Below, in pieces: positions 1-64,000 of a stretch of 64,000 bases of DNA. The translations under genes were made by a program, and so were the position numbers. Position 1 is the first letter of the stretch. Every line of letters begins with the position of its first letter. The stretch spans positions 62,001 through 126,000 of the forward strand of contig NZ_FOAP01000019.1 of NCBI RefSeq assembly GCF_900109545.1, given 5' to 3'. The notes under the pieces were generated by a model, which did not search any database, was not told where the DNA came from, and saw only the letters and a list, made by a program, of their open reading frames with translations. Origin of the DNA: Stigmatella aurantiaca (GTDB lineage Bacteria; Myxococcota; Myxococcia; Myxococcales; Myxococcaceae).

Positions 1-2257
1 GAACGCGGACGGGAAGAAAGACGCCAACGAGACCGATCCCCGCCGTTTCGACACGGATGGGGACGGCATCTCGGACGGAGTGGAGTCGGGCGTCACCGTG
101 AGCCCGGATCCGGTCACCTGCGCCAACATCTTCATTCCGGATGCGAGCCCCGGGACGACGACGAACCCGGTGAACCCGGACTCGGACGGTGATGGCATCC
201 CCGACGGCGCGGAGGACACCAACCAGAATGGTGGGGTGGATCCTGGAGAACTGGATCCCAACGCAGGCGACGCGACGGGGCCCGTGGGCCAGGTGTGCAC
301 GGTCAACAACCTGCGTCCGGTGACCTTCCAGTCCGAGGATGGCGCGGACCTGAAGTTGGCCTTGCCTCCGACGTTCACGGAGGTGACGCAGATCAAGGTG
401 GGGAACGAGGTGAAGGGGCTGGTGGGCTATGACAGCAGCACGAAGGTGGCGTTCCTGGCCTTCCGCCGCGCGGCACCGGCGGGCGCCACGGATCCGCTCG
501 GGGATGAGGAAGAGCTGCGTCCTGCTATCAACGGCAAGGGCGCACTGACCAACCGCACCGCGCAGGTGTTCAAGACGTGGGACGGCTTCAACGCGGTGCA
601 GGCCTTCTACGACCAGTCGGGAGCCAGCACGGACCTCAAGCGCCGGACGGATCAACTGGTGGATGCGTTGGTGCCTGGCAGTACGGGCCGCCTGAGTCAG
701 GAGGCCGCGGGGGTGAACGGTGACTTCCGCCTCCAAGCGCTCTTCGTGCATCGCTCGAACGACAGCGTGGTGGTGTTGGTGGCCGTGGTGCCCCTGGCCA
801 GCGTGACGGGAGCCAACCGCAGCTCGACCGCGGCCTTCTCGTCCAAGGACCTGTCCGATGGTTCCGCGCTCGCGCAATTCGGCGAGCCCACGGCGGTGCA
901 GTGTGAGCGCTTCCAGTTGGAAGCGGCGAAGGTGGACTTCATCTTCGTCGTGGACGACAGCGGCTCGATGGCAAGCTCGCAGGATGCGCTTGCTGCTACG
1001 GCCAGTGCCGCGGTGGATTCGCTCAATGCCTCGTCATTGGACTGGCGAATGACGCTTGTCTCGTCCTCGTATCACTACGGGACCTCATGGTCCAACGCAG
1101 GCACGATTCGGCGCTTTACCCGCAACGTGAACAAAGTGAAATCATGGCTCACGAGCGGTAGCAATTGCGTGAACAATGTCTGCAGCGGGGTTCCTACAAC
1201 CCCCGAGGCCGCAGCTTGCCCCGGGGCTCTTAAACCCCCCAGCGAGGATGAGACCGGCAAGTCCATCGAAGGTGCGAATGGTGGTTGTTCGGTGGGAATC
1301 GCGGGAAGCGGTAACGAAGGAGTGCTCGGCGCGGCAAGGAAGGTCATCAATGATATCACCCCAGGAACGGAGCCGACCGAGGCAGAGTCGAATCTCCGTG
1401 CCCGTAAAGACGCCACGCTCGTGGTCGTGTTGCTCGGGGACGCGGATGACCAGACGTTGAAGGATGTGAATAACGGTATCGAGAATTGCGGCTCGGGTGG
1501 AACCAAGGAGAGGGAGGGGTCTGCTTGTGAGCCTGTTCAGACCTTCATCAACTTCTTCGGCAGCGTGACGTCGCCGGTCACTCCCACCAACAAGACAGGC
1601 AGTCTCATCACCGTTCATGGCATCATCTGCCCGGGTGGCAGCTACTGTGGGTGCGGTGCAGGGCAAACGTGCACGGGCACGAGTTCCAGCCGTGAATTCA
1701 ACCCCCAGGCTGGAGGCGTATCGAAGGCCCGCAACGCCGCGGTGGTCAATGCCACGGGTGGAGTGATTGGCTCCATCATCGACAACAACTCCATCCGGGT
1801 ATCGATGGACGCCATCATCGCGGATGCCATCGGGAACGCGGGTTACAAGACCCTCAAGCCGCCCATCGGTGCGTCCCTCAAGGTGGCGCTGAGCGAGGTG
1901 CGCGACGCAAACGTCTGCAACGCCAACAACGTGCCTCGAAGCACCGTCAATGGCTTCGACTTCGACGGCAGCGCGCGGACCCTCTCGCTCTTTGGTGCGT
2001 GCCGTCCTGCCAACGAGAACTCCCAGGCCGCGGTGTCGTACCAGTACTGGATTGATCAGGAGAAGGATCCCAACGGCGGCGTGCCCTGCCAGGACGATCC
2101 GGACTATGACGAGACCGAGCAAGATCACTGCGACGATCTCTTGGCCTGCAACGAGCCCACCGACACGTGCGTTTGCCCGTCCAACTGCAGTGACACGTGC
2201 GGCGCAGGGACTCGGTGTGACGAGGCGCTGTGCGCCTGCGTGCCCGTCATTGGCTGA
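1..2257 (+). CDS. VWA-domain surface protein with Ca-binding repeats (5' partial)
   Basis: The reading frame is open from base 2, so the gene begins left of the window and about 751 residues are visible. The first 100 residues carry Asp/Gly-rich thrombospondin-type-3-like calcium repeats (pattern DxDGDGIxDGxE). Around visible residue 315 a von Willebrand A domain begins with the hydrophobic strand FIFVV followed by the MIDAS motif DDSGSM, which normally binds a divalent metal and adhesion ligands. The C-terminal 60 residues are very rich in cysteine. This combination resembles surface lipoproteins of myxobacterial gliding motility such as CglD, but the N-terminal signal is outside the window so neither lipidation nor identity can be confirmed. 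It converges on the HYR/FG-GAP lipoprotein gene across a shared terminator. Confidence 0.85.
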   Translation, partial: NADGKKDANETDPRRFDTDGDGISDGVESGVTVSPDPVTCANIFIPDASPGTTTNPVNPDSDGDGIPDGAEDTNQNGGVDPGELDPNAGDATGPVGQVCTVNNLRPVTFQSEDGADLKLALPPTFTEVTQIKVGNEVKGLVGYDSSTKVAFLAFRRAAPAGATDPLGDEEELRPAINGKGALTNRTAQVFKTWDGFNAVQAFYDQSGASTDLKRRTDQLVDALVPGSTGRLSQEAAGVNGDFRLQALFVHRSNDSVVVLVAVVPLASVTGANRSSTAAFSSKDLSDGSALAQFGEPTAVQCERFQLEAAKVDFIFVVDDSGSMASSQDALAATASAAVDSLNASSLDWRMTLVSSSYHYGTSWSNAGTIRRFTRNVNKVKSWLTSGSNCVNNVCSGVPTTPEAAACPGALKPPSEDETGKSIEGANGGCSVGIAGSGNEGVLGAARKVINDITPGTEPTEAESNLRARKDATLVVVLLGDADDQTLKDVNNGIENCGSGGTKEREGSACEPVQTFINFFGSVTSPVTPTNKTGSLITVHGIICPGGSYCGCGAGQTCTGTSSSREFNPQAGGVSKARNAAVVNATGGVIGSIIDNNSIRVSMDAIIADAIGNAGYKTLKPPIGASLKVALSEVRDANVCNANNVPRSTVNGFDFDGSARTLSLFGACRPANENSQAAVSYQYWIDQEKDPNGGVPCQDDPDYDETEQDHCDDLLACNEPTDTCVCPSNCSDTCGAGTRCDEALCACVPVIG

Positions 2258-2323
2258 TGAAGGACCGGAGAGCTCCGGGCCGTTGAGCCGGAGCGCTTCC
2301 TGGGCCTGAAGGCCGTAAAAACG

Positions 2324-2357
2324 AGGGCCCGGAACCCCCAGCAGGGTTCCGGGCCCT
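2324..2357. terminator. bidirectional rho-independent terminator
   Basis: A perfect 14-bp inverted repeat (2324-2337 and 2344-2357, core GGGCCCGGAACCC) with a 6-nt loop lies between two convergent genes. On the minus strand it is followed, after CG, by five T; on the plus strand by TTCTTC. It therefore can end transcription from both sides. Confidence 0.85.
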
Positions 2358-2375
2358 TTCTTCATCCTGGGAAGG

Positions 2376-5231
2376 CTACGGCAGGCTGAGGTCCAGGCGC
2401 ACCCGGACCCCGAAGTTGCACGAGGCCTGGTTTCCGGACGCATCCGTCGCAGTGCAGGTAACGGGCGTCAGCCCCAGTAGGAAGAGAAGCCCCGGGGCAT
2501 GTGAGCAGGTAACGGGGGCCGGGCCGCAGGTATCGGTGGCCGAGGTGGCGAAGTTGACCGCCACGCCGATCTGCCCAAGCCCCACCTTGGCCTCCACCGA
2601 CAGCGGGCAGCTGATGGCTGGTGGCGTCGTGTCGCCGGTCACCTTCACGTCGAAGCCGCAGCTTGCCGTGTTGCCCGAGCCATCCTTCGCGGAGCAGGAC
2701 ACGGGCGTGGTGCCCACCGGGAACTTGGAGCCCGAGGCGTGCGAGCAGGACACCGGCGCCGCACCGCAGTTATCGGTGGACGAAGGAGGCTCGAACGTGA
2801 CGGCTGCTCCCGCGGGAGCGCAGGTCTCCACCGTCTTGGAGGCAGGGCAGCTCACGGACGGCTTCGCCGTATCCCCGGTCACCGTGACGTTGAAGCCGCA
2901 GCTTGCCGTATTGCCCGAGCCATCCTGCGCGGAGCAGGACACGGGCGTAGTACCCACCGGGAAGGTGGCACCTGAGGCGTGCGAGCAGGTGACAGGGGCC
3001 TCGCCGCAGTTGTCCTGGGCCGTGGCGGCCGCGAACGTGACGGCGGTGCCCTGGGGCGAGCAGCTCTCGAGCGTGGTGGCGGCCGGGCAGCTCACCTCGG
3101 GCTTCGTGGTGTCCACCACGGTGACGGTGCCCACGCACTGGGCGCTGGCCTCCCCATCGGTGGCCGTCAGGGTGACGGAGTGGGAGCCCAGGCCAAAGGG
3201 GCCCTTCGGCGCCTCGGAGACCGAAAAGGGCGCCGGCTGGTTGTCCGGATCATGGCTGCCGTTGTCGATGCTGGCGGTGCCCTGGCACGTGGCGTTCGCG
3301 GAGACGGTGACATCCTGGCAGAGGGCCACGGGTGGCAGGTTGGCCGGGGTCTCCTGGCAGCTCAGGTCAATCGTCGCGGAGGCGCTGTTGTTGGTCTCAT
3401 CGCACTCGGTGTCGCGGCCCGCGCCCATCCCGTCGTCATCCGCGACGGCGAAGATCTCGAAGGTGCCTCCCGGAGACGGATTCAGCGGCAGGGTGGCCTC
3501 GCGGCTGGCCCCCGAGGGAAGCGCTTCGCTGAGCACGGCCACCCCCAACCGGGTTCCACCCGAGGCGGGATTGCCCCGGTAGAAGGCCACCTTCAGCCCC
3601 GTGGGCACCGTGCCAGCCCCCATGTTCGCGACGGTGGTGCTCAGGAGCAGCGCCCCGTTCTCGGCGCACTGAGCCGTCACCGCGAAGGTGCTCAGCTCCG
3701 GAAGCAACAGGGGACTGTCGCCCAGGTAGCCGGCGACGTTGGAGCGGAAGGCATTGAGGAAGGACTGCAGCCAGTGCCGCGTGGGTTGGGCGGGGATCCG
3801 GCCATCGTCGGTGATGTTGGTGATGGAGTAGGCGTGCTGGTTCCAGATGCGCCGCGTGTGGGCCCAGCCCTCCTTCTTGTCGTGGTACACGCGGATGCCG
3901 TGGTAGCCCGGATAGGCCGTATCGTTCGTGGCCACCACCAGCTCCGCCGCGAAGTCGTTGTCCACGTCCGCGATGACCGGGTTCTCGTGCGTGGTGCTGG
4001 AGCTGTGGTTCGTCTCGAAGCGGACCTGGCCGGTGGCCCCGTCATAGATGCGCAGCCGCACCTCGTCCGCGTAGATGATTTCCAGCTTCCCATCATCCTC
4101 GAAGTCGAACGCGGTGGAGCCCGTCTTGCCGGAGCTCAGCTCCTGCGTGGGGCTCTTCCACAGCAACTTCCCATCCGAGTCCAGCACGCTGTACGCGTTC
4201 GTGCCGGGCAGGCCGATCTCCGGCACGCCGTCGTTGTCGAAGTCTCCAATGTTGGGGCTGCCCCCGTGTCCACCCCCGGGCACAGGCGACGTCCAGAGCA
4301 CCTGGCAGGTGTCGTCAAGCAGGCTCACCTGGCCATGGCCCGACACGACAATCTCCGCCTTCGCGTCCTCATCGAAGTTCCCCACCGCCGCGAAGCCATG
4401 GGGAATCGGCGCGGAGGGGCAGTAGGCCGAGCCATTGTGCCGGTAGATGGAGCGGCCGTTGATGACCTCCTGCTTGCCGTCCCCGTCGATATCGGCCGCG
4501 AAGGACACCGGGCCGGTGTTCTCGGCGCCGCCCATGCCGTCCGCCCCCACCCACTTCAGCGTGCCCGTGTGGCTGTAGACCCGGTTGCCGTCGAGGATCT
4601 CCACCTTGCCATCGCCGTCGAGGTCCGCCAGCGAGGGGCCGCCCCACTCGTTGTAATCGAAGGCGTCCGGCGCCGTGCGGAACTTGAAGGTGCCGTCGTT
4701 CTCGTAGCAGATGATGCCGCGGCCGTCGGAGGGAATGCCGCAGATCTCCACCAGGCCATCGTTGTCGATGTCTCCTGCGGTGATGCTGGAGGCCGCCTTG
4801 ATGCGGTGGGCCGGGTCGGTGTTGGCCCAGAGGTCCCGCCCATCGTCTCCGCTGATGGCCCGAAGCACCCCTTCCTTCCAGATGGCGTCCCCCGAGCCAT
4901 TCTTGAAGGTGCTGAAGACGATGTCCGGGACGCCATCGCCGCTCACGTCGATGACCACCGGCGTCATCATCACCTGGTTGAATTCGGGGGCTTGCTGGCT
5001 GCCCGTCCAGGCCCACTGCAGTTCGGGCTCGAAGTTCGGCTCGAAGGGCGGCTGCGCGTCGCAAGCCTCCGAGAGGGGGCTCGCCTCCTGGCCGCTCACC
5101 TGCTGCCCGGGGGCCGTGGTCTCGCTACACCCTCCGGTCCCTAGCGCCATGAGCGCGGCGAAGAGTCGCTTGCGCCAGGGGTGTCCGGTTCTCCCTCGTA
5201 CACGGTCATGGGTGTCTCGTGCCTGTTCCAT
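2376..5231 (-). CDS. FG-GAP/VCBS repeat, CARDB and HYR-domain lipoprotein
   Basis: The start at 5231 is chosen because GGAGG lies 6-7 nt upstream; the open frame extends 13 codons further without a better site. The signal peptide ends in a lipobox-like GTGGC near residue 35, so this is a probable lipoprotein. Residues about 60-490 hold many Asp-rich FG-GAP/VCBS-type units (pattern DxDGDGxxEI), typical of calcium-binding beta-propellers. A CARDB-like segment follows (about 510-620), then four HYR-type immunoglobulin-like units with paired cysteines up to the C-terminus. About 951 residues. No catalytic motif is visible; an adhesive or scaffolding role on the cell surface is inference. Confidence 0.85.
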   Translation of the reverse strand: MEQARDTHDRVRGRTGHPWRKRLFAALMALGTGGCSETTAPGQQVSGQEASPLSEACDAQPPFEPNFEPELQWAWTGSQQAPEFNQVMMTPVVIDVSGDGVPDIVFSTFKNGSGDAIWKEGVLRAISGDDGRDLWANTDPAHRIKAASSITAGDIDNDGLVEICGIPSDGRGIICYENDGTFKFRTAPDAFDYNEWGGPSLADLDGDGKVEILDGNRVYSHTGTLKWVGADGMGGAENTGPVSFAADIDGDGKQEVINGRSIYRHNGSAYCPSAPIPHGFAAVGNFDEDAKAEIVVSGHGQVSLLDDTCQVLWTSPVPGGGHGGSPNIGDFDNDGVPEIGLPGTNAYSVLDSDGKLLWKSPTQELSSGKTGSTAFDFEDDGKLEIIYADEVRLRIYDGATGQVRFETNHSSSTTHENPVIADVDNDFAAELVVATNDTAYPGYHGIRVYHDKKEGWAHTRRIWNQHAYSITNITDDGRIPAQPTRHWLQSFLNAFRSNVAGYLGDSPLLLPELSTFAVTAQCAENGALLLSTTVANMGAGTVPTGLKVAFYRGNPASGGTRLGVAVLSEALPSGASREATLPLNPSPGGTFEIFAVADDDGMGAGRDTECDETNNSASATIDLSCQETPANLPPVALCQDVTVSANATCQGTASIDNGSHDPDNQPAPFSVSEAPKGPFGLGSHSVTLTATDGEASAQCVGTVTVVDTTKPEVSCPAATTLESCSPQGTAVTFAAATAQDNCGEAPVTCSHASGATFPVGTTPVSCSAQDGSGNTASCGFNVTVTGDTAKPSVSCPASKTVETCAPAGAAVTFEPPSSTDNCGAAPVSCSHASGSKFPVGTTPVSCSAKDGSGNTASCGFDVKVTGDTTPPAISCPLSVEAKVGLGQIGVAVNFATSATDTCGPAPVTCSHAPGLLFLLGLTPVTCTATDASGNQASCNFGVRVRLDLSLP
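2637..2988. repeat. imperfect tandem repeat, period 240 bp, encoding HYR units
   Basis: Two blocks of about 112 bp (from 2637 and from 2877) are near-identical and exactly 240 bp apart. Each codes for the same part of an HYR module, including the VGTTPVSCSA segment. A more diverged copy lies about 240 bp to the left. This indicates recent duplication of the domain within the gene. Confidence 0.75.
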
Positions 5232-5550
5232 GTCGCGCCTCCTCTGCTGCCGGGCGTAGGCCGACGACATGTCGGCCGCATTTGAGGTGTGGTTGAGTCA
5301 TCCCGTTTTCTCGGGATCTCGGTAGAAAAAGAAAAATATAGATTCTGCGGAAAACAGGTGCGGATCCAATCCGTCCGGAGGTCGTAGGGAGATGTGGGCC
5401 AGCAACACTGTCCGCTACCCACCCCTGAAGCCGCAGGGCTCTGTCCGGCCAGCAACAGCGGATCACCCTCCCGGCACTGCTGGAAGTTTCGTCCAAAAAC
5501 CCCAGGCCCTACGTTCCCCCCGCTGAGACAATTGGATGGGCGGGTGAGAC
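5232..5550. other. intergenic region between divergent genes
   Basis: There is no supportable gene. The region holds an AT-rich patch (about 5324-5345) in an otherwise GC-rich stretch and a small hairpin ATCCCG/CGGGAT at 5300-5317. It should contain the promoters of the lipoprotein gene (minus) and the methyltransferase gene (plus), but no convincing -35/-10 pair was recognised. Confidence 0.5.
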
Positions 5551-6411
5551 ATGAGGTCGAAGCGGTGGGCGTCTGAGGCAGAGTTCTTCGATCGGTTGGC
5601 GGAGTCCCAGCTTGGGAAGATTCCTTGGATGGACCCTGCCGTCCTCCGGCGGTACAGCGGCCGGTTGCGTCCATGGTTCAACAAGGAGTTCCGGTTCGAG
5701 CGCCTCGGCGACCTGAACGGGCTTCATGTGCTGGATGTCGGGTGTGGCGACGGCTCCAACAGCATCCTGCTGGCCAGCCGGGGCGCCCGGGTGACGGGCA
5801 TCGACATCTCGTCCCGCTCCATCGAGCTGGCCACCGAGCGGGCCCGCCTGGCCGGCGTCCAGGACCGGGTGACGTTCCACTGCTCCCCGCTGGAGCTGGC
5901 CGACTTCCCCGAGAACACCTTCGATGTCATCTGGGGCGACGGCATCCTCCACCACCTGATTCCCGAGCTGGAGGGCGTGCTGGCGCAGCTGGAGCGCTGG
6001 GCCAAGCCCGGCGCCCGGGTCATCTTCTCCGAGCCGCTCAGCCTCAGCCCCGCGCTCCGGCGGCTGCGGTCGCACATTCCCATTCACGAGGGGGCGACCC
6101 CGGACGAGCGTCCGCTGGAGTCCGCCGAGCTGAACCTCATCCTCCAGCGCCTGCCTGGCACGCAGATGCGGCACTTCTCGCTGCTCAGCTGGTTCAACCG
6201 CTTCGTGATGAAGGGCACCACCTACGAGCGGGCGTCGACGGCCCGGCGGCTCGCCACGGAGCTGCTCCACGCGGCGGACTATGCGCTGCTGTCGCTCCCC
6301 GGCCTCAAGAACCTGGGCGGCATGGTGGTGCTCTCCTCCTCCATCTCGAAGCAGGCCAAGCCCGCCGGGGCGTCCGTGCCGGAGCCGGTGCGCCGCGCGG
6401 AGGCTGGCTGA
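5551..6411 (+). CDS. class I SAM-dependent methyltransferase
   Basis: A 286-residue protein with a clear Rossmann methyltransferase core. Motif I is VLDVGCGDGSN at about residue 60, followed by the acidic residue of motif II in TGIDIS, and a motif IV-like segment FDVIWGDGILHHL. This belongs to the Methyltransf_11/25 type that methylates small molecules, lipids or sugars; the substrate cannot be read from the sequence. The ATG at 5551 has only a weak GGGCGGG upstream. It is a single gene, converging on the dioxygenase gene through a perfect hairpin, and its distance from the sugar operon makes a role there only a possibility. Confidence 0.85.
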   Translation: MRSKRWASEAEFFDRLAESQLGKIPWMDPAVLRRYSGRLRPWFNKEFRFERLGDLNGLHVLDVGCGDGSNSILLASRGARVTGIDISSRSIELATERARLAGVQDRVTFHCSPLELADFPENTFDVIWGDGILHHLIPELEGVLAQLERWAKPGARVIFSEPLSLSPALRRLRSHIPIHEGATPDERPLESAELNLILQRLPGTQMRHFSLLSWFNRFVMKGTTYERASTARRLATELLHAADYALLSLPGLKNLGGMVVLSSSISKQAKPAGASVPEPVRRAEAG

Positions 6412-6420
6412 GCCGTGCCC

Positions 6421-6452
6421 CGCGAAGCGTCTCAGGTCCCGGACGCTTCGCG
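6421..6452. terminator. hairpin between convergent genes
   Basis: A perfect 11-bp inverted repeat (CGCGAAGCGTC at 6421-6431, GACGCTTCGCG at 6442-6452) with a 10-nt loop spans the stop codon of the minus-strand dioxygenase gene. It has no T-run, so it may be a weak terminator or an RNA 3'-end stabiliser for both convergent transcripts. Confidence 0.55.
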
Positions 6453-7307
6453 CTCGAGTTCCTTCCGGAAGAAGGTGCTGCCCTCGGCCAGTGTGCGGAC
6501 GTAGGGCGTCACGTCCTCGCGCGCCTCGGGTGACAGCCGCGCGAAGGGAATCACGTGCTCATCGGGCACGTACCGGAAGGTGAAGTTCACCCGGCGCGTC
6601 TGAAAGCCGGGTATCTCCGGGGGCAGCAGGTGCCCCACGCGGGTGTCCACCCGCTGCACCCGGTGGAAGGTCTTCTCCTTCCACTGCGTGCCGCCGAAGA
6701 GCTGCAGCGCGCCGTCGTCGAGCCACTGCTCCAGCACCACCTCGTCGCGCTCTCCCGGACGCGTGGAGGTGACGAACTGGATGAGGGCCCGCTCGCCCAG
6801 GGAGAGCGAGGCCACCGGCCCCGGCTCGAAGTCCTTGTGCTCGCCCACGCGCGCGGTGTCCACCCAGCGTCCGTCCTCCAGCCGGTTGCCGTAGAAGTTC
6901 ACCAGGCAGGTGTTGAGGTGCCAGCCCTGCGGCATGTCCGGTCCCCGGAACATGCGGCGCGCCAGCTCCTCCACCTTCTTCACCTGGCGCTGGAGCACCG
7001 CGGGGAACGGCTCCGCCTGCACGCACCGGTTCATCACCCCCTTGGGGGGCCGGTAGTAGTCGAGGCACGCGAACTGCCAGTTGCCCAGCCAGTACACGGG
7101 GCGCAGGAGCCGCCGCTGGCTCTGGCCGGGCGGCGGTGGGAAGTGCTTCGAGTAGCGCTCCTCCCACAGGGGCTTCAGGCTCCCCAGCCAGGTGAGGATT
7201 TCTGCGCGGTCCGCCGCGGACAGGAAGCTCGCGTTGTAGTGGTGGCCTGGCGTGCGGTGGCGGGACCGGGCGGCCAGCGAGGGGCCCCGGCGGGGGGGAG
7301 GTGCCAT
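6432..7307 (-). CDS. AlkB-like 2-oxoglutarate/Fe(II) dioxygenase
   Basis: About 291 residues from the ATG at 7307; the frame is open to 7388, so a longer start is possible. The double-stranded beta-helix core shows the iron ligands: H and D in EHKDFEPGP near residue 158, a distal H in FHRVQRV near 215, and the 2-oxoglutarate-binding arginines in RRVNFTFR. The NFYGNRL segment upstream of HxD is typical of AlkB-type proteins (NxYxxG in AlkB). The family removes alkyl groups from nucleic acids, and some members act on proteins or lipids; the substrate here is unknown. Its 5' end overlaps that of the divergent acyltransferase gene. Confidence 0.75.
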   Translation of the reverse strand: MAPPPRRGPSLAARSRHRTPGHHYNASFLSAADRAEILTWLGSLKPLWEERYSKHFPPPPGQSQRRLLRPVYWLGNWQFACLDYYRPPKGVMNRCVQAEPFPAVLQRQVKKVEELARRMFRGPDMPQGWHLNTCLVNFYGNRLEDGRWVDTARVGEHKDFEPGPVASLSLGERALIQFVTSTRPGERDEVVLEQWLDDGALQLFGGTQWKEKTFHRVQRVDTRVGHLLPPEIPGFQTRRVNFTFRYVPDEHVIPFARLSPEAREDVTPYVRTLAEGSTFFRKELEREASGT

Positions 7308-8149
7308 GTCACGTGCCAGTACCACACCCGGCCCCGAGGTGGGCAGCGCCCGCGTTTTCACTGCCAGGCAAGCAGGCGTGTGGCACACTGCCCCGCACCA
7401 TTCGACTCCTCTTCTCCATCGTCTTCTGGTCGTTCTTCGTGCTCTCCAGCCTGGGGTTCTACCTGGGCGCGCTGGTGCTCTGGGTGATGACGCTCCCGTT
7501 CGACCGGAACGGGCGGATCCTCCACCTGTACTCGTGCTTCTGGGCCCAGCTCTACATCTACGCGAACCCGCTCTGGAGCTGCCGGGTGGAGGGCCGCGAG
7601 CACCTGCCGTGGCGAGGGGCCGCGGTGCTGGTGGCCAACCACGAGTCGCTGGGCGACATCCTCGTGCTGTTCGGCCTCTACCGGCCCTTCAAGTGGGTGT
7701 CCAAGGCCGCCAACTTCCGGCTGCCGTTCATCGGCTGGAACATGACGCTCAACCGCTACGTGCCCCTGGTGCGCGGCGACCGGGAGAGCGTCGGGCGGAT
7801 GATGGTGGAGTGTGAGAAGTGGCTCCTCCGGGGCGTGCCCATCCTCATGTTCCCCGAGGGAACGCGCTCCCCGGACGGCCACATCAAGGCCTTCAAGGAG
7901 GGGGCCTTCCACCTCGCGGTGAAGTTGCAGTGCCCCGTCATCCCCGTGGTCCTCACGGGCACCGCGCGGACCCTGCCCAAGCATGGCCTGAAGCTTCAGA
8001 CCCGGGCCCGGTGCCACGTGCGGGTGCTGCCCCCCGTGAAGCCCGCGGACCATGGCAACAGCGTGCCGGAGCTGCTGGAGCACGTGCGCACCCTCATGAT
8101 CGAGGAGAAGGCCCGCATGGATGCGGCGCAGCTGGGGACTCCCCGCTGA
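7301..8149 (+). CDS. 1-acylglycerol-3-phosphate O-acyltransferase (PlsC family)
   Basis: About 282 residues. An N-terminal membrane segment (LLFSIVFWSFFVLSSLGFYL) is followed by the PlsC/LPLAT acyltransferase domain with the catalytic H(x4)D in NHESLGD and the glycerol-phosphate-binding FPEGTRS block. It would transfer an acyl chain from acyl-CoA or acyl-ACP to lysophosphatidic acid at the inner membrane. The start is uncertain: GTG codons at 7301 and 7313 fit the frame, with a G-rich tract just before; no ATG exists before the catalytic domain. The stop TGA directly abuts the TCA (minus stop) of the next convergent gene. Confidence 0.85.
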   Translation: MPCHVPVPHPAPRWAAPAFSLPGKQACGTLPRTIRLLFSIVFWSFFVLSSLGFYLGALVLWVMTLPFDRNGRILHLYSCFWAQLYIYANPLWSCRVEGREHLPWRGAAVLVANHESLGDILVLFGLYRPFKWVSKAANFRLPFIGWNMTLNRYVPLVRGDRESVGRMMVECEKWLLRGVPILMFPEGTRSPDGHIKAFKEGAFHLAVKLQCPVIPVVLTGTARTLPKHGLKLQTRARCHVRVLPPVKPADHGNSVPELLEHVRTLMIEEKARMDAAQLGTPR

Positions 8150-9796
8150 TCAGAGGGAGGCGGAGGGCCAGAAGGGCACGGCCTTGCCCGGGGGCGTGAG
8201 CCATACGGACTCCAGGAGCCGCAGCGCCTCCTGGTCCCCCGCGTGGTGGGCCGTGCCCGGGAGCTGCGCGGCCAGCAGCAGGCCCGCGAGGAGCGCCCCC
8301 CCCGCCAGCACCGCCCCCGTGGGCCGGGTGTGCTCCGGTGAGCCCAGCCGAAGGAAGGCCCAGGCCGCCATCGTCAGCAAGGCCAGGAGCAGGGGGGCGG
8401 CCGCCAGCGGTTGGGGGACGCCCCAGAAGCTCAGCACGGTGGGCGTCAGGTAGCCCGCCTTCAGCAGGGGGACGGTCAGGGCGAGGAGCGCGCTGGAGAC
8501 CTGGTCCGGCACGTAGTTGATGAGCGTCACCGCGCCGGTGATGAGGATGGACACCGCGCATGCCGCCGCCGCGGCGCCCAGCAGCCCGGGGTGGTGGCTC
8601 GCGCGCAAGCGCTCCAGGAGCCAGGCAATGGGCAGCAGCAGGAAGGGCACGAGCCCGGTCAGGTGCCGGGGGCCTGTCGTCCACCCCCACGAGTCATAGG
8701 AGAACGACGAGGTGAAGTAGGTGTACCCGGCCAGGAGCACCGCCGTGAGCCAGAAAAGCGCCCGCCACTCTCCGGAGGCCCGGGCCTCCCGCCGCATGAG
8801 GACGAGGCCCGGCAGGGCCAGCAGCAGGAAGGGCGACAGGGTGAACAGCCCGCGCAGCGGTGAGAAGAACGAGAGCAGGAATGCGCGGGGATCCGGATAG
8901 CGGATGCCCAGGAAGCCCCCCAGGTGCCACGGCTGGTAGGCCGCGTCGTTGAGGTACTTGTATCCGCTCGCCAGCGGGTGTCCGAAGGTTGCCTGGTGGT
9001 AGAGCATCAGCGCGGCGACGAAGGGCAGGGCGCCCAGCGTGGCCAGGCCCAGGGCCCGTCCCATGCGCACGAGCCGGGTCCGCCACGGCTCCGGGCGCCC
9101 CAGCAGGCCGAGCGCCGCGTACAGCACCAGTCCCCCCACCCCCAGCGCGCCTGTGTACTCGGCCGCCACCGTGGCCCCCGCGAAGGCTCCGGCCACGAGG
9201 TAGCCGCGCTCCCGCCACTCGTCCCGCGCGCACCGCCACAGGGCATAGAAGCCCCCGAAGAGCAGCACCGCCGTGGGCTGATGGCTCATGAAGAGCAAGG
9301 AGTAGCTGTAGGCCAGGGAGCCCAGCCCGTACGTCACCGTCACCCCGTCCGAGACGGCGGGGCTCACGTAGGCGAGCAGGAAGCGGCGCACGGCCCACAG
9401 CATCGCCAGGGTGGGCAGGACCGTGAGCAAGAGCCGGCTGAAGAAGACCAGCGGGATTTCGGGCACCGCGTACCGGAACCCTCCGCCCGCGGCCCTCAGC
9501 GCCGCATAGAGCGGCACCGCCGCGAAGGACATCAGCGGCGCCTTGGAGGGGTAGTACTTCCCGTCCTTCACCGACAGGTCCCCCACATAGCCGTAGTCCC
9601 GCAGCGCCTGGTTGATGTCCAGCGTGCCGTATTCGACCAGCGCCCGGGTCTGCCACAGCCGGCACAGCTCGTTGGGCGAGCGCAGGCCGGGGTGGTAGGG
9701 GAACGCCAGCACGTACAGCGCGGCCAGCACGGCCCAGACCCAGCGGGAGGTCCGGACCGGGGCCGGAGCGGGCGGCGGGGCGGGGGACCGCGTCAC
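8150..9796 (-). CDS. polytopic membrane protein, GT-C glycosyltransferase-like
   Basis: 548 residues with roughly 11-12 predicted membrane helices. The first loop after helix 1 carries HPGLRSPNELCRLWQTRALVEYG, placed where GT-C transferases keep their acidic catalytic residue (here NE), and a large periplasmic loop near the middle contains TTGPRHLTGLVPFLL, a pattern seen in dolichyl/polyprenyl-phosphate-dependent sugar transferases and O-mannosyl-like proteins. A GTG start at 9796 lies 4 nt after the stop of the GT2-methyltransferase gene, so the two are probably co-transcribed. A role in attaching a lipid-linked sugar is inference. Confidence 0.7.
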   Translation of the reverse strand: MTRSPAPPPAPAPVRTSRWVWAVLAALYVLAFPYHPGLRSPNELCRLWQTRALVEYGTLDINQALRDYGYVGDLSVKDGKYYPSKAPLMSFAAVPLYAALRAAGGGFRYAVPEIPLVFFSRLLLTVLPTLAMLWAVRRFLLAYVSPAVSDGVTVTYGLGSLAYSYSLLFMSHQPTAVLLFGGFYALWRCARDEWRERGYLVAGAFAGATVAAEYTGALGVGGLVLYAALGLLGRPEPWRTRLVRMGRALGLATLGALPFVAALMLYHQATFGHPLASGYKYLNDAAYQPWHLGGFLGIRYPDPRAFLLSFFSPLRGLFTLSPFLLLALPGLVLMRREARASGEWRALFWLTAVLLAGYTYFTSSFSYDSWGWTTGPRHLTGLVPFLLLPIAWLLERLRASHHPGLLGAAAAACAVSILITGAVTLINYVPDQVSSALLALTVPLLKAGYLTPTVLSFWGVPQPLAAAPLLLALLTMAAWAFLRLGSPEHTRPTGAVLAGGALLAGLLLAAQLPGTAHHAGDQEALRLLESVWLTPPGKAVPFWPSASL

Positions 9797-9800
9797 GGCG

Positions 9801-11168
9801 TCAGCCGGCCGTTTCCGTGACGCGGGCCACGGCGAACAGGCTCATTCCCACCGGCAGCTTCACGTGCCGCTCCGTCTGCGCAAGCAGCGGTGCCAGCTGG
9901 TCGTACAGCTTGAGCTGGAACTTGGGCATCGCGCGCCGGCGCAGCAGCCGGCTGTTCACGAACCAGCCCGGGATGCCCACCAGGTTCATCCACTCCAGCG
10001 TGTCCACCGTGAAGCCGCCTGCCTCCAGCACCTCGCGCAGCGCCTTCGGCGTGTAGCGCCGGTAGTGGCCCACCGCCTCGTCCATCGAGCCGAAGAGCTG
10101 CGGCAGCGCGGGCACCAGGATGACCACCTTGCCGCCCACCGGGAGAATCTGCCGGAAGCGGCGCACCGCCGCCGCGTCATCCGGGATGTGCTCCAGCACG
10201 TTGGACAGGACGATGGTGTCCAGCCGCTCCGCCTGGAGCGACTCCCAGTCGGCCAGCGCCACGTCCGACAGGTACGGCCGCACGTGCGGCTTGCCCCGGA
10301 ACAGGTTCTTCAGCCGGTCCACGTAGAAGCGGTCCACTTCCAGTGCGATGAGCAGCTCGAGCCCGGCTTCCAGCTCCCGGGTGATGGTGCCGATGCCCGC
10401 GCCAATCTCCAGCACGCGCCGGCCCAGGTGCTCGCGAAAGCGCTTGCCCAGCCAGGCGTTGTAGTTGTGCGCCCCGTCCATCCGCTCCAGCGAGGTGTAG
10501 CCCTCGTGCTGGTTGTCCGCGTCGTCGCGCACGGTGGCGTAGCGCATGAGCGTGCGCAGCTGGGACAGGTGCGAGGCCAGCGGCCGGGTGGGCACCGCGG
10601 TGAGCGGCAGCGGCACCTCGGCGAGCCGGTAGAGCTGCGCGGCGAGCTTCACCACCAGCTCCGCGTCCACCGCGTCATCGTCGCAGGTCAGCGTCACCGA
10701 GCGCAGCGCCTCCGTCCGGAAGGCCCGGGCCCCCGTGAGCGGATCCGCCAGCGCCGTGTCCGTGACGAACCGGGCGAAGCCTCCCAGGGCCCGGCCGGCC
10801 AGCAGCTCGGGCTTCAGGCCCGGCACCGTCCGGCGGCCGAAGACTCCGTCCGCCGTGTCCTCATGGATGGGCCGGCACAGGGCTTCGTAGGCCGCCAGGC
10901 TGTAGGCCTCGTCCGGATCCTGAAGCACCGTCACCGCGCCCGTCACCTTCGAGAGCGCCGCCCGGATGGCTGCTCCCTTGCCCACCTGGCCGGATAGGAC
11001 GTGCAGGCGCGGGCCCGGCGTCACTTCCAGAGGGCCCTCTCCGGCGAGTACCACTTCATGCGAGCCCGCCAGCGCATGGGCGAAGCGGGCCGCGGCGGCT
11101 GCCGTGGAGGGCGTATAAGGAAGGATGACGGAAAGAGACGGATTCACGGACGCGTCACTAGCACACAT
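9801..11168 (-). CDS. bifunctional GT2 glycosyltransferase / methyltransferase fusion
   Basis: About 455 residues from the ATG at 11168 (open frame reaches 11312, but the extra segment does not look coding). Residues about 10-215 form a GT2-like domain (LSVILPY start, QDPDEAY acidic motif, DPLTGARAF block typical of dolichyl-phosphate-mannose-synthase-like GT2). From about 246 a class I methyltransferase follows (RRVLEIGAGIGTITREL motif I, LDTIVLSNVLEHIPDD motif IV). The fusion suggests one protein that transfers a sugar and methylates sugar or carrier. It is divergent from the Wzc-type kinase gene, sharing its upstream region, so it likely belongs to the polysaccharide locus. Confidence 0.8.
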   Translation of the reverse strand: MCASDASVNPSLSVILPYTPSTAAAAARFAHALAGSHEVVLAGEGPLEVTPGPRLHVLSGQVGKGAAIRAALSKVTGAVTVLQDPDEAYSLAAYEALCRPIHEDTADGVFGRRTVPGLKPELLAGRALGGFARFVTDTALADPLTGARAFRTEALRSVTLTCDDDAVDAELVVKLAAQLYRLAEVPLPLTAVPTRPLASHLSQLRTLMRYATVRDDADNQHEGYTSLERMDGAHNYNAWLGKRFREHLGRRVLEIGAGIGTITRELEAGLELLIALEVDRFYVDRLKNLFRGKPHVRPYLSDVALADWESLQAERLDTIVLSNVLEHIPDDAAAVRRFRQILPVGGKVVILVPALPQLFGSMDEAVGHYRRYTPKALREVLEAGGFTVDTLEWMNLVGIPGWFVNSRLLRRRAMPKFQLKLYDQLAPLLAQTERHVKLPVGMSLFAVARVTETAG

Positions 11169-11288
11169 GCTAGGAGGCAGGGGGGCGGAGCCGGAGGAAT
11201 GCCCGGCGGACGTCCAGGCGTTTGGGGTACGCGTTTTGGAAGATTGACCCTCTGGCCCCGCCGAGGCACGCTCGGAACAGACTGTGGG

Positions 11289-11294
11289 TATAAG
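11289..11294 (+). promoter_or_regulatory. possible extended -10 element upstream of the wzc-type gene
   Basis: TGGGTATAAG contains a TATAAG hexamer with an extended-TG context about 60 bp before the proposed TTG start. No good -35 lies 17 bp upstream. This is a weak call made by eye. Confidence 0.2.
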
Positions 11295-11354
11295 TCGGGC
11301 CAGGGAATCCATGCCAGGCCAACGCCTCGCGCGGGAAGAGTCCAGGAGAGCCCT

Positions 11355-13547
11355 TTGGATGTTTCAGTGAACGGCCCGGCAGGTGCGGGCATGACGCCTT
11401 TGAACGTGATGCGCTTCGTGCGCGCGTTGTGGCGCCGCAAGTGGCTGGTCCTGGGCGTGGCCATCCTCATCACCGGCGGCGTGTCATTGCAGTCCCTGCG
11501 CCAGCCCAAGGTGTACGCCGCCAGCACCTCGCTCATCATCGACGTGACCGCCCCGCGCATCCTCGATGGCGAGGTGAAGGAGGTCATGGGCGAGGAGCGC
11601 AGCAACTACTGGTTCAACAAGGAGTACTACACCACCCAGAACGAGATCATCACCTCGCGGGCGGTGTCCATGCGGGTGGTGGACAAGCTGGGGCTGCAGC
11701 ACGACCCGGGCTTCCTCGGCTTGTCCCACCTCAAGGACGAGAAGGAGCGCAGCCAGGCCATGCAGGGCGCGGATGCGGCCGGGCTGCTCCAGTCGCGCAT
11801 CCGCGTGCAGCCCGTCCGGGACTCGCGCGTGGTGACCGTCTCCGTGGAGGACCTGGATCCCCAGCGCGCCGCGCTGCTCGCCAACGAGGTGGCGCAGGCC
11901 TACATGGCCGAGAACCTGGCCCTCAAGCTGCGCACCACCGAGAGCGCCACCGTGTGGCTGGAGGAGCGCCGGGGGGAGCTGGAGCGCAGCTCCAAGGTGA
12001 GCGAGCTGGCCCTGTATGATTTCAAGAAGGAGTCCGACGTGCTGTCCACCTCGCTGGAGGACCGGATGAGCATCGTCAGCGACCGCATCAACAGCTACAA
12101 CCTGGCGCTCACCGAGGTGCGCACGCGCATCGCGGGGCTCCTGGGCCGCGTGGAGTCCATCCGCCACCTGCGCAAGTCCGCCGATTCGGGGGACATGACG
12201 TGGGCCGAGGCGGTGCCCGGCGCGGATGACACCGCCCTGCAGGAGTTCAAGCGCCGGTTCATCGAGCAGCGCGTGGCGTGCGTGGAGCTGACCGAGCGGT
12301 ACCTGCCCGAGCACCCGAAGATGCTCGAGTGCGAGCGCAAGCTGGCCGTGGTGAAGCTGGACTTCGAGCGCAGCCTCAACAACGTGGTGCGCAAGGCGGA
12401 GGCGGAGCTGGCCGAGGCGCAGGCCAAGGAGAAGAACCTCGTGCGCCTGCTGGCCACCACCAAGGACGAGGCGTTCGAGGTGGGCAAGAAGGAGATCGAA
12501 TTCGACCGCCTGCGCCGCGAGGCCGACAACAACCGCCGCCTGTACGAGCTGGTCCTCAAGCGGCTCAAGGACATCGAGCTGTCGGGCCTTTTGCGCACCA
12601 GCAACGTGCGCGTGTTGGATCCGGCCCGGCCGCAGTTCATGCCCATCAAGCCCAATGTCCGGCGCAGCGTGATGATGGCGCTGGCCCTGGGGCTCCTCGC
12701 GGGCGTGGGCGTGGTGGTGCTCCTGGAGTTCCTGGAGCGCAGCATCGCATCCCAGACGGATGTGGAGCAGAAGCTGGGGCTCGCGTTCCTGGGCTTCGTG
12801 CCGCACGTGGAGGGCAAGGAGGACAACCTCCCCGAGAAGGACTTGTACGTCCACCGCCAGCCCAAGTCCTCCGTGGCCGAGTGCTGCCGGGCCATCCGGA
12901 CAAACCTCCTGTTCATGTCTCCGGACAAGCCCTTCAAGACGCTGGTCGTCACCTCCAGCGGTCCCCAGGAGGGCAAGTCCACGAGCTGCATCTTCCTGGG
13001 CGTGGCCATGGCCCAGAGCGGCAACCGCGTGCTCCTCATGGACACGGACATGCGAAGGCCCCGGCTGCACAAGGCCTTCGGTGTGCCCAACGACGTGGGC
13101 ATCAGCTCGCTCGTGGTGGGCGAGGGCTCGCTGGACCGGGCCATCAAGAGCACCGAGGTGCCCAACCTCTTCGTGCTGCCCTGCGGCCCCATTCCGCCCA
13201 ACCCGGCGGAGCTCCTGCACACCCAGGCCTTCGCCGAGCTGCTGAAGACGGTCGGCGGGAAGTTCGACCGCATCCTGCTCGACAGCCCGCCGCTCAATGC
13301 CGTCTCGGACTCGGCGGTGCTGGCCACGCAGGTGGATGGCGTGATGCTGGTGCTGCGCGCGGGGAAGACGAACCAGGATGCTGCCCGGCGCGCCCTGCGC
13401 TCGCTGGCCGATGTGCAGGCGCAGATGTATGGCGCCATCCTCAACGATTTGGACGCGACGGACGGCCGGTACAAGGAATCGTACCTCTACTATCGCGATG
13501 AGTACGGGCCGCGCGAGGAAGTGAAGGACAGGGTGGCCTCTTCGTGA
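11355..13547 (+). CDS. Wzc-type polysaccharide chain-length regulator / BY-kinase
   Basis: About 730 residues. A Wzz domain is bounded by two membrane helices (about 30-50 and 438-460) with a long periplasmic coiled-coil between. The cytoplasmic bacterial tyrosine kinase follows: Walker A SGPQEGKSTS (about 535), Walker A' VLLMDTDMRRP (about 560), Walker B ILLDSPP (about 640), and a C-terminal tyrosine cluster YKESYLYYRDEYG for autophosphorylation. Fused Wzz-kinases control export and length of capsule/exopolysaccharide; myxobacterial relatives include BtkA/BtkB. The TTG at 11355 has AGGAG 6 nt upstream; GTG 11367 and ATG 11391 are alternatives. It heads a five-gene operon in which the next three genes start by 4-nt stop/start overlaps and the fifth by a longer overlap. 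Confidence 0.9.
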   Translation: MDVSVNGPAGAGMTPLNVMRFVRALWRRKWLVLGVAILITGGVSLQSLRQPKVYAASTSLIIDVTAPRILDGEVKEVMGEERSNYWFNKEYYTTQNEIITSRAVSMRVVDKLGLQHDPGFLGLSHLKDEKERSQAMQGADAAGLLQSRIRVQPVRDSRVVTVSVEDLDPQRAALLANEVAQAYMAENLALKLRTTESATVWLEERRGELERSSKVSELALYDFKKESDVLSTSLEDRMSIVSDRINSYNLALTEVRTRIAGLLGRVESIRHLRKSADSGDMTWAEAVPGADDTALQEFKRRFIEQRVACVELTERYLPEHPKMLECERKLAVVKLDFERSLNNVVRKAEAELAEAQAKEKNLVRLLATTKDEAFEVGKKEIEFDRLRREADNNRRLYELVLKRLKDIELSGLLRTSNVRVLDPARPQFMPIKPNVRRSVMMALALGLLAGVGVVVLLEFLERSIASQTDVEQKLGLAFLGFVPHVEGKEDNLPEKDLYVHRQPKSSVAECCRAIRTNLLFMSPDKPFKTLVVTSSGPQEGKSTSCIFLGVAMAQSGNRVLLMDTDMRRPRLHKAFGVPNDVGISSLVVGEGSLDRAIKSTEVPNLFVLPCGPIPPNPAELLHTQAFAELLKTVGGKFDRILLDSPPLNAVSDSAVLATQVDGVMLVLRAGKTNQDAARRALRSLADVQAQMYGAILNDLDATDGRYKESYLYYRDEYGPREEVKDRVASS

Positions 13548-14779
13548 GCCGTTCCAGTTCGGGTCTGCGGGTGCTGCACCTGGGCAAGTTCTATCCCCCC
13601 GCCTCCGGCGGCATGGAGGCGCACGTCCAGACGCTCGCGCAAGCCCAGGCGGCGCTGGGGACGCGCGTCGAGGTGCTGTGCATCAACCACTCGGCCGAGG
13701 GCGAGGGCTTCAGCCACGAGTTCCGGGGCCGCAGCGCCACCCGCGAGGAGTGGGATGGGCCCGTGCGCGTGACGCGCCTGGGGCGCTGGGCCTCGCTGCT
13801 GCGCATGGATGTGTTGCCGGAGCTGGTGCCCGAGCTGGTGCGGGCGCTCTCCCGCGGCGTGGACATCCTCCACGTGCACACGCCCAACCCCACCATGGTG
13901 CTGGCGCTGGATGCGCTGCCCTGGCTGCCCACGGTGGTTGTCACCCACCACAGTGACGTCATCCGTCAGCGGGTGGCCGGCGCGCTCTTCCGGCCCTTCG
14001 AGATGCTGCTGTACACGCGCGCCCGCCGGGTGCTGGCCACCAGCGAGGCGTATGTGGGGGGCTCGTCCCTGCTCAAGCGCTTCCGCCGGAAGGTGCGCGC
14101 GTTGCCGCTGGGCGTGGACTTGGCCCCCTGGCTCTCGCCGTCCCCCGCGGCCCTGGAGGCCGAGGCCCGCTGGCGCGGCCAGGACGATGCGCCGCTCTGG
14201 GTGATGGTGGGCCGGCTCGTCTATTACAAGGGGCTCTTCACCGCCCTGGAGGCCCTGGCCAAGGTGCCGGGCCGGTTGCTAGTGGTGGGCGTGGGGCCGC
14301 TGGAGCAGGAGGGCCGGAGCCGGGCCCGGGAGCTGGGCGTCGAGGACCGGGTGACGTGGGCCGGGTACCTGTCGCCGGAGGAGCTTGCCGGCGCGTACCG
14401 GGCTTCGACTGCCCTCTGGTTTCCGAGCAACGCCCGCAGCGAGGCCTACGGGCTGTCGCAGATCGAAGCCATGGCGAGCGGCAAGCCCGTCATCAACACC
14501 GCCATTCCCCACTCGGGGGTGGCGTGGGTGAGCCTGCATGAGCAGACAGGGCTCACCGTGCCGGTGGGCGATGCGTGGGCGCTGGCGAAGGCCGCCCGGC
14601 GTCTGCTGGAGGAGCCAGGGCTGGCCGAGCGGTTAGGGCGCGCGGCGCGCGAGCGGGCCCAGTCCGAGTTCCAGCACACGGTGATGGCCGAGCACAGCCT
14701 CTCGCTCTATGCCGAGGCCCTGCGGTCCTCCTCCGCCGCCGTCCGTCAGGACAAGGCCGTGCGGGAGGAGAGGCCGTGA
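13544..14779 (+). CDS. GT4-family glycosyltransferase
   Basis: 411 residues with the GT-B fold of GT4. The N-terminus has the glycine-rich acceptor-side loop PPASGGMEAHVQTLA; the C-terminal nucleotide-sugar site shows VGRLVYYKG and the E(x7)E motif in SEAYGLSQIEAM. It would transfer a sugar from a nucleotide donor to a lipid-linked glycan on the cytoplasmic face. The GTG start overlaps the kinase stop codon by 4 nt (GTGA), which implies translational coupling. Donor and linkage cannot be predicted. Confidence 0.9.
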   Translation: MSRSSSGLRVLHLGKFYPPASGGMEAHVQTLAQAQAALGTRVEVLCINHSAEGEGFSHEFRGRSATREEWDGPVRVTRLGRWASLLRMDVLPELVPELVRALSRGVDILHVHTPNPTMVLALDALPWLPTVVVTHHSDVIRQRVAGALFRPFEMLLYTRARRVLATSEAYVGGSSLLKRFRRKVRALPLGVDLAPWLSPSPAALEAEARWRGQDDAPLWVMVGRLVYYKGLFTALEALAKVPGRLLVVGVGPLEQEGRSRARELGVEDRVTWAGYLSPEELAGAYRASTALWFPSNARSEAYGLSQIEAMASGKPVINTAIPHSGVAWVSLHEQTGLTVPVGDAWALAKAARRLLEEPGLAERLGRAARERAQSEFQHTVMAEHSLSLYAEALRSSSAAVRQDKAVREERP

Positions 14780-15939
14780 GCGGACCGGACGCCGGGTCCT
14801 CGCCGCCGCGCTCCAGGGACACCGTTCTCCACGTCCACAGCGGCAACCTGTATGGCGGGGTGGAGTCGTTTCTGCGGACGCTGGCCCGGGAGCAGCGCGG
14901 CGCGCCCGGCCCCACCCATGCCTTCGCGCTCTGCTTCGAAGGCCGGATGAGCCAGGAGCTGCGGGAGGCAGGGGCCTCCGTGTCCGTGCTGGGCGGGGCG
15001 CGGGTGAGCCGTCCCTGGTCGGTGTGGCGGGCCCGGGGAGCGCTCGCGGAGCTGCTGCGGCGCGAGCGGTATTCGGCGGTGGTGTGCCATTCGCCCTGGT
15101 CCCAGGCCATTTTTGGTCCGGTGGTGCGCTCTGCGGGGCTGCCGCTCGTCTTCTTCCAGCATGACGCGCTGGAGGGAAAGCACTGGCTGGAGCGGTGGGC
15201 CCGGGTGACGCCGCCGGACCTGAGCATCTCCAACAGCCGGTTCACGGCGGGGACTCTGCGCAACGTCTACCCGCACATTCCGGGCAAGGTGCGCTACCTG
15301 CCCGTGGTGCCCCCCGTGTCCGTGAGCAGCGGCGAGGAGCGGGCCCGGGTGCGCGCCGAGCTGGGCACGGGCGCGAACGACGTCGTCATCATCCAGGCCT
15401 GCCGCATGGAGGCCTGGAAGGGCCACCGGTTGCTCCTGGAGGCGCTCGGGCGCCTGCGGCAGGTGCCGGGCTGGGTGCTCTGGGTGGCTGGCGGGGCGCA
15501 GCGCCCCTACGAGGCGCGGTACCTGGAGGGGCTGGAGGCCCTGGCGTCCGAGCTGGGCATCCGGGAGCGGGTGCGGTTCCTGGGGCAGCGCTCGGATGTG
15601 CCGCGGCTGCTGCGCGCGGCGGACATCCACTGTCAGCCCAACCTGGGGCCCGAGCCTTTCGGCATCGCCTTCATCGAGGCCCTGCAGGCCCGGCTGCCCG
15701 TGGTCACCACCGCCATGGGCGGGCCGCTGGAGATTGTCGACAGCTCCTGTGGCGTGCTCGTCGCGCCCGAGCCTGAGCCCCTGGCCGAGGCCCTGCGGCG
15801 GCTGATGGCGGCGCCCGAGGAGCGGCAGCGGCTGGGGGCCGCGGGGCCCGCGCGCGCCACGGCGCTCTGTGAGCCCAACGTGTTCTTCCAGGGACTGGCC
15901 GAGGACTTTCAGTCCCTGGCCGCGCGAGGCCACCGATGA
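14776..15939 (+). CDS. GT4-family glycosyltransferase
   Basis: 387 residues from the GTG at 14776, which overlaps the previous stop (GTGA) and has GGGAGGAG 5-12 nt upstream; the longer open frame to 14575 is an in-gene shadow. GT-B features include SGNLYGGVESFL at the N-terminus, a donor-domain start at CRMEAWKGH, and the E(x7)E motif in EPFGIAFIEAL. It is third in the polysaccharide operon, between another GT4 and the polymerase/ligase candidate. Confidence 0.9.
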   Translation: MSGPDAGSSPPRSRDTVLHVHSGNLYGGVESFLRTLAREQRGAPGPTHAFALCFEGRMSQELREAGASVSVLGGARVSRPWSVWRARGALAELLRRERYSAVVCHSPWSQAIFGPVVRSAGLPLVFFQHDALEGKHWLERWARVTPPDLSISNSRFTAGTLRNVYPHIPGKVRYLPVVPPVSVSSGEERARVRAELGTGANDVVIIQACRMEAWKGHRLLLEALGRLRQVPGWVLWVAGGAQRPYEARYLEGLEALASELGIRERVRFLGQRSDVPRLLRAADIHCQPNLGPEPFGIAFIEALQARLPVVTTAMGGPLEIVDSSCGVLVAPEPEPLAEALRRLMAAPEERQRLGAAGPARATALCEPNVFFQGLAEDFQSLAARGHR

Positions 15940-17441
15940 AAGGGCTGGGCGGGTCCTTCCAGGGCCCCCGGCCGCTTCAGGGACCGGGGGTGCTGAATCA
16001 GCGGTATGTCCGCCGCGTTCCCCCGTCCGGGGCCGCCGCGCCCGAGGCCGTGAGCGAGGCGCCCGCCGCGCCGGCGCCGCAGGTCCGCAAGGGCCTGCTC
16101 TCCTCGAGCGCCCTGGTGCCGCTCTTCATCGCCGTGCAGATCCTCACCCAGCTCGCCTTGCTGTGGGAGGTGCTCGCCCCGCTGCGGATGATCTTCCGCA
16201 TCTTCTCGTTCGGGGCGAGCCTGGTGCTGCTGGCCATCGTGCCCGGCGAGAAGCTGCGGCACCCCGCCTTGCCCTTCGCGCTGGCGGCCATGGCCGTCAC
16301 CGCGCTGAACATCCTCCACCCCCAGACGAGCAGCCTGCTGGCGGGCGCGGCCCAACTGGGCATCCAGTTCTCCGTCCTCGCGCCGCTCATCTGGGTCACC
16401 CGGCTGCGCATCGACGCGCAGGCCCTGCGGCGCACGCTGGGGCTGCTCTTCCTGTTCAACGCGGCGAGCGCGGCCCTGGGCGTGTTGCAGGTCTACTACC
16501 CGGGTCAGTTCCAGCCCGCCATGTCGGCCGTCATCGAGAGCATGGGCGAGGCCTACACCCAGAGCCTCCAGTTCGTGGGCCCCAGCGGCGAGCGCATCTT
16601 CCGGCCCTTCGGGCTCACCGACACGCCCGGCGGCGCCACCACGGGAGCCTTCTACGCCGTGCTGCTCGGCAGCGGCTTTCTGCTCAGCTCGAAGAAGGGT
16701 CTCATCCGCTGGGTGAGCCTGGGCGGCATCTTCCTGGGCATCGTCAGCCTCTACCTGTGCCAGGTGCGCGCCAGCGCGGTGATGTTGCTGGTGTGCATGA
16801 TGGCCATCGTCGGGGTGCTGGCGCTCAATGGCCGGCTCCTGCGGATGACCAAGCTCATCGCCGTGGTGGGTGGCTTCGCCATCGCGGGCTTCGGGTGGGC
16901 CGCCACCATGGGGGGCGATGCCGTCACCAGCCGCTGGAACTCGCTCTTCGAGGAAGAGGCGGGCGACGTCTATTACAGCAACCGCGGGCGCTTCCTCGAC
17001 AGCGCCTTCACGCACTACCTGCCGGAGTATCCCCTGGGCGCGGGGTTCGGCCGCTACGGGATGGCCAACGCCTACTTCGGCGACAACAGCGATCCGGAAC
17101 GGCCGCCCCTGTGGGTGGAGATTCAGTGGGCAGGCTGGATTCTGGATGGCGGCATCTTCGTGCTGGTGCTCTATCCGCTGGCGCTGCTCGCCACGCTGTT
17201 CTGGTCCTTGCGGCTCGCCTCCAGCAAGGACGATGAACACGAGTTCTGGCTCTGGGGCAGCATCCTCTTTGGCTTCAACCTGGGCGCCATCGCCATCACC
17301 TTCAGCTACCCGTTCTTCATGAGCCAGACGGGCATGGTGTTCTGGCTGCTCAACGCCGCCCTCTTCGGCGCCCACCACCACGCGCGTCAGCAGGCCCGTG
17401 CCTCCCTTCCGAATGAGACCCTACACGCTCATCGCCGGTGA
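15936..17441 (+). CDS. O-antigen polymerase/ligase-like membrane protein (Wzy/WaaL family)
   Basis: 501 residues with about 10-11 membrane helices after a 55-residue Pro/Ala-rich cytoplasmic tail. The large periplasmic loop near residues 340-385 (YYSNRGRFLDSAFTHYLPEY, then PLGAGFGRYG) matches the Wzy_C/O-antigen-ligase pattern, where R and H residues contact the lipid-linked glycan. It probably polymerises or ligates repeat units on the outer face of the inner membrane. The ATG at 15936 overlaps the previous stop by 4 nt (ATGA). Polymerase and ligase cannot be separated from sequence alone; the adjacent Wzc favours polymerase. Confidence 0.85.
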   Translation: MKGLGGSFQGPRPLQGPGVLNQRYVRRVPPSGAAAPEAVSEAPAAPAPQVRKGLLSSSALVPLFIAVQILTQLALLWEVLAPLRMIFRIFSFGASLVLLAIVPGEKLRHPALPFALAAMAVTALNILHPQTSSLLAGAAQLGIQFSVLAPLIWVTRLRIDAQALRRTLGLLFLFNAASAALGVLQVYYPGQFQPAMSAVIESMGEAYTQSLQFVGPSGERIFRPFGLTDTPGGATTGAFYAVLLGSGFLLSSKKGLIRWVSLGGIFLGIVSLYLCQVRASAVMLLVCMMAIVGVLALNGRLLRMTKLIAVVGGFAIAGFGWAATMGGDAVTSRWNSLFEEEAGDVYYSNRGRFLDSAFTHYLPEYPLGAGFGRYGMANAYFGDNSDPERPPLWVEIQWAGWILDGGIFVLVLYPLALLATLFWSLRLASSKDDEHEFWLWGSILFGFNLGAIAITFSYPFFMSQTGMVFWLLNAALFGAHHHARQQARASLPNETLHAHRR

Positions 17442-18558
17442 CTTCGTCGCCACCGGCGGCATGGACCGGGCCAACCTGGCCCTGGCCAGCCACCTCGCTC
17501 AGCGCGGCCACCCCGTCCGGCTCGTGGCCCACCGCATCGCCGACGAGCTGCGGGCCCTGCCCAACGTGCGCTTCATTGAGGTGCCCAAGCCCGCCGGGGC
17601 GTACCTGCTCGGCGAGCCGCTGCTGGATGCCGCCGGGCGCCTCTGGGCCCTGCGCACCCTGGCGGAAGGCGGCGAGGTGGTGGCCAACGGCGGCAACTGC
17701 ACGGTGCCCGCCGTCAATTGGATCCACTATGTCCACGGGGCCTACGCCTCCGAGGCCAGCGGCACGCCCTTGCGCCAGCTCAAGGCCCGGGTGAGCCAGC
17801 ACTACTATCGTTATACCGAGCGCCGCGCCGTGCGCCGGGCCCGCCTCGTCATCGCCAACTCCCAGCGCACGCGGGACGACATCCTCCAGGCCACGGGCAT
17901 CCCCGCCGGGCGCGTCCACGTCGTCTACCTGGGAAGTGAGCCGGAGCGCTTTCAGCCGGCCTCCCCGGAGGCACGGCAGGCCGCGCGGGCGGCACTGGGC
18001 TGGGCCGGGCCGCGCCGGATTGCCCTGTTCGTGGGTGCGCTCGGAGACCGGCGCAAGGGCTTCGATTCGCTCCTGGCTGCCTGGGAGCGCCTGTGCGCGC
18101 ACGAGCTGTGGGACGTGGACCTCAAGGTGGTGGGCCAGGGGCCGCAGCGGGCGCACTGGGAGCGCGAAGTCCAGGCACGCGGCCTGGGCGCACGCATCCA
18201 GTTCCTCGGCTTTCGCAAGGACGTGCCCACGCTCCTGTCCGCCGCGGATCTGCTCGTCTCTCCCACGCGCTATGAGCCGTACGGGCTGGGCGTTCAGGAG
18301 GCCCTGTGCGCGGGGCTCCCCGTGCTGGTGAGCCGGCGGGCGGGGGTGGCGGAGCGGTACCCGGAGGCCCTCCAGGAGTTGCTCCTGGACGACCCGGATG
18401 ATGTGGCGGAGCTGGTCCGGCGGCTGGAGTCCTGGCGGGCGCGGGAGGCCCTTCTGGCGCCGCACGTCGCGGCGCTGTCCGGGACGCTGCGCGCCTGGAC
18501 CTGGGAGCGCATGGCGGTGGAGCTCGTGGACCTGCTGGAGCGCGGCCGGGCGCCGTAG
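17413..18558 (+). CDS. GT4-family glycosyltransferase
   Basis: About 381 residues from ATG 17413 (a GTG at 17398 is also possible); either start lies inside the 3' end of the polymerase gene, so the two are coupled. N-terminal loop ATGGMDRANLALA, donor domain FVGALGDRRKGFD, and E(x7)E in EPYGLGVQEAL identify a retaining GT4 enzyme. It is the last gene of the operon; only 3 nt separate its stop from the stop of the convergent glycosyltransferase. Confidence 0.9.
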   Translation: MRPYTLIAGDFVATGGMDRANLALASHLAQRGHPVRLVAHRIADELRALPNVRFIEVPKPAGAYLLGEPLLDAAGRLWALRTLAEGGEVVANGGNCTVPAVNWIHYVHGAYASEASGTPLRQLKARVSQHYYRYTERRAVRRARLVIANSQRTRDDILQATGIPAGRVHVVYLGSEPERFQPASPEARQAARAALGWAGPRRIALFVGALGDRRKGFDSLLAAWERLCAHELWDVDLKVVGQGPQRAHWEREVQARGLGARIQFLGFRKDVPTLLSAADLLVSPTRYEPYGLGVQEALCAGLPVLVSRRAGVAERYPEALQELLLDDPDDVAELVRRLESWRAREALLAPHVAALSGTLRAWTWERMAVELVDLLERGRAP

Positions 18559-18561
18559 CGC

Positions 18562-19704
18562 TCAGCCGAGGACGGACTCGAAGAAGTCGAGGTGCTCGCG
18601 GGCCACCGCGCTCCAGGCGAAGCGGGTGGTGGCGCGCTCCCGCCCCCGGGCGGAGAGCTCCCGGCGCTTCTCCGGGCTCTCCAACAGCTCGGCCAGGGCC
18701 GCCGTCCAGGCCGCCACGTCCGCCTCGGGCAGCACCCGCCCCGCATCCCCCATGGTGTGGGGAATCTCGCCGGAGTCACTGCCCAGCACGGGCACGCCGC
18801 ACGCGAAGCCCTCCGCCAGCATCCGGCCGAATTGCTCCTTCCACCGGGGAATCGTCTGGCTGGGCGCGCACAGCACATCCATCGCGTTGAGCGCCTGCGG
18901 CACCCGGGCATGCGGCACGCCGGTGACGACGCGCACCCGGCCGCCCTGGCGCTCGCCCCAGGCTCGCAGGCTCGCCTCCATCGGTCCGCCTCCGACGAAG
19001 AGCGCCCGCCACGGCGTCTGCAGGCGCTCCAGCGCATTCCGCAGCAGCTCGACGCCCTTCTCCGTCACGAAGCGCCCCAGGTAGCCCACCACCGGGGGGC
19101 CCTCCTGTTCCCAGCCCAGCTCCCGGAGGAAGGCGGCGCCCATTGCCCGGTCGGGCTGGAACAGCTCCACGTCCACGCCCATGGGGATGGCGCGGGCGGG
19201 ACGGCCCGCGTAGCCCGGACGGGCGAGCAGGTTCTGCTTCACCGTTTCGCCGAAGGCCACCCAGCCCGCCGAGCGGGACACCACCCAGGGCTCCAACTGT
19301 GCGAACGGAGGCGGGTAGCGCTTGGGCAGGTTCTGCGCGGTGGAGAAGACGAGGGGCACGCGCCGGGGCGTGAGCAGCGCCACCTCCGCTCCCGCCAGCA
19401 CGTAGGGTTCCTCCCAGGAGTGCACCAGGCTCACCCTGTTCGTGAGCAACGTGCGCAGCTCGGGCCCGTAGAGGAAGGCGTGCGCCGAGCGGCTGAACAG
19501 CGCGCGCACCGCCTCCACCTGGCTCGGCTCGCCCGGCTCCCGCTGGAGCTTCAGCGGGCTCAGGTCTCCTTGAAAGGAGCGGGGCGCCACGGCCTTCACG
19601 TCCCAACGGCCCGCTCCCACGCGCGCCATCTCGTTGGCCAGGCGCCGGTTCAGCGTGACGACATAGGAATGGGAGATGGTGACAAGCTGACGAGGCGTCT
19701 TCAC
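18562..19704 (-). CDS. GT4-family glycosyltransferase
   Basis: 380 residues from the GTG at 19704, which overlaps the upstream gene's stop (GTGA); the longer open frame upstream is a shadow of that gene. The protein has the GT-B donor domain VGYLGRFVTEKG and an E(x7)E motif in KEQFGRMLAEGF. The N-terminal half begins with VTISHSYVVTLNRRLANEM, typical of GT4 enzymes acting on lipid-linked intermediates. Together with the gene upstream it forms a two-gene unit facing the five-gene operon. Confidence 0.9.
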   Translation of the reverse strand: MKTPRQLVTISHSYVVTLNRRLANEMARVGAGRWDVKAVAPRSFQGDLSPLKLQREPGEPSQVEAVRALFSRSAHAFLYGPELRTLLTNRVSLVHSWEEPYVLAGAEVALLTPRRVPLVFSTAQNLPKRYPPPFAQLEPWVVSRSAGWVAFGETVKQNLLARPGYAGRPARAIPMGVDVELFQPDRAMGAAFLRELGWEQEGPPVVGYLGRFVTEKGVELLRNALERLQTPWRALFVGGGPMEASLRAWGERQGGRVRVVTGVPHARVPQALNAMDVLCAPSQTIPRWKEQFGRMLAEGFACGVPVLGSDSGEIPHTMGDAGRVLPEADVAAWTAALAELLESPEKRRELSARGRERATTRFAWSAVAREHLDFFESVLG

Positions 19705-20936
19705 GGGGTGCCCTGGACTGCGGGGAGAGAACGGTAGAGCGACAAGATTTGCTGCGCGTAGCGCTCCCGGGAGAAGCGGGCCACCGCCACCTGCCGGGCC
19801 GAGCGGCCCAGGTGCTCCCGGCGGCCCGCGTCCTCCACCAGGCCGCGCAGCGCGGTGGTGAGCGTGGCGGGCTCGCCCGGGGGCACGCTCAGGGCATCCA
19901 CGCCCTCGGTGATTTGCTCCGCGGCCCCGCTGGCCCGGGAGAGCACGGTGGGCCGCCCACACGCCATCGCCTCGGCGATGGTGAGCCCGAACGGCTCGCG
20001 CCGGGTGCTCGCGTGCACGAAGATGTCCAGCGCCCGGTAGACGGCCACGGGGTCCTGCTGAAACGGCACCAGCCCCACCTGTCCCTCCAGGCCCAGCGCC
20101 TTCACGAAGCCCCGCAGCTCCGCCTCGGAGAACTGCGAGTCCTGGGTGCGGTAGAGCGGCGCGCCCACCAGGTAGAAGCGCAGGGGCACCGTGGGGCACG
20201 CGCGCACCAGCCCGGCCGCGGCCTGGAGGAAGACGTCATGTCCCTTCCAGCGCGCGTAGGTGGCCACCAGGCCGATGCGCAGGGTGCCCTCGGCCGCGGG
20301 TGGCAGCCCCGCGAGCCCATCCAGCCGCGCCCCATCCCCCGGGCCCGGCGTGAAGCGCTCCACGTCCACGCCGTTGTAGACGACCTGCACGGGCACCCCT
20401 CCGAGCACCTCCCGCGCGTCCTCGCCCACCGCCTGGGAGTTGGCGATGGCCGCCGTCGCCAGGGGCCTCAAGCCCCGCAGGGCCCGGCGCACCAGGGGGC
20501 GCTCGCCCACGAAGTCATGAATGTGCCACACGCGCGCCACCGGCAGCCCCACGGTGGCCGGGCTCAGCAGGTGCGTCTTGATGCCATTCGAGTGGATGAG
20601 GTGGGGCCGCAGCGCCTGGACTTCGCGGCGCAGCGCGCGCAGGTACGTGGAGAGCAAGGCCGGGGCCGGCGCCAGCCTGCGGGCAAAGCCCCACAGTGCC
20701 CGGGGGCCCTGGTTTCGCAGGCCACTGTCTCCCAGCGTGGAGAGCTGCTCGGGCAGGGGCAGCAGCCGTGCCTCCACCCCGAGTGCCCGGGCTTCGTCCA
20801 GCAGGGGGCCAGGGGTCCCCACCAGCAAGAACAGGGACAGGCCGGGGTCGAGCCTTCGCAGGCAGGCCAGCAGGTCGAGCAGCGCGCGCTCGGCACCGCC
20901 GAGAATGCCTACGGGATTGAGGAAGAGGATGCGCAA
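19701..20936 (-). CDS. GT4-family glycosyltransferase
   Basis: 411 residues. GGAERALLDLL near the N-terminus and the E(x7)E motif in EPFGLTIAEAM, plus VATYARWKGHD in the donor domain, place it in GT4. The start is a TTG at 20936 with only a distant G-rich element, so the true start could differ slightly. It is first of a coupled pair. The gap to the upstream pilin gene is 78 nt and contains a small GC-rich hairpin, so read-through from the pilin promoter is possible. Confidence 0.88.
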   Translation of the reverse strand: MRILFLNPVGILGGAERALLDLLACLRRLDPGLSLFLLVGTPGPLLDEARALGVEARLLPLPEQLSTLGDSGLRNQGPRALWGFARRLAPAPALLSTYLRALRREVQALRPHLIHSNGIKTHLLSPATVGLPVARVWHIHDFVGERPLVRRALRGLRPLATAAIANSQAVGEDAREVLGGVPVQVVYNGVDVERFTPGPGDGARLDGLAGLPPAAEGTLRIGLVATYARWKGHDVFLQAAAGLVRACPTVPLRFYLVGAPLYRTQDSQFSEAELRGFVKALGLEGQVGLVPFQQDPVAVYRALDIFVHASTRREPFGLTIAEAMACGRPTVLSRASGAAEQITEGVDALSVPPGEPATLTTALRGLVEDAGRREHLGRSARQVAVARFSRERYAQQILSLYRSLPAVQGTP

Positions 20937-21014
20937 AGCCCGGCGACCGAATCAAACCCCTTCCCAAGGGTCAAGCCAGGAAGCCAGGGGGCCGCCCGAA
21001 GCGGTGGGCCCGGG

Positions 21015-21650
21015 CTACGGGCAGTTGACGTCGTTGCTGACGTTGAAGGGCTCGCCGGCGGAGACACTCTCCGGCACGCCCAAGGACTCCGGGCAGACCG
21101 TCTCGAGGAGCCCATCCGCCGAGGAGATGAGCCAGGTGTCGGCGGCATCCTCGACCTGGTCGTCCACATCTCCCACGCCGTACGCGATGAAGTCCCAGCT
21201 GCCCTTCTCTCCGTAAACCCCCGCCTCGGCGCCCATGCCGTGGGCGGTGCCCTGCTCGTCCCAGTTGGGGTTCGCCACGGACACCACCTCGAAGAAGGCC
21301 GGGAAGCCTTTGAACCGGGAGGCGTCCGCGCCAATGCACGTGTCCTTGGCATGGCGGACGGTGTCGACCGTGGAGCGCTCCTCGTAGGTGGAGCACCCGT
21401 TCTCCAGGTGGTAGCTGTAGCGGTTGCCGCGATCCGGCGAGAAGCCCGTGCCGTGGATGTTGTCATCCGGCTTGCGCTGCTGGGTGCGCATGGCGGTGAA
21501 CAGGCTCTTGAGCTGGGTGCTCACCTCGGACTGCCGCGCCCGCGCCTGGAAGCGCATGAAGCTCGGAATCGCGATGCTGGCGAGAATTCCGATGATGGCC
21601 ACGACGATCATGAGCTCGATGAGAGTGAAGCCTCGTGAACGCTGAACCAT
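21015..21650 (-). CDS. type IV major pilin-like protein (PilA-like)
   Basis: 211 residues from the ATG at 21650, with AGGAG 5 nt upstream. The class III leader is very short: MVQRSRG followed by FTLIELMIVVAIIGILA, so prepilin peptidase would cut after G7 and methylate F8; the Glu at mature position 5 is present. After the helix the sequence FMRFQARARQSE, the GFSPDRGNRYSY block and the C-terminal NVSNDVNCP resemble Myxococcus PilA closely. Two late cysteines could form the pilin D-loop. It lies alone among glycosyltransferase genes, not beside pilB/T/S/R, so it may be a relocated or second pilin. Confidence 0.85.
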   Translation of the reverse strand: MVQRSRGFTLIELMIVVAIIGILASIAIPSFMRFQARARQSEVSTQLKSLFTAMRTQQRKPDDNIHGTGFSPDRGNRYSYHLENGCSTYEERSTVDTVRHAKDTCIGADASRFKGFPAFFEVVSVANPNWDEQGTAHGMGAEAGVYGEKGSWDFIAYGVGDVDDQVEDAADTWLISSADGLLETVCPESLGVPESVSAGEPFNVSNDVNCP

Positions 21651-21902
21651 GGGAGCTCCTGGAGAGTTGCAGGCAAGAGAGCAAGGGCCGAGCCACACCC
21701 CACGTGTGAATCGCCGCTCGAAGGGTGGGAGGCCACCGGATCGGCTGTGTACAGAGTGGGTGTGATGATCCGCCCTGCGTGAATGCTCAAATCCGCCTGT
21801 CCCGGGTATCCCTTTTTGGGATGAGGGCGTGGCACGCACCCTGTCTCCACGGCTCCGCGCTTCGCCTGCATCGGCCCCAAAGGGCCTACGTGACCAAAAT
21901 TG

Positions 21903-23087
21903 TCAGCGGGTGCCGTCTTTTGTCTCACGCTTCGAGAATCCCGGGCGGAGCAGGTGAAGGTAGGCCTCCAGCACCGTGCGGGCGTGCGCCTCCCAGGTGA
22001 AGCGGCTCGCGCGGGCCAGGCGGGCCTCGCGGGAGGGGGACTGCTGCCGCTCCGAGAGCAGCGCGTCCAGCGTCTCCACCCAGGCGTCCACCTGGGCCAC
22101 GGGGCAGTAGGTGCAGGCCTCGCCGCCCACTTCCTTCAGCACGTCCAGGCCGCTGGCGATGACCCGCGCGCCGCAGGCGAGCGCCTCGATGACGGGCAGG
22201 CCGAAGCCCTCCGCCTCGCTGGGGACGAGCACCGCCCAGGCCCGGCGGTACATGCCCGCCAGCGTCGCCCGGTCCACCTTGGGGGGCTGAAGGAGCGCAT
22301 CGCCGATGCCCAGCCGGGCCACCTGCTCCCGCTGGGCCGGGGTGAGGGCCCCGCCCTGCTGGACGAGCCGCAGCTCGGGGTGGCGGGCCCGCAGCGCGGC
22401 GAACACGTCGAAGAGCACGTCCAGGCGCTTGCGGGGGATGGCGCTGCTCACGTGCAGCAGGAAGGGCCTGCCGCCCAGCGGCGCGAGGATCGCTTCGCTG
22501 GCATCCCCGGGAGAAGGCTCCGGGCGGTACTCGGGGGAGACACCATACGGCGCCCAGACGAGCCGCTCCGCGTCCACCACCCCGTGCGCCAGGAGCTGGG
22601 TGCGCACCGCCTGGGTGCTGTGGAACACGATGGCCGCGCGCTCCAGGCCCCGCAGCGTGACGCGGGCCATCCCACGGAACCAGGCGGGGCGGGGCTCGCG
22701 GGCGGGCTCCAGCACGGAGCGGAAGGCGTCGATGTCGTGGCAGTAGACGCCCGTCCGCCCCGCCGGCAGGGCGTGGACGAGCTGCGCGTAGGTGTGGTCC
22801 ACCACGTGGAAGGCCTCGTACCGGCTCCGGGCCAGGAGCGCGCGCAGCGGGTAGGCCCCGAAGCGCGTGAGGAGCCGGTCCGCGTTGAAGGCCGCGTTGC
22901 GGCTTCCCACCTTCGGCAGGTGGCGCACCACCCGGTGCAGGGAGGGGCGCACGCCCGTCACGGCCACTTCCTGAGGCCGCGCGGACAGCCCCTCCAGCAG
23001 GGCCTCCCCCACGAGGTCCATGCTCGGCCAACCCTCCTCGCGCGGGTCCATCAGCAGCGCGAGCTTCAGTGGTGACGCCATGCTCAT
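21903..23087 (-). CDS. GT4-family glycosyltransferase
   Basis: 394 residues from the ATG at 23087, overlapping the upstream stop by 4 nt (ATGA). The donor domain contains LLHVSSAIPRKRLD and the E(x7)E motif in EGFGLPVIEAL, as in mannosyl/rhamnosyl GT4 enzymes. It is the last gene of the compact minus-strand run starting at the isocitrate dehydrogenase gene. The 252 bp between it and the pilin start show no further gene. Confidence 0.9.
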   Translation of the reverse strand: MSMASPLKLALLMDPREEGWPSMDLVGEALLEGLSARPQEVAVTGVRPSLHRVVRHLPKVGSRNAAFNADRLLTRFGAYPLRALLARSRYEAFHVVDHTYAQLVHALPAGRTGVYCHDIDAFRSVLEPAREPRPAWFRGMARVTLRGLERAAIVFHSTQAVRTQLLAHGVVDAERLVWAPYGVSPEYRPEPSPGDASEAILAPLGGRPFLLHVSSAIPRKRLDVLFDVFAALRARHPELRLVQQGGALTPAQREQVARLGIGDALLQPPKVDRATLAGMYRRAWAVLVPSEAEGFGLPVIEALACGARVIASGLDVLKEVGGEACTYCPVAQVDAWVETLDALLSERQQSPSREARLARASRFTWEAHARTVLEAYLHLLRPGFSKRETKDGTR

Positions 23088-24259
23088 GGAGTGGCGGGTC
23101 CTTCCGCGGGAGCGGGGCTCAACAGCGCATCCACCGTGCGCTCCAGCGAGAAGCGCTCCCGGTAGACTTCCGCCGCGCGGGCGCCCAGGGCGTCCCGCTC
23201 CTTGGGGTGTGACAGCAGCCGCTCGGTGAGCGCGATCAAGGGGGCCGGGTGGGTGCCTTCCGCCAGCGCGAGGGCCCCCAGGCCGCGCCACACCGGCTCG
23301 GTGAGGTGGCCGGTGTTCGTCACCAGCGGCACGCCCAGCGCCAGCCCCGCCATGGCCGTCGTCCGCCGGGCGCTCACCCCGTCCGGGTAGGGCTGCACGA
23401 GCACGTCGCTGGCCTTCATGGCCACGGCCACCTCCTCCGGGGAGAGCGAGTCGCGGAAGACCACCCGGCCCGCCAGCTCCGGGTGGCGCTGCTCCAGCCC
23501 CGCGGCGTAGGCCCGGCTGCCCCGGCCGAGTAGCAGGGCCCGCCGCTCCGGGCCCGCGTGCAAGAGCGGCACGAGCACCTGCTCCAGCGGCTCCGCCGTG
23601 GCCTTCCCATACGTTCCGAAGTGGCCCAGCCAGGGGCCAGGCCCCAGCTCCGCGCGCAGCCGGGAGACGGCCTCCGGGGAGGCCTCGGTGGCCAGGGTGC
23701 TGGGCACGGGGCGCCACTCGGCGCGTGCACGGACCTCCTCCGGCAGGTGCTCCTTCCAGGCGGGGATGGAGACGAACGTCCGCGTCGCGCTTCCGGCCAC
23801 CATCAGCGCCATCACCCGGGTGGTGCCCGCCAGAACCTGGTGCCGCAGCGGTGCCTGGGGGCTCCACGGGTACACCACCTCATGAAAGAAGACCCAGCGC
23901 TCGTCGTTCCGACGCGCGGCGAACCAGGCGCAGAACGGCACGTTCATCGCCTTCATCCCGAAGGCGTGCGGCACGTACTGAAGCAGCAACCGCCGGGGGC
24001 GGGGCAGCCGCTCGAGCGCCCACGTCAGCCTCGCCAGGCCCATGGGGGTGAAGAGGCCGGGCTCGCGGTGGACCTGGACGCCGTCCTCCGTCCGCTCCTC
24101 CCGCGCCCCTGGGGCCCAGACGTGGACGCGCTCGCCGGCCCGCGCCAGGGCGTGGGCGACGAGCCGGGTGTAGTCACTGACGCCGCCGGGCTGGGGGGGA
24201 TACTCCCCCGTGAGCAGGTGCCAGGAAACAGGGGGGGAAGAGGAGTGCGCCATGGCCAT
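23084..24259 (-). CDS. GT4-family glycosyltransferase
   Basis: 391 residues from the first of two ATGs (24259; 24253 also possible). The N-terminus LLTGEYPPQPGGVSDYTRLVA is a standard GT4 acceptor loop. The C-terminal half has a glycosyltransferase-like segment LVQPYPDGVSARRTTAMA, where the usual E(x7)E motif is changed (D in place of the first Glu), so the donor site is atypical. It starts 5 nt after the hybrid kinase stop and overlaps the next GT4 gene, so kinase and both transferases are probably on one mRNA. Confidence 0.82.
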   Translation of the reverse strand: MAMAHSSSPPVSWHLLTGEYPPQPGGVSDYTRLVAHALARAGERVHVWAPGAREERTEDGVQVHREPGLFTPMGLARLTWALERLPRPRRLLLQYVPHAFGMKAMNVPFCAWFAARRNDERWVFFHEVVYPWSPQAPLRHQVLAGTTRVMALMVAGSATRTFVSIPAWKEHLPEEVRARAEWRPVPSTLATEASPEAVSRLRAELGPGPWLGHFGTYGKATAEPLEQVLVPLLHAGPERRALLLGRGSRAYAAGLEQRHPELAGRVVFRDSLSPEEVAVAMKASDVLVQPYPDGVSARRTTAMAGLALGVPLVTNTGHLTEPVWRGLGALALAEGTHPAPLIALTERLLSHPKERDALGARAAEVYRERFSLERTVDALLSPAPAEGPATP

Positions 24260-24264
24260 GCCCT

Positions 24265-27200
24265 TCAGGACTGCTCCGGGGTTTTCTTGTGGGTGGACTC
24301 CATGATGCGGGGCAGATCCTGGAAGTTGATGGGCTTGACGAGGTGCAGGTTGAAGCCGGCCTGCTGGGCCTTTGCCTTGGCCTCCGGGCCACCATAGCCG
24401 GTGAGCGCCACCAGGAAGAGCGAAGCGCCTTCCGGCGTGGCCCGCACCCGCCGGGCCACCTCGAAGCCGTCGATGCCCGGCAGGCCCACATCCACGAAGG
24501 CCACGTCCGGGAGCACCGCCAGCAGCGTCTCCACCGCCGCCAAGCCATGGGTGGCCACCTCCACCTCGTGGCCCTGGTCCTCCAGCAGCTCCTTCATGAT
24601 GTCCCGGACGTCCTCGTTGTCCTCCACCACCACCACCCGGCGCTTCGAGGGGTTCTCCGGGCTCCGCCGCGCACCCGGCGGCGGGGCCCGGGGGGCGGCG
24701 TCCTGCCGGGGCGGCAGCGGGAGCCGGACCCTGAACTCGCTGCCCTTGCCCAGCCCCTCGCTGTGCACGGAGACGGTGCCGCCGTGCATGGCCACCAGCC
24801 GGTCCACCAGCGTCAGCCCGATGCCGAGCCCCCCGCCCGAGCGGTCGATGGACGGATCCACCTGGACGAACAAATCGAACACCCGGCTGAGCATCTCCGG
24901 GGCAATGCCCCGGCCCGTGTCCCGCACGCGGAGCACGGCCCATGCCTGGGTGGGCGTCTCCTCTCGCTCCAGCCGCACCTGGATGCTGCCCCCGGGCTCG
25001 GTGTACTTGGCCGCGTTGTTGAGGAGGTTGGAGACCACCTGCTCCAGGCGCGTGGCATCCGCCTGGAGGTGGAAGTTGCCGGGGGCGAACGTCACCGACA
25101 GCTCGTGCCCCCGCGCGTCGATGAGGGTCCGGCTCGTGCCCAGCGCGTTCTGGACGATGGTGGTGAAGTCCACCTCCGCCGGGCGCAGCTCCACCTTGCC
25201 CCGGGTGATGCGGGACACATCCAGCAAGTCGTCCACCAGGCGCACGAGGTTGTGGACCTGGCGGTTGCATGTGTCGCGCAGGCGCGCGGCGCGGACCTCG
25301 TCCCCCGGGCTCCGGCCCATCATCTCCAGGGCGGTGCTCAGGGCGGCCAGGGGGTTGCGCAGCTCGTGGGCCAGCATGGCGAGGAACTCGTCCTTGCGCT
25401 GGTCCGCGTCCTCCGCCCGGCCGCGCGCCTCGCGCTCCTGCGCGGCGAGGCGCTGGAGCTGGGCGCGGGCCTCCACCTGGAACGTCACGTCCACGGCCAC
25501 CGTCATGACGCCCTCGATGGTGCCCGTGGCGTCCCGGATGGGCTGACAGGTGAACTGGAAGTACTCGTCCTTGCCGCCGGTGCCGTCCGGGTCCAGGTGG
25601 ACGGGATACTCATCCGCGGTGAAGGGCTGGCCCGTCCGGAAGACGTTCCAGACCATCTGGAAGACGGGGGCGTCCCCGGGCAGCTCGGGGAAGACCTCCT
25701 GGAACGGCTTGCCCAGCACGTCCTGGCGGCCCAGCAGGGCGAGGTAGCGCGTGTTGGCCAGCTCGAAGCGCAGCTCCGGCCCCGAGACGATGGACACCGC
25801 CACGGGCGCCTGCATGAGCTGGGTGTGCAGCCGGACCTGCGCCATCCGGAGCGCGCGGTGGGCCTGGGAGATCTCCAGGCGGGCCGCGACGCGCGACACC
25901 AGCTCCCGCGCCGAGAAGGGCTTCACCAGGTAGTCATCGGCGCCCGCTTGCAGCCCCTCGATGGAGGCCTCCTCGCCCGCGCGGGCGGACAGGAGGATGA
26001 CGGGCACGGCGGCGGTGCGAGGGTCCGCGCGCAGCTCTTTCAGTAGCCCGAAGCCGCCCAGCCCCGGCATCATCACATCGCTCAGGATGAGGTCCGGCGT
26101 CTGCTCCCGGGCGGCCCGCAGCGCATCCATGCCGTCGGCCACCGCCTCCACCGTCCACCGGGCGCCGAGCAGCTTCTGGATGTAGGCGCGCATGTCCGCG
26201 TTGTCCTCGACGAGGAGGATGCGCGCGGAGGACCGGGGTGTCTCCTCCGGGGCGCCGGGCTCCGGCGTGGGCAGGGGCTCGGGGGCGCCTTCCCCCTGGA
26301 GCCACTGCGAGGCCTCCTCCAGGAAGAAGCGGGCCCGCTGGCGCACGTCCGGCGGCGGGGCGGCGGCCTGGAGGTACTCGGAGGGCAGGTGGGCCGAGCC
26401 CAGGGGCAGGGCGATGGTGAAGGTGGTGCCCTGGTCCACGGCGCTCTGGACCTCCACCGTGCCGCCGTGCTGCTGGATGAGCTCCTTCACCAGGGCGAGC
26501 CCGATGCCGCTGCCCTCGTAGCTCCGGCCCTTGGCGCCCTGGACGCGATGGAAGCGCTCGAACAGGTGGGGCAGCGCCTGGGAGGGGATGCCCGCGCCCG
26601 TGTCCGCCACCTGCACCTGGACATGCTTCCCCTGGAGCCGCAGGGAGACGCGGATCTCCCCGTCGAAGGTGAACTTGAAGGCGTTGGACAGCAGGTTCAG
26701 CACCACCTTCTCCCACGCCTCGGCGTCCACGTAGACGGGCTCGGGCAGGGGCGGGCAGTCCACCACCAGCCGCATCCCGGCGCTCTCGATGAGCGAGCGG
26801 AAGGCGCTGGCGAGCTCCGCCGTCAGCGCGGACAGGTCCACCGGGCGGAAGATGGCCCGGGCGCGCCCCGCCTCCACCCGGGCGAAGTCCAGCAGGGTGT
26901 TGACGAGCTTCAGCAGGCGCAGGCTGCTGCGGTGGATGGTCTCCTGGCGCTCGCGCTGGCGCGGGGGCAGCGGCTGCGCGGTGTCCGCGAGGCTGTCCTC
27001 CAGCGGGCCCAGCATCAGGGTCAGCGGGGTGCGGAACTCGTGGCTGACGTTGGCGAAGAAGTCCGTCTTGGCCCGGTTCAGCCCGGCCAGCGCCTCCAGG
27101 CGCCGCTTCTCCTCCTCGTGCGCCCGGGCGTTGGCCACGGCGTTGGAGACGTGCCGCGCCAGCAGCTCCAGGAAGCCCTGGTACTGGGCATCCAGCGCCC

Positions 27201-28131
27201 GGCGGGGGCTGATGCCCACCACGAGCACACCCGTGGGCGCGTCATGGCCCGGCCTCACCAGGGGCAGCGCCATCGCGGAGGTGGCGGGCTCGGGCCAGGG
27301 GCCACCGGGGAAGGGCGGGAGCGCCGCGGGCAGGGCCTTCAGGAAGACGGGCGTGCCCGTCCGCACCACGCCGGCCCAGGGGTACACCTCGGCGGGGGCG
27401 TCCAGGTCCAGCGTGGGAGGGGCGGCCGCGCTGCCCGGCTCGAGCCCCACCGTGCCGGTGAGGCGCAGGGTGGAGTGCTCCGGGTCCGCCAGGTAGATCA
27501 ACGCGAAGGGCACGTCGTGGCGGTTGGCGTCCAGCACGCGCGCGGCTTGCTGGCAGGCCTCCTCCGCGTTGTGGGGCATCTGCTGGCCCCCGCTCAGCGC
27601 GTGCAGCGTCTTGAAGCGCCGCGCGCTCAGCACCCGCTCGGTGCTCTCCGAGCACGCGTTGAACAGGCCGTTGATGCCACCGGACTCGTCCTTGATGGGC
27701 GAGTACGCGTAGGTGAAGTAGGCCTCCTCCAGGTAGCCGTTGCGGTCCATGCAGACCAGGCCATCCTCGATGAAGGTGGACTCGCCCCGCTTCGTGACGG
27801 CCGAGAAGGAGGGCTCCAGCACCTCCCACGCCTCGGCCCAGCACTCCTGGGCGGACTGGCCCATGGCCCGGGGGTGTTTGGCGGCGCCGAGCATGGGCCG
27901 GTAGCTGTCGTTGTAGAACTGGACGAGCTCCGGGCCCCAGAAGGCGATCATCGCGTGGCGGCTCGCCAGGACGATGGAGATGACCGTGCGCAGGCTCTGG
28001 GGCCAGGTCTCCACCGGGCCCACGGGCGTCTGGGACCAGTCGAGGGTGCGCATGAGCGCGCCCATCTCCCCGCCGCCCTCCAACACGGTGTTGGGGGCGG
28101 AAGGCGAGGAGGCGGGGGGAAGAATGGGCAT
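24265..28131 (-). CDS. hybrid sensor histidine kinase with two kinase cores and two receivers
   Basis: 1288 residues, no membrane helix. Order: PAS-like (about 45-165), GAF-like (185-340), HisKA with H364 in NVSHEFRTPL, HATPase (470-578; DTGAGIP), receiver 1 (637-755; D685, K737), PAS (775-885), second HisKA with H922 in AHELRNPL, HATPase (1025-1140; GLGIGLTLV), receiver 2 (1165-1280; D1214, K1266). All phosphorelay residues are present, so it can form an internal four-step relay. It is a cytoplasmic sensor. It sits 11 nt after the glutamine amidotransferase gene and 5 nt before two glycosyltransferases, which suggests co-expression with surface-sugar synthesis; the output protein is not in the window. 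Confidence 0.9.
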   Translation of the reverse strand: MPILPPASSPSAPNTVLEGGGEMGALMRTLDWSQTPVGPVETWPQSLRTVISIVLASRHAMIAFWGPELVQFYNDSYRPMLGAAKHPRAMGQSAQECWAEAWEVLEPSFSAVTKRGESTFIEDGLVCMDRNGYLEEAYFTYAYSPIKDESGGINGLFNACSESTERVLSARRFKTLHALSGGQQMPHNAEEACQQAARVLDANRHDVPFALIYLADPEHSTLRLTGTVGLEPGSAAAPPTLDLDAPAEVYPWAGVVRTGTPVFLKALPAALPPFPGGPWPEPATSAMALPLVRPGHDAPTGVLVVGISPRRALDAQYQGFLELLARHVSNAVANARAHEEEKRRLEALAGLNRAKTDFFANVSHEFRTPLTLMLGPLEDSLADTAQPLPPRQRERQETIHRSSLRLLKLVNTLLDFARVEAGRARAIFRPVDLSALTAELASAFRSLIESAGMRLVVDCPPLPEPVYVDAEAWEKVVLNLLSNAFKFTFDGEIRVSLRLQGKHVQVQVADTGAGIPSQALPHLFERFHRVQGAKGRSYEGSGIGLALVKELIQQHGGTVEVQSAVDQGTTFTIALPLGSAHLPSEYLQAAAPPPDVRQRARFFLEEASQWLQGEGAPEPLPTPEPGAPEETPRSSARILLVEDNADMRAYIQKLLGARWTVEAVADGMDALRAAREQTPDLILSDVMMPGLGGFGLLKELRADPRTAAVPVILLSARAGEEASIEGLQAGADDYLVKPFSARELVSRVAARLEISQAHRALRMAQVRLHTQLMQAPVAVSIVSGPELRFELANTRYLALLGRQDVLGKPFQEVFPELPGDAPVFQMVWNVFRTGQPFTADEYPVHLDPDGTGGKDEYFQFTCQPIRDATGTIEGVMTVAVDVTFQVEARAQLQRLAAQEREARGRAEDADQRKDEFLAMLAHELRNPLAALSTALEMMGRSPGDEVRAARLRDTCNRQVHNLVRLVDDLLDVSRITRGKVELRPAEVDFTTIVQNALGTSRTLIDARGHELSVTFAPGNFHLQADATRLEQVVSNLLNNAAKYTEPGGSIQVRLEREETPTQAWAVLRVRDTGRGIAPEMLSRVFDLFVQVDPSIDRSGGGLGIGLTLVDRLVAMHGGTVSVHSEGLGKGSEFRVRLPLPPRQDAAPRAPPPGARRSPENPSKRRVVVVEDNEDVRDIMKELLEDQGHEVEVATHGLAAVETLLAVLPDVAFVDVGLPGIDGFEVARRVRATPEGASLFLVALTGYGGPEAKAKAQQAGFNLHLVKPINFQDLPRIMESTHKKTPEQS

Positions 28132-28142
28132 GGGGCGCGCCT

Positions 28143-28838
28143 TCAGCGGACGGTCTTGGCGAAGTGGTGGGCCAGCCGGTGCATCAGCTCATCGAGCTCC
28201 GGCTGGGCCGCCTGGAGCTTGGGGAGCTGGGCGCGGACGGCTGCCACGTCCGTGCCGTGGCGCTGCAGCTCCTCGGGCCACTGGTTCAGCCAGCCGTCGA
28301 GCACGGAGGCCTCCAGCTCCAGGTGGAACTGGAAGCCATAGGAGGTGCCCAGCCGGAAGGCCTGCTGGGTGTAGCGGTCCGTGGAGGCCAAGAGCGTGGC
28401 CCCGGGCACGGCCTTGAAGGTGTCCTGGTGCCAGTGGGCCACCACCGTGCGGGGGCGGACCCCGGCGATGACCGGATCCTTCAGCCCCTCCTGCGTCCAC
28501 CGGACGGGGGCGGCGCCCACCTCGAAGCCGTTCTTGCCGAGGAACACCTCCGCCCCGGCGGCCGAGGCCAGCATCTGCGCGCCCAGGCAGATGCCCAGGC
28601 AGGGGCGCTCGTTGGCCAGCCGCTCGGCCAGCAGGGCCACTTCCTCGTGGAGGAAGGGGTGCTGGTCCCCCTCGTAGGCGCCCATGTGGCCGCCCATCAC
28701 CACCACCAGCTCCGCGTCCACGTCCTCGCGGCGCACCGCGCGGAAGCGCCGGACGAGGGAGAAGCCGGCCTGCTGGAGCGCGGGGCCGAGCCGCCCCACG
28801 CCCGTGTTCTCGTCGTGCTCGAAGACCACTGCGCGCAT
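28143..28838 (-). CDS. class I glutamine amidotransferase-like protein
   Basis: 231 residues from the ATG at 28838, with GGAAGGA about 8 nt upstream. The GATase1 fold shows the nucleophile elbow CLGICLGAQ (Cys near residue 84) and the catalytic-site His in FGFQFHLELEA-like context (GFQFHLE). The family includes stand-alone GMP-synthase-like amidotransferases and gamma-glutamyl hydrolases; no synthetase partner is adjacent. Its place among glutathione-peroxidase and thioredoxin genes makes a thiol/glutamyl-peptide role possible, but this is only context. Confidence 0.8.
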   Translation of the reverse strand: MRAVVFEHDENTGVGRLGPALQQAGFSLVRRFRAVRREDVDAELVVVMGGHMGAYEGDQHPFLHEEVALLAERLANERPCLGICLGAQMLASAAGAEVFLGKNGFEVGAAPVRWTQEGLKDPVIAGVRPRTVVAHWHQDTFKAVPGATLLASTDRYTQQAFRLGTSYGFQFHLELEASVLDGWLNQWPEELQRHGTDVAAVRAQLPKLQAAQPELDELMHRLAHHFAKTVR

Positions 28839-28857
28839 CACGCGTTCCTTCCTGGCG

Positions 28858-29415
28858 CTAGCCTGCGCGCCACACCCGCCACAGCAACCCGGGCTGGGTG
28901 GTGTAGCCGATGGCCGCCTGGGCAATGTCCCCTTCCGGGGAGATGACGAAGAGGGTGGGGTACTGGTGCACCCGGAACGCGGCCCGCACGGCCTCGTCTC
29001 CGAGCAGCACCGGGTAGTCCGCCCCCTGCTCCTGGACAAAACGCTGGACGGCGGCCTCATTGGGGTAGTCGAGCGCCACGCTGAGCACGTGCGCCCGGTC
29101 TCCGAGCGAGCGCCGCACCGCAGAGAGCGTGGAGGACTCCTGCTTGCACACCCCGCACCAGGGGGCCCAGAAGGCCAGCACCACGGGCTTGCCCCGCAGG
29201 TCCGACAGGCGCACCGGCGCCCCGGAGAGGCTGCGCAGCTGGAAGTCCGGCGCGGGGGTGCCAGCAGGGGGAAGGTGGCGCGTCTGCCAGGCCATGACCG
29301 CCAGGACCACCCCGGCCATCACCGCCAGGTCCACGCCCCAGCGCACCCACCGCCGCTGGCGGGCCCGTTGCCAGGCGGCACGAAGTCCCTTCCCCCCTTG
29401 CTTGGCATCACTCAT
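28858..29415 (-). CDS. TlpA/ResA-like membrane-anchored thiol-disulfide protein
   Basis: 185 residues. An N-terminal membrane helix (VDLAVMAGVVLAVMAW) anchors a periplasmic thioredoxin-like AhpC/TSA-Redoxin domain with the active-site WCGVCK and a cis-Pro in HQYPTLF. Such proteins reduce periplasmic disulfides, often for cytochrome c assembly or peroxidase recycling. It lies 13 nt after the glutathione peroxidase gene, so both probably work in the envelope. Confidence 0.88.
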   Translation of the reverse strand: MSDAKQGGKGLRAAWQRARQRRWVRWGVDLAVMAGVVLAVMAWQTRHLPPAGTPAPDFQLRSLSGAPVRLSDLRGKPVVLAFWAPWCGVCKQESSTLSAVRRSLGDRAHVLSVALDYPNEAAVQRFVQEQGADYPVLLGDEAVRAAFRVHQYPTLFVISPEGDIAQAAIGYTTQPGLLWRVWRAG

Positions 29416-29428
29416 GGTGCGGCGGAGG

Positions 29429-29971
29429 CTACTCCTTCAGGGCGCTGTCGAGCGCCTTCTTCAGCTCGGGGCTGTCCGGCTCCACGGCGCTGGGGAAGGC
29501 GGCCTTCACCTGGCCATCCTTGCCCACCACGTACTTGTGGAAGTTCCACTTGGGCTCGCCGTGCTTCTGAGCGAGGAAGGCATACACGGGCGACTGGCCC
29601 TCGCCCTTCGTCTTCACCTTGTCGAACAGGGGGAAGGTGACCTTGAAGCGCAGCTCGCAGAAGCGGGCGATCTCCTTCGCGGTGCCCGGCTCCTGTCCGC
29701 CGAAGTCGTTCGAGGGAAAGCCCAGCACCGTCACGCCCTTGCCCTTGTAGTCCTGGGAGAGCTTCTCCAGCCCCTTGTACTGGGGCGTGTAGCCGCACTC
29801 GGAGGCGGTGTTCACCACGAGGAGCACTTGGCCCTTGTAGGCGGACAGGTTCTCGGACTTGCCGTCGAGGCGGGGGGCACTCAGATCGAAGAAGGACATG
29901 GTGGGACCGGCGAGCGCGGCGGCGCCCAGGGACAGCGCCGCGAGGGTGGACAGGAGGGTAGGGGTTTTCAT
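29429..29971 (-). CDS. exported glutathione peroxidase (Cys type)
   Basis: 180 residues from the ATG at 29971. A 20-residue signal peptide (TLLSTLAALSLGAAALAG) precedes the thiol peroxidase fold. The peroxidatic Cys is in NTASECGYT, followed by the NDFGGQEP block and KWNFHKYVV, giving the Cys/Gln/Trp/Asn tetrad of the family; Cys replaces selenocysteine. It likely reduces lipid or organic peroxides outside the inner membrane, probably with thioredoxin-like reductants such as the TlpA protein encoded next. Only 2 nt separate it from the isocitrate dehydrogenase stop, so translation is likely coupled. Confidence 0.88.
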   Translation of the reverse strand: MKTPTLLSTLAALSLGAAALAGPTMSFFDLSAPRLDGKSENLSAYKGQVLLVVNTASECGYTPQYKGLEKLSQDYKGKGVTVLGFPSNDFGGQEPGTAKEIARFCELRFKVTFPLFDKVKTKGEGQSPVYAFLAQKHGEPKWNFHKYVVGKDGQVKAAFPSAVEPDSPELKKALDSALKE

Positions 29972-29973
29972 GG

Positions 29974-30978
29974 TCAGAGGGCTGCGATGATGGCGTCGGT
30001 GAATTCGCGCGTGGTGGAGCTGCCGCCCAGGTCGCCGGTGCGGATCTTCCCCTCGCCGTAAACCTTCTGGAGCGCGGCCTGCACGCGCTTGCACTCCTCG
30101 GTGAGCCCCATCCAGTCCAGCATCATCGACGCGGACATGAGCAGCGCGGTGGGGTTGGCGATGCCCTTGCCGGCGATGTCGGGCGCGGTGCCGTGGACGG
30201 CCTCGAACACCGCGGTGCGCTCGCCGATGTTGGCGCCCGGCACCACGCCCAGGCCGCCCACCAGGCCCGCGCACAGGTCGCTGATGATGTCGCCGTAGAG
30301 GTTCTCCAGCACCATCACGTCGAAGCGCGAGGGGTCCTTCACGAGCTGCATGCAGAGGTTGTCGATGATGACCTCCTCGTACTGAATCTCCGGGAACTCG
30401 CGGCCCACCTTGCGGCAGCAGTCCAGGAAGAGGCCGTCCGACAGCTTCATGATGTTGGCCTTGTGCACGGCCGTCACCTTCTTGCGGCCGAGCTTGCGCG
30501 CGTGCTCGAAGGCGAAGCGGGCGATGCGGGTGGAGGCCTTCTCGGTGATGATCTTCAGCGACTCCACCACGCCCGGCACGACGATGTGCTCGATGCCGAC
30601 GTAGAGCCCCTCGGTGTTCTCGCGCACCACGATGAGGTCCACGTCCTCATAGCGCGTCTTCACGCTGGGCACGCTCTTGACGGGGCGCAGCGACGCGTAC
30701 AAGTCCAAGCGCTTGCGCAGGCCCACGTTGGCCGACGGCATGCCCCCGCCCACCACGGTGCCCGTGGGGCCCTTGAGCGCCACGCCGCTGCGCAGCACCG
30801 CCTCCACCGTCTCGTGCGGCAGGTTGGTTCCGTACTTGGCGATGACCTCGGTGCCCGCGTCCTTGTGGTCGAACTCCAGCGGAAGCTTGAGCGCCTCGAG
30901 AACCCGGATTGTCGCCCCCATCACCTCGGGGCCAATGCCGTCGCCATTGATGACCGTCACCGTACGCGTATTCGCCAT
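29974..30978 (-). CDS. isocitrate dehydrogenase, NAD-type (isocitrate/isopropylmalate family)
   Basis: 334 residues from the ATG at 30978. The beta-decarboxylating dehydrogenase fold is clear: GDGIGPEV at the N-terminus, LKGPTGTVVGGGMPS with the substrate Ser/Thr region, the RENTEGLYVGIEH block typical of isocitrate (not isopropylmalate) enzymes, DNLCMQLV, and HGTAPDIAGKGIANPTA for cofactor. The short form without the bacterial NADP clasp fits NAD-dependent ICDH of the citrate cycle; homoisocitrate dehydrogenase is a less likely alternative. It is the first gene of the seven-gene minus-strand run. Confidence 0.85.
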   Translation of the reverse strand: MANTRTVTVINGDGIGPEVMGATIRVLEALKLPLEFDHKDAGTEVIAKYGTNLPHETVEAVLRSGVALKGPTGTVVGGGMPSANVGLRKRLDLYASLRPVKSVPSVKTRYEDVDLIVVRENTEGLYVGIEHIVVPGVVESLKIITEKASTRIARFAFEHARKLGRKKVTAVHKANIMKLSDGLFLDCCRKVGREFPEIQYEEVIIDNLCMQLVKDPSRFDVMVLENLYGDIISDLCAGLVGGLGVVPGANIGERTAVFEAVHGTAPDIAGKGIANPTALLMSASMMLDWMGLTEECKRVQAALQKVYGEGKIRTGDLGGSSTTREFTDAIIAAL

Positions 30979-31049
30979 GATGGCGGATACAAGACACAAA
31001 AGGTCAGGCCCCGGAAGGACGAAAACCCCCGGTGAGTCCACCCGCGAAT

Positions 31050-31068
31050 GGGGCCCATGAGCGGCCCC
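31050..31068 (-). terminator. possible short hairpin after the DUF2270 gene
   Basis: GGGGCC (31050-31055) and GGCCCC (31063-31068) form a 6-bp stem about 30 nt downstream of the minus-strand DUF2270 stop. There is no T-run, so termination is uncertain. Confidence 0.3.
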
Positions 31069-31096
31069 CTGGAGTGTCCAAAACCCGTCGAGAGAC

Positions 31097-31873
31097 TCAC
31101 AGCTCCGGGGGCAGGGGCGGCGAGGCGGGCGGGGGCCTGGGGGCCCGGCGCCGGGCCCGGTTCAGGGCGTAGGGCCGGTAGAAGGACTCCCACAGCGCGG
31201 CGCGCCGGCCCCGGGGACGCGAGCGCAGCTCGCCCAGCGGCGCGCGGACGAAGAACGAGGAGACGAACATGTAGATGGCCAGCAGGCTCATGCCGGCGAT
31301 CAGGCTCATGATGAGCTCCCCTGGGACGGGGCCCACGTGGGCCCGCTCCACGAACTCCTGGAAGGTGCCGGGGGCCTGCGGGTGGCTGTAGACCTTCACG
31401 AACCAGCTCAGCAGCAGGACGATGAGGATGGGGCCATAGGCGCGGTTGAGCCGCGTGGAAATGGCGGAGATCAGCGAAAGCTGGAGCTGGGGCCGGGCCA
31501 GCTCCTGGGCCAGCTCGCGCAGGGAGTCCGGGTCCACCGGCTCATGGCGGAGCATGGGGGCCCAGTAGCCGTCCTCCAGCAGGCGGACCCGGCGGTTCCA
31601 CAAGTCGTAGTACCGGTAGCGCCGCGCCTCGATGAGCAGGAAGGAAATCACCATCCAGATGCCCACCAGGAACGTGACGTGGGGGCTGGAGGTGTTGGCG
31701 AAGCCGAAGGAGATGACGGCCGCGGTGGTGGTGAGCGCCCAGTTGGTCGTCGTGTCGAGGCGTGTCCGCCAGTTGTCAGAACGGCCCAGCTCGCCCCGGT
31801 AGAGGTGCACCATCGCCGTGTCGGAGATGGGCAGCGGCTTCAGCGCCTCGTTGTCTCGTGCCGTGGGTCGCAT
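31097..31873 (-). CDS. DUF2270-type membrane protein
   Basis: 258 residues. The N-terminus carries the family signature MVHLYRGELGRSDNWRTRLD followed by TTTNWALTTTAAVISFGF, and after the second helix EARRYRYYDLWNRRVRLLE. Four membrane helices are visible (about 45-60, 70-85, 145-165, 190-215). The C-terminus is a basic Pro/Arg tail. The family has no known function. The gene is separated by 118 bp from the isocitrate dehydrogenase gene downstream and is divergent from the sensor gene. Confidence 0.8.
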   Translation of the reverse strand: MRPTARDNEALKPLPISDTAMVHLYRGELGRSDNWRTRLDTTTNWALTTTAAVISFGFANTSSPHVTFLVGIWMVISFLLIEARRYRYYDLWNRRVRLLEDGYWAPMLRHEPVDPDSLRELAQELARPQLQLSLISAISTRLNRAYGPILIVLLLSWFVKVYSHPQAPGTFQEFVERAHVGPVPGELIMSLIAGMSLLAIYMFVSSFFVRAPLGELRSRPRGRRAALWESFYRPYALNRARRRAPRPPPASPPLPPEL

Positions 31874-31997
31874 TCCGGTGCCCCCTTAGGGTGGGGATGG
31901 CCGGGCCGCCGCAGAACCCGGGGCGAAAAATGGCATGCTCGCCTGCCTGCCCCCGCTGGGCAGGGGGGGCGGCCATGCACACCTTGAGGCGCTGACG

Positions 31998-34037
31998 GTG
32001 AACACCAAGACTGCCATCGAGCTGCTGGCCCAGGTCCTCGATAAGGAACGCGAGCGCGTCGCGCGCCTGTGGGCCAAGCGCCTGCGCGAGGAGCTGTACG
32101 AGGTGGAGGTGCCGGGCAAGGACCTCCGGGCCCCCTTGCGCCAGCTCCTGGACGAGCTGGTGCGCCTGCTCCAGGACCGCGGGGAGGACGCGCTGCGGCT
32201 GTGGCCCGAGGTGGTCCGCTCCCACGGGGCCTTCCGGTATGACCAGCGCTTCGAGCCCGATGACCTGGCGCGCGAGTTCAAGGCGCTCGCCTCGGTGCTC
32301 ATGCGCGTGTACGTGCGGTGCGAGGGGGAGCTGCCCTACGAAGTCGCCGACCTCATCAACGAGCTGACCAGCGAGGCGGGCGCCTCCGCGCAGGCCTCCT
32401 ACGCGCGGGTGCTGAGGACCGAGTCGGTGCGCTTCCGCGAGGCGGCGGTGATGGAGTCGGTGCTCTACCACGTGGAGGTGGGCATCCTCCTGGCGGAGGT
32501 GGATGGGGGCGTCTCCTTCGCCACGCAGCCCGTCAGCCGCCTGCTGGGCGTGCCCATCCGCTCGGTGGTGGGGGGCCGGGCCCTCACCTCGCTGGCCCCG
32601 GTGCTCGCCCAGGTGAATGCGCACCACCCCGGGGGAGAGCCGTTCCGGGTGGCGGACATGCCCTTCATGCGCGCGCTCAAGGAGCAGAAGCCGGTGCGCG
32701 GGGTGATGATGGACGTGGAGCGCCCGGGCGGCGGGGTGGCCAGCCTGGAGATGAGCGCGACCCCCATCTGGGAAGAGGGCGGGGAGCTGGCCGGCGTCAT
32801 CCAGACGTTCTCGGACCGCACGGAGGCCACCCGCAAGAGCCGGGAGCTGAGCACCGCCCAGGACGAGCTGCGCCGGTTGCAGGGCCAGCTCCTCCAGCGG
32901 ACCCGGGCCCAGTCCCTGGGCCAGCTCGCCAGCGGCGCCGCGCACGCGCTCAACAACTTCCTCAACGTGGTGCGCCTGCGCGTCACGCTGCTGCGCCGCG
33001 AGTTCAAGCCCGAGCACCTGGACGCGCTGGACCGGACGGTGGGGCAGATTGGCGGCCTGGTGAGCCGGCTCCAGGAATTCAACGTGCAGCGCACCGAGGA
33101 GCACCTCACCGACGTGGAGCTGGACACGGCGGTGCGCGAGGCCCTGGAGCTGATGCGCGGCGAGCTGGAGCGGGGCGAGCACCCGCTCGAGGTGACGCTC
33201 CAGCTGGGCGCCCCCGGCACCGTGCGGGCGGATGCCGGCTTTCTGCGGGAGCTGGTGGTGACGCTGCTGCTGTCGGCCCGGGACCGGATGGCGCAGGCGG
33301 GGCGGTTGACGCTGACCACCCAGAAGGAAGGGACCGGCGAGCTGAGCCTGCGCATCCAGGACGAGGGGCCTCCCTTCCCCGTGGAGTCCCTGGCCCAGCT
33401 GTTCGATCCGCTCACCCGGGAGGCCGGGGCGCCCCAGTCCGCGCTGCAACTGGCGGTGGTGAAGGACCAGGTGCGCCGGTGGGGCGGCGAGCTGACGGTG
33501 GAGAACGTTGACGGGGGCAAAGGGGGCACGTTCGTGGTGCGGCTGCCGCGGGCGCGCGAGGCGCACGAGGAGGCGCTGCCCGCGGGCCGGCGCATGGAGG
33601 GGCCGCGCCGCTTCCAGCAGACGCGCCGGGTGCTGGTGGTGGACGACGACCTGGACAACGCGCGGATGATGGCGGAGGTGCTCGGCGAGGAGGGCTACGA
33701 CGTGCAGCTCGCCCAGAGCGCGGAGGTGGCGCTCCAGCTCTGGGAGCGGCGCCGGTATGACGCGGCGCTGCTGGACGCGGTGATGCCGGACGTGTCGGGC
33801 TGGGAGCTGGCGCGCGAGCTGCGCCAGCGCACGCCGCACGCGCTGCTGGCCATCGTCACGGGCATGGACGTGCGGGGACAGAACCGCTCCACCCTGGCTC
33901 TGGTGGACGCCGTGTTCCGCAAGCCCATCGACATGGGCGCGCTCGACGAGTTCCTCTCGCAGTCCGATGCGCCCGAGCCCTCGCCGCCGGAGGACGGGCC
34001 GGGGGAATCCGTTGGGCCCGGCGCTCCGAACCCGTAG
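31998..34037 (+). CDS. RsbRD-N/PAS sensor with histidine-kinase-like core and receiver; ATPase domain degenerate
   Basis: 679 residues from GTG 31998 (GAGG 9-12 nt upstream). Residues 5-140 resemble the RsbRD N-terminal sensory domain (ELLAQVLDKERERVARLW). A PAS-like segment follows (about 145-275), then a dimerisation helix with H316 in GAAHALNNFL. The catalytic domain has lost its ATP-binding marks: the N-box reads VVTLLLSARDRM with both Asn replaced, the G1 box is DEGPPFP, and no glycine-rich G2 box is seen. The receiver domain is intact (VVDDD, D593 in LLDAVMPD, RKPI). It may be a pseudokinase that receives phosphate from another kinase. The next gene starts 9 nt downstream. Confidence 0.8.
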   Translation: MNTKTAIELLAQVLDKERERVARLWAKRLREELYEVEVPGKDLRAPLRQLLDELVRLLQDRGEDALRLWPEVVRSHGAFRYDQRFEPDDLAREFKALASVLMRVYVRCEGELPYEVADLINELTSEAGASAQASYARVLRTESVRFREAAVMESVLYHVEVGILLAEVDGGVSFATQPVSRLLGVPIRSVVGGRALTSLAPVLAQVNAHHPGGEPFRVADMPFMRALKEQKPVRGVMMDVERPGGGVASLEMSATPIWEEGGELAGVIQTFSDRTEATRKSRELSTAQDELRRLQGQLLQRTRAQSLGQLASGAAHALNNFLNVVRLRVTLLRREFKPEHLDALDRTVGQIGGLVSRLQEFNVQRTEEHLTDVELDTAVREALELMRGELERGEHPLEVTLQLGAPGTVRADAGFLRELVVTLLLSARDRMAQAGRLTLTTQKEGTGELSLRIQDEGPPFPVESLAQLFDPLTREAGAPQSALQLAVVKDQVRRWGGELTVENVDGGKGGTFVVRLPRAREAHEEALPAGRRMEGPRRFQQTRRVLVVDDDLDNARMMAEVLGEEGYDVQLAQSAEVALQLWERRRYDAALLDAVMPDVSGWELARELRQRTPHALLAIVTGMDVRGQNRSTLALVDAVFRKPIDMGALDEFLSQSDAPEPSPPEDGPGESVGPGAPNP

Positions 34038-34046
34038 ACTCCTGGG

Positions 34047-35306
34047 GTGAGTCCGGACCTGGAGCGCCTCCGCCGCAAGGTGGAGGCCGGTGAGCGCCTG
34101 AGTGCCGCGGAGCTGGACGCCCTGCGCGGGGCCGCCCAGGGCAGCGCGGGCCCCACGCTGTGGCTGACGGTGGCCCATGCCCTCATCAATGCCGAGGCGA
34201 ACCGCGAGGCGCTGCCCCTGCTGGAGCGGCTGCGGAAGGATTTCCCGAAGGACTTGCAGGTGCGCCTGGGCCGGGCCCGGGCCCTGCTGGGCCTGGAGCG
34301 GTACGGCGACGCGGAGGAGGCGCTGGGCGAGGCGCTGGCGCTGAGCCCCGGAGACCCGGAGGCGCTCAAGGTCCTGGCGGTGCTGGCGATGCGCCGGGGC
34401 GAAAACGCCCGGGCCCAGGCCCACGTGGCGCAGGTGCTGGAGCGGGACCCGTTCGACACGGAGGCCCGCTTATTAAAGGAGGAGCTGGAGACAGGAGCGC
34501 TCTCCGCGCCGCCGCCGGGCGAGGAGCAGGTGCTGCGCCCGGAGTTCAACGCCGCGCTGGCGGCGGCGCTGCGGAGGGCAGGGGTGGCGTTCCGGCTCCA
34601 GGGGCGGGACGTGCTCGTGAAGCAGGCGGGAGGCGAGGTGGCCCGGGTCGACGTGGCCTCGCTGTTCGCGGCCTACGGCGGGAACCGGCAGGAGCTGGCC
34701 GCCTACGTGGACGGGCTGGCCGCGCGGCTGGGCGGGCTGGGCACCGGAGGACCGGAGGCGCCGGAGGCCTGGCTGGCCCGGCTGCGGCCCGTGCTGCGGC
34801 CGGTGGGCTTCGAGGCGCAGGCGGCGGGGGCGCTCTTCCGGCTGGGGCCCGCGGGCCTGGAGGTGTTCTACGTCCTGGAGGACGCGGAGTTCGTGCGCTA
34901 CCTGCCCGCCGCCCGGCTGGGCGCGGTGGGGCTGACGGCGGAGGCGGTGGACCGGGCGGCCTGGCGCAACCTGGAGGCACACCCGGCGGAGGTACGCCCG
35001 GCGGTGCTGGACCGGGGCGAGGTGCGCCTGGCGGAGACGTTCAGCGGGCTGTGGCTCCTGGCCGAGGGGGACGGCTACGACGGCGCCCGGCTGCTCACGG
35101 CGGAGCAGCGGAGGCGGTTGCGGCTCCACGCGGGGGACGGGCCGCTGCGGGTGAGCCTGGGCCGGCGGGAGTATGCGCTGGTATGCCGCGAGTCGGACGC
35201 GGCCGAGTGCGAGGCCCTGGCGCGGCTGGGCCACTCCCCGGATGGCATTGCCGGCCTCTTCCGCCTCACGGAGGAGGGCCTGCTGCCTGTCCCTAGCCCG
35301 CGGTAG
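34047..35306 (+). CDS. TPR-repeat protein with a YtpQ/DUF1444-like C-terminal half
   Basis: 419 residues from a GTG start at 34047, 9 nt after the sensor gene. Residues about 30-150 form three to four tetratricopeptide units (LWLTVAHALINAEANREALP, RARALLGLERYGDAEEALGEAL). The second half (about 170-419) is alpha/beta with segments FNAALAAALRRAGVAF, RPVLRPVGFEAQ and GDGYDGARLLT, reminiscent of the DUF1444/YtpQ family; this resemblance is from memory and tentative. Cytoplasmic, no signal. Its 3' end overlaps the convergent DUF4230 gene by 14 nt. Confidence 0.75.
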   Translation: MSPDLERLRRKVEAGERLSAAELDALRGAAQGSAGPTLWLTVAHALINAEANREALPLLERLRKDFPKDLQVRLGRARALLGLERYGDAEEALGEALALSPGDPEALKVLAVLAMRRGENARAQAHVAQVLERDPFDTEARLLKEELETGALSAPPPGEEQVLRPEFNAALAAALRRAGVAFRLQGRDVLVKQAGGEVARVDVASLFAAYGGNRQELAAYVDGLAARLGGLGTGGPEAPEAWLARLRPVLRPVGFEAQAAGALFRLGPAGLEVFYVLEDAEFVRYLPAARLGAVGLTAEAVDRAAWRNLEAHPAEVRPAVLDRGEVRLAETFSGLWLLAEGDGYDGARLLTAEQRRRLRLHAGDGPLRVSLGRREYALVCRESDAAECEALARLGHSPDGIAGLFRLTEEGLLPVPSPR

Positions 35307-35907
35307 GGCGGGTCAGCGTCTCCACGAAGTTCACCTGGGTGAAGCCCAGGGACAGGAACAGGGCGCGCAGGGAGCGCTCGGCGGACTGGCGCGCGCGCTC
35401 CTTCAGCCGGGCATCCCCGCGGGCCTCCCGCTCGAAGGCGGTCCGGGCCAGCTCCAGCAACTGCGCGGTCTCGGTGCTGTTGAGGTTGGAGTCGATGATT
35501 TCGGTCTCCCCCGGGCGCAGCGCCACCTGGACGCTCAGGGGCGGGAGCACCACCTCCACCTGGGTGCCATTCACCTGGAGCGAGGAGGTGTCGATGCGCT
35601 GGAACTCGTAGCCCAGGTGCACATCCGCGAAGACGATGGCGCGGCCTCGCGGGGCCCGCAGGGAGTAGGCGGCCCAGTGCACGACGTCCTTCCAGAGCGC
35701 ATCCGAGGCCTTGGGCTCGGGGCTGAACGTCACCTTCTTATAGAGGGAGACATCGAGCGTCTCGAGCCGGGCCACCTCGCGCATCTGCAGGACGAGGGAG
35801 GGCGAGTCCGGCAGGCCCCGGGACTGGGATTGCAGGAGGAAGTATGTGCCCAGCGCGCCGAGGGCCCCTGCGATGACGACGGAGAGAATCCGCGAGACGT
35901 TCGCCAT
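35293..35907 (-). CDS. DUF4230-type single-pass membrane protein
   Basis: 204 residues from the ATG at 35907. One N-terminal helix (ILSVVIAGALGALGTYFLL) anchors an extracytoplasmic domain. The segments MREVARLETLDVSLYKKV, GRAIVFADVHLGYEFQRID and VVLPPLSVQVALRPGETEII fit the DUF4230 family, whose function is unknown. The tail contains basic helices rich in Arg and Glu. It overlaps the TPR gene at its 3' end and is divergent from the dioxygenase gene 59 bp away. Confidence 0.78.
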   Translation of the reverse strand: MANVSRILSVVIAGALGALGTYFLLQSQSRGLPDSPSLVLQMREVARLETLDVSLYKKVTFSPEPKASDALWKDVVHWAAYSLRAPRGRAIVFADVHLGYEFQRIDTSSLQVNGTQVEVVLPPLSVQVALRPGETEIIDSNLNSTETAQLLELARTAFEREARGDARLKERARQSAERSLRALFLSLGFTQVNFVETLTRPTAG

Positions 35908-35966
35908 GGTCCGCAGTCTATCCTGGCGGACGGAATGTGGCGTCTGGCGCCCCGCGGACAGGACCG

Positions 35967-36566
35967 ATGGACCTTCGGGATGAAGAAATCGAAGCGCTGG
36001 GCACCCAGGGCTTCTTCGTGCGCACCGCCTTCCTGGGCGAGGAGCAGGCAAGGGCCATTCATGCCCAGGCCCAGGCGCGCGCCGCCTCCGGAGGGCTCCG
36101 GCCCGCGGCCATCCGCCGGGGCGCGGACCGCTCCGAGGACACGGCCGTGCGCGGCGACTTCATCACCTGGCTCTCCCCCGAGCCTGGCTCGGCGCTGGGG
36201 GGGCTCTGGGAGGCCTTCGCGGCCCTGGGCGAGGCGCTCTCGCGGGCAGCCTACCTGGGGCTGGGCCGCTTCGATGTCCAGCTCGCCCACTACCCGGGCG
36301 GGGGAGCCCGCTATGTCCGCCACCGGGACGCCTTTCCCGGCCAGTCCAACCGGCGGCTGACGGCCATCTACTACGCGAACCCGGACTGGCGGCCCGCGCA
36401 CGGAGGGCAACTCCGGCTGTACCGGGAGGAGGCCCCCCTGGACGTGCCGCCCACGCTGGACACGCTGGTGGTGTTCCTCAGCGAGCGGCTGGAGCACGAG
36501 GTGATGCCCACGCATGCCCCCAGGCTGGCGCTGACGGCGTGGTATTACGGACGGGACGTGGCCTGA
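35967..36566 (+). CDS. prolyl-4-hydroxylase-like 2OG-Fe(II) oxygenase
   Basis: 199 residues from the ATG at 35967 (AGGA 3-7 nt upstream; a GTG at 35937 is possible). Iron ligands are visible: H119 and D121 in YVRHRDAFP, and H177 in RLEHEVMPT, with the 2-oxoglutarate arginine in RLALTAWYYG. Segments NRRLTAIYYAN and GGQLRLY are family hallmarks of the P4Hc/EGL-9-like group, whose bacterial members hydroxylate proline of elongation factor Tu or ribosomal proteins. The next gene starts immediately after its stop, so both are one unit. Confidence 0.85.
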   Translation: MDLRDEEIEALGTQGFFVRTAFLGEEQARAIHAQAQARAASGGLRPAAIRRGADRSEDTAVRGDFITWLSPEPGSALGGLWEAFAALGEALSRAAYLGLGRFDVQLAHYPGGGARYVRHRDAFPGQSNRRLTAIYYANPDWRPAHGGQLRLYREEAPLDVPPTLDTLVVFLSERLEHEVMPTHAPRLALTAWYYGRDVA

Positions 36567-37427
36567 ATGGAGCCCCTCATGCTGGAGCGCCCTGCCTCCT
36601 TCAAAAAAGGAACCCTGTGGAACGCCATCGTCGCGCGCGGCGAGCGGGCGCTCGCCAGCGGCGCGCTGATGCCCATCCGCACGGAGATGGAAGTCATTGA
36701 GGACGAGGGGGTGCCGTTTCTCGTCCGGGCCGTCTCCAGCCTGGAGCGGAAGGCCCGGGCCACGCAGCCGCCCGCCGGGGGCGCCCCGCCGAAGAACCCC
36801 TTCCTGGCCCCCTATGAAGAGGATCTCTTCGTGGGCTACGTGGCCCCCGCGCACGCGTGCTTGCTGAACAAGTTCAACGTCTACGAGCACCACGCCCTGC
36901 TTGTCACCCAGGACTACGAGGACCAGGACGCGCTGCTCACCCTCGCGGACTTCGAAGCGCTGCTGCTGTGCATGGACGAGTTCGACGCGCTGGCCTTCTA
37001 CAACGGCGGGCGCATGGCCGGGGCGAGCCAGCCGCACAAGCACCTCCAGCTCGTCCCCGCGCCGCTGGCGCACGGGGGCAGCCGCACGCCCATGGACGAG
37101 GCGGTGGCCCGGGGCCGGTTGCCGTTCCGGCATGCCCTGGGGCCCGCGCCCCAGAGCCCCGCCCAGGCGCTGGCCGTGTACCGGGAGCTGCTGCGGGCCA
37201 CCGGGTGCGATGTGCCCGGGACGCCCTACAACTACCTGGCGACGCGGGACTGGAGCCTGGTGGTGCCCCGCGCGCAGGAGTCCTTCGAGTCCATCTCCCT
37301 GAACAGCCTGGCCTTCGCCGGCTCCCTGCTGGTGAAGAACCGGGAGCTGCTCGAGCGGGTGCGCGCCGTGCGGCCGATGACGCTGCTGCGGGCCGTCACC
37401 GGCACGGAGCGGCCCGGCCTCACGTGA
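36567..37427 (+). CDS. ATP adenylyltransferase / Ap4A phosphorylase
   Basis: 286 residues; the ATG follows the previous TGA with no gap. The HIT-like fold shows LLNKFNVYEHHALLVT and the signature GASQPHKHLQLVP (H157, H159), which in the Apa1/2 family supplies the nucleophile that forms an adenylyl intermediate. The enzyme splits diadenosine tetraphosphate with phosphate to ATP and ADP, and so links to stress alarmone turnover. Length matches the family. The 3' end overlaps the convergent dehydrogenase gene by 8 bp within a TCACGTGA palindrome. Confidence 0.88.
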   Translation: MEPLMLERPASFKKGTLWNAIVARGERALASGALMPIRTEMEVIEDEGVPFLVRAVSSLERKARATQPPAGGAPPKNPFLAPYEEDLFVGYVAPAHACLLNKFNVYEHHALLVTQDYEDQDALLTLADFEALLLCMDEFDALAFYNGGRMAGASQPHKHLQLVPAPLAHGGSRTPMDEAVARGRLPFRHALGPAPQSPAQALAVYRELLRATGCDVPGTPYNYLATRDWSLVVPRAQESFESISLNSLAFAGSLLVKNRELLERVRAVRPMTLLRAVTGTERPGLT

Positions 37428-38640
37428 GCAGCGTGGGCTCCAGCTCCACCTTGAGCCAGCCCGGCTTGCGCAGGTCGAACTTCCGGTAGGCGTCGATGGC
37501 GCCCGTCATCGGCTCCACCTGGGAGAGGATGGCCGTGGGGTCCACCGTCCCGGTGCGCACCAGCTCCAGCAGCTTGGGGATGTACTTGCGGTGGTGGCAG
37601 TTGCCCATGCGCAGCGTGAGGTTCTTGTTCATCGCCTCGCCGATGGGGAACGTGCGCGCCGTCTGGGGGTAGACGCCGATGATGGACAGGGTGCCCGCCT
37701 TGGCGAGCGCCTTCACCGCCCAGAGGGCCACCTGCGCGGGCGCGTCGCCCGGCACCCAGTTGTCCCCGTCCGGGTTCGTCTTGGGCGCCACCTCCTTCAC
37801 CTCGCGCTTGAACTCCGCCAGCTCGGCCTTGGCGGCCTTGGCGGCGGGCCCATGGTGCGCGTGCATGGCGTCCACGCCCACCGCGTCGATGGCCCGGTCC
37901 ACGCCGATGCCCCCGGTGAGCCGCAGCAGCGTCTCCACCGGGCTCTCCTCGTCGAAGTTGATGATCTCCGCGCCCTGCGCCCGCGCCATCTCCAGCCGGT
38001 CCTCATGGCAGTCGATGGCGAACACGCGGCCGGCGCCCAGGAGCTTGGCGCTCACGATGGCGAACTGGCCCACCGGGCCGCACCCGAACACCGCCACGGT
38101 GTCCCCGGGTTTGATCTCCGCCATCTCCGCGCCCATGTAGCCCGTGGGGAAGATGTCCGAGATGAGGATGGCCTGCTCGTCCGAGACGCCGTCCGGCACG
38201 CGCACCATGCCCACGTGGGCGAACGGCACGCGCACCTTCTCGGCCTGCATGCCGTGGAAGGGCCCCGTCATCATCGGCCCGCCGAAGAAGGCCGTGCCCG
38301 CCTGCGGGCCATTGGGGTTGGCCGTGTCGCACTGGGCATAGTAGCCGGAGCGGCAATACGAACAGTTTCCACAGGCGATGGTGGAGCCGATGACGACGCG
38401 GTCCCCCACGCTGAAGTTGCGCACGTCCTCGCCCAGCTCCTCCACGTAGCCCACGGCCTCGTGGCCCAGGATGGTGCCCGGCTTCATGCCCGGCATGGTG
38501 CCGCGAATCATGTGCAGGTCCGTGCCACAGATGGCGCTGGCGCTCACGCGGACGATGGCATCGGTGGGCTTCTCGAGCCGCGGCTCCTCCACGTCATCGA
38601 GGCGGATGTCTCCAATCCCATGGAAAACGACGGCTTTCAT
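37420..38640 (-). CDS. zinc-dependent alcohol dehydrogenase (formaldehyde-dehydrogenase-like)
   Basis: 406 residues from the ATG at 38640, with GGAAGGAG 8 nt upstream. MDR fold: catalytic zinc ligands in SAICGTDLHM and GHEAVGYVEE, structural zinc cysteines in CGNCSYCRSGYYAQC, and the NAD-binding FGCGPVGQ. A charged insertion near residues 255-290 (AELAEFKREVKEVAPKTNPD) separates the Rossmann part from the last strands and is typical of glutathione-independent formaldehyde dehydrogenase-like enzymes. The substrate is not certain. Cytoplasmic; a single gene convergent with the Ap4A phosphorylase gene. Confidence 0.88.
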   Translation of the reverse strand: MKAVVFHGIGDIRLDDVEEPRLEKPTDAIVRVSASAICGTDLHMIRGTMPGMKPGTILGHEAVGYVEELGEDVRNFSVGDRVVIGSTIACGNCSYCRSGYYAQCDTANPNGPQAGTAFFGGPMMTGPFHGMQAEKVRVPFAHVGMVRVPDGVSDEQAILISDIFPTGYMGAEMAEIKPGDTVAVFGCGPVGQFAIVSAKLLGAGRVFAIDCHEDRLEMARAQGAEIINFDEESPVETLLRLTGGIGVDRAIDAVGVDAMHAHHGPAAKAAKAELAEFKREVKEVAPKTNPDGDNWVPGDAPAQVALWAVKALAKAGTLSIIGVYPQTARTFPIGEAMNKNLTLRMGNCHHRKYIPKLLELVRTGTVDPTAILSQVEPMTGAIDAYRKFDLRKPGWLKVELEPTLLT

Positions 38641-38758
38641 CGCGGCAGCTCCTTCCGCCTTCGAGCGGACCCTGTTCGCCATGCAGGGTGGCCATCGCTG
38701 CCAGGGGGAGCCAAACCGGGGCACTTTCCTCCCTGAAGGGCAGGGGAGGGAGCAGGGC

Positions 38759-40264
38759 CTACTTGCCCACGTGAAAGAGCAGCCGCTTGCCGAACACCGA
38801 GCGGAAGTAGGCGGCCTCCCGGTCCACCGTCCACAGCTCCAGGTCCATGGGCTGGCGGGCGTTGAGGTGCAGGGTGACGCCGTCCCGGCCGGCCGAGGCC
38901 CGGATCGACTTGATGGGCTGCTGGTGGCTGCAGTCCAGCGCGTTCGCCACGCGCAGCAGGGTGGCAAGCTTGCGCACCGTGCGGGCCTCGGACGCGGGCA
39001 GCCCCGCCATGCCTGGGTGGGACACCTTGGGCACGCTGCGCCGGTGGTAGCGGGCCACCAGGGCCACCAGGGCGCGCTCGCGCTCGGACAGCCCGGGGAT
39101 GTCCGCGTTGCGGATGAGGTAATAGGTGTGCTTGTGGTGGCGCTCGTAGCTCACCGTGGTGCCGATGTCGTGCAGCAGCGCGGCCACCTCCAGGTAGGGC
39201 CGGGCGGACAGCGGCAGGTGGTGCAGGTTCGCCAGCGCGTCGAAGAGCGCCACGGCGAGCCGGGCCACCTGCCGGCAGTGCTTCTCGTCGAAGAAGAAGC
39301 GCCGGCCGAGCTCCAGCGCCGTCGCCGTGAGGCTGTGGTCCTTGCGCGTGACGTCCTGCCGGTAGAGCAGGTCCACCAGCAGCCCATCGCGCAGGCCGCG
39401 GTTCACCGCGGACACCGTCTCCACGCCCAGGTGCTTCATCGCCCCTTCGAGGATGAGCGCGCCCGAGACGATGATGTCCGCGCGCCGCGGATCGAAGCGC
39501 TTGCGCCGCCGCTCCGGGGGCATGGCCGCCAGCGCGTTCACCGCCTGGCTGATCTGCCGCACGGTGGCGATGTTGCCATCCTCCCCGGAGGCGAAGGCGA
39601 CCACCGCGTTGATGGTGCCCGAGGAGCCCAGGGCCCCCTTGGGCGCGCCGGACAGCTTCTTCTCCGGCAGCGTCTTCCGCACGGTCTCCGCCACGAAGCT
39701 GCGCATGAGCCGCAGGTGCTTGGAGGACACCTCCTGGGAGGCCTCGAACACCTCCGTGAGCCGCACCGCCCCCAGGGCCAGGCTCCAGAGGTGGTCCGGC
39801 TGCTCGCCGGTGGTGAGGGCCACCTCCGTGGAGCCCCCGCCAATGTCGATGAGCAGCGAGCGGGCGCCAGGGGGCTTGCGGTGCAGCACGCCCAGGCAGA
39901 TGAGGCGCGCCTCCTCCTTGCCGCTCACCACCTCCAGGTCCAGCCCCGTCTCGTCGCGCACGCGCTGGACGATGGCGTCGCGGTTGCGCGACTCGCGCAG
40001 CGCGCTGGTGGCCACGGCCCGCACGAGCGCCTTGTGGCGCTTGCACAGCGCGGCATAGCGGCGCAGCGTGGCCAGCAGCCGGTCCGCCGTCTCCTCGGGC
40101 ATGGCGCCCGTGGCGAAGACGCCCTCGCCGGGGCGGATGGGGTCCCGCTCCTGGTGGAGGGTCTCCAGGGCCCCATCCGCGTCCGGGCGGGCGAGCTCCA
40201 GGCGCACGGCGTTGGTGCCTACATCGATGGCGGCGAGGACGGGCGGAAGCGTGGAAGAGGCCAT
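38759..40264 (-). CDS. ppx: exopolyphosphatase (Ppx/GppA family)
   Basis: 501 residues. The actin-like ATPase-fold halves are marked by AAIDVGTNAVRLELA at the N-terminus and DIGGGSTEVAL near residue 140, which bind phosphate; E near VVSGKEEARL is the usual catalytic acid region. A C-terminal HD-type domain is present (LLHDIGTTVSYERHHKHTYY). The long form with HD domain degrades polyphosphate and often also pppGpp. It is divergent from ppk with 119 bp between start codons, the standard pairing of polyphosphate making and breaking enzymes, probably sharing a control region. Confidence 0.9.
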   Translation of the reverse strand: MASSTLPPVLAAIDVGTNAVRLELARPDADGALETLHQERDPIRPGEGVFATGAMPEETADRLLATLRRYAALCKRHKALVRAVATSALRESRNRDAIVQRVRDETGLDLEVVSGKEEARLICLGVLHRKPPGARSLLIDIGGGSTEVALTTGEQPDHLWSLALGAVRLTEVFEASQEVSSKHLRLMRSFVAETVRKTLPEKKLSGAPKGALGSSGTINAVVAFASGEDGNIATVRQISQAVNALAAMPPERRRKRFDPRRADIIVSGALILEGAMKHLGVETVSAVNRGLRDGLLVDLLYRQDVTRKDHSLTATALELGRRFFFDEKHCRQVARLAVALFDALANLHHLPLSARPYLEVAALLHDIGTTVSYERHHKHTYYLIRNADIPGLSERERALVALVARYHRRSVPKVSHPGMAGLPASEARTVRKLATLLRVANALDCSHQQPIKSIRASAGRDGVTLHLNARQPMDLELWTVDREAAYFRSVFGKRLLFHVGK

Positions 40265-40383
40265 AATGAGCGCGGCGGAAAGTGTATCGTCACAACGCCC
40301 CCATGTAAGGAATCATGCCAGAGGACTGCCCGGTGCCGTCCGGCGGCGTGACATGCCCGTGACGTGACGCCGGGGAACGTTCC

Positions 40384-42573
40384 ATGCAAGAGGCTGTGCC
40401 CGTGGACCTCAACGACCCCCAGCTCTTCATCAACCGCGAACTGTCCTGGCTGGCCTTCAACGAGCGCGTGCTCGGGGATGCGAGCGACGCGGCCCTTCCC
40501 GCCTATGAGCGGCTGAAGTTCTTCGCCATCACCGCCTCGAACCTGGACGAGTTCTTCATGGTGCGGGTGGCGGGGCTCAAGCAGCAGCTGGCCAGCGGGG
40601 TGGCGGAGACGGCGGCCGACGGCATGCTGCCCGCCGACCAGCTGGCGGCCATCAGCGAGCGGGTGCACGCGGCGGTGGACGGGATGTCCCGGCTCTGGAA
40701 GGAGGAGCTGCTGCCGAAGCTGGCCTCGCACGGGGTGGCGGTGCTCACGCGGGACAAGCTGACGGCGGAACAGAAGGCGGCGGCGAAGACGTTCTTCACC
40801 TCCTCGGTGTTCCCCGCGCTCACGCCCCTGGCGGTGGACCCGGGGCACCCGTTTCCGCACCTGCGCAACAAGTCGCTCAACGTGGCGATCCTCCTGCGGC
40901 GCGAGGGCCCCCGGCGCCGGCGCAACATGCTCGAGAAGTCGCTGGCGGTGGTGCAGGTGCCCAGCGTGCTCAGCCGGCTCGCGCCGGTGCCGGCGCCCGC
41001 GGGCACGGTGCTGTCGGTGCTGCCGCTGGAGGAGCTCATCGCGCTGTGCGCGGGAGAGCTGTTTCCGGGCTACGCGGTGGAGCAGTCGGCGGCGTTCCGG
41101 GTGACGCGCAACTGGGATCTCAACGTGGACGAGGAGGAGAGCGCGGACCTGCTCTCCACGTTGCAGGAGGAGCTGCGGCGCCGGGACCGGGGCGCGGCGG
41201 TGCGGCTGGAGCTGGAGGCGGCGGCCAGCATGGAGCTGGAGACGGCGCTGACGGGGGCGCTGAAGCTGGGCTCGCCGGACGTGTACCGCATGCAGGGGCC
41301 GTTGCAGCCCTCGGACCTGATGGCGCTGACGGAGCTGGACCCACGGCCGGAGCTGCGGGTGGAGCCCTTCGTGCCGGCCACGCCGCCCGTGCTGCGGGAC
41401 GAGGAGCCGGTGATGAGCCACATCGCCAAGCGGGACATCCTCCTGCACCACCCCTACGAGTCGTTCGACCCGGTGGTGCGCTTCCTGTTGGAGGCGGCGG
41501 AAGACCCGAACGTGCTGGCCATCAAGCAGACGCTGTACCGCACGAGCGGCGACAGCCCGGTGGCCCGGGCGCTGACGCGGGCGGTGGAGAACGGCAAGCA
41601 GGTGGCGGTGCTGGTGGAAATCAAGGCGCGGCTGGACGAGGCGAACAACATCGCCTGGGCGCGGCGGATGGAGGAGAGCGGGGTGCACGTCGTCTACGGG
41701 CTGATTGGCCTGAAGACACACTGCAAGGTGGCGCTGGTGGTGCGGCGCGAGGGCAATGGCATCCGCCGGTACGTGCACCTGGGCACGGGCAACTACAACC
41801 CCACCACGGCGCGCGTGTACACGGACCTGTCGCTGTTCACGGCGCGGCAGGAGATCGCCGAGGACGTGACGGCGCTCTTCAACATGCTCACCGGGTACTC
41901 CACGGCGCCGCAGTGGAAGCGGCTGGCGGTGGCGCCCATGGGCCTGCACGAGAAGGTGCTGGGGCTTATCCAGCGGGAGACGGACAAGGCGCGCAAGGGT
42001 GAGCCTTCCCGCATCGTGGCGAAGATGAACTCGCTGGTGGATCCGGGCGTCATCCGGGCGCTGTACACGGCGAGCCAGGCAGGGGTGCAGATCGACTTGC
42101 TGGTGCGGGGCGTCTGCTGCCTGAGGCCCGGGGTGCCGGGGGTGAGCGAGAACATCCGGGTGACGAGCGTGGTGGACCGGTTCCTGGAGCACAGCCGGGT
42201 GTTCGCGTTCGGGGAGGGGGCGCAGGCGGAGGTGTGGGCCTCGAGCGCGGACTGGATGCCCCGGAACTTCGTGCGCCGCATCGAGACGATGTTCCCGGTG
42301 GAGGACCCGCTGCTGAGGCAGCGGCTGCTGGACGAGGTGCTGGGCGTGGCGTTGAGGGACAACGCGAAGGCGCGGCGGCTCCAGCGGGACGGGACGTATG
42401 TGCCGGTGCCGCAGGAGGGCTCGCCCGTGCGCAGCCAGATGGTGCTGCTGGAGCTGGCGCGGCGGATCGCGGAGTCCAAGTCCATCGAGACGCTGATGCG
42501 GCACGTGGCGGCACCAGAGATTCCCGCCGAGCCGCTGCGCCCGCCTGCGGCCCCCGTGCCATCCGCGAGCTGA
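40384..42573 (+). CDS. ppk: polyphosphate kinase 1
   Basis: 729 residues, normal for PPK1. The N-terminal domain begins with LFINRELSWLAFNERVL; the head domain follows, then two phospholipase-D-like catalytic domains. The autophosphorylated histidine is H446 in GLKTHCKVAL, supported by HLGTGNYNPTTARVYTDLS, and the second conserved histidine is H603 in RFLEHSRVF. It reversibly converts ATP to polyphosphate and ADP. Upstream spacing to ppx is short and the next gene starts 4 nt after its stop, so the accessory genes behind it are likely transcribed with it. Confidence 0.95.
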   Translation: MQEAVPVDLNDPQLFINRELSWLAFNERVLGDASDAALPAYERLKFFAITASNLDEFFMVRVAGLKQQLASGVAETAADGMLPADQLAAISERVHAAVDGMSRLWKEELLPKLASHGVAVLTRDKLTAEQKAAAKTFFTSSVFPALTPLAVDPGHPFPHLRNKSLNVAILLRREGPRRRRNMLEKSLAVVQVPSVLSRLAPVPAPAGTVLSVLPLEELIALCAGELFPGYAVEQSAAFRVTRNWDLNVDEEESADLLSTLQEELRRRDRGAAVRLELEAAASMELETALTGALKLGSPDVYRMQGPLQPSDLMALTELDPRPELRVEPFVPATPPVLRDEEPVMSHIAKRDILLHHPYESFDPVVRFLLEAAEDPNVLAIKQTLYRTSGDSPVARALTRAVENGKQVAVLVEIKARLDEANNIAWARRMEESGVHVVYGLIGLKTHCKVALVVRREGNGIRRYVHLGTGNYNPTTARVYTDLSLFTARQEIAEDVTALFNMLTGYSTAPQWKRLAVAPMGLHEKVLGLIQRETDKARKGEPSRIVAKMNSLVDPGVIRALYTASQAGVQIDLLVRGVCCLRPGVPGVSENIRVTSVVDRFLEHSRVFAFGEGAQAEVWASSADWMPRNFVRRIETMFPVEDPLLRQRLLDEVLGVALRDNAKARRLQRDGTYVPVPQEGSPVRSQMVLLELARRIAESKSIETLMRHVAAPEIPAEPLRPPAAPVPSAS

Positions 42574-42577
42574 GCCT

Positions 42578-43027
42578 GTGAAGCTTGGGCTCAGGGATAC
42601 ATTTACATTGGCGCTGGGCGCCCTGGTCTGGGAAGGATGCGCTCACTTCGGCACTCCCATGCGGTCAGAGTGCCGTGAGCTGCCGACCATCGAGGAGTGC
42701 CAGGCTGCAGCCCAGCCCATCACGGACACATGTCTTCGAACCTGTGTCGAGATGCAATGCGCAGGCATCAAGGTCAATTGTGGCCAACTCGTCAAGGACG
42801 AGTGCAAGAAGCGAAATTCAACAGGAATCACTTCACTGGGTTACGTCTACAGACCTGATGATGCGGGCTGCAACAAGCCGGTGAGCGAAGTGAATTGGTG
42901 CGAGGAGCCTCTGTCTCGCGATTGCCGTGCGAAGGCAATGGTTCATGAACTGGCACACGCTTGTGGCTGGAAGCACAGGCAAGGTTTGGGTGTGCCAGCG
43001 GATGATGGGGATTTGAAATGCGAATGA
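42578..43027 (+). CDS. small cysteine-rich putative metalloprotease with metzincin motif
   Basis: 149 residues from a GTG 4 nt after the ppk stop. Residues 5-21 form a signal peptide; C21 lies in a poor lipobox (WEGC), so lipidation is uncertain. Thirteen cysteines are spread over the chain. At residues 123-133 stands HELAHACGWKH, which satisfies HExxHxxGxxH, the full zinc-binding motif of metzincin peptidases, but the protein is far shorter than ordinary metzincins. It is exported by prediction. No recognised family; peptidase activity is inference from this motif only. The next gene overlaps its stop codon. Confidence 0.7.
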   Translation: MKLGLRDTFTLALGALVWEGCAHFGTPMRSECRELPTIEECQAAAQPITDTCLRTCVEMQCAGIKVNCGQLVKDECKKRNSTGITSLGYVYRPDDAGCNKPVSEVNWCEEPLSRDCRAKAMVHELAHACGWKHRQGLGVPADDGDLKCE

Positions 43028-43581
43028 AGGGGTTGTTCTTCGCTCCACTTGCACTCTGGGGACTCGGGGCCTGTGGCGGTTCTTTCCTGTTCTGGCGAAA
43101 GCCTGAGCGGCTGGACATTGAGCAGACTTGTGGGGCGAAAGGCGTTGCGGTCAGCGCTGCTTCCGTACCCGTACAGATGGAGTTGCTAAATGCCAGCTAC
43201 GACGGGAAGAGTATGTTTGGGCGTTTGCTGGTGAGTCCTTTGGAAAGAGCGATTTGCTTGGACAAAAGACTCATTGAAAACTTATCGCTTAACCTAGATT
43301 CCGTCGCTGAGTGCGGGACGGGTCGCAAGTTGGGTTTCATGGTGGTGGATGGTCTGGCCAAACCTCTGAGTGAAGAAGATGTCTTGGTCGTGCCACAGGG
43401 GTACTGGTATGGAAAAGATATCACAATGCCCCTTTTTCCGGAGCGGGGGATAGAGCAGTTCGAGCTGGACTGCGTTGATGTCGAGTTTTCGCTTCACGGA
43501 TTAATAGGTGGGCAAGTGGCTCGCTTGCGCGTCCAAGCGTCGCGTACGGCTCTTCATCCGGTGTTGAGGGTAATTCCGTGA
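43024..43581 (+). CDS. hypothetical lipoprotein
   Basis: 185 residues from the ATG at 43024, which overlaps the previous stop (ATGA); an ATG at 43018 is also in frame. The signal peptide ends in the lipobox LGAC, followed by GGSFLFW. The mature part has beta-rich stretches and four cysteines (EQTCGAK, RAICLDK, VAECGTG, ELDCVDV). No known domain was recognised. Translational coupling to the metzincin-motif gene suggests the two act together in the envelope. Confidence 0.65.
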   Translation: MKGLFFAPLALWGLGACGGSFLFWRKPERLDIEQTCGAKGVAVSAASVPVQMELLNASYDGKSMFGRLLVSPLERAICLDKRLIENLSLNLDSVAECGTGRKLGFMVVDGLAKPLSEEDVLVVPQGYWYGKDITMPLFPERGIEQFELDCVDVEFSLHGLIGGQVARLRVQASRTALHPVLRVIP

Positions 43582-43707
43582 TGTTGCAGAGGATGAGAGA
43601 GGCTGCTTGGGGGAGGGCACAATGGGAGCCTGGCCGCAACGTTCTTGCGTTGATGAGCAGATTCTTGGTCTTACAATGTGTTGCCTTGTTGAGTGGATTT
43701 GATTTTT

Positions 43708-44514
43708 ATGGACAAGAAAAAGCCTTTCAGAAATGTCCCGAACCGCGAGGTTAAGCCAGAAGGCGTTGAGGGTCCGGTCAAGCAGGAGTTGCTAACGGAA
43801 CTGCAGTCTCCTTCTGCGCTCAGTCAGGAAGTGCTTGGCGCTTCGGAGTCAGCCCGAAATGTAGTTCTCGGACTCATCAGGGGGCGAGCCAGTAAGCAAT
43901 ATATGTCTGCAAAGATGGACTTGGCATTGATAGTGGGGGCGCTTGTTAGCTTGATTGTTTCCTTTTTGATTGTGAATAGTTTTTCGAGCATGGAGAAGGA
44001 AGCAGCGAAGGCGAATGCGAGAGTTACGCGTGTGGAGGATTATTTGGACAAGGTTAATGCTGCCACAGAGTTGCTTGAGACGGCCGTTGTTCAAGCTAGA
44101 ACCGCAGCTGAAAGCCCAGCGGATAGGTTGGATGATCTTGGTGCGGCTTTTAGTGTTTTTGCGAAACAGGTAAGAGGTGTTGGAATTGTTGGGCGAGAGC
44201 CAGATGTTCCTACTGCTCAGCTTGCCATCAGTACGGCAACAGCGTGGATGAGTCGGCTGGGGATTTTTGTTTGTGGATTCTTTCTGATTCAGTTGCTTGT
44301 GTCGAAATACAGATTCGATGTTCGTCTGGCTGGTCAGTATGATGCCATGGCCGATGCTCTCCAGTTAATGTCCGAAGGGCAGGAATTAGATTTTAATGCC
44401 CTTCTTTTGGCTCTAACGCCTAAGTTGGACTTTGGGCCAATGCCTAGGGCAATGATTGCGCAAGTCGTTGAAGGAGCAATCCGTGGTGCCGATGCAGTAA
44501 AAAGGCATGCCTGA
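43708..44514 (+). CDS. hypothetical two-helix membrane protein with periplasmic coiled coil
   Basis: 268 residues from ATG 43708 (GTG 43693 is in frame too). A 75-residue cytoplasmic N-terminus precedes helix 1 (LALIVGALVSLIVSFLIV, about 77-95), then an Ala/Glu-rich segment likely coiled (EKEAAKANARVTRVEDYLDK), and helix 2 (LGIFVCGFFLIQLLV, about 190-205), ending in a helical cytoplasmic tail. The topology resembles small sensor or scaffold proteins but no family was recognised. The base composition is clearly more AT-rich than flanking genes, with many T-ending codons, pointing to transfer. Confidence 0.65.
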   Translation: MDKKKPFRNVPNREVKPEGVEGPVKQELLTELQSPSALSQEVLGASESARNVVLGLIRGRASKQYMSAKMDLALIVGALVSLIVSFLIVNSFSSMEKEAAKANARVTRVEDYLDKVNAATELLETAVVQARTAAESPADRLDDLGAAFSVFAKQVRGVGIVGREPDVPTAQLAISTATAWMSRLGIFVCGFFLIQLLVSKYRFDVRLAGQYDAMADALQLMSEGQELDFNALLLALTPKLDFGPMPRAMIAQVVEGAIRGADAVKRHA

Positions 44515-44720
44515 TGCGTAATCTGTTGCTAGCGCGGACGGCGGCCCAGGATGCGGCAGCGGCTCGCGTTCTCGAGGAGCGGCTTCCCACGGCGATGGCG
44601 TGTAGCGAATTCCGCAAGATCATGCAGAGCATCATGGGAGACCTGGCCACCGGTACGCTTCCAGGCACCCGGGTTCGTTCGTTCATCACTCCAGGCATCC
44701 CAAGGACCACCTTTCCGTGA
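44514..44720 (+). CDS. small hypothetical protein
   Basis: 68 residues. The ATG overlaps the previous stop (TGATG), a typical coupled start, which is the main reason to accept it. The sequence is helical at first (TAAQDAAAARVLEERL) and then has no recognised feature. It could also be the remnant of a larger gene, because base composition returns to high GC here. Confidence 0.45.
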   Translation: MRNLLLARTAAQDAAAARVLEERLPTAMACSEFRKIMQSIMGDLATGTLPGTRVRSFITPGIPRTTFP

Positions 44721-44727
44721 AGGGCTC

Positions 44728-45327
44728 ATGACCGTCCTCCGTGGCATGAAACCAGATCTCTCCGCCGCGGCGCTCGTCCTGCTCCTCCACCAGTACTATC
44801 CCACGGGCCTCTGGGCTGATGAGCCAGGGTACAGGGAGACCGAGCAGTTCCAGCGGCTTCAGCGGCTCCTGGAGGAGGCCCGGAAGGACACCCACTCCTG
44901 GGAGGGCTTCGTTCAGCGAGCCCGCGAAGAGTTCCCGAGTTCGACTTTCTGGGACTCGACGACGCTGTTCTATGATCCGTGCTACCGCCTCCGGATTTCC
45001 CTGCCGCTACCGAAGGAAGCGGAGGGCGCGCGCGATGAGCTGGTCTGCCTGGTGAGCCTGCTGGCCCCGGCCTATGTCATCTACGCCTCGCACGCGCTGA
45101 GGACGGGTTCCTCCGAAGATGCATGGACCCGCTACCCTCCGCTGCCTCCAGGCTTCCACCCGGATGAGGTCCGGCTCGCCGCGCTCATCGAGTCCACCTT
45201 CTCCGCCACGCGGCTACCCAATGAGGTGCTTTTCACTCCTGTTCCCGAGATGGATCATTGGGGAGGAAATGTCGGCCTGGGAAAGGCACTCCTGATCGAT
45301 CTGCTCTTCACCGAGGATCGCGGGTGA
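44728..45327 (+). CDS. hypothetical cytoplasmic protein
   Basis: 199 residues from ATG 44728, 7 nt after the previous stop, with AAGG upstream; the longer frame to 44551 is not used. The protein has no signal or membrane helix. It contains Trp/Tyr-rich segments (HQYYPTGLWADEPGYRETEQ, STFWDSTTLFYDPCYR) and an acidic profile. It looks like members of the many lineage-specific myxobacterial protein families of unknown role; an immunity-type function is conceivable given the neighbouring exported genes, but nothing in the sequence shows it. Confidence 0.6.
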   Translation: MTVLRGMKPDLSAAALVLLLHQYYPTGLWADEPGYRETEQFQRLQRLLEEARKDTHSWEGFVQRAREEFPSSTFWDSTTLFYDPCYRLRISLPLPKEAEGARDELVCLVSLLAPAYVIYASHALRTGSSEDAWTRYPPLPPGFHPDEVRLAALIESTFSATRLPNEVLFTPVPEMDHWGGNVGLGKALLIDLLFTEDRG

Positions 45328-45332
45328 TCCTC
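45313..45332 (+). terminator. hairpin at the end of the accessory operon
   Basis: GAGGATC (45313-45319) and GATCCTC (45326-45332) form a perfect 7-bp stem with a 6-nt loop overlapping the stop codon and followed by TTCCC. It is a possible terminator for the genes that follow ppk. Confidence 0.4.
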
Positions 45333-45368
45333 TTCCCGCTGGCGGGTCTGCTCATCGTGGGGGAGTGA

Positions 45369-45689
45369 TCAAGCCGCTTCCCGGCCATGCATCACATCGA
45401 TTGCATGTACTCTTCCCGGCATTTCTCCGTGCAGTAGTTGTGGTGTTGCGCGCCACCACGCTTGCGTGACTGCTGCACAGTTGCGTGAGCCAGTGCCCGT
45501 GAACACGGGCTCGAAGGCGCGCGATTCGCGAGGGGCCTGCCTCGACTCATGAGGCGGCGCTCCCCCTTTAAGCCGTACCGCCTCAGGGGCGCCACGCAAC
45601 GTGGGCTGGGCGTTTTGGCATGCCACGAGGATGAGAAGCAGTGCGGTTGCGGAGCACCTGAATACTGCATACATGGGCAACCGATACAT
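45369..45689 (-). pseudogene. decayed lipoprotein gene, possibly toxin-related (frameshift suspected)
   Basis: The ATG at 45689 has a strong GGAGGAG 6 nt upstream and begins a good lipoprotein signal (CSATALLLILVACQN, lipobox LVAC). The frame then gives FEPVFTGTGSRNCAAVTQAWW and ends after 106 residues. In the neighbouring frame the same DNA continues as RKRGGAQHHNYCTEKCREEY, which looks more protein-like than the in-frame tail. From memory, long myxobacterial lipoproteins join PVFTGTGSRNC to an HHNxC segment and a nuclease-like C-terminus, so this is likely a frameshifted and truncated copy. The comparison was not checked. Confidence 0.4.
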
Positions 45690-46107
45690 AAGAGCTCCTC
45701 CGGCGGCCAGATCCTGCCAGAGAGAGCTGAGCTTCGGTACTCCGTACTCCTGTGTCCACCCGTAGATCCTGGGCTCATGCGGAAGGTCGCACGAGTGGGG
45801 CTCGCCTGCTCGCTGCCTCTGAACCACACGAAGTGCGGGAGAGCCACCCAATCGGGGCAAGCTCAGTTCCCAAAGCATCAGAAGGTGTGGGCGGATTCGG
45901 CCTACGAGAGGCCGCGAGTCGAGCGCATCGCCCAGCAAGCCGGAGTCGAGGTGGAGTCAGACGATTCGTAAGGGGCGAGATGTCGGAGCAAGTCCTTTGA
46001 CACTGTTCCCAGACAACGTTCCCAGGGGTTGCCGGGCTCCCGAAGAGACTCCCTCGGGAGCCCGCGCAACGCCGGCTGTGGCGCCTGTCGGCGGGTTGCC
46101 GTTGCCG
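45690..46107. other. gene-poor accessory stretch with possible transposase remnant
   Basis: No intact gene is supported. On the plus strand, about 45878-45970, one frame reads KVWADSAYERPRVERIAQQAG, which looks like the second-Asp block of IS5/IS4-type DDE transposases (xADxxY followed by a helix) and then stops. No inverted repeats or transposase start are seen. The stretch upstream shows no coherent frame. A 10-bp hairpin at its right end is listed separately. Confidence 0.4.
46034..46063 (-). terminator. strong hairpin downstream of the secreted-protein gene
   Basis: GGGCTCCCGA (46034-46043) and TCGGGAGCCC (46054-46063) form a perfect 10-bp stem with a 10-nt loop; outer bases GTTG/CAAC add a few pairs after a bulge. 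It lies about 45 nt past the stop of the minus-strand gene. There is no T-run. Confidence 0.5.
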
Positions 46108-46824
46108 CTAGCAGGGGTTCTGGCAGATCAGCGATGCGCCGATGTACAGGTCCCAACCCACCAGATTGTAGGCACAGTCAATCGAGTAGGGGTTGCCGCT
46201 CACGTTAAAGCGCGTGCCGCCCACCCACCCGCACCAGCTGGGGCAACTGATGAGTTCGTTCTCCCGGGCAGCAAAGTTACGCGAGTTGCCGGGGCATCCG
46301 GCGTGGGCCACAAGCGGAGAATCGCAAGACACCGTATGAGGAAATGAACTGGCGTTATTCACCCGGAAGTCCTGGCTGCCTGGGCAGGCCATCAGGGAGA
46401 CGTCGGCCGTGCCGATCGCGTCGATCCGGTAGGCCCCCTCCTCAAGCACCAGGGTGATGTTCTTCCCGATGTCGGCACCCGCGAAGGTGGCCTCGACCGC
46501 CAGGATGGAGCCATCCGTGTTCGCCGCGACGTTCGTCACGCGGTAGAGCTCGGACACGCCAGCGGCCGTCTGCGCGGACTGAAGCGCATTGCGCTCCTGC
46601 TCCAGGCGCGACTGGATGCCCTTCTCCACCGTCCCATAGCGGCTGCCAATGCCCTCGTGGACCCGCTTCGAGAACGCCGCCTGAATCCCTGCCACATCCC
46701 CGGAGAGGAGGGCCGAGGCATAGCTGTTCAGCGCATGCTCCGCATTCTGCGCGTGCAGGGGATTGGCCAGGGACACCTGCGCGAACAACACCAGACCCAC
46801 GAAGCTCATCGGATGCAGTTTCAT
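46108..46824 (-). CDS. secreted hypothetical protein, cysteine-rich C-terminus
   Basis: 238 residues from ATG 46824, with AAGGAAG about 7 nt upstream. A classical signal peptide ends at ANPLHAQ. Residues about 27-130 are helical then beta (ALNSYASALLSGDVAGIQAA), perhaps a nuclear-transport-factor-2-like or lumenal helper fold. The C-terminal 90 residues hold eight cysteines and aromatic residues (CPSWCGWVGGTRFNVSG). No family recognised. The upstream region up to 47015 holds an AT-rich patch (about 46878-46910), likely its promoter. Confidence 0.7.
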   Translation of the reverse strand: MKLHPMSFVGLVLFAQVSLANPLHAQNAEHALNSYASALLSGDVAGIQAAFSKRVHEGIGSRYGTVEKGIQSRLEQERNALQSAQTAAGVSELYRVTNVAANTDGSILAVEATFAGADIGKNITLVLEEGAYRIDAIGTADVSLMACPGSQDFRVNNASSFPHTVSCDSPLVAHAGCPGNSRNFAARENELISCPSWCGWVGGTRFNVSGNPYSIDCAYNLVGWDLYIGASLICQNPC

Positions 46825-47015
46825 TGAAGTTCTTCCTTGAGAGACCCTACTGCCATTGCGAGTGCGTCACTCTCATGTTGAATACTGAACTACAATAGAA
46901 TAATTTCTCATCTGACCATCCATGCGTCCTAATGCGCATAGGGCCTGGGTCGTCTCCTCCAGAAGCGTATGGTCCGTTGCACAGAGGCCCGGGCTGAGCC
47001 AGAAGGCCTGCTGAG

Positions 47016-47900
47016 ATGATTGACTACGATCCGCACCAGTGGGGACATCACTTCTTCGACCTGAAGGGGTCGATGGTCCGCGAAATCGTCGGACGGCTGC
47101 TGGTCGTTGCCCTGTGGGCGACCGCGGTCGTGGCCTTCCACCACTACGTCCGGCCTGTCGGCATCCCCAACACCATGCATGCCCTGGTGGGCGTGGCGCT
47201 CGGCCTGCTGCTGGTGTTCCGGACCAACTCCTCCTATGACCGCTTCTGGGAGGGCCGGAAGCTCTGGGGCGGCATCGTCAACGAGACGCGCAACCTGGCG
47301 CGCGCCTCAAGCGTCTTCCTCCGCGAGCGCGACCCGGCGCTCTACCGGACGCTCGTGCTGTGGACCGCAGTGTTCCCTTATGCCGCAGCCTCGGTTCTGC
47401 GAGGTGACAAGGACCTTGGTTTCATCCCCGCCCAGCTCCCACCGGAAGAGATGCGGCAGGTGGGCACGGCCCAGCACGTCGCGCTCGCGGTGTCCCAACG
47501 GATGAGCGAGGCACTGGCCGAGGGCCGCCGCCGGGGCCACTACACCGAGTACACGCAGATGGCGCTGGATCAGAACGTCCAGCAGCTCATCGACTACCTG
47601 GGCGGGTGCGAGCGCATCCACAAGACGCCCATGCCCTTCGCATACATGGTGCACCTGCGCCGCGCGCTCGTCATCTACTGCGCCTCGCTGCCGTTCGCGC
47701 TGGTGGAGACCTTTGGCTGGGGCGCGGCGGTGGCCACCTTCCTCCTCTCCTACGTCTTTTTCGGCATCGAGGAGATCGGCGTGGAAATCGAGGATCCCTT
47801 CGGCACCGACGAGAACGATCTACCGCTCGAGCGCATCTGCGGCGTCATCCAGAACAACCTCCTGGCGCTGCTGCCTTCCGAGACCGCCAAGCCCGATTGA
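47016..47900 (+). CDS. bestrophin family anion channel
   Basis: 294 residues. Bestrophin/UPF0187 hallmarks are present: an N-terminal membrane helix, then the conserved block LLLVFRTNSSYDRFWEGRKLWGGIVNETRNLAR around residues 65-97, two further hydrophobic helices near 205-250 (YCASLPFALVETFGWGAAVATFLL) and the acidic end FFGIEEIGVEIEDPFGTDENDLPL. Bacterial homologues form pentameric anion- or cation-selective channels. AGAAGG lies about 9 nt before the ATG. Single gene; no obvious operon partner. Confidence 0.9.
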   Translation: MIDYDPHQWGHHFFDLKGSMVREIVGRLLVVALWATAVVAFHHYVRPVGIPNTMHALVGVALGLLLVFRTNSSYDRFWEGRKLWGGIVNETRNLARASSVFLRERDPALYRTLVLWTAVFPYAAASVLRGDKDLGFIPAQLPPEEMRQVGTAQHVALAVSQRMSEALAEGRRRGHYTEYTQMALDQNVQQLIDYLGGCERIHKTPMPFAYMVHLRRALVIYCASLPFALVETFGWGAAVATFLLSYVFFGIEEIGVEIEDPFGTDENDLPLERICGVIQNNLLALLPSETAKPD

Positions 47901-48026
47901 CAAATACAGACGTCCGGAGGCCAGGACGCGAGCGGTGAACGGGCTTCAACTCGCGTACACTAGAACTCCTCCGCAAGGCCGTGCCCACCTGGCACTCCGC
48001 CAGCGCGCGGGGGGGCAGGGGGTCCT

Positions 48027-48887
48027 ATGCACTACGCAGAGCCGTCAACCGTGGAGGAGGGGGTCGAACTCCTGGCCTCCACGGAGAACGCCCGGTGCCT
48101 CGCAGGGGGCGCCACCCTGGTGGCGATGATGAATGCACGCCACCTCGCGCCGGCGCTGTTGATCAGCCTGCACCGGATGGAGGAGCTGTCCACTGTCACG
48201 GAGACGCCAGAAGGGCTCTGGCTGGGGGCCATGCTCACCCACCGGGCCCTGGCGGCCGAGCCCCGCTTGAGCGGGGCCATGGAGGTCATCCGCAGCGCCG
48301 CGAGCCAGCTCGCGCACCCGGCCATCCGCAACATGGGCACCTTGGGAGGCTCGCTGTGTCTGGCGGATCCCAGCACGGAGCTGCCCGTGGCGCTGACCGC
48401 CGCCTCCGCCCAGGCCGAGATCGCAGGCCCAGAAGGACGGCGTGTCATTCCCGTCGAGTCGCTGCTCGTGGATCGCTTCCAGACCTCCCTGCGCCGGGGC
48501 GAGCTCGTCACCCGGATCTGGGTTCCCCGAGGCACCCCGGGGGCTGTCGGCCACCACCTCCGCTTCAGCAGGGTGGCCAGCGATTACCCCACGGTGTCCA
48601 TCTCGCTGGTGCTCGCGCTGGAGGGAGAGACGTGCCGCCAGGCCCGCGTGGCCGTGGGTTCCTGTGGCCCCGTGCCTCTCCACGTGGATGACGCGGACCA
48701 GCGCCTCGTGGGCACGGCGCTCGACGCCCAGGCGCTGGCCGAGGCGGGACAGCTCCTCGCGCGTGCCGCCACGCCCCGTGACGATGTCCGCGGCACGGCG
48801 GAGTACCGCCGCATGCTGATTCGCCGCCTGCTGGGCCGTGCCGTTGCCCAAGCCCGGGAGCGTCTCCAGGAGCGCATCCATGTCTGA
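48027..48887 (+). CDS. molybdenum hydroxylase FAD-binding (medium) subunit
   Basis: 286 residues. The CoxM/xanthine-dehydrogenase FAD domain shows the FAD loops [11 protein letters not shown] (about 27-37) and [19 protein letters not shown] (about 101-119), and the CO_deh_flav_C part from about 180. It passes electrons from the iron-sulfur subunit to an acceptor. A G-rich tract GGGGGGCAGGGGG precedes the ATG. It is the first of three overlapping genes (M-S-L order), which form one soluble complex. Confidence 0.9.
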
Positions 48888-49383
48888 CAGGATTCCCTTC
48901 TCACTTCAGGTCAATGGCGAGACACACGGCCTCACGGTGGTTCCCGAACGGACCCTGCTGGAGGTACTGCGCGAGGACCTTCGCGCGACCGGAACCCGGC
49001 GTGGCTGCGACCAGGGCAGCTGCGGGGCCTGCATGGTGCTCGTGGACGGCGAGCCCAGGCTCTCGTGTCTGTCCCTGGCCGTGACCCTGCGCGGACGGGC
49101 CATCACCACCATCGAAGGGGTGGAGACAGGAGGGACGCTTCACCCGGTCCAGCGCGCCCTGGTCCAGCACGGCGCGGTGCAATGTGGATTCTGCATGTCT
49201 GGCATCGTCGTGACCGCCAAGGCCCTGCTCGACCACAACCCATCCCCCACGCCCGAGGAGATCCGCCAGGCGCTCGGCAGCAACGTCTGCCGCTGTTCGG
49301 GATACGCCAAGGTCATCGAGGCCATTGCTTCGCTGAGCGCTGCCCCCGGCCCAGCCACTTCCCCGGAGCGTCCTCATGAGTGA
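48880..49383 (+). CDS. molybdenum hydroxylase [2Fe-2S] (small) subunit
   Basis: 167 residues from ATG 48880 (AGGAG 8 nt upstream), overlapping the FAD-subunit gene by 8 nt. The plant-ferredoxin-like domain carries the cluster ligands in [13 protein letters not shown] and a later Cys (RLSCLSLA); the second, helical domain has the other cluster ligands in QCGFCMSGI and [11 protein letters not shown]. It transfers electrons from the molybdenum site to FAD. Length is normal for the family. Confidence 0.93.
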
Positions 49384-51751
49384 GCCGAATCCCCAGGGCC
49401 CCTTCTCTGCCCCCGTGGGAGACCTCCTGGGCAAACCCGTTCCCAGGCTGGAGGCCCAAGAGAAGGTCACCGGACGCGCCGTCTATACCGACGACATGAC
49501 CCTGCCCGGCATGCTTCACGGGGCCCTGCTGGGCAGCCCTCATCCCCATGCGCGGATCCTGTCGTATGACACCTCCCGCGCCCGGGCGATGCCGGGGGTC
49601 AGGGCCGTGCTGACCGCGGAGGATCTGCCTGACCACAACGTCGGCTCCGTCATCAAGGACCAGCCGCTGCTCGCCCGGGGGAAGGTCCGTTACGCGGGCG
49701 AGCCCGTGGCCGCCGTGGCCGCCGTGGACCTTCCGACGGCCCGCCGGGCCCTCGAGGCCATCGACATCCGGTACGAGCCCCTCGCCCCCGTGTTGGACAC
49801 CGAGGAAGCGCTGAAGGAAGGTGCCCCCGTCATCCATGAGCAGCGCGATGCCTACTTCAGCCTCCAAGCGGACTCCCCGGCGAGGGCCGCCACCCCCAAT
49901 GCCGCCTCGTACATCCGGCTGACGGAGGGCTCACCAGAGGAGGTGTGGAAGCGCTGTGACGTGGTGGTCGAAGACGTCTACGAAACGCCCGCCCAGCAGC
50001 ATGTCTACCTGGAGCCGTGCTCGACCCTGGCGGCGGTGGATCGCGACAGTGGGAAGATCACCCTCTACACCTCGACCCAGTCCGTGTTCCGGGCACAGGC
50101 GATCACCGCCGAGGCCCTGGGCCTGCCGATGTCGAAGATCCGGGTCATCGCGCCCCGGGTTGGCGGCGGGTTCGGCGGCAAGACCGAGATGACCAACCAG
50201 CCCATCACCGCCGCGCTGGCGCGGGCGGCGGGGGCACCGGTCAAGATGACGCTGTCGCGCACCGACGACATGCTCATGATGAAGTCCCGCCACGCGAGCC
50301 GCATCCACATGCGCACGGGGACCACCCGGGACGGGATGCTCCTCGCCCGTCAGGTCCGGCTGGTCTTCGATACCGGCGCCTACGCCGACGATGGACCGTT
50401 CGTCGCGTCCCTGGGGTCCTACTTCGCGCGTGGGCCGTACCGCATTCCGCACGTCGATGTCGAATGCTGGGCGGTGTACACCAACCGCCTCCGGGCGGGG
50501 GCCTTCCGCGGGTTCGGCAATCCGCAGATCCACTTCGCCAGCGAGGTGCAGATTGATCAGCTCGCGGAGAAGCTGGGGTTGGATCCCTTCGAGTTCCGGC
50601 TTCGCAATGCATTGGAAACGGGCGAGCGCTGGTTGGGCGGCGCGCCGGTCGAGAGCGGCACGCTCCGGGCGTGTCTGGAGCGGGCCCGGGAAGCCTCGAA
50701 CTGGGCCCAGCGCCGCGAACAGCTCGCCCCGGCTCCTGGCAAGCGGCGGGGCCTCGGGGTCGCGGCGGTGGCGCATACGAGTGGGCTGCTGGGCTCGAGC
50801 GCCACGGTCCGGCTCAACGAGGATGGGACCCTCACGGTGAACACGGGGGCGGTGGACATTGGCCAGGGCTCGGACACGGCCCTCACCCAGTGCGCAGCCG
50901 CGGTCCTGGGCCTCCCCCTGGAGCACATCGACTACAGCGGCCCCGATACGGATGTCTCCCCGTACGACTGGTGCACCGGAGGCACACGCACCACCTTCAC
51001 CGTGGGCCGGGTGGTGGTGCAGGCCTGCGAGCAGCTCCGGCAACAGCTCTTCGATCACGCCAGTGAGATGCTCGGGCATCCCGCGCAGGATCTGGAGCTG
51101 CGGCCCGGCGGCATCGTGGGCATCCGAGGCCAGCCCGGCACCGGGGTTTCCTTCGGGGCCATCGCCGGGCGAGCCCTCTACTTCAAAGGGGGGCCCCTCG
51201 TGGCCACCTCCCGGTGGTTGTTTCCCCCCATTCCCATCGGCACGGGGGGGACCTCCGCCCAGGGCATGCCCTCCATGGGCAATGGCTTCTTCGTGTTCGC
51301 GGCCCAGGTCGCCGAGGTCGAGGTGGACGAGCTGACGGGACAGGTCGAGCTGCTCCAGGCCTGGAGCGTCCATGACGTGGGCCGCGCGATCAACCCCGCG
51401 GCGGTGGAAGGACAGATCCAAGGAGGGTTCGTCCAGGGGCTGGGCCTCGCCCTGACCGAGGAGCTGCTCTGGAAGGACGGCCACCTGCTCAACCCGTCCA
51501 TGAGCAGCTACAAGGTTCCAGGCTCACGGGATGTCCCGGTGGCGATCCACCCGCTTCTGCTCGAGCATCCTGCGGGTGAAGGGCCGTTTGGCGCCAAGGG
51601 GGTGGCCGAGGTGAGCCTCGTGGGCGTGGCACCGGCGATCTGCAACGCCATCCGGAATGCCACGGGTGCGCACGTCACCCGCCTCCCCGCTACGGGCGAG
51701 CGCGTGTTGCGCGCGCTGCTCGCCCGGGAAGAGGCGGCTTCGAAGGTGTAA
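49376..51751 (+). CDS. molybdopterin-containing (large) subunit, xanthine dehydrogenase/CO dehydrogenase family
   Basis: 791 residues, overlapping the small-subunit gene by 8 nt. The aldehyde-oxidase domain begins with [18 protein letters not shown]; molybdopterin and active-site blocks include [34 protein letters not shown] and the C-terminal [12 protein letters not shown] with the catalytic Glu. The Cys-containing loop AYRCSFR of true aerobic CO dehydrogenase was not seen, so another aldehyde, purine or aromatic substrate is more likely. No cofactor-insertion chaperone or MPT-cytidylyltransferase gene is adjacent. Confidence 0.9.
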
Positions 51752-51802
51752 CGGGGAGCCTTGACGCCAAGGTCTCACGGCCCACGCAGGTTGCTCTGCT
51801 TG

Positions 51803-51824
51803 GAGGAGGAGGGATTCGAACCCG
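51803..51824 (-). other. tRNA 3'-end fragment, possible att remnant
   Basis: Read on the minus strand, about 22 bases form GGTTCGAATCCCTCCTCCTCCA, that is a T-loop core followed by acceptor-stem bases of a tRNA whose 5' end would be GGAGGAG. No matching 5' half is found within 100 bp, so it is not a complete tRNA. Such fragments are left by site-specific integration into a tRNA gene. Confidence 0.45.
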
Positions 51825-52038
51825 CATCAAGGCGGAAGCAAAACCCCAAGCAGGTCGCGCCGTTACCGGCTAATGCCTTGTGCTTGGACGCAAGCGGCGT
51901 GTGGCAGGGGAGGAGCGGGTGGAGGAGCGCGGGTGGGCGTACCGGCGGAGGCGGCCGGAGGAGACGGTGCAGTACGAGGCGGTGAAGGCCAACCTGCAAA
52001 TCGGGGCAAGCCCACACCACCTCGCCGCCACGCAGCGG

Positions 52039-52065
52039 CACGCCCCCTCTCCTGGAGGGGGCGTG
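52039..52065. terminator. strong hairpin between convergent genes
   Basis: CACGCCCCCTC (52039-52049) and GAGGGGGCGTG (52055-52065) form a perfect 11-bp GC-rich stem with a 5-nt loop, 15 nt past the stop of the minus-strand CARDB gene and also facing the large molybdenum-subunit gene. There is no T-run. Confidence 0.6.
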
Positions 52066-52079
52066 GCTCGCATCGGAAA

Positions 52080-53030
52080 TCAGAGCTCCGCGTCGTAGTG
52101 GAACGCCTGCACGTAGTTGTCAGGCGCACGGGACTCGAGGTTGTACAACGCCGCCTCGGACTCGAACGGCGGCTGGAGCTCCGGCTCCAGCTTTCCTTCC
52201 TCACGGCCTGCGGCCGCCATCGCGTTCCAGTTGATGTTTAGTTGGAAGGCACCGGCATTGTTGTTCTCGTTGCTCTCGGCGACGTGCCCATCCATGTCGG
52301 CGAGCAGTACGATGTTGTAGGTGCCTGTGGCAATGTACGGAGAGAACGTAATGCCCGTGGGAGGCAACGACCAGGTCCCGGCCCCGCTGCCGATACTGAC
52401 CGCGCCGATGAAGGAGAGCAGCTGGTCGTTGGCATCGGCCAGGTAGATCCCCACGCTCGACCCGTAACTCGTCGGGCACCGTGTCGTCACATCGAACGAG
52501 ATGTTGGTGGTGCCTCCAGGCTGGATCGCAGCCGGGCTGATCGTTCCACCCGAGAAGTAGAGATCGGGCTGCTTGGTGGTGCCCAGCAGCGCCGGCCTAT
52601 TCTGGTAGCCGGTCCAATCCAGCTCAGCCAGGATGTACCAGGTCTGCGGTGCACAGGCAGCGGAGATGCTCTCCAGCAGCGCCACCGTATTCGCTGGCAT
52701 GGTCAACCGGGAGACGTACAGCGACTGAGTCCCCGAGGGCGGGTAATATGGCCCCCACCCGCTGCCGCGCAGAAGGATTTGCCGCTGCTCAATGGTCGCG
52801 ACGCCGGTGCTCCCGTTGGGGCTCGCCGAGAGATAGAACCTCAGCTCGGCGGAGGCCGCGCCGACGCCCCACTTGCTCCCTCCCAACGAGTAGTTGATCG
52901 TAAAGCCAGCCAGAGGATCCGTGATCGTGCTGGGCACAGTGAGGCTGTTCACCGAGGCCTGGGCCGAGGCGGAGCCTGCGGCAAGCAACGACAGCATGAA
53001 GAAGAAGGTGACAGGCATTCTCGATTTCAT
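52080..53030 (-). CDS. secreted CARDB-domain protein
   Basis: 316 residues from the ATG at 53030, with GAGGA 4 nt upstream. The signal peptide is TFFFMLSLLAAGSASAQ. Two tandem beta-sandwich domains follow: one starting LTVPSTITDPLAGFTINYSL, the second QPDLYFSGGTISPAAIQPGGT, which ends with LLADMDGHVAESNENNN, the typical CARDB finish. Such domains are adhesion or spacer modules. The C-terminal 50 residues are acidic and helical without recognised motif. The gene is divergent from the PKD-domain gene (287 bp apart). Confidence 0.78.
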   Translation of the reverse strand: MKSRMPVTFFFMLSLLAAGSASAQASVNSLTVPSTITDPLAGFTINYSLGGSKWGVGAASAELRFYLSASPNGSTGVATIEQRQILLRGSGWGPYYPPSGTQSLYVSRLTMPANTVALLESISAACAPQTWYILAELDWTGYQNRPALLGTTKQPDLYFSGGTISPAAIQPGGTTNISFDVTTRCPTSYGSSVGIYLADANDQLLSFIGAVSIGSGAGTWSLPPTGITFSPYIATGTYNIVLLADMDGHVAESNENNNAGAFQLNINWNAMAAAGREEGKLEPELQPPFESEAALYNLESRAPDNYVQAFHYDAEL

Positions 53031-53317
53031 GATTCCTCGATCTGGTGAGCCATATGCGTTGTGTCCGTTCACAGCAGAGGAGTTGCCCTGAGCCGACCAA
53101 TCCCCCCCATGGCCTAGAGCCATCAAGGAAAAAAAAGATGCAGAGAATCGGCGGGCCGCGATTCAGTCCTGCTGAATCCACGCCCCTGGAGTGAGGAAGA
53201 TAAGGGCCTACAGCCAGCGTCAGTGGCCGCCTTCTTCCCGCCTTCTCTACCTGGGAAAGACGGCTTGCACGCCAAAGGCTAGGCTGAGGACGGCAGGTGT
53301 TCCCCTGGGAGGTCCTC

Positions 53318-54286
53318 ATGCGTACACGCTTCTCGCGCGCTCATGCGCTCACCTTGAACAGCTTGTTGCTTTGCGTCGGCTTGCCTGGGACGCCGCAAGC
53401 CAGTCCCTCCGCGCTCAACGCGGCCCCTGTGGCCAACGCGGGGCCGACACAGGCGGTGACCGAACTCAGCCTGGTCACGCTGGATGGCACCGGCTCGTAC
53501 GATCCGGATCCAGGCACGGCGCTGCAATACCAGTGGACCCACGTCTATGGCCCCCCCGTGCTCCTCTCGGGGGCCATGACGGCTCAGCCCACTTTTACCG
53601 CGCCCGAGGTGGCTGGAGGCGCGATGCTCATCTTCGAGCTTCGCGTGCGCGACGAGGCCCTCCAGCAGAGCACGGCCTTTGTGCGCGTCGATGTGATGGA
53701 CGCCGCGGGCGCGCCGGTGGCGAATGCGGGCCCGGATCAGCTGGCCCAGGAAGGCGCCCTGGTCACGCTGGATGGCACGGGCTCTTATGATCCGGATGCC
53801 ACGGATGTGCTCACGTTTCAGTGGACGCAGCCGGGGAACCAGACGGGGGTGCCGTTGACCGGGGCCAACACCGCCCAGCCCACCTTCACCGTGCCAGTGA
53901 ACCCGCTCAACGGCCGCCTTACCTTCCAGCTCCGGGTCAGCGATGGGGTGTACTCCAGTACGGACACCGTGGAGATCCTCGTGGTTCAACCGGACCCTGT
54001 GCCGGTGGCGAACGCGGGTCCGGACCAGACCGTGAATGAGGGGAGCATTGTCACGCTGAATGCCTTTGGCTCGTACGATCCCTCGGGATACTCCATCCGG
54101 CAGTACGGCTGGAGACAGCTCGCGGGTCCTCCCGTCACCCTGCTCCCCACCCAGACCCGGCCACAGCCTCAGTTCCTCGCGCCGGACGTGACGGCCCCCA
54201 CGGTGCTGACCTTCGAACTCACGGTGTGGAACAGCCTGTACCTGAGCAGCACGGACACGGTGGGCATCACCGTGTCCCCGCTCTGA
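53318..54286 (+). CDS. secreted PKD-repeat protein
   Basis: About 322 residues from ATG 53318, chosen for GGGAGG about 6-8 nt upstream. The signal peptide ends near TPQAS. Three PKD/REJ-type units follow, each beginning PVANAGPDQ (or close) and containing VTLDGTGSYDPD, from about residues 35, 135 and 225. These modules usually mediate carbohydrate or protein contacts; there is no catalytic domain or cell-wall anchor. It is convergent with the beta-helix lipoprotein gene. Confidence 0.82.
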   Translation: MRTRFSRAHALTLNSLLLCVGLPGTPQASPSALNAAPVANAGPTQAVTELSLVTLDGTGSYDPDPGTALQYQWTHVYGPPVLLSGAMTAQPTFTAPEVAGGAMLIFELRVRDEALQQSTAFVRVDVMDAAGAPVANAGPDQLAQEGALVTLDGTGSYDPDATDVLTFQWTQPGNQTGVPLTGANTAQPTFTVPVNPLNGRLTFQLRVSDGVYSSTDTVEILVVQPDPVPVANAGPDQTVNEGSIVTLNAFGSYDPSGYSIRQYGWRQLAGPPVTLLPTQTRPQPQFLAPDVTAPTVLTFELTVWNSLYLSSTDTVGITVSPL

Positions 54287-54300
54287 CCGGGAGGCCGGAG

Positions 54301-54323
54301 ACGCTAAGAGCCTGCGCTAGCGT
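54301..54323. terminator. weak hairpin after the PKD gene
   Basis: ACGCTA (54301-54306) and TAGCGT (54318-54323) form a 6-bp stem with an 11-nt loop, 15 nt after the PKD-gene stop. No T-run, so this is a weak candidate. Confidence 0.25.
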
Positions 54324-54546
54324 GGCAGGGCAGTCCGGAGGTGCGCCAGGAGCCACTTCCGGCTGGGAGAGCCCCGGGGGCTGGAGAGCGCAAGAAGCCC
54401 CAGGGCGATGAGAAGAAACATGGCGCCCTCCCGGCCGCGCAGGTTCCCCGACAGCACGTTGCCGTGCGCGGAGCCCGTACTGGAGGCAAAGCGGAAGTCC
54501 ACGCCCGAAGTGGACAGAGCGTCCGCGATGGTACGGGGAGAAGGGC

Positions 54547-57045
54547 CTACTTCCCCGGCCAGCTCAACGCGCCGCGGCTCGTCACCGTGCCTGCGGCCAC
54601 ACCGAGCGCCTGCGCCACATCCGCGGGCAGCGGTTTGCCGCTCTGGTACGCCGGGCTGGAACTCCGCACGGTGTAGTCGTGGAGCGCCTGGTTCACGAAG
54701 AAGGGATCGCCCCCCGTCGCGATGTCATGGCCGTGGCTCTCCCAGCCATGGGTGGTCTTGAGCGCGGAGAGCGACGTGTAGTTCGCGCCGCCAGTGTCCA
54801 CCCAGTTGACCAGCGACTTCCCACTGCCACCGGAGCGGTAATAGCTGTTGTAGTCGAGGCCCGAGAAGAAGGTGTTGGGACCCGTGTTGGTCGAGTTGTT
54901 GTCGGAGCGGGAGGCCTTGAAGGTGGTGATGTTTCCGCCCGACAGGATGTTGTTCGACACGTCGACGTTCGCGGTGTCCGGGCCAATGTCCGAGCCCCGC
55001 TTGTCGGCCTCGTTGCGCGCGTCGTCGTAGATCCAGATGTTGATGGCCGCGTTGTTGACGAGCGTGTTGTTGTAGATCTTCGTGTTCGAGGAGCAGGACT
55101 GGATGCCGGCGTAGGTGTTGCCGTAGATGAGGTTGGACGCGATGATCCCGGTGTCCGAGACCTCGTAGAAGATGCCGATCTTGTTGTTGCGGGAGATGTT
55201 GTAGACCATCACGCCGCCGCGGCAGTCCTCGTCACACCAGAACCCCGCGCCACCGAGGTTGTTCTCGAAGACGTTGTGGCGCACCGTGAAGCCATTCATG
55301 TGCGCGATCTTTACGCCGGCCTGAGCGCAGGAGCGGGAGCAATTCGTGCCGAAGCGCTCCGTGTTGTTGGCGTTGACGATGTTCTCCTCGAGCAGCAGGC
55401 CGTCGTAGCCGGGCGTGGAGGAGTTGGTCTGGCCGTTCGAGCCGATGGCGGTGAAGCCGTTGTTCGCGAAGACGGAGCGCCGCACCACGCCCCCCTGGGG
55501 CTTGATGCTGAGCGAGCCGGCCGCCATCTGGGTGAAGACGCAGTTCTCGATCAACGAATGGGTCGCGCCGATGTAGACGGCCGCGTTCGTGGTGTTGCTG
55601 TACTCGTTCGTCGCGTAGCGACGGAAGCCAATGCCCTTCACTGCGTAGCCCGTGCCGCCAAGGACGAGGGCGACGGGGCGCGCGGCCACCTCCACGGTGT
55701 GGCCGCTCGGGTTGGTCGCGATGAAGAGGCGGCGGTGGGTCCAGTCATAGAAGAAGTTGCCCGGGGTGGCCTCCGCGAGCGTCTTCACCTCGTGCACGTA
55801 CGTCCCGTCGATGAAGACCATCTGTGGGTCGCCCGCGGCGGGGTTGGCCGGGTCGCCGTACATGTCGAAGTGACTGCAGGGGCCCTGGTTCGTGGTGGGC
55901 TGGGCGTCGTATTTGTAGGTGTAGTAGCCGCCGTTGCAGAAGCTGGGCGTGCTCCAGTCCATGTACCAGTGACCGAGCCCATCGCTGGTCCAGCTGGAGG
56001 CCGGCTTCACGTCCGTGCCGTCGAACCACACTTGCTCGTGCGGGTAGGCCTGGAGGGTCAACGGCTTGGTTGCGACCTTGTAGTTGCCCGCGCCGTTGTT
56101 GTACCAGTCCCGGTAAACCCCTCCGCGCACCACGATTGTCCCGCTCGAGGGCACGAGGGCGATCGCGCGGTTGAGCGTCGCCACGGGCGAGGCCTGGGTG
56201 CCCGGGTTGCTGTCATTGCCATTGGCGGCCATGAAGATGGCGCCGCTCGGGATGGGGTAGTTGGTGTCGGGGAGGGTCTTGCCCGAGTTGTCGAGTCCGC
56301 TGAGGCCCGGGATGCCCGGCTCCGCGGTGTAGGTCACCGTCAGTTGAGGACGGTTGGCGAGGATGGCGGCCTCGGAAGAGTCGAACTCCAGACCGTCCAT
56401 GTTGGTGAGGGCATCCAGCACGAAGCCGTTGTTGTTGCCCGCGTTCTCCACCCAGGCCTGGATGGCCGCGACTCCCGCGGCGTTGAGGTCCACGCTGTAC
56501 TTGCCCGTCACCCCCGGGAGGAGCGTCGCGAAGGACGCCGTGCCCCGGTCCGAAGCGCCTCTGGCGCCGCCCGCGCTCCAAGCGCTGCCGCTCGTCGCGT
56601 TCGTCCAGGTGGCCTGGGACTCATTCCAGGCACGGCTCGCGGCGTAGATGAAGTAGCCCTCGCCCGTCGTGGCGTTCTTGACGTTGATCGTCAGCTGGGC
56701 CGACTGCACCGTCGCGCCCACGGGGATGGCGCTGACGTCGAAGCGCAGCAGGCCGTTGGTGCTCTTCCCCGTGCCGGTGGGGGAGTCCCGGTCCATGCGC
56801 ACCAGGGGGTCGGCCCCGGCGTTAACGGAGGGGGTGCTCTCCTGGAGCGAGGTGTCGGATGCGCCGGTATAGGCGGCCGAGGGCGAGACCTGTTCCTGGA
56901 AGGACACGGTGAGGGAGGTGGCGAGGGCACGGTCTACCGCCGTGAAGGCCTCGGAGGAGGGTTCGCCTCCGCAGGCCAGGGACAGCATCACGGGCAGGAG
57001 GACCAGGGCATGGCGCCCATTCCGCTGGGGGGCGTAGAGGATCAT
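54547..57045 (-). CDS. DNRLRE-domain and parallel beta-helix lipoprotein
   Basis: 832 residues. The signal peptide ends in the lipobox LSLAC. Residues about 45-240 form a DNRLRE-like beta-sandwich (TNGLLRFDVSAIPVGATVQSAQL, RPQLTVTYT). From about 275 the protein is a right-handed parallel beta-helix of the DUF1565/pectate-lyase-like type (GNDSNPGTQASPVATLNRAI, then Asn-rich turns such as NTLVNNAAINIWIYDD). Such proteins bind or cut polysaccharides. The fold is recognised, but catalytic residues cannot be assigned. No good ribosome site is seen before 57045. Confidence 0.8.
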   Translation of the reverse strand: MILYAPQRNGRHALVLLPVMLSLACGGEPSSEAFTAVDRALATSLTVSFQEQVSPSAAYTGASDTSLQESTPSVNAGADPLVRMDRDSPTGTGKSTNGLLRFDVSAIPVGATVQSAQLTINVKNATTGEGYFIYAASRAWNESQATWTNATSGSAWSAGGARGASDRGTASFATLLPGVTGKYSVDLNAAGVAAIQAWVENAGNNNGFVLDALTNMDGLEFDSSEAAILANRPQLTVTYTAEPGIPGLSGLDNSGKTLPDTNYPIPSGAIFMAANGNDSNPGTQASPVATLNRAIALVPSSGTIVVRGGVYRDWYNNGAGNYKVATKPLTLQAYPHEQVWFDGTDVKPASSWTSDGLGHWYMDWSTPSFCNGGYYTYKYDAQPTTNQGPCSHFDMYGDPANPAAGDPQMVFIDGTYVHEVKTLAEATPGNFFYDWTHRRLFIATNPSGHTVEVAARPVALVLGGTGYAVKGIGFRRYATNEYSNTTNAAVYIGATHSLIENCVFTQMAAGSLSIKPQGGVVRRSVFANNGFTAIGSNGQTNSSTPGYDGLLLEENIVNANNTERFGTNCSRSCAQAGVKIAHMNGFTVRHNVFENNLGGAGFWCDEDCRGGVMVYNISRNNKIGIFYEVSDTGIIASNLIYGNTYAGIQSCSSNTKIYNNTLVNNAAINIWIYDDARNEADKRGSDIGPDTANVDVSNNILSGGNITTFKASRSDNNSTNTGPNTFFSGLDYNSYYRSGGSGKSLVNWVDTGGANYTSLSALKTTHGWESHGHDIATGGDPFFVNQALHDYTVRSSSPAYQSGKPLPADVAQALGVAAGTVTSRGALSWPGK

Positions 57046-57244
57046 GGGATTCTTGAATCACAGAAAAAACAGCAATCCAAGCACTTCCCGACGAGCAACG
57101 GCCAGGGGTGGTAGAACAACCCGGCTGGCTGGAGCTCACCACCACGCCAGTTGGCGCGGGCCTCGCTGACCGGGCGCCAGGCCCAGGTGGGAGCGCACGT
57201 CTGCGGCACCTCCACGCAAGCCCGGCGGCGCGCGCGCCAGCAAC

Positions 57245-59242
57245 TCAGGAGTCTTCGCTGACGATGGGAGCCAGCACTTCGATGAGGGTCTCCATCTCCC
57301 AATCGACCGCGAACGCGGCCGCGTGCATCCGCGCGGGGTCCCGCTTGTTGCTGGTGAGCAACCCCTTGGCGCGGCGGAGGGCCGCCGCAAGCGCGTGGGC
57401 ATCGAGCAACCGGATCGCCCCCGCGAGCCCCCGCCAGAGGCGCTCGTACTCGTCGCGAGCGCCCGACGTGAGCGCGGACCGGAGCGCGGGCCTCGCCTGC
57501 TCGAGTTCCAGGAGGGTGAGGCGGGCCAGCGCCACGCGCGCTTGCGGATCATTCCCCGCGCGCGTCCCGAGCCGGGTCAGGCTGTAGTCGGGCGGCAGGG
57601 CGACGGCGCTCTCGTCAGTCTCCGGGGGCCGGCGGACGGGGGCCGGGGGGCGCTTCGCCGCGTTCGGAACGTCTCTCGAGGTGTACAGCGCGATCCTGCG
57701 CCACAGCATGTCCGCATCGAAGGGCTTGCCGATGAAGTCGGTGAAGCCCGAGTCCTTGATGCGGCTCTCCTGCCATGCGCGTGCGGAGGCCGAGAGGGCG
57801 ATGACCGGGAGCTGGCGAAGCCGCTCGTCCGGGAGCGCCCGGATGGCCTTCAGCGCATCGTATCCATCGAGCTCTGGCATGTGCAGATCCATGAGCACGA
57901 GCGCGTAGTTGCCCTTCTGAACCTGCTCCACCGCCTGCTTTCCGTTTCCGACGGTGTCGAACACCACGCCCCAGCGCTCGAGCCAGCGGGAGAGTACGTA
58001 GGTATTGATCTCGCTGTCCTCGACCACGAGCACACGCAGCCCACTCAGCACAGGCTCGGGTGCGGCGGCCGGGGGCGCCTTGCCGGGGGCGCGCGTGCCG
58101 GCCTTCAAGCGCAAGTCGAAGGCGAAGCGGCTCCCCACCCCCACCTCGCTCGTAACAGTCATCTTGCTGCCGTGCAGTTCGAGCAGCTTGCGGCTGATGG
58201 AGAGGCCCAGGCCGGTGCCTCCGTACCGCATCCCGATGTCGTAGTTCGCCTGGGTGTACTCCTCGAAGATGGCGGTGATGCGATCTGGAGAGATGCCGAT
58301 CCCGGTGTCGATCACCTGGAAGTTCACGCTGCACTCATCCCCCTGCAGTGAGCGGACAGTGGCCACGACCCGGACCGAGCCCTTCTCCGTGAACTTGAGC
58401 GCGTTGCTCACGAGGTTCGTGAGGATCTGGCCGATCTTGACCGGATCGCCGAGGAGGCTGGCTGGCAGCCTCTCGTCGACGTCCACCAGGAGCTGGAGCT
58501 TCTTCTCCTCGGCCCGGGCCGCCAGGCCGTTCACGAGGCCGCTGATCAGCTCACGCGGATCGAACTCGCGCTGTTCCAGCGAGAGCTTGCCCGCCTCGAT
58601 CTTGCTCCAATCGAGGATGTCGTTGACCAACGCGAGCAGGTTGCCCGAGGACGAGCCGAGAATGTGCACGTACTTCGACTGCTTGTCGGAGAGCCCCGTC
58701 ATTCCCAGCAGCCGGGTGGCCGCGGTGATGGCGTTGAGGGGGTTGCGGATCTCATGGCTGAGCGTCGACAGGAGGGTGGCCTTGGCCTGGGCCATCTGCT
58801 CAGCCTTCCTGCGGGCCTGGAGCAGCTCGCGCTCGTAGAGCTTGCGCTCCGTCAGGTTGAAGAGGGTCGCCCGAATGGAGCGGGGCTTACCCGCCGCGTC
58901 CTTCTTCTGCATGGCGTTGATCAGGACAGGGAGAGGGCGGCCATCCGAGCAGACGACATCCAGCGAGAGCTCACGGACAAACCCCTGCATCTGCAGGAGC
59001 GGCGCGTAGTGGGTCTCGTGGTAGATGCGGCCGGCGGCCGAGAGCAGCTCGTAGAACCGCTTGCGGCCGATCAGCTCGTCTCGCTGATAGCCGGTCCAGG
59101 TCAGCAGGGTCTGGTTGACCTTGACGATAAGCCCGTCAAGGCGCGTCGAGAGGTAGCCGCATGGAGCATTCTCGTAGAGATCCTCCGCGGACTCTTCGAA
59201 GGGGCCCTCCTCGGGCTCGGCGCTCGTATCGTCCTCGTGCAC
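57245..59242 (-). CDS. PAS hybrid histidine kinase with receiver and degenerate Hpt-like tail
   Basis: 665 residues from GTG 59242, 8 nt after the hydrolase stop. Order: PAS (20-130; YENAPCGYLSTRLDGLIVKVN), HisKA with H163 in LSHEIRNPLNAI, HATPase (265-380; IDTGIGISPD, GGTGLGLSIS), receiver (403-515; D452 in LMDLHMPELDG, K506), then a helical tail (about 545-665) placed like an Hpt domain but without the usual AHxLKG histidine. No membrane helix. It is coupled to an RsbQ-like hydrolase, so a small molecule produced or bound by that protein is its likely PAS signal. Confidence 0.88.
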   Translation of the reverse strand: MHEDDTSAEPEEGPFEESAEDLYENAPCGYLSTRLDGLIVKVNQTLLTWTGYQRDELIGRKRFYELLSAAGRIYHETHYAPLLQMQGFVRELSLDVVCSDGRPLPVLINAMQKKDAAGKPRSIRATLFNLTERKLYERELLQARRKAEQMAQAKATLLSTLSHEIRNPLNAITAATRLLGMTGLSDKQSKYVHILGSSSGNLLALVNDILDWSKIEAGKLSLEQREFDPRELISGLVNGLAARAEEKKLQLLVDVDERLPASLLGDPVKIGQILTNLVSNALKFTEKGSVRVVATVRSLQGDECSVNFQVIDTGIGISPDRITAIFEEYTQANYDIGMRYGGTGLGLSISRKLLELHGSKMTVTSEVGVGSRFAFDLRLKAGTRAPGKAPPAAAPEPVLSGLRVLVVEDSEINTYVLSRWLERWGVVFDTVGNGKQAVEQVQKGNYALVLMDLHMPELDGYDALKAIRALPDERLRQLPVIALSASARAWQESRIKDSGFTDFIGKPFDADMLWRRIALYTSRDVPNAAKRPPAPVRRPPETDESAVALPPDYSLTRLGTRAGNDPQARVALARLTLLELEQARPALRSALTSGARDEYERLWRGLAGAIRLLDAHALAAALRRAKGLLTSNKRDPARMHAAAFAVDWEMETLIEVLAPIVSEDS

Positions 59243-59250
59243 CGAAGCGC

Positions 59251-60045
59251 TCAGACGCTCAAGAACGCCTTCATCGCGGCGATGGTCTCCCGGGGGGCGC
59301 TCAGGTTCGGGCAGTGCCCGGTCGCCTTCATGAGCACCAGCTTGCTGCCAGCCAGTTGCCGGTGCACGTACTCGCCCACCACAGTCGCCGCGATGGGATC
59401 GTTCGAGCACTGGAGCACCAGAGAAGGCGTCTTGACCTTCGGTAGATCAGCCCGGTTATCGGAGAGAAAGGTAACGTGTGCGAAGTGCTTGGCGATGTCG
59501 GGATGCGTGCGGCAGAAGCTGCTGGTGAGCTCTTCTCCGAGTTCGGGCCGATCCGGGTTGCCCATGATCACGGGCGCCATCGTGCTGGACCAGCCCAGGT
59601 AGTTGTCGTCGAGCGACTCCAGCAGATGCTCGATGTCCCTCCGCGAGAAGCCGCCGACATACTCGCCATCGTTGATGTAACAGGGAGACGGTCCGATGAG
59701 CACGAGCTTGTCGAAGCGCTCCGGCTCCTTCACGGCTGCCAGCACCCCGATCATCGCGCTCACGGAATGGCCGACGAACACCACCCGCTCGAGACACAGC
59801 TCACGGCAGATCTCCAGCACGTCCTCGGCGTAGCCCGCCAGGGTCCCATACTTCGTGCGGTCGTAGGCGGAGATGTCCGCCCCGCCAGCCCCCACGTGAT
59901 CGAACAGGACGGTGCGGTAGTCGCTCTCGAAGGCGGGGGCGACGAACCGCCACATGTTTTGATCGCACCCGAAGCCATGCGCGAAGAGCATCGGCTGCGC
60001 GCTCGTGCCCGTCACCTTGACATTGTTCCTGGCGAGAACGCTCAT
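59251..60045 (-). CDS. RsbQ-like alpha/beta hydrolase
   Basis: 264 residues from ATG 60045 with GGAGAGG 4 nt upstream. It is very like Bacillus RsbQ through its whole length: FAHGFGCDQNMWR near the N-terminus, catalytic S94 in VGHSVSAMIG, IGPSPCYINDGEY, DNYLGWSSTMAP, D216 in LQCSNDPIA and H244 in GHCPNLS. RsbQ acts with the PAS phosphatase RsbP to signal energy stress; plant homologues D14/KAI2 bind strigolactones and karrikins. Here the partner is a PAS histidine kinase encoded 8 nt downstream, so the hydrolase probably supplies or detects its ligand. Confidence 0.9.
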   Translation of the reverse strand: MSVLARNNVKVTGTSAQPMLFAHGFGCDQNMWRFVAPAFESDYRTVLFDHVGAGGADISAYDRTKYGTLAGYAEDVLEICRELCLERVVFVGHSVSAMIGVLAAVKEPERFDKLVLIGPSPCYINDGEYVGGFSRRDIEHLLESLDDNYLGWSSTMAPVIMGNPDRPELGEELTSSFCRTHPDIAKHFAHVTFLSDNRADLPKVKTPSLVLQCSNDPIAATVVGEYVHRQLAGSKLVLMKATGHCPNLSAPRETIAAMKAFLSV

Positions 60046-60408
60046 GATCCTCTCCACTGTCGCGGGGGGACGAAGACTCATAGGCGGATGGGATCGCGCA
60101 GTCAACCGCCGTTCCAGCAAGAGCCTACACTCCAGCGGGCTCCCGGTTGATTTGGGCGAGCCCCGCTCTCCGGCAGGAACGTGGAACCACGAATGCGTCT
60201 ACGCGTGGAACGCCGACAGTGCGGGAGGTGAACAACCGGCCCTTCATCGCCTTCGTCGAGATGAGCCTCGCGGCCAACGTGGGACGGGGAGCTGGCATGA
60301 GGGCGGCTGTGCCTACTGCTACTCCCGCTGTGAGTTCTACTTCATGTTTACCAGCGGTAGTGGCTACTGGGGGCGTGTGCGCACGGGCGTCCTTGCGGCG
60401 CCAGGGGC

Positions 60409-60653
60409 GTGCTCGGTGCCCGGCGAGCCCCGGGATGGGGCGGCGGTCGCGACCTCGCCAAGGCCGAAGAAGTTGCGGCGGTGGCCGGGAATGCGGAGGG
60501 CGTGGTGCTCAACCTGACCGCCGATGACCTGGGCCTTGGCGAGCGCACGGTCGGTGCCGTCCTCCAGGCATCATCGGGCTCGGCCCCGAAGTTCTGGTCC
60601 CAATGTCCGCGGCCCTTTTCGGCCCCATTGCACCCGCCGGCCACTCTCAATAG
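60409..60653 (+). pseudogene. remnant of a saccharopine-dehydrogenase-like oxidoreductase
   Basis: In one frame the DNA reads GRDLAKAEEVAAVAGNAEGV followed by VLNLTADDLGLGERTVGAVL, which resembles the Rossmann part of saccharopine-dehydrogenase-like proteins; further on, another frame ends IIGLGPEVLVPMSAALFGPI and a stop at 60651-60653. The start and the middle of the gene are missing and the frame changes, so only a fragment is left. The left limit is uncertain. The rest of 60046-60674 shows no supportable gene. Confidence 0.4.
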
Positions 60654-60674
60654 GGCCTCTGTCTCTCCTCTCCC

Positions 60675-61331
60675 TCAGAGACGGGACGCGGCCATGGGGA
60701 GGGTCCGCAGGCGCTCACGCTCCTCGCGGGAGAGCGGATCCTCCCCGCGCAGAAAGCGCTCCAGGTGCCCCAGGGAGTCGACGCCGAAGAAGAGCTCCTC
60801 GTCCGCGAGGATGGTGGGAACACCGAAGCCCCCCAGCGCGAGCAGCTCCTCGGTGTTGCGGCGCACCTGGTCCTTCACGTCCGGCGTCCCCGCGGCGGCG
60901 AGCAAGGCCTGGGCCTCCAGCCCCACTGCGCCCACGCAGGCGCTGACGCGCTCGGGTTCCATGAGCCCGCCTCCGCCCGCCCACGCCGCCGAGAACAGCG
61001 CGGAGACGAGCTGCCTCCGGGCATCCTCCTCCCGCACCGCGGCCGTCACCCGGAGCGCGAGCAGCGGATTGAAGGGGTGCGCCGAGGGGAAGACGAAGGG
61101 GACGCTCAGGTCATGGGCGAGCCGGTGGGTGTGCTTGTAGAGGTAGAACCGTTTGGCGGGCACCTCCGCGGGCCCCAGGGTTCCCAGGGCATTGAGCACG
61201 CCGGCGAAGAGCACTGGCACGGCTTCCAGCGCGCGGCCGTGACGCTTGGCCAGGGCGGGAAGCTGCGTCCAGGCGAGGTAGGCGTAGGGCGAGACGTAAT
61301 CGAAGAAGAAGCGCAGGGGAGCACGGCTCAT
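60675..61331 (-). CDS. 2-hydroxychromene-2-carboxylate isomerase-like (DsbA/GST-kappa family)
   Basis: 218 residues. The DsbA-fold HCCA isomerase pattern is clear: FFFDYVSPYAYLAWTQLP with the active-site Ser in place of the DsbA cysteine, PAKRFYLYKHTHRLAHDL, FGVPTILADEELFFGVDSL near the C-terminus, which holds the cis-proline. Members use glutathione and isomerise aromatic degradation products or act as kappa-class GSTs. No pathway genes are adjacent, so the substrate is open. Single gene. Confidence 0.85.
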   Translation of the reverse strand: MSRAPLRFFFDYVSPYAYLAWTQLPALAKRHGRALEAVPVLFAGVLNALGTLGPAEVPAKRFYLYKHTHRLAHDLSVPFVFPSAHPFNPLLALRVTAAVREEDARRQLVSALFSAAWAGGGGLMEPERVSACVGAVGLEAQALLAAAGTPDVKDQVRRNTEELLALGGFGVPTILADEELFFGVDSLGHLERFLRGEDPLSREERERLRTLPMAASRL

Positions 61332-61500
61332 GAACCCCCTATTCTATCCTGTGGGAGCTTGGGGTGGGCGCTCTTACCCCCCCTTTGGGGGGATTGCCGC
61401 CGGGAGCGTCCCCGTCATGTGATGGCAGGCGTACGCCTCCGGGATTCTGCTTCAGGTGGGAGATGCCGCGGCCGGATGTGACGTGCAAGGAGGCCGCACG
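61332..61500. promoter_or_regulatory. divergent promoter region with a C-tract/G-tract hairpin
   Basis: Between two divergent genes lies a run of seven C, TTT, then six G (61377-61392), able to form a hairpin. It may be a regulator site or a leftover terminator. No clear -35/-10 pair was recognised. Confidence 0.3.
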
Positions 61501-63861
61501 ATGCAGGCCGAAGCGATGAAGCAGGAGGCCATGGCTGCGGCGGTCCGATGGGCCCGTTGGCGCATAGGCCCTACGGGCTTTCGCGAGCTCATCACCCAGG
61601 TGGAGGTCGAGACGCTTCGCTATGGACGCCTCCTCACGCGCTATGCGGTCCGTACGGGAAGCTGGGCGGAGGAACCCTTCCGGGGCAGCACGGTTCCTCC
61701 CGGTTCCCTGCTGGAACTGGAGTCCCTCGACCTTTGGAGCGGGACGCCCGAGGAGTTGGCCGCCCGGACGTCGCACCCGGTGGGCTGCCGCAGGTGTTCG
61801 GGCGACGGCTTGGTGACGTGCCCTTCCTGCCACGGCACCTTGCGTGCGAGATGCGCTGGCTGTGGCGGCACTGGGAAGCGGATGAGCCGGGCTCGTAAGA
61901 ACTACCGGATGGTCAACTGTCAGCAGTGCCGGGGCAACGGACAGAAAAAGTGTGTCCGCTGCTCGAAGGGCCAAGTGGGATGCTCGCCCTGCCAGGGGTC
62001 GGGCCGCATGCGCCGGTGGCTCAAGGTCGCGACGGTGCAGCACACCCATGTGGGTCTCTGGCCGGATGACCCACGGCTGAGCGCGCATCCTGGCCTCAAG
62101 CAGGGCTCGCCCCATGCTGCCCAATGGCAAGGCGCGCGGATCGTGGCCTCATGGGAGCACGATGGACGGATTCCTCCCTCCCAACTGGGACCGGAAGCCG
62201 AGGCGGCGGGTTTCTTCCCGGTGCGCGCTTCTCTGGAGCCGGGGCTGGAGCCCTTCCGGACACGGGTGCTCTCTCAGCGCCTGGAGGTGTTCGAGGCCCC
62301 AGCGGCCACCGTCCACTACGCATTCGCTGGCAAGAAGGGCTTTCTCAAGCTGCTGGGCAGCGGCTTTCGTCCTACCCCCGTCCGGGAGACCCGTCCCTTC
62401 CGTCACCGCTTCGCCTGTCTGCTGGGCGTGTTCTTCGTGAGCCTCTTCGGCGCCGTCTTTCTCACGGGCGCGTTCACGGAACGCCAGCTCTTTTACGGGC
62501 GCCATCCTGCCGCGGGGCTCGTCGCGTTGGCCTCGCTGGGTTTCGTGCCAGGTTTCGGGTTGATGACCGCGAGCTGGCTGAGACGGCGCAGGCCAGATGG
62601 CTCGAAGCTGGCGAAGCGGTGGCATGACAGGCTCGGTTTCGGGTTTGCCGGGCCCTGCGCCTTGATCGTCCTGGCGTGTTTCCTGTTCGTGCGGCCATCG
62701 GTCCAGGAGCTCTCCCGGTTGACGGCTGCTGGCCAGCTCGATCAGGCCGAACTGCACGCCAGCGCCTTGCAAGGGGAGGGAAACACGTCCTCTGCGTTCA
62801 TCGACGCCCGGAATGCCTTCGTGCGGGCACGCATCCTGGAGATGGACAACCGTGATGCCGTGCGGTTCATCGGGCCCTACGTGCGCACGAAGGAGGGAAC
62901 GGAGCCCCTGGAGGCCGAGCGCCGGCGCCTGCGCGAGGCGTGGGTTGCCCAGGCCCTCTCCCAGAACGAAGAGGCCGAGGCCGAGAAGGAACTGAACGCC
63001 CTCACGGAGGAGGGGGCGCCGGCCGCCTGGGTGGACGGACTTCGCGCAAGGCTCGAAGACCAGAGGCTCGAACAGGGCAAGGCTCTGCTGGCGAAGGGCG
63101 AGGTGGAGGATGCGATCCGCACGTTGCTGCGCATCCAGACTCCGGGACTCGCCTCGGAGCCCCCTGGGCTCTTGTTGTCACAGGCCTATCTTCTTCGGGC
63201 CCAGGCGTGTTCCGCTCAGGACCTCCACTGCTGGGCCCAGGCGCTCAAGCTCGCCACGGAGGCCGGTCCCATGGAGGCGGCCCGGAACGCACTTGCGGCC
63301 TTTCGCTCAGCGGAAATCAACCGGCTGGCCAATGCGGCCCGGGCCTCGGGAGGAGTCGGCCACACGCTGCGTGCCCTTCATGAGGGCGAACGGGATGCGG
63401 GGATTCTGCTCTCCGTGTTCGAGGGAGATGCGGAACTGACGGGAGTGCGCGAGGGGCTCCTCCGGCGGCGTGAGGAACTGCTGCGCAAACACTGGCCACT
63501 CGGAGAGCCGGTGGAAGTCGTGCAAGCGTTGCTGGGACCGTCTGGATGGGAGGAGCGGCGGCCCGGGGTATTCGCCGTGCGGCAAGTACCGCCTGGCACG
63601 CTGGTCCACCTCTTCGTGAGCCAGGGCCTGACGCGCGGGGTCCATGTCACCGCTCGGGAGCACGGGCGCGAGGCCCTCGCCACGGAGGCCCTCCAGCAGG
63701 TGGCTCAGCGCCTAGCCGGGAAGACGTTCGCCGCGAAGGACCTGGCACGCGCGGGGAAGGGGGTGGCGCATGTCCCGGCGCGTCTGGGAGTGCATGCCGC
63801 CTTGCTGGGCTGGCAGGACGGAGTGCTGGTCGAGGCCCTCATCGGAAAGGTAGACCCATGA
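61501..63861 (+). CDS. CxxCxGxG zinc-motif membrane protein with helical-repeat C-terminus
   Basis: 786 residues from ATG 61501, with the strong AAGGAGG 7 nt upstream; a longer open frame to 61456 is not used. Residues about 95-168 contain six DnaJ-type CxxC(x)G units (CRRCSGDG, CPSCHG, CAGCGGTG, CQQCRGNG, CVRCSKG, CSPCQGSG), enough for two to three zinc sites, but there is no J-domain. Three membrane helices lie near 303-325, 335-360 and 378-398. The remainder (about 400-786) is alpha-helical, like weak TPR repeats. Function unknown. It overlaps the next gene (ATGA). Confidence 0.75.
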   Translation: MQAEAMKQEAMAAAVRWARWRIGPTGFRELITQVEVETLRYGRLLTRYAVRTGSWAEEPFRGSTVPPGSLLELESLDLWSGTPEELAARTSHPVGCRRCSGDGLVTCPSCHGTLRARCAGCGGTGKRMSRARKNYRMVNCQQCRGNGQKKCVRCSKGQVGCSPCQGSGRMRRWLKVATVQHTHVGLWPDDPRLSAHPGLKQGSPHAAQWQGARIVASWEHDGRIPPSQLGPEAEAAGFFPVRASLEPGLEPFRTRVLSQRLEVFEAPAATVHYAFAGKKGFLKLLGSGFRPTPVRETRPFRHRFACLLGVFFVSLFGAVFLTGAFTERQLFYGRHPAAGLVALASLGFVPGFGLMTASWLRRRRPDGSKLAKRWHDRLGFGFAGPCALIVLACFLFVRPSVQELSRLTAAGQLDQAELHASALQGEGNTSSAFIDARNAFVRARILEMDNRDAVRFIGPYVRTKEGTEPLEAERRRLREAWVAQALSQNEEAEAEKELNALTEEGAPAAWVDGLRARLEDQRLEQGKALLAKGEVEDAIRTLLRIQTPGLASEPPGLLLSQAYLLRAQACSAQDLHCWAQALKLATEAGPMEAARNALAAFRSAEINRLANAARASGGVGHTLRALHEGERDAGILLSVFEGDAELTGVREGLLRRREELLRKHWPLGEPVEVVQALLGPSGWEERRPGVFAVRQVPPGTLVHLFVSQGLTRGVHVTAREHGREALATEALQQVAQRLAGKTFAAKDLARAGKGVAHVPARLGVHAALLGWQDGVLVEALIGKVDP

Positions 63862-64000
63862 GACGGGGGATGCGAGCGCTGGGGGTGGGGGCCGCTGTGC
63901 TGAGCCTCTGTGTCCCACGCGCGGTGTGGGCTCATCCAGGGCGGACCAACAGCTCGGGCTGCCACAACAACCGGCGGACAGGCGGCTACCACTGCCATGG
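63858..64000 (+). CDS. YHYH-domain secreted protein (3' partial)
   Basis: The ATG overlaps the previous stop by 4 nt. The visible 47 residues are a signal peptide (ALGVGAAVLSLCVPRAVWA) and then HPGRTNSSGCHNNRRTGGYH followed by CH, the signature of small YHYH/endonuclease-like exported domains, which bind metal or nucleic acid. The gene runs out of the window, so its full domain content is unknown. Confidence 0.75.
   Translation, partial: MRRGMRALGVGAAVLSLCVPRAVWAHPGRTNSSGCHNNRRTGGYHCH

What the first reader, a model, noticed from the sequence alone, without database searches (positions are those of the whole stretch)
57245..60045. RsbQ-like hydrolase coupled to a PAS hybrid kinase instead of an RsbP phosphatase
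In Bacillus, RsbQ works with a PAS-PP2C phosphatase. Here an RsbQ-like protein with full catalytic triad (S94, D216, H244) is encoded 8 nt before a PAS-HisKA-HATPase-receiver protein. This suggests that the hydrolase-PAS sensing principle has been transferred to a phosphorelay, possibly sensing a small hydrophobic ligand as plant D14/KAI2 relatives do.
Basis: partly seen in the sequence, partly recalled or inferred. Interest (0 to 1): 0.62.

Follow-up and report, generated by a model that had tools for sequence, protein, structure and literature searches.

The report
Known RsbQ–PAS module driving hybrid kinase
The two genes are a real, tightly conserved sensor pair (an RsbQ-type hydrolase plus a PAS histidine kinase), but coupling of this hydrolase–PAS module to histidine kinases, including hybrid ones, was published in 2011, so this is a new myxobacterial example of a known arrangement with one odd extra: a C-terminal phosphotransfer-like domain that has lost its histidine.

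Summary
Complement(59251..60045) encodes a 264-aa RsbQ homologue (best solved relative B. subtilis RsbQ, E 3.8e-94) with S94/D216/H244. Eight nt later, complement(57245..59242) encodes a 665-aa PAS–HisKA–HATPase–REC protein. The pairing is not incidental: 74 of 80 retrieved homologues across many phyla, and all 29 checked in the family, have the same type of PAS gene directly downstream, and the window PAS carries all nine residue types that define RsbP-type PAS domains. It is not new in kind: Nadezhdin, Brody & Price (2011, PMC3183031) described this hydrolase–PAS module with phosphatase, diguanylate cyclase and histidine kinase outputs, three of the kinases having a receiver; eLife 2025 (PMC12143880) restates it.

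New details: (1) the unannotated C-terminus (550–665) is predicted to have an HPt fold, but the phospho-accepting His is replaced (R604) in all 14 members of this orthologue group that carry it, while a second pair in the same genome keeps it; (2) relatives hold a second RsbQ-like clade without RsbP-type PAS, sitting before GAF–PAS hybrid kinases, a class III nucleotide cyclase, or membrane hybrid kinases, which I found no description of. The ligand remains unknown.

The parts
59251..60045 (-). RsbQ-type alpha/beta hydrolase, 264 aa, triad S94/D216/H244
   Evidence: phmmer to 1wom/1wpr RsbQ 3.8e-94; triad invariant in 134 aligned relatives
57245..59242 (-). PAS hybrid histidine kinase, 665 aa, GTG start, 8 nt after the hydrolase stop
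58847..59179 (-). RsbP-type PAS domain (residues 22-132)
   Evidence: Pfam PAS_9; all nine class residue types C28 L31 L67 R72 Y74 H75 H78 E91 P105; AF2 pLDDT 93.7, PAS fold by Foldseek
58766..58852 (-). long helix linking PAS to the kinase (residues 131-159), probable coiled-coil signal lever
   Evidence: AF2 helix 131-159; role inferred from RsbP
58589..58783 (-). HisKA dimerisation/phospho-acceptor domain, H163 at 58754-58756
58103..58450 (-). HATPase_c kinase domain, N (N276), G1 (D312) and G2 (G342) boxes present
57692..58033 (-). receiver domain, D452 phospho-acceptor, E408 and K506 present
57248..57595 (-). HPt-like C-terminal domain (residues 550-665) with the phospho-accepting His replaced by R604 (57431-57433)
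   Evidence: no Pfam hit; AF2 pLDDT 92.9 from 8 sequences; top six PDB matches are HPt chains, TM 0.66-0.75, prob 1.00, E 0.03-0.09; His position compared over relatives
59243..59250 (-). 8-nt intergenic gap

Best explanation
A bicistronic RsbQ-PAS sensory module controlling a cytoplasmic hybrid histidine kinase in a myxobacterium. Most likely steps: the RsbQ-type hydrolase takes a small hydrophobic ligand into its pocket (inferred from homology); it contacts the kinase's PAS domain through the conserved F-alpha helix (inferred; shown for B. subtilis RsbQ-RsbP by others); the resulting change in the PAS dimer passes down the continuous helix 131-159 to the HisKA dimer and sets kinase activity at H163 (inferred from the PAS-lever model); phosphate moves to D452 of the attached receiver. 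Because the C-terminal HPt-like domain has lost its His, onward transfer probably uses a separate HPt or regulator encoded elsewhere, with the pseudo-HPt perhaps docking on the receiver.
For: Conserved adjacency 74/80 in diverse phyla with -23..+34 nt spacing and 29/29 in the family; a second pair in the same genome, L089; nine of nine RsbP-PAS class residue types; RsbQ and PAS distances co-vary, r 0.77 over 67 pairs, partial r 0.69 given the kinase core in 27 pairs; direct RsbQ-PAS contact and F55/Y59 requirement shown in B. subtilis; AF2 PAS plus continuous helix; intact kinase and receiver residues.
Against: No complex of this pair was modelled (single-chain tool only), and I know of no genetic or biochemical data for a kinase-linked module (the 2011 paper says the regulatory target is known only in B. 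subtilis). Co-variation of distances also reflects shared descent (Q-kinase partial r 0.60). Five Hymenobacteraceae homologues with ample flank lack a neighbouring PAS gene, so a hydrolase of this clade can exist without it. Ligand and downstream target are unknown.
Confidence: 0.85

Rival explanations
1. The hydrolase is an enzyme whose product diffuses to, or is delivered into, the PAS pocket, so the PAS domain rather than the hydrolase is the sensor (Nadezhdin model 1).
For: Triad invariant in all 134 aligned relatives; the active-site triad is needed for signalling in B. subtilis; PAS folds often bind ligands.
Against: No cofactor or ligand was found on RsbP-PAS. It is a variant of the best explanation in mechanism, not in identity, and both models need direct contact.
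Confidence: 0.35
2. The two genes are neighbours by chance or co-transcribed without physical coupling.
For: No interface was tested here; other hydrolases of the superfamily occur alone.
Against: 74/80 and 29/29 conserved adjacency; flanking genes are not conserved in relatives while the pair is; class-specific PAS residues.
Confidence: 0.02
3. The C-terminal domain is not an HPt relic but an unrelated helical bundle.
For: Foldseek E-values are only 0.03-0.09 and Pfam gives no hit; helical bundles match many things.
Against: The top six matches are all HPt chains with prob 1.00; paralogues and Bacteroidota homologues keep H and K in an HKxKM-like motif at the same place.
Confidence: 0.12

Closest known systems
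RsbQ-RsbP of Bacillus subtilis
   Same: Hydrolase gene directly upstream of a gene with an N-terminal RsbP-type PAS domain; triad intact; helical linker to the output.
   Different: Output is a hybrid histidine kinase, not a PPM/SpoIIE-type phosphatase; no link to a sigma-B partner switch shown.
RsbQ-PAS modules with histidine (hybrid) kinase output (Nadezhdin, Brody & Price 2011, PMC3183031)
   Same: Same gene order, same PAS class, kinase output; three of their kinases carry a C-terminal receiver.
   Different: A myxobacterial case with an extra HPt-like domain lacking the His; the 2011 text mentions no HPt.
Plant KAI2/D14 receptors
   Same: Same alpha/beta-hydrolase subfamily by sequence (E about 1e-60 to 1e-45), same triad.
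   Different: Plant receptors signal through F-box proteins and SMXL degradation (general knowledge), not PAS kinases; ligand unknown here.
Plant pseudo-HPt AHP6 (from general knowledge; not read in a paper here)
   Same: An HPt fold that has lost its phospho-accepting His.
   Different: AHP6 is a separate protein; here the domain is fused behind a receiver.

Membership tests
RsbQ family | Closest solved relative is RsbQ, full-length alignment | tested here: met
   1wom, residues 2-262, E 3.8e-94
RsbQ family | Ser-Asp-His triad | tested here: met
   S94, D216, H244; invariant in 134 aligned relatives
RsbQ-PAS module (Nadezhdin 2011) | RsbP-type PAS encoded directly downstream and most N-terminal in its protein | tested here: met
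   8 nt gap; PAS at residues 22-132
RsbQ-PAS module (Nadezhdin 2011) | Nine class residues (Bs C10, L13, L48, Q53, F55, C56, Y59, E72, P86) by 75% consensus type | tested here: met
   C28, L31, L67, R72, Y74, H75, H78, E91, P105 by motif spacing and a 73-member alignment; the B. subtilis sequence itself was not available to align
RsbQ-PAS module (Nadezhdin 2011) | No DIT motif at the end of the PAS domain | tested here: met
   NLT here; but DIT occurs in 3 of 73 partners and in paralogue L089, so the criterion is not absolute
RsbQ-PAS module (Nadezhdin 2011) | Direct RsbQ-PAS contact through F-alpha | not testable with these tools
   No complex modelling for two chains; only a single-chain PAS model
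RsbP | PPM/SpoIIE phosphatase output | tested here: not met
   HisKA/HATPase/REC instead
Hybrid histidine kinase | H-box His, N/G boxes, receiver Asp and Lys | tested here: met
   H163, N276, D312, G342, D452, K506
Functional HPt domain | Phospho-accepting His | tested here: not met
   R604 at that position; absent in 14/14 orthologues with the domain
Functional HPt domain | Four-helix HPt fold | tested here: inconclusive
   AF2 pLDDT 92.9; top PDB matches HPt, TM 0.66-0.75 but E 0.03-0.09
KAI2/D14 butenolide receptor | Butenolide binding and hydrolysis | not testable with these tools
   Sequence relationship only

The most novel reading that the evidence does not exclude
Myxobacteria hold a second, separate hydrolase-sensor system: an RsbQ-like clade (38-48% identical to the window protein, triad intact in 23/23) that lacks the RsbP-type PAS and works with a GAF-PAS unit instead, driving either a hybrid kinase (9 loci; an intact HPt seen in the 4 read in full) or a membrane-anchored class III nucleotide cyclase (1 locus); a sister group precedes PAS-less membrane hybrid kinases. 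The hydrolase would then be a portable ligand-sensing subunit not tied to one PAS class, and in the window's own group the relay has been rewired by loss of the HPt histidine.
Probability: 0.5. Interest if true: 0.5.

Novelty: new member of a known kind. Interest (0 to 1): 0.27.

Why it matters
RsbQ is the bacterial relative of the plant karrikin and strigolactone receptors, and its natural ligand is unknown. A genome with two kinase-linked RsbQ-PAS pairs plus three further RsbQ-like genes, in bacteria with rich two-component networks, offers new places to look for that ligand. As an arrangement it confirms a module known since 2011 on a wider sample. The pseudo-HPt and the GAF-PAS-linked sister clade are the parts a specialist may not expect.

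Tried and rejected
A novel transfer to kinases: rejected, published in 2011 and restated in 2025. Chance adjacency: rejected by the census. A natural RsbQ-PAS fusion for single-chain folding: plasmid hit H36 looked like one by its feature label, but the kinase gene starts at the end of the hydrolase match, and none was found elsewhere. B. subtilis RsbP as an alignment anchor could not be obtained, so class residues were mapped by motif spacing. GAF-PAS as a diverged RsbP-PAS: profile comparison gave only a 41-column overlap at probability 27%, so not claimed.

Full report
Observation. On the minus strand, complement(59251..60045) encodes 264 aa with S94, D216 and H244 in the expected motifs, preceded by GGAGAGGATC-ATG; after 8 nt, complement(57245..59242) encodes 665 aa from a GTG. 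The hydrolase matches B. subtilis RsbQ (1wom/1wpr) at E 3.8e-94 over residues 2-262, better than any plant KAI2 or D14 structure. Pfam gives PAS_9, HisKA, HATPase_c and Response_reg in the second protein.

Is the pairing real? In 80 homologous loci from sequenced species, 74 have a gene with the same PAS type directly downstream on the same strand; in the 73 with an assigned start the spacing is -23 to +34 nt. In the alignment of 74 partner proteins (those 73 plus the window), 73 match Pfam PAS_9, about 42 are histidine kinases, 28 SpoIIE-type phosphatases, and 22 carry receivers. The six exceptions are Bacteroidota by label: five Hymenobacteraceae loci, and one labelled Mucilaginibacter that is cut by its contig end. 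In 96 genomes of the window's family, 41 have an RsbQ-like protein at E<=1e-50, and all 29 loci retrieved beyond the window (61-86% identity) have the PAS match 11-71 nt after the end of the hydrolase match. Genes flanking the pair in the window gave no match in eleven related loci, so the two genes travel as a unit.

Is it the RsbP class of PAS? Nadezhdin et al. named nine residues distinguishing PAS domains partnered with RsbQ. By spacing, the window has C28, L31, L67, R72, Y74, H75, H78, E91 and P105, each within the published consensus type, and these positions are near-invariant or type-conserved across 73 partners. The PAS ends in NLT rather than DIT; DIT does appear in 3 of 73 partners and in the paralogue, so that criterion of the 2011 paper is not absolute on a larger sample. 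AF2 gives a confident PAS fold and an unbroken helix 131-159 running to HisKA. RsbQ and PAS distance matrices correlate at 0.77 (67 pairs); in 27 kinase pairs the partial correlation given the kinase core is 0.69, against 0.60 for hydrolase-kinase given PAS, a modest difference that does not by itself prove contact.

Prior knowledge. PMC3183031 (2011) reports 45 such modules with phosphatase, histidine kinase and diguanylate cyclase outputs, three of the kinases having a C-terminal receiver, and shows RsbQ-PAS contact in B. subtilis. PMC12143880 (2025) models a 2RsbP/2RsbQ complex and restates the kinase coupling. Perception of butenolides by RsbQ is the title claim of Melville et al. 2024, seen only as a citation. 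The finding is therefore a new member of a known kind.

C-terminal domain. Residues 550-665 have no Pfam match, fold confidently as a helical bundle and match HPt proteins first in the PDB (top six TM 0.66-0.75, prob 1.00, E 0.03-0.09). In other myxobacterial and Bacteroidota partners the segment reads HKxKM or similar; in the window and all 13 orthologues that carry the domain the His is gone (R, Q or E), one orthologue (L022) lacks the domain, and one non-orthologue (L167) has Tyr. The second pair of the same genome, L089, keeps the His. The domain has been kept but its phosphotransfer residue lost, so onward signalling probably runs differently in the two copies; that it docks on the receiver is a guess. 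Some of the 14 rows are near-identical copies of one strain in two collections (L010 and L160), so 13 are distinct.

A sister clade. A tree of 134 hydrolases splits with 100/100 support into a PAS-partnered clade (111 rows, the window and the Bacteroidota exceptions included) and a myxobacterial clade of 23 rows with intact triads and no RsbP-type PAS. Members of the latter sit at -4 nt (ATGA overlap) before GAF-PAS-HisKA-HATPase-REC-HPt kinases (L138, L139, L142, L144) or, in L135, a membrane-GAF-PAS-class III nucleotide cyclase; others precede membrane hybrid kinases by 5-138 nt (L091 in the window's own genome, L125, L126, L128, L129, L131), and some are unpaired. The N-terminal GAF-PAS unit occurs in 11 of 145 genomes of the order, and in 10 of those 11 directly behind an RsbQ-like gene; a phylum-wide search of 195 genomes added none. 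GAF and PAS assignments there rest on weak Pfam scores, mostly below the curated cut-offs. Searches of the paper library for RsbQ with adenylate cyclase, myxobacteria or GAF found no description, which covers open-licence papers only. Positions that separate the two hydrolase clades cluster in residues 142-192 and around the catalytic site, which by known RsbQ anatomy is lid and pocket; this hints at a different ligand or partner surface and was not tested structurally.

Limits. No two-chain model, no ligand, no target regulator. The census used the 80 best matches to one query, so proportions of outputs are not unbiased.

Noticed in passing
L138, L139, L142, L144, L135 (related genomes): RsbQ-like genes of a sister clade overlap by 4 nt with GAF-PAS hybrid kinases that carry an intact HPt, and in L135 with a membrane GAF-PAS class III nucleotide cyclase; 10 of 11 such GAF-PAS units in the order lie behind an RsbQ-like gene.
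   Followed up: partly
L091 (own genome, contig C2), L125, L126, L128, L129, L131: RsbQ-like gene followed at 5-138 nt by a membrane hybrid kinase without any detectable PAS, conserved in several genera.
   Followed up: partly
L089 (own genome, contig C14): A second RsbQ-PAS-hybrid kinase pair (hydrolase 66% identical) whose HPt-like domain keeps the His and whose PAS ends in DIT.
   Followed up: yes
L090, L092 (own genome): Two further RsbQ-like genes (45% and 42%) with no neighbouring sensor protein.
   Followed up: partly
L023, L033, L042, L085, L087: Hymenobacteraceae RsbQ homologues of the PAS-partnered clade that have no PAS gene within the retrieved flank; they group together in the tree.
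   Followed up: partly
window 57431-57433: R604 replaces the HPt histidine; the loss is shared by all 14 members of the orthologue group that carry the domain.
   Followed up: yes
window 54547-57045: Secreted-looking 832-aa protein with a DNRLRE/CBM96 domain and a right-handed beta-helix, on the same strand about 200 nt downstream of the kinase gene.
   Followed up: no
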